Both the position numbers and the translations under genes were made by a program. From JACRDV01 sp024860865 [NCBI: Methanobacteriota archaeon] (lineage in GTDB: Archaea > JACRDV01), in assembly GCA_024860865.1 (NCBI GenBank), contig JACRDV010000141.1:1-12157 (forward strand): DNA of 12,157 bases, given 5' to 3'. The notes beneath the pieces were generated by a model. It was given only the letters and a program-made list of their open reading frames with translations, ran no database searches and was not told the origin of the DNA. Shown here one piece after another: positions 1 through 12,157 of this stretch (positions are counted from its first letter, which is position 1; each line of letters begins with the position of its first letter).

Positions 1-677
1 GCAAGTGCTTTTTTCATTAATACCGGATTTTTCACCTGAAATTCTGGAATCCCAATTTTAGATATAGGTTGGGATACTTCTTTTCGATAAAATAGAACTA
101 AAACTGAAAAAGCAATTAACAAACTAACAATTGAAACTGGGGCCAAATACATCGAAAATTTTGCAAATGTGATGTTTGAAGAAATCCCAATGAGCATATT
201 TTGAGGATTGCCAACTATTGTTGCAACGCTTCCAATATTAGCCGCCAAAATTTCTCCAATTAAAAAAGGAATTGGATTAAGCTTGTACAATCTGGCAACT
301 TTGATAATAACTGGCGTGAACAATAAAACTACAGTATCATTAACTAGAATTGCTGAAAGTCCAGCTGTTGCAACTACTACTAGTGCTAAGAATTTCAAAG
401 GAGTATCTGCAATCTTTACTGCTTTATAAGCTAGCCAATCAAAGAATCCAGCAATTGCCAAAATGCTAACTATAATCATCATCCCTAGCAAAAGTGTAAT
501 TGTGTTAAAGTCGATTGCTTGAAATGCTTCAGCTGGTTTTAAAATTCCAAAAAGAACCATCAATGTCGCTCCAAGCAAGGCAGCTGCTGGGCGGTCTATG
601 CTAATTCTTGGAACACGCTCAATAGTTGCGATAAGAAAATAAGTTAATAAAAAAATAGCTAGCGCTACAATTAGCAT
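1..677 (-). CDS. ArsB/P-protein-type ion permease, C-terminal part beyond the left edge
   Basis: Reading leftward from an ATG at 677-675 gives 225 residues of uninterrupted, very hydrophobic protein that runs off the window. Several membrane segments are visible (about residues 1-20, 30-47, 60-87, 95-128 and 173-198). Two hallmark stretches of the ion-transporter superfamily (ArsB, P protein, NhaD and SLC13 relatives) are present: LVNDTVVLLFTP at about 111-122 and GSVATIVGNPQN at about 149-160, which in this superfamily form the re-entrant substrate and ion site. This supports a secondary carrier in the cytoplasmic membrane. The substrate (arsenite, Na+/H+, anion) cannot be told from half a protein. 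The start has no good Shine-Dalgarno site. An in-frame TTG at 689-687 directly follows a stop codon and is the only other nearby start. The T-rich tract just upstream suggests separate transcription from the next gene, but co-transcription is possible. Confidence 0.85.
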   Translation of the reverse strand, partial: MLIVALAIFLLTYFLIATIERVPRISIDRPAAALLGATLMVLFGILKPAEAFQAIDFNTITLLLGMMIIVSILAIAGFFDWLAYKAVKIADTPLKFLALVVVATAGLSAILVNDTVVLLFTPVIIKVARLYKLNPIPFLIGEILAANIGSVATIVGNPQNMLIGISSNITFAKFSMYLAPVSIVSLLIAFSVLVLFYRKEVSQPISKIGIPEFQVKNPVLMKKAL

Positions 678-690
678 AAAAAAGCTCAAT

Positions 691-711
691 TAAAAAGAAA
701 AAAGAAAAAAA
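691..711 (-). terminator. T-rich tract after the two-helix membrane protein gene
   Basis: On the minus strand the stop codon of the 712-984 gene is followed at once by runs of 7, 6 and 5 T residues separated by single C residues. There is no preceding hairpin. Oligo-T tracts on the non-template strand are the usual intrinsic termination signal of archaeal RNA polymerase. It lies only about 14 bases before the permease start, so it may instead be an attenuating spacer inside one operon. Confidence 0.45.
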
Positions 712-984
712 TTATTCTTTCTTTTCTTCTTCTGAAGCAGGAGCAGCGGGTTTTTCGGGCTCTAGCGGCTTAGGAGCTGGAGTTGTCGCCATCTCATAAC
801 CTAGCCAAAATCCGATTCCAATCAAGACAAACATGGCCAGAACTACTGGTACGCCGATTCCCCATTTGAGAAGCTTAAGATTTGGCGGCGACATAAATGC
901 TTGGTAGATTGCATAAACATAAAACGCTGCTATAGCGACCATTATTAGGCAAATGAGCCCTCCAATTGCTTGGTCTTTGCTCAT
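712..984 (-). CDS. small protein with two predicted membrane helices and a Pro/Glu/Lys tail
   Basis: This is a 90-residue protein that I do not recognise. The start is the ATG at 984-982 (MSKDQAIGG), because a near-ideal Shine-Dalgarno site GGAGGTG (996-990) lies five bases upstream; an upstream in-frame start at 1017 would bury that site in the coding region. Two hydrophobic segments are visible, about residues 7-30 and 42-65, joined by a short loop with MSPPNLKLLKW. They are followed by a low-complexity charged tail (PAPKPLEPEKPAAPASEEEKKE) with no cysteines. No signal cleavage site or catalytic motif is evident. It lies 53 bases downstream of herA on the same strand, so it may be read from the nurA-herA transcript, but nothing in the sequence shows a shared function. 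Its orientation in the membrane is not determined. Confidence 0.75.
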   Translation of the reverse strand: MSKDQAIGGLICLIMVAIAAFYVYAIYQAFMSPPNLKLLKWGIGVPVVLAMFVLIGIGFWLGYEMATTPAPKPLEPEKPAAPASEEEKKE

Positions 985-989
985 TAATA

Positions 990-996
990 CACCTCC
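990..996 (-). promoter_or_regulatory. Shine-Dalgarno site of the small membrane protein
   Basis: GGAGGTG on the minus strand with a five-base spacer (tatta) to the ATG at 984. It fixes the start at MSKDQ and not at the in-frame codon 33 bases further upstream. Confidence 0.75.
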
Positions 997-1037
997 AAAC
1001 CGGTAAAATAGTCGCACTTCTGTAATAAAAAGTTTGC

Positions 1038-2579
1038 CTAAATAAAAGCGCCAGCATCCTTTTGTTGTTGGTTTGTTTTTTCTTCAAACATTAGGGCTGC
1101 CTTTTCTAAATTGACTCCGTGCTCTGAAGGATAGGAATTTCGCTCTCTAATCCTTACAAAAATGGGGTAATTTACCGCCTCTCCAACAATTAATGCCTCT
1201 CCAATTTTCAATGTAGAAATTGCATCGAGCACGTCACGGGTAATTCCTTCAGAGCTTTTGCCAATGTGTTCAAGATCATATGGATTAGTAACTCGCAATA
1301 TTATGTGGCTGTTACATTGGCTCAAAACAGTTGTTGAAAGCCTTACAGGACGCTGGCTAATTAAACAAAGTGAAGCATAGAACTTCCTGCCTTCACGAGC
1401 AATTGTTTCAATAATCCCTTTTGAAATTGCGCTTCCGCGACCAGCTTCAGGACAAAACTGGTGCGCCTCTTCTATTATTTCGACATAAGGAGGAATTTTT
1501 CCATCGCGCCTCAGATTAAACAATCGCCTAGAAAGATAGTTCACTATTATCTGTTTTTTTCGCAAATTTGTTATGCCACTTAAATCAATTATTGATGCTT
1601 GTCCCGGCTTAGCAATTTGATCTATTGGTGGATTATCATAGCGACCGAATAATCCAATTGTTTCTAAATTTTCAAGCCAACTAACTAAAGTTTCTTTAAT
1701 TTTGATGTTTATTTGCTCATCTTGTACAACCCTGCTCATCAAATCCCTCAAATCAAATGGGCCGCCACCGGAATACATCCGCGCTTTTAACTCTTTAATA
1801 ATTCTTGCCAGCTCACGTTTTTGAGGCGGGGTTATATCCGGTATGAACTCAGCTATTTGCTCAGGGCTCAGATTTGGCACTCCAATCTGAATTTCTTTGC
1901 TCTCAAAGACTTGAGTTCGATCAGAATAATCAGTATATTTTTTATCTTCAACACGTTTTGCAAAACCAGTGTACTCTCCATGGGCATCAATTACGACGAC
2001 TGCAACTCTGCCATGCTCAGGTGTTCGATTGACCAGTTCTTCGATCAACACACTAGCCAAATATGACTTGCCAGCCCCGCTTATCGCAAGAATTGCCACA
2101 TGCTTCTGAAGAAGTCTAGTCAAACTTAGCTTAACTTGTAGACCATGAAAACGGAGTGATCCAATAAACAGCCCCTTCTCTCTATCAAGCCCAATAAAAT
2201 CTTGTAAAGTTCTTTCATCTGCCAAATAAATCTTCTCACCTGGAGAAGGTGGAAAAGTTGCTCTATCTAGACCATCAGAATTGTAAACAGCTAGAGGTCT
2301 CGCCTCTGCAACAGTATACTCCCAACGAGCTGCCGGATAAATCGAAGTTAATGACTTGCCGCTTCGCTCATACTCCCTAACAGATTCTGCACGAGCAAAA
2401 TATTGGTTTGTTTTATATACATCGCTAACTGTTGCAACTAACTTTCCTTCTTTTGTTTTTAGCTCAACAAACTGACCTTTTCTAATAGGAATTACATCAA
2501 CTTCATCATTTATCACAAAGGAAAAAGTCATCGAAGAAGGCCCTTCTGGCGTTGAAATTACTGTCCCGATTTCCTTCAT
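1038..2579 (-). CDS. herA: HerA-type bipolar DNA helicase/translocase ATPase
   Basis: The 513-residue protein has the usual HerA length and layout. An N-terminal beta-barrel (HAS-barrel-like) region covers about residues 1-110. A RecA/FtsK-type ATPase core follows, with Walker A AISGAGKS (about 165-172), Walker B VAVVVIDAHGEY (about 192-203), the VEIIEEAHQF acidic motif, and the LISQRP segment followed by SQCNSHIILRVTNPYDLEHI, typical of HerA/DUF87 ATPases. In archaea HerA forms a hexameric ring that drives double-stranded DNA into the NurA nuclease during end resection, together with Mre11-Rad50 (family knowledge). The start chosen is the ATG at 2579-2577. An in-frame GTG at 2588 lies inside the Shine-Dalgarno site and is less likely. 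The gene follows nurA with five bases between them, so translational coupling is likely. No frameshift or missing motif is seen. Confidence 0.93.
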   Translation of the reverse strand: MKEIGTVISTPEGPSSMTFSFVINDEVDVIPIRKGQFVELKTKEGKLVATVSDVYKTNQYFARAESVREYERSGKSLTSIYPAARWEYTVAEARPLAVYNSDGLDRATFPPSPGEKIYLADERTLQDFIGLDREKGLFIGSLRFHGLQVKLSLTRLLQKHVAILAISGAGKSYLASVLIEELVNRTPEHGRVAVVVIDAHGEYTGFAKRVEDKKYTDYSDRTQVFESKEIQIGVPNLSPEQIAEFIPDITPPQKRELARIIKELKARMYSGGGPFDLRDLMSRVVQDEQINIKIKETLVSWLENLETIGLFGRYDNPPIDQIAKPGQASIIDLSGITNLRKKQIIVNYLSRRLFNLRRDGKIPPYVEIIEEAHQFCPEAGRGSAISKGIIETIAREGRKFYASLCLISQRPVRLSTTVLSQCNSHIILRVTNPYDLEHIGKSSEGITRDVLDAISTLKIGEALIVGEAVNYPIFVRIRERNSYPSEHGVNLEKAALMFEEKTNQQQKDAGAFI

Positions 2580-2583
2580 AGTT

Positions 2584-2590
2584 CTCACCT
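2584..2590 (-). promoter_or_regulatory. Shine-Dalgarno site of herA overlapping the nurA stop
   Basis: AGGTGAG on the minus strand includes the last Arg codon and TGA stop of nurA and stands four bases before the herA ATG. A ribosome finishing nurA is therefore placed on the herA start. Confidence 0.7.
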
Positions 2591-3730
2591 AAAAGGTCTC
2601 AGATTTCGGCGAAGTTCAAACAAAGATATCGCTCTTCCAACTCTATCCATTATCTGCCCATGAACAAATTCTAAATTATCTTCAGAAAGTTTTGCTCGCA
2701 CATCTGCTTCAGTTAAAACAGTTGGAAAAGCATAAGCATCATGATGTTTTGAAAGTGCAAATACAATCGAAGAGACAATATTTGCTGTTTTAGTGAGCTT
2801 ATCAGTGCACAAAAATTCAATCCGCAATGGTCGGTCAAACATAGCTGGTTTCAAGTAAAGAGTAAAAATCTTTGAAGCCCAATCTATGTGAATATCTTGA
2901 AGTGTTGGATGTTTTGCCGGTGCATCTGAATATCTAAAGGCATAGCTTCGCTCTCCAACATCTAGTATATAGTGCAAGAAATGAGTATCGCGAATTTTAT
3001 CAAAAATTTTGATAGATTTGTTGAACGTAACTCGGATTCCTTCATCAATGTGATTTTTCAATAATGATTCTAAAATTTTTCTTCTAAAAATGTCAATAAA
3101 GCGGGTGCCTCTGCTGTCTTCAACTACTCCAACTAAAAGTATCTTATTTTTTTCACATTGTTCATAAAGCTCCTCTAAAAGCTTGATTACCTCGGCATAT
3201 CTGCTTTGAATTTTAGAATTTTTGCTTGGCTTATCAGAATGTTGTGGTGCGATTGACCCATCCAAGAAAATCACATCAGCAGTATATTTTTTGAGAACGT
3301 CGTTTGCAGTTTTTAATTCAGCTTTTTGTCGCTCTAGCGATGTGCTAAGTCCAAAATCTAGATAGGATAACGAGTCAAGGAGCAAAATAGTTGAAGGCTC
3401 TGGCATAGCCTCTGGATAATATTGAACCTTTCTCAAAACCCCTTCTCGATAGTTAAAAATCGCAGCAACAGCCCGAACTAAAATTAGATCGAGACTATGA
3501 TAAGGCCGATTCACAACACCTCCATCGACCCCTATGGCCGTAAGTTGGTCCAAGTTGTGAGGATGAATTGAATAAACAAATTTATCTTCCGAAGTCTCAA
3601 ATTCTAGCCCAAATTTTGGAGGATTTATTTCCTGCTTGAGCGCCCTAACTGCATCGCCTATCTCTCTTAAACTCCATTCAAATTCGAGAATATTCTTTGC
3701 AATTAACTCTAAAACATCTTCAGACGGCAT
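2585..3730 (-). CDS. nurA: NurA-family 5'-3' DNA nuclease
   Basis: The 381-residue protein matches the NurA nuclease layout. The first acidic motif is AIGVDGGVV with Asp69. The second is VIFLDGSI with Asp157. Next comes LLVGVVEDSRGTR with Asp205, and near the C-terminus FPTVLTEADVRA (about 335-346), equivalent to the late active-site segment of the RNase H-like NurA fold. NurA is the Mn2+-dependent nuclease partner of HerA and resects DNA ends to 3' single strands for recombination (family knowledge). The ATG at 3730-3728 is preceded by a GAGGAC Shine-Dalgarno site (3740-3735) with a four-base spacer. It is the first gene of a leftward set, directly upstream of herA, the usual pairing. Nothing appears broken. 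mre11 and rad50 are not adjacent here. Confidence 0.9.
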   Translation of the reverse strand: MPSEDVLELIAKNILEFEWSLREIGDAVRALKQEINPPKFGLEFETSEDKFVYSIHPHNLDQLTAIGVDGGVVNRPYHSLDLILVRAVAAIFNYREGVLRKVQYYPEAMPEPSTILLLDSLSYLDFGLSTSLERQKAELKTANDVLKKYTADVIFLDGSIAPQHSDKPSKNSKIQSRYAEVIKLLEELYEQCEKNKILLVGVVEDSRGTRFIDIFRRKILESLLKNHIDEGIRVTFNKSIKIFDKIRDTHFLHYILDVGERSYAFRYSDAPAKHPTLQDIHIDWASKIFTLYLKPAMFDRPLRIEFLCTDKLTKTANIVSSIVFALSKHHDAYAFPTVLTEADVRAKLSEDNLEFVHGQIMDRVGRAISLFELRRNLRPFR

Positions 3731-3756
3731 TAAAGTCCTCGTATAGCATAAATCGG

Positions 3757-3766
3757 TTTATAATAT
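3757..3766. promoter_or_regulatory. TATA-like box, possibly for nurA
   Basis: TTTATAATAT on the plus strand (ATATTATAAA on the minus). For nurA the predicted start of transcription, about 25 bases away, would fall close to 3735. That leaves almost no leader and would cut into the Shine-Dalgarno site, so the alternative box CATTTAAG (minus strand, 3785-3778) may be the real one. On the plus strand it could start a long leader before the tRNA. Confidence 0.3.
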
Positions 3767-3949
3767 CCCAGCTGTGGCTTAAATGCGTTTTTCTTTGTGT
3801 TTTTACGATTAAAAAGAAGGTTAATGTTATAGGGGGGGTTCACCGAAAGTATTCGAAAAGTTAATAAGAAAAAGCTAATAATAAAATTGTTTTTAACATG
3901 AAAGGAGTGAAAATTGTTTTTGTCGAATTTTCTACCCTAGCTTGGAAGC

Positions 3950-3957
3950 TATTATAT
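3950..3957 (+). promoter_or_regulatory. TATA-like box upstream of tRNA-Lys
   Basis: TATTATAT lies 17-24 bases before the first tRNA base. It is the best TATA-like match close to the gene. It is a few bases nearer than the usual archaeal TATA-to-start distance, so transcription would begin at or just inside the tRNA 5' end if this box is used. It is therefore only a candidate. Confidence 0.3.
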
Positions 3958-4011
3958 CTTACGAATCTATAGAGGGCCCGTAGCTCAGCCAGGGAGAGCG
4001 CCTGGCTTTTA

Positions 4012-4295
4012 AAGGGGATGGCGAGAGATGAATCCCGAGTTTATTAAAGATGAAAGAAAATATAGAGCAAGAAGAGTGCATAAAGTATATAGAAAACTTG
4101 CTAAAGAAATATTAGCTAGGGTAAAGACCAGTAAAACACTAAAAAGAGATTTTGATTGGGCATTTTTTCCCACAAGTGTTTGCGATAGAAGAGCAGTAAA
4201 GGGTAATAAAACACATTCAATTGAAAATTTGACAAAAATACAAAATAAATTTCAAGAAATTCTAAAAAATTTTTATCTCGTCACCTCTTAAAGTA
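4012..4295 (+). other. archaeal tRNA intron (BHB type, after position 37) carrying an ORF
   Basis: A canonical bulge-helix-bulge can be read directly. The outer helix is the anticodon stem. The four-pair central helix is CUUU (4006-4009) with AAAG (4290-4293). The 5' bulge is UAA (4010-4012) and the 3' bulge is UAA (4294-4296). The inner helix of 13 positions (4013-4025 with 4277-4289) has a single A-C mismatch and three or four G-U pairs. Cutting each bulge between its second and third base gives an intron of 284 bases and a seven-base anticodon loop, as the archaeal splicing endonuclease (EndA) requires. The length is far above the usual few tens of bases. Nearly all the extra length is an open reading frame. 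I found no box C/D guide-RNA pattern of the kind in some archaeal tRNA-Trp introns: no CUGA is present. Confidence 0.92.
4028..4291 (+). CDS. intron-encoded basic protein of unknown function
   Basis: An 87-codon frame runs from ATG 4028, two bases after the 5' strand of the inner splice helix, to TAA 4289-4291, which itself lies in the BHB. The frame therefore fills the whole intron loop. In AT-rich DNA of this kind several stops would be expected by chance over this length, so it is probably under coding selection, now or recently. The protein has 22 Lys/Arg against 9 Asp/Glu, with a highly basic N-terminal half (KYRARRVHKVYRKLAKEI) that looks helical. A more varied middle follows (DFDWAFFPTSVCDRRAVKG), then a probable C-terminal helix. 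Arginine is coded by AGA or AGG throughout. I recognise no LAGLIDADG, HNH, GIY-YIG or other nuclease motif. A nucleic-acid-binding or mobility role is inference. There is no strong Shine-Dalgarno site; the only G-rich run (4014-4017) is paired in the splice helix. Confidence 0.55.
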   Translation: MNPEFIKDERKYRARRVHKVYRKLAKEILARVKTSKTLKRDFDWAFFPTSVCDRRAVKGNKTHSIENLTKIQNKFQEILKNFYLVTS

Positions 4296-4341
4296 ACCAG
4301 GTGGCCCGGGGTTCAAATCCCCGCGGGCCCGCTCTGATTTT

Positions 4342-4349
4342 GGAGGGAG
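4342..4349 (+). promoter_or_regulatory. Shine-Dalgarno site of rpoH
   Basis: GGAGGGAG begins ten bases after the last tRNA base; the core GGAGG stands seven bases before the TTG at 4354. It supports TTG as the true start and shows that ribosome binding happens in the short tRNA-rpoH gap. Confidence 0.65.
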
Positions 4350-4353
4350 TGGA

Positions 4354-4599
4354 TTGGCTGTAAAAAAAGTTGAAGTGCTCAAACACCAACTCGTGCCAGA
4401 ACATCGCGTTTTGAACGAAAAGGATGCGAAAAAAGTGCTTGCAAAATTTAATATACATCCAATACAATTGCCAAAAATCCTTGCAAATGACCCGGCTGCA
4501 AAATCTGTCGGCGCTAAACCTGGCGATATACTCGAGATAGCCCGAGAAAGTTCAACAGCTGGAAAAGCGTTAGCATATAGGCTTGTTGTGGAAGATTAG
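4354..4599 (+). CDS. rpoH: RNA polymerase subunit H (Rpb5 C-terminal-type)
   Basis: The 81-residue protein is the length of archaeal RpoH and carries the family core: [17 protein letters not shown] at about 13-29, then [19 protein letters not shown] (about 32-50), then [26 protein letters not shown] to the end. It corresponds to the C-terminal assembly domain of eukaryotic Rpb5 and sits at the polymerase jaw near downstream DNA (family knowledge). The start is TTG; no in-frame ATG is present upstream, and the Shine-Dalgarno site at 4342 fits. It is the first gene of the polymerase operon, 22 bases after tRNA-Lys and 10 bases before rpoB. It has no promoter of its own that I can see in the gap. 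The N-terminal dozen residues are lysine-rich and less conserved. Confidence 0.95.
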
Positions 4600-4605
4600 A
4601 GGTGG
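4598..4605 (+). promoter_or_regulatory. Shine-Dalgarno site of rpoB overlapping the rpoH stop
   Basis: AGAGGTGG begins inside the rpoH TAG stop and stands four bases before the TTG at 4610. It decides for TTG against the in-frame ATG at 4583, which lies within rpoH coding sequence. Confidence 0.7.
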
Positions 4606-4609
4606 TTTT

Positions 4610-7600
4610 TTGAAATTCGGTACCAGCGACACATGGGTTTTAGTTGAAGCATATCTAAAAGAAAAAGAACTGGTAAGTCAACACTTGGATTCTTTTAATG
4701 ATTTTATTGAAAACAGGTTACAAAGAATTATTGACGAAATCGGAGAGATTGATCCAGGATTAGAGCGTTTTAAAGTTAGGCTTGGAGAGATAAGGATTGG
4801 AAAACCTCTCGCCAAAGAAGCCGATGGTGCTGTTAAAGACATCTATCCAATAGAAGCGCGCTTGCGAAATTTGACTTATGCTGCTCCAATTTTTTTAGAA
4901 ATAATCCCAGTTAGAGATGGAGTTGATCAAACACCTGTTGAAGTTCAAATAGGCATGCTTCCAGTCATGCTCAAATCCAAAGTTTGCCATCTGCATGGGT
5001 TATCTAATGAAGACTTAATTAAAGTTGGTGAAGACCCCCTCGAACCTGGCGGTTATTTCATAATTAATGGCTCTGAGCGAGGCCTAGTAACAATCGAGGA
5101 TTTAGCCCCAAACAGAATCATGGTTGAACGAACTGAACGCTATGGTAGAGTAGTTGAAGTCGCAAAAGTCTTTTCTAGGCGACGTGGCTATCGAGTTTTG
5201 GTTGTAGTTGAGCGGAAAAAAGACGGTATTCTAAGCGTATCCTTCCCTTCTGTACCCGGTCAAGTACCTTTTGTTATTTTGATGCGTGCTCTTGGAGTGG
5301 AAAAGGACCAAGATATTGTGAATGCAGTTTCAAGTGACCCAGAAATTGTTCGAGAAATGCTGGACAACATCGAAGCCGCAAGAGAAATTGAAAGTCAAGA
5401 AGATGCTCTCGAATATATTGGAAAGCGTGTTGCTGCAGGTCAAGCCAAAGAATATCGACTAAGGCGCGCTGCTCAAGTTGTTGATACCTATTTGCTCCCT
5501 CACATTGGTATATCAGCTGAAGATAGAATACGCAAAGCATACTATCTTGGAAGAATGACTGAGAGCACAATTGAGCTTGCACTTGGAAAACGCGGTGAAG
5601 ACGATAAAGACCACTATGCGAATAAAAGACTCAGACTCGCAGGGGATTTAATAGAAGATCTATTTCGTGCTGCTTTTCTAAATTTAGTGAGAGATGTTCG
5701 CTATCAACTAGAGCGTTCTTCAATGCGTGGGCGTGAACCTAATATTCAAACTGCAGTGAGAGCTGATGTTTTAACTGAACGATTGTTGCATGCTTTAGCA
5801 ACTGGGAATTGGGTTGGTGGTAGAGCCGGCGTGAGTCAGTTGCTTGACCGTACAAATTATCTTTCAGCTCTTTCTCACTTGCGGCGAGTTATTTCACCAT
5901 TAAGTCGAAGTCAACCTCACTTTGAAGCGAGAGACCTACATCCCACCCAATGGGGCAAAATCTGCCCTGCAGAAACTCCAGAAGGCCCTAATTGCGGTTT
6001 GGTAAAGAACTTAGCACTTTTAGTGAATACCTCAACAGGAGCAGAAGTTGGAACTATTTTAGAAACTCTCCAAGATCTTGGAGTAAAACCTCTACAACAG
6101 GTTGAACGGAAAAAACTAGCTCGTGTTTACCTAGATGGTAATTTAATCGGCATCCATGAAAATCCGGAAAGACTTACAAATCAAATCCGTGAAAAACGCA
6201 GAAAGGGCCAAATTTCAAGCGAAGTTAATGTTGCTTATTATCCTGAAACAAATGAAGTTCTAATTAACGCTGATGCTGGTCGAGCTAGAAGACCCCTTAT
6301 CATTGTTGAAGATGGAAAAACAAAGCTCACAGAAGACCACATCCAAAAATTAAAAAACAGAGAACTTCGCTGGAGTGATTTAATCAGACTTGGAGTCATC
6401 GAATATCTTGATGCTGAAGAAGAAGAGAATACCTTTATCGCACTTTCTGTTGACTCTCTAGCAAAAGAGCATACTCATCTTGAAATTGACCCGGCTGGAA
6501 TTCTTGGAGTTTGTGCCGGAGTTATTCCATATCCAGAACACAACTCTTCACCACGCAATACAATGGGGGCAGGAATGGCAAAGCAAGCGCTTGGACTATA
6601 TGTTGCTAACTTTAAATTTAGAGTTGACACTAGAGCACACCTCTTGCACTATCCTCAAGCACCAATTGTTAAAACAAAAGTGCTTGACGTAATCCATAGC
6701 GACGAACGGCCAGCAGGTCAAAATTTAATTGTCGCTGTAATGCCATTTGAAGGCTATAACATGGAAGATGCTGTAATTCTAAATAAATCCTCGATTGAGC
6801 GAGGGGTGAGTCGTTCAACTTTCTTTAGGACATATGAAGCAGAAGAACGGAGATATCCTGGCGGTCAAGAAGACAAATTTGAAATTCCGCCAAAAGATGT
6901 TCGAGGTTATAGAACTGAGGAAGTTTACAAGTTCTTAGATCAAGATGGATTAGTTTTAGTTGAGTCTGAAGTTGATGCAGGAGAGGTCCTAATAGGCAAA
7001 ACTAGCCCACCAAGATTTCTTGAAGAAGCTGAAGAGTTCGGGATAGTCGCAGAGAATCGCCGAGAAACTTCTGCCACAATTCGCCATGGTGAGCAGGGCG
7101 TCGTGGATCTGGTAATTCTAACGGAGAACTCAGATGGAAATAAACTTGCTAAAATTAGAGTGCGAGATTTAAGAATCCCGGAACTCGGAGATAAGTTTGC
7201 TTCTAGACACGGTCAAAAGGGGGTTGTTGGGTTAATAGTACCGCAAGAAGATATGCCATTTAATGGTGAAGGCATAGTCCCTGATTTAATAATCAATCCT
7301 CATGCAATTCCTTCAAGAATGACTGTTGGACAAGTCTTGGAAATGATAGGCGGTGTTGTCGGATCTACTGAAGGCAGAAGAGTTGATGGAACTGCTTTTA
7401 GTGGGGAAACCGAAAAAGATCTTAGAGAAGCGCTGAGAAAAGCTGGATTTAAACATAATGGAAAGACTATCTTTTACAATGGTACGAGTGGACAGATAAT
7501 CGATGCTGAAATTTTTGTTGGAATTTCATATTACCAAAAACTCCACCATATGGTTAGTGGAAAGCTTCATGCTCGCTCACGTGGTCCAGTTCAAGTCCTA

Positions 7601-7924
7601 ACTCGACAACCGACTGAAGGCCGTGCCAGAGAAGGTGGATTGCGATTTGGTGAAATGGAGCGAGATTGCTTAATTAGCCATGGTGTAGCATTAGTGCTAA
7701 AAGAAAGATTGCTTGATGAATCCGATAAATACCAAGTTCTTGTATGTTCAAAATGTGGGATGGTTGCAGTTCGTGATGAAGCTCGTGGCAGGGATTATTG
7801 CTCAGTTTGTGGCGATGAGAGCGAAATCTATTCTGTAGAAATGTCATATGCATTCAAATTGCTTTTAGATGAGCTCAAATCGCTATGCATTGCTCCGCGG
7901 CTTAGATTGCAAGATATTGTTTGA
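4610..7924 (+). CDS. rpoB: DNA-directed RNA polymerase subunit B (unsplit)
   Basis: The 1104-residue protein is a full, fused archaeal B subunit, half of the polymerase cleft and active centre. Family signatures appear in order. The N-terminal protrusion and lobe contain [34 protein letters not shown] starts at about residue 444 (fork region). [15 protein letters not shown] follows, then [17 protein letters not shown] at about 855-871 (hybrid-binding domain) and [20 protein letters not shown]. The C-terminal clamp has a zinc site with Cys1046, Cys1049, Cys1064 and Cys1067, ending in [17 protein letters not shown]. No key motif is missing. I take TTG 4610 as the start because of the Shine-Dalgarno site overlapping the rpoH stop. 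The unsplit gene is typical of Thermococcales, TACK archaea, Thermoplasmatales and many DPANN archaea, and excludes lineages with a separate B' and B''. Its stop overlaps the rpoA1 ribosome site. Confidence 0.97.
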
Positions 7925-7929
7925 GGTGA
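7923..7929 (+). promoter_or_regulatory. Shine-Dalgarno site of rpoA1 overlapping the rpoB stop
   Basis: GAGGTGA includes the last two bases of the rpoB TGA stop and stands five bases before GTG 7935. It favours that GTG over an in-frame ATG at 7869 inside rpoB and over GTG 7926, which would lie within the site itself. Confidence 0.75.
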
Positions 7930-7934
7930 AAATC

Positions 7935-10900
7935 GTGCCAATCGTAGGTGCTCCGAAAAGAATATCAAAAATTGATTTTGGAGTGCTCTCGCCCGACGAA
8001 ATCAGAAAGATGTCTGTCATCAAAATTATAACTGCTGATACATACGATGAAGACGGTTACCCTATTGAAAGAGGACTGATGGATCCAAAGCTTGGCGTCA
8101 TAGATCCTGGCCTCCGCTGCAAAACCTGCGGGGGACGAGTTGGCGAATGTCCCGGCCACTTTGGGCATATTGAGCTTGCAGCACCAGTTATACATGCTGG
8201 ATATGCAAAGCAAATCTATGAAATGCTTAGAGGCACTTGTCATGCTTGCAATAAAATTCTGTTATCTGGAAAACAAACTGAACATTTTAAGAAAACAATG
8301 GAAGAAGCTGAAAAAAATGGAGAGGATAAGTGGGTTATTTTGGATAAAATCTTACAAACTACCAGAAAAGCAAAAAAGTGCTTAAAATGCGGAACCGCAC
8401 AAAAAGAGATGAAATTTGAAAAACCGACTACTTTAATTGAAGATGGACATAGATTAACGCCATCTGATATTCGAGACCGTCTAGAAAAAATCCCGAACGA
8501 AGACGCCCAGTTATTAGGAATTGATACTAAAGTTGCGCGCCCAGAATGGATGGTTTTAACTGTTTTAACGGTTCCACCAGTGACTGTGCGTCCTTCTATC
8601 ACTTTAGAAACGGGAGAACGATCTGAAGATGATTTAACCCATAAGCTAGTTGATATCCTTAGAATTAATCAACGTTTGCGAGAAAACAGAGAGGCAGGAG
8701 CCCCTCAACTTATTATTGAGGACTTATGGGAATTACTACAATATCACATTACAACATATTTTGATAACGAAGTTTCTGGTGTTCCACCGGCAAGACACAG
8801 GTCTGGTCGCCCACTTAGAACACTTGCTCAGCGCTTAAAAGGAAAAGAAGGGAGGTTTAGGAGCAATCTTTCAGGTAAACGTGTTAACTTTTCTGCGAGA
8901 ACTGTCATATCTCCTGACCCAAATATCAGCATAAACGAAGTTGGCGTGCCTGAAGTAGCTGCAAAAGAACTCACTGTTCCTGAAAAAGTTACATCCCGCA
9001 ATATTGAGGCGCTAAAACAACTGATAATAAAGGGTCCAAATGTACACCCCGGGGCAAACTATGTTTTACGCCCAGATGATAGAAGAATTAAGATTACTGA
9101 TGAAAGTAAAGATAAAATTATTGCGGAATTGGCTCCGGGCTACACTGTTGAAAGGCATCTTGCAAATGGAGATCTTGTTCTTTTTAACAGGCAACCATCG
9201 CTTCATCGGATGTCAATAATGGCTCATGAAGTAAAAATCATGCCATATAAAACTTTTAGGCTAAACCTTTGCGTATGCGTAGCCCCTGAAACAAAACTAA
9301 CACTCGACGGATTTCAAAGACCTATAGAGCAACTTAAAAATTGTTGGAAGGAGTCTCAAGTAATAACCTATAAAAACAATCAAAAGATTTTTAAAACGTC
9401 TTTATCAGCTTTTTGGAGCTTGAAGCCAAAAGATTATGGCAAACGCATACTTAAGATAAATACAAACAACGAGAGAGAATTAATAGCAACTGAAGATCAT
9501 CCAATCTATACGATAAGGGGTTTGGTAAAAGCTGGTGATATAAAAATTGGTGATAGGGTTATCGTTTACCCAATAGAATTCCCTGAGTATGAAGATGTAG
9601 AAAAGGTAATTCTAACTGAAAATGATATAGTTAAAAGTGCTACAAAACAAACTTATGTTAAACATCTAATAAGTGAATTGAAAAAAAGAAATCTACTACC
9701 ACTTGCTCTATTAAACAACCCGAAAGCTTTGATATTAACTAAGTTACTTGGTCATATTTTTGGAGATGGGGCATTAATTTTGAAAGATGACGTAGGAAGA
9801 GCTGTATTCAGAAGTGATGTTGAGGATTTGGAAGATATACAAAATGATATTAGAATGCTTGGATTTGAGCCTGGTGAGATAAAAACAAGAGAATATAATG
9901 CTGAAATAACTACATACGAGAGCAAGAAATTAAAAGTTAGTTCTGTTGGAAGCAGTTTTGAAGTAAGAAACAAAGCATTTGCTACTTTGATGAAGGCTCT
10001 TGGTGCACCAAATGGGGATAAAGTTTTGTTAGATTATAAGGTTCCAAAATGGATTTTGGAATCGCCAAAATACGTTAAGAAAGTATTTTTGGCCGCATAT
10101 TTTGGTTCTGAATTGACAATACCTGCCCTAAGGAAAAATTGCAAAAAACTGTTCAGGGAACTTGTGTTTAAGATAAGTAAGATAGAAGATAAAATAAATT
10201 ATGCTGATGACTTTATTAAAGGTATCGAATTCTTGCTAAAAGAATTTGGCATATCCATATCGTCAATCTCAAGAGAAAATGGAAATATTAGAAAAGATGG
10301 TAAAAAGACAAAAATAACAATAGTAGCACTTTGCTCAGACTTAGAATCTGCTATCAATTTCTTTGGGAAAATAGGTTACATATACAATAGGAAAGCAGAT
10401 TCTATCGCAAGACTAGCATATCAATATCTGAAATTTAAGAAGGAAGAACTTAAAAAACGTAAGAAGATTCTATCTGACATAAAGGTTTGGAATAGAAAAA
10501 GTGAAAGCTTACTTTCTATAGCTAGAAGGAATGGTATAAGCGTAAGCACATTATATAATTGGAGAAGTAGGGGTGTTAACGAAGAATCACTTAACACATC
10601 GCCAGATTTCCTTGATTTTGATGAATGGTTAAAAACTAATTGCTATGATGTTAAAAGTGGGCTTGTAATTGAGAAAGTGATTAGTGTTAAAGATACTTTT
10701 ACACCATATGTTTATGATATAACTACAACTGCTGACACACATAATTTTATTGCTAATGGCTTTCTGACTGGAAACTGCCCTCCCTATAATGCAGACTTCG
10801 ATGGGGACGAAATGAACCTACATGTAATGCAAGGTGAAGAAGCGCAAGCTGAAGCACGAATTTTAATGCGTGTTCAAGAACAAATTCTTTCACCGCGCTT

Positions 10901-12077
10901 TGGTGGACCAATTATCGGCGGAATTCATGATCATATCTCTGGAGCATTTATATTGACTAGAAAAGAGACCGCCTTTACCAAAGGAGAAGCTTACCAATTG
11001 CTTAGAGCTGCTGGAATTGAAAAAGATCTCCCAGAACCAGCTATTAAAGAACGCAAAGCTGAATACTGGACTGGCAAACAACTTTTTAGTATGGCGTTGC
11101 CAGAAGACTTTAATCTTAGTTATAAAGCAAAATTTTGTACAAAATGCGAAAAGTGTCTGAAAGAAAAATGCCAAATTGATGCATATGTTGTGATAAAAAA
11201 TGGTCAGTTAATTTGTGGAGTTATGGATGAAAAATCATTTGGCGCTTTTGCTGGAGACTTACTTGATCGGATAGTTAAAGATTATGGTACTGATGTAGCA
11301 AGACAATTTCTAGATTCAGCAACTAAACTTGTAGTTAAATCGCTTATGAAAAAAGGTTTTAGTGTTGGAATTGATGAGGAAGATATACCAACTGAGGCAA
11401 AAGAACGAATCGAAGATATATTGGACCGCGCGAAACAAAAAGTTAACGACCTCATTGATGCCTACAAAAAGGGAGAACTTGAACCCCTACCAGGTAGAAC
11501 TCTAAAAGAAACTCTTGAAATGCAAATAATGAGAGTCTTAGGTGAATCCAGAGATAAAACTGGTAAAATTGCTAGCGAGTATTTGGGTCTTAGTAATCAC
11601 GCTGTTTTGATGGCTAAAAGCGGTGCACGCGGAAGTATGCTAAATCTTACCCAAATGGCCGCTTGTGTTGGACAGCAAGCAGTTCGAGGGGAACGGATTC
11701 ATCGTGGTTACCGCAATCGAACCTTACCTTATTTTAAGCCAGGAGACCTGGGTGCAGAAGCTCATGGATTTGTAAGATCAAATTACAAAAGTGGACTTAA
11801 TCCGCTCGAATTTTTCTTCCATTCAATGGGGGGTAGAGAAGGATTAGTTGATACTGCAGTCAGGACTTCACAAAGTGGTTACATGCAACGGAGATTAATA
11901 AATGCGCTCCAAGACCTCAAGGTTGAATTTGATGGAACAGTGCGCGATAATAGAGGCGTTATAATCCAATTTAGCTATGGCGAAGATGGAATTGATCCCT
12001 CAAAAAGTGATTGGGGTAAAGCAGTGAACGTTTATAAAATAATTGAGAAGGTTTTAGGTCCGGAGGCCAAAGCTTGA
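7935..12077 (+). CDS. rpoA1: RNA polymerase subunit A' precursor with in-frame intein
   Basis: The 1380-residue precursor becomes an A' of 880 residues after intein removal, a normal length. The N-terminal clamp holds zinc sites CKTCGGRVGECPGHFGH (from Cys62) and Cys102/Cys105 with Cys149/Cys152. The lid/rudder and bridge approach follow with GRFRSNLSGKRVNFSARTVISPDP and then LFNRQPSLHRMSIMAH. The catalytic loop NADFDGDEM has Asp954, Asp956 and Asp958 in the precursor (454, 456, 458 when spliced), which hold the active-site Mg2+. A Cys-rich patch FCTKCEKCLKEKC comes later, and the normal A' end QFSYGEDGIDPSKSDWGKA is present. The intein is residues 448-947. The start is GTG, chosen by the Shine-Dalgarno site over the rpoB stop. 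After the catalytic loop LHVMQ replaces the common LHVPQ. The polymerase cannot be active until the intein leaves, because it splits the chain just before the metal ligands. Confidence 0.96.
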   Translation: MPIVGAPKRISKIDFGVLSPDEIRKMSVIKIITADTYDEDGYPIERGLMDPKLGVIDPGLRCKTCGGRVGECPGHFGHIELAAPVIHAGYAKQIYEMLRGTCHACNKILLSGKQTEHFKKTMEEAEKNGEDKWVILDKILQTTRKAKKCLKCGTAQKEMKFEKPTTLIEDGHRLTPSDIRDRLEKIPNEDAQLLGIDTKVARPEWMVLTVLTVPPVTVRPSITLETGERSEDDLTHKLVDILRINQRLRENREAGAPQLIIEDLWELLQYHITTYFDNEVSGVPPARHRSGRPLRTLAQRLKGKEGRFRSNLSGKRVNFSARTVISPDPNISINEVGVPEVAAKELTVPEKVTSRNIEALKQLIIKGPNVHPGANYVLRPDDRRIKITDESKDKIIAELAPGYTVERHLANGDLVLFNRQPSLHRMSIMAHEVKIMPYKTFRLNLCVCVAPETKLTLDGFQRPIEQLKNCWKESQVITYKNNQKIFKTSLSAFWSLKPKDYGKRILKINTNNERELIATEDHPIYTIRGLVKAGDIKIGDRVIVYPIEFPEYEDVEKVILTENDIVKSATKQTYVKHLISELKKRNLLPLALLNNPKALILTKLLGHIFGDGALILKDDVGRAVFRSDVEDLEDIQNDIRMLGFEPGEIKTREYNAEITTYESKKLKVSSVGSSFEVRNKAFATLMKALGAPNGDKVLLDYKVPKWILESPKYVKKVFLAAYFGSELTIPALRKNCKKLFRELVFKISKIEDKINYADDFIKGIEFLLKEFGISISSISRENGNIRKDGKKTKITIVALCSDLESAINFFGKIGYIYNRKADSIARLAYQYLKFKKEELKKRKKILSDIKVWNRKSESLLSIARRNGISVSTLYNWRSRGVNEESLNTSPDFLDFDEWLKTNCYDVKSGLVIEKVISVKDTFTPYVYDITTTADTHNFIANGFLTGNCPPYNADFDGDEMNLHVMQGEEAQAEARILMRVQEQILSPRFGGPIIGGIHDHISGAFILTRKETAFTKGEAYQLLRAAGIEKDLPEPAIKERKAEYWTGKQLFSMALPEDFNLSYKAKFCTKCEKCLKEKCQIDAYVVIKNGQLICGVMDEKSFGAFAGDLLDRIVKDYGTDVARQFLDSATKLVVKSLMKKGFSVGIDEEDIPTEAKERIEDILDRAKQKVNDLIDAYKKGELEPLPGRTLKETLEMQIMRVLGESRDKTGKIASEYLGLSNHAVLMAKSGARGSMLNLTQMAACVGQQAVRGERIHRGYRNRTLPYFKPGDLGAEAHGFVRSNYKSGLNPLEFFFHSMGGREGLVDTAVRTSQSGYMQRRLINALQDLKVEFDGTVRDNRGVIIQFSYGEDGIDPSKSDWGKAVNVYKIIEKVLGPEAKA
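9276..10775 (+). mobile_element. intein with LAGLIDADG-type endonuclease region in RpoA'
   Basis: Exactly 500 residues separate extein LNLCV from CPPYNADFDGD. Splicing blocks can be read in order: block A CVAPETKLTLDGF with Cys1; block B LIATEDHPIYT with Thr72 and His75; block F YVYDITTTADTHNF at about 478-491; block G NGFLTGN with Asn500, followed by Cys+1 of the extein. The penultimate residue is Gly499 where most inteins have His. The endonuclease region has a first LAGLIDADG motif LLGHIFGDGAL (157-167, Asp164) and a second, FLAAYFGSEL (271-280), in which the aligned Asp is Ser278 and Glu279 follows. A segment at about 411-432 (LLSIARRNGISVSTLYNWRS) resembles a helix-turn-helix and may bind the target DNA. 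Codons look richer in AGA/AGG and ATA than the flanking extein by eye. A splicing-competent intein is likely because the gene is essential. Endonuclease activity is uncertain. Confidence 0.93.
12062..12066 (+). promoter_or_regulatory. Shine-Dalgarno site of the gene after rpoA1
   Basis: GGAGG inside the 3' end of rpoA1, seven bases before TTG 12074. It is the reason for calling a start in the TTGA overlap. Confidence 0.55.
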
Positions 12078-12157
12078 AAAAAGAAGGTTCTAAGAATGAA
12101 CAAAAAATAAAAGCATTAAGAGATCATAAACAAAATAACAAAATAGAAGATTTAAAA
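12074..12157 (+). CDS. rpoA2: start of the next gene, probably RNA polymerase subunit A''
   Basis: A TTG overlapping the rpoA1 stop (TTGA) opens a frame of 28 codons that runs off the right edge without a stop. The visible residues are strongly charged and lysine-rich (KKEGSKNEQKIKALRDHKQ) and show no A'' motif, so the identity rests on gene order: archaeal rpoA1 is almost always followed by rpoA2. A GGAGG site seven bases upstream supports the start. It would complete the largest subunit (bridge helix C-terminal part and jaw), which archaea make as two chains. A different small gene cannot be excluded. Confidence 0.5.
   Translation, partial: MKKEGSKNEQKIKALRDHKQNNKIEDLK

Follow-up and report, generated by a model that had tools for sequence, protein, structure and literature searches.

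A tRNA-Lys(UUU) gene upstream of archaeal rpoB with an exceptionally long bulge-helix-bulge intron and an 87-codon open reading frame of unproven coding status

The window analysed here, the whole 12,157-nucleotide stretch of contig JACRDV010000141.1 from the genome of a Methanobacteriota archaeon (JACRDV01 sp024860865, GCA_024860865.1), contains on its forward strand a tRNA-Lys(UUU) gene at positions 3974-4331 (total span 358 nt), which is split between tRNA positions 37 and 38 by an intron of 284 nt. The intron is real and of exceptional length, in a genome of many tRNA introns, and the open reading frame (ORF) occupying nearly all of it is not yet a gene. On balance it seems somewhat probable that this is an ordinary archaeal protein-spliced tRNA intron with an enlarged hairpin loop, in which the ORF is most likely incidental. 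The features of the locus are as follows.

3974-4011, forward strand: exon 1 of tRNA-Lys(UUU), positions 1-37, stems pairing with exon 2
4006-4012, forward strand: 5' side of the bulge-helix-bulge (BHB) in the predicted fold, central helix CUUU 4006-4009 and 5' bulge UA(A) 4010-4012
4012-4295, forward strand: intron at 37/38, 284 nt, 30% G+C, placed by exon joining and fold
4012-4026, forward strand: 5' strand of the intron-closing stem in the minimum-energy fold, AAGGGG(A)UGGCGAGA
4028-4291, forward strand: ATG-TAA ORF from the ORF list, 87 codons plus TAA, coding status unproven
4276-4296, forward strand: 3' side of the BHB in the predicted fold, intron-closing stem 4276-4289, AAAG 4290-4293 and bulge UAA 4294-4296
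4296-4331, forward strand: exon 2 of tRNA-Lys(UUU), positions 38-73, without encoded CCA
4354-4599, forward strand: rpoH, Rpb5 C-terminal domain (Pfam PF01191), directly downstream of tRNA-Lys
4583-7924, forward strand: rpoB, ORF as listed, true start probably later, at about 4616

Exon 1 (GGGCCCG TA GCTC AGCCAGGGA GAGC G CCTGG CTTTTA) supplies the acceptor strand GGGCCCG, the D arm, the 5' strand of the anticodon stem and CTTTTA, and is completed by exon 2 (A CCAGG TGGCC CGGGG TTCAAAT CCCCG CGGGCCC G). The joined exons give a complete 74-nt tRNA with the anticodon UUU, in which acceptor, D, anticodon and T stems are all paired, and this copy shows no decay. An earlier note on this DNA had described an intact tRNA-Lys(UUU) with an intron of 284 bases after position 37, almost filled by a single 87-codon frame; this description holds, and its coordinates 3974-4331 are exact. 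Since T-A-A is present at both junctions, and a cut shifted by 1-2 bases leads to an identical tRNA, the exact cut is ambiguous by 1-2 nt while the length of 284 nt is fixed. At 30.3%, the G+C content of the intron is close to that of the adjacent intergenic DNA (30.9%) and near that of the intein in the window (32.3%), and it is lower than in rpoB (41.6%). A split, permuted or trans-spliced tRNA is ruled out, as the exons lie in order and 284 nt apart, and so is a group I intron, as no Rfam intron family matched at E up to 1.

In the predicted fold the junction is a near-canonical BHB. CCUGG/CCAGG is followed by the 4-bp central helix CUUU:AAAG, with the 3' splice site in the UAA bulge and the 5' splice site in the UA(A) bulge, and the intron is closed by a stem of 14 pairs with one base bulged. 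The central helix and the 3-nt 3' bulge are canonical and agree with the 'textbook' BHB of the earlier note; in the minimum-energy fold, however, A4012 pairs with U4289 and leaves a 5' bulge of 2 nt, which makes that wording slightly too strong. The strict register with a 3-nt 5' bulge has four central and five outer pairs, two of them G-U, and a strict register (four central and at least five outer pairs) was reached by only 59 of 200,000 shuffled introns with the exons fixed. It is this register test on which we rely, and not the longest ungapped helix between the intron ends, which alone is not significant (8 bp in 721 of 5000 shuffles). The genome contains one match to the splicing endonuclease (Pfam PF01974, E 4.7e-31), in an ORF of 182 amino acids on contig C51.

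From these features we infer a conventional splicing route. The gene would be transcribed as a pre-tRNA, the splicing endonuclease would cut at the two bulges, an RNA ligase would join the halves into the mature tRNA and the 284-nt intron would be released, probably as a circle. As the closing stem (4012-4026 with 4276-4289) would bring the splice sites together, splicing should depend little on loop length. Lying in an A-rich, stop-poor spacer, the 87-codon ORF would most likely be incidental or, at best, a degraded remnant. Position, BHB and closing stem are shared with the canonical archaeal introns at 37/38, but these are given as 11-129 nt in the available part of a 2014 review (PMC4090602), whereas the present intron is ORF-filled and, as the earlier note had correctly remarked, far longer than usual, extending a range of at most 129 nt to 284 nt. 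The accessible text of a survey of 217 archaeal genomes counts 1,533 canonical and 673 non-canonical tRNA introns (PMC8450103; the word 'homing' is absent from this paper), and 'unusually long introns' are mentioned for Aeropyrum pernix tRNAs in PMC4307357.

The tRNA-Lys gene is a genuine, conserved member of the rpoB neighbourhood. Related loci were fetched via rpoB/RpoB, and the counts given here refer to the best 80 of 589 related stretches (L059-L138). Among the matches listed, the records closest to the window's RpoB carry the titles Candidatus Pyrohabitans (66%) and Hydrothermarchaeota (65%), next to which come Hodarchaeaceae (65%) and Hadesarchaea and Jordarchaeia records (63%). A tRNA-Lys(UUU) signature is present upstream of rpoB in 56 of the 80 loci and lacking in the other 24, in some of which the stretch before rpoB is short. 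Of the 56 genes, 49 could be delimited by ARAGORN, at 74-136 nt, against 358 nt in the window: 32 span 74-78 nt, without an intron, and 17 span 93-136 nt. In the remaining seven, exon 1 is present and exon 2 was placed by eye no more than about 150 nt away; even with introns allowed, ARAGORN does not resolve their introns. The gene is intronless in the Pyrohabitans and Hydrothermarchaeota loci (L059, L060), in L061 (Hodarchaeaceae) and in the Hadesarchaea/Hadarchaeum loci L062, L064, L066 and L118. Introns at 37/38 were delimited by the tRNA-Lys finder in L065 (45 nt), L070 (37 nt), L110 and L117 (16 nt each) and, with relaxed settings, in L100 (30 nt); in the remaining intron-bearing records of Lokiarchaeota, Thorarchaeota and Odinarchaeia the insertion often seems to lie elsewhere. 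Low-scoring, chance-looking finder matches in L104 and L078 were left uncounted. The comparison with related genomes which the earlier note had suggested shows a conserved gene with a few short introns at the same site, but no relative of the 284-nt insertion. In the same 80 loci, tRNA-Asp often precedes tRNA-Lys(UUU) upstream of rpoB in many archaeal lineages. In the window, adjacent HerA and NurA genes (1038-3730, minus strand) are divergent from the tRNA-rpo operon.

The tRNA set of this genome is intron-rich, with some introns at non-canonical positions, and its other delimitable tRNA genes span 72 to about 175 nt (partly by eye). A second long case in the same genome is tRNA-Tyr(GUA) (contig C147:944-1256, minus strand, L181), with about 239 nt inserted in the T loop. 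By eye, all four stems can be made out in the 74-mer formed by joining, although its minimum-energy fold is not a cloverleaf; the two ends of the intron form the pairing TTCAAGAGG/CCTCTTGAA. The longest forward frame of this intron (50 codons tested, without ATG) scores only z 0.88 in the codon test described below, and the tRNA-Tyr case indicates that a giant tRNA intron without a convincing gene is possible in this genome. A LAGLIDADG remnant in this frame ('...GTILYWCKGTRKGKYPEANRVRVKHEIAIKAFLKF', reminiscent of LAGLIDADG motif 1) was considered and dropped as unproven. A LAGLIDADG consensus matched in 4 of 197 genomes, and of the four proteins behind these matches two match Pfam LAGLIDADG_3, whereas for the other two Pfam gave nothing at E up to 0.1. 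Against an alignment of these four LAGLIDADG-like proteins, the tRNA-Tyr frame reached a probability of 0.06% (hhalign), and further searches with it gave nothing significant (over 149 genomes, the lowest per-genome E was 0.019).

Genes of this kind may be overlooked. The tRNA-Lys gene was missed by ARAGORN as first run (the default for the tool used) and found with introns allowed, the anticodon being read as TTA; with Rfam RF00005 it scores 13.9 bits, which is below the cut-off. Genomes of lone lineages may thus seem to lack tRNAs that they have.

The ORF is real as a sequence feature, and none of the results show a working or mobile gene. It starts in the intron loop and ends inside the 3' strand of the BHB, and its frame is closed on the 5' side by TAA at 4010-4012. 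An open run of this length (92 codons) is rare by chance, with P 0.00085 for the sense strand and 0.0105 for both strands (20,000 dinucleotide shuffles). In a test trained on five genes of the window, the ORF has a weak whole codon score (P 0.09), and its synonymous codon choice does not differ from the null (P 0.49). Three-base periodicity of base composition is weak as well (P 0.04), and no purine excess is present at the first codon positions of the ORF (P 0.25). For a further codon test, 73 ORFs of this genome, each at least 220 amino acids long, served as training set; here the ORF has z 1.18 (P 0.12), as against z 2.5-4.0 for six known or presumed gene segments of the window; nurA is in both the training set and these six segments. 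Eight of nine presumed spurious ORFs lie between -1.4 and 1.75, two of them exceeding the Lys ORF, and the ninth (208-429), which is antisense to a long membrane-protein-like open frame, reaches z 3.9, so that the test is not clean. The codon content of the Lys ORF sits with the spurious ORFs and is not clearly gene-like. A gene that is young or of foreign origin may, however, differ from its host in codon usage. The only Shine-Dalgarno-like bases seen by eye are AGGGG at 4013-4017. Overall, we give about one chance in three to the ORF being translated, as whatever kind of gene.

Searches for relatives gave the following results. No family was matched in Pfam, NCBIfam or PHROGs at E up to 5, the best E values were 0.52 against PDB sequences and 7 and 5 against phages and plasmids, and none of the pattern stretches was confirmed among viral contigs (9) or contigs of GTDB species (110), in a scan which detects close relatives only. 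The best E was 0.06 in 61 archaeal genomes (the window itself aside) and 0.0033 per genome in 394 archaeal genomes, the latter being at chance level over that number. As no other member of the phylum is among the genomes compared, missing relatives are weak evidence. An AlphaFold2 model made without an alignment is all-helical but poor (pLDDT 61.9, pTM 0.36), and Foldseek with this model returned one match, at E 8.1.

The best-surviving alternative, which we consider rather unlikely, is that the ORF encodes a small basic protein peculiar to this lineage (an orphan), with either the pre-tRNA or the excised intron circle as its message and a role unrelated to homing. The improbable open length on the sense strand, the periodicity and the helical model, poor as it is, are consistent with such a protein. 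A codon content like that of spurious ORFs, a synonymous codon signal at the null level, the failure to find relatives and the position of AGGGG, which is predicted to be buried in the intron stem, argue against it. The first three also speak for the favoured reading, an enlarged ordinary intron with a non-coding ORF, as does the G+C content of the intron.

The earlier note had gone further and suggested that this may be a distinct class of mobile tRNA intron, which was not upheld. We regard it as improbable that the intron is mobile and carries a small or degenerate homing endonuclease, like the BHB introns of archaeal rRNA genes. The anatomy, with an ORF in the loop of what is otherwise a short hairpin intron, does fit such a reading. 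So do the many LAGLIDADG domains and tRNA introns of the genome and the stretch 'GNKTHSIENL' in the ORF, which is reminiscent of HNH homing enzymes. Pfam, though, gave no match, and comparison of the ORF with the four LAGLIDADG-like archaeal proteins (hhalign) gave a probability of 0.08%, i.e. no relation; the ORF matched no known endonuclease family in Pfam, NCBIfam, PHROGs or hhalign comparisons and, with 87 amino acids, would be short for one. Neither its codon content, which is not clearly gene-like, nor the other giant intron of the genome, that of tRNA-Tyr without a convincing ORF, speaks for mobility. A second copy of the intron was not found in the genome (the 16 other DNA matches are at E 0.06 or worse), nor did the genomes searched, which include no other phylum member, contain relatives of the intron or ORF, in a patchy distribution or any other.

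The LAGLIDADG domains themselves appear to have another origin. LAGLIDADG_3 (PF14528) has 17 matches in the genome, 14 of them over the cut-off, and they lie in open frames of 527-1689 amino acids, which suggests inteins and not tRNA introns. The genome is probably intein-rich. The window itself contains an intein of about 500 amino acids in RpoA1 (9276-10775), directly before the CPPYNADFDGDEM active-site stretch; this intein is not one of the 17 LAGLIDADG_3 matches. Homing is thus a possibility and not a result.

In the available parts of PMC4496867 and PMC6125680, endonuclease-bearing introns are placed in rRNA genes. BHB junctions and an internal ORF are common to the Lys intron and the rRNA-gene introns with LAGLIDADG endonucleases (excerpts of PMC4496867), but here the host is a tRNA, the ORF has only 87 codons and no endonuclease was detected. 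No archaeal tRNA intron with an ORF or homing endonuclease was found in the open-licence literature, as far as its accessible text goes and with subscription papers mostly outside the scope; the accessible sections of PMC11782384, PMC7994747, PMC7714728, PMC4033280 and PMC4390854 describe no ORF- or endonuclease-bearing case, and PMC3218864 does not mention terms for ORF- or homing-type tRNA introns. Thermoproteales are rich in tRNA introns and show intron transposition (Fujishima 2010, as cited in the available portions of PMC4090602 and PMC4033280). The present genome is similar in that many of its tRNAs have introns, some at non-canonical positions, and differs in that its RpoB is nearest to Pyrohabitans and Hydrothermarchaeota among the matches listed and the Lys intron has no genomic copies. 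The closest precedent found for involvement of a mobile element is the tRNA intron gain in Caldiarchaeum, which PMC3293823 links to such an element.

It is highly unlikely that the intron holds a structured non-coding RNA, for instance a box C/D guide of the type that some tRNA-Trp introns contain. A precedent in archaeal tRNA-Trp is described in the accessible part of PMC4090602, and the intron in Haloferax is given as 103 nt in that of PMC7714728. These introns, too, are long, and the splicing endonuclease removes them. Compared with shuffled sequences, the 358-nt transcript has a better fold (z -3.05), but the tRNA and BHB stems are included in this score, the Lys intron contains neither CTGA (D box) nor RTGATGA (C box), and a T-arm-like tmRNA fragment in exon 2 is all that Rfam matches in the window at E up to 1. 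An assembly artefact or a dead tRNA, conceivable in a fragmented metagenome-assembled genome (MAG) of 160 contigs, is hardly credible. The two exons form their stems with each other, both junctions are part of the BHB, other archaea likewise have the gene upstream of rpo genes, and no second copy was seen in the loci examined.

This last result also bears on the earlier note, according to which a second intact tRNA-Lys(UUU) together with decay of the present one would refute its reading. Neither was seen: across 124 loci of this genome the only other finder match, in L178, is AT-rich and chance-looking. The scan covered 359,056 bases (overlaps included) of 1,544,231 in a MAG that is 92% complete, which makes a further copy possible.

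Should the ORF prove to be translated, protein genes would be known from introns of tRNA as well as of rRNA, and a source of mobile tRNA introns would become testable. That this is the first BHB tRNA intron with a working protein, a small, basic, all-helical one of a new family which is produced from pre-tRNA or intron circle and aids intron spread or splicing, is a bold suggestion and a very improbable one.

Several other tRNA loci of the genome deserve mention. A 3' tRNA fragment lies about 2.2 kb downstream of an intact tRNA-Gly (C77:1685-1803 and 4021; L248, L152), and another about 1 kb downstream of an intact tRNA-Arg (C16 near 18838, 19837-19952; L249). Among the ORFs listed, no integrase is evident by eye between these tRNAs and their fragments, which resemble the scars of elements integrated into tRNA genes. 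At least two tRNA genes seem by eye to have more than one intron. One is on contig C11, near 3850. The other, on contig C119 (L250, from about 1846), spans about 190 nt and looks like initiator tRNA-Met; by eye it appears to contain several introns, one of them near the border of acceptor and D arm.
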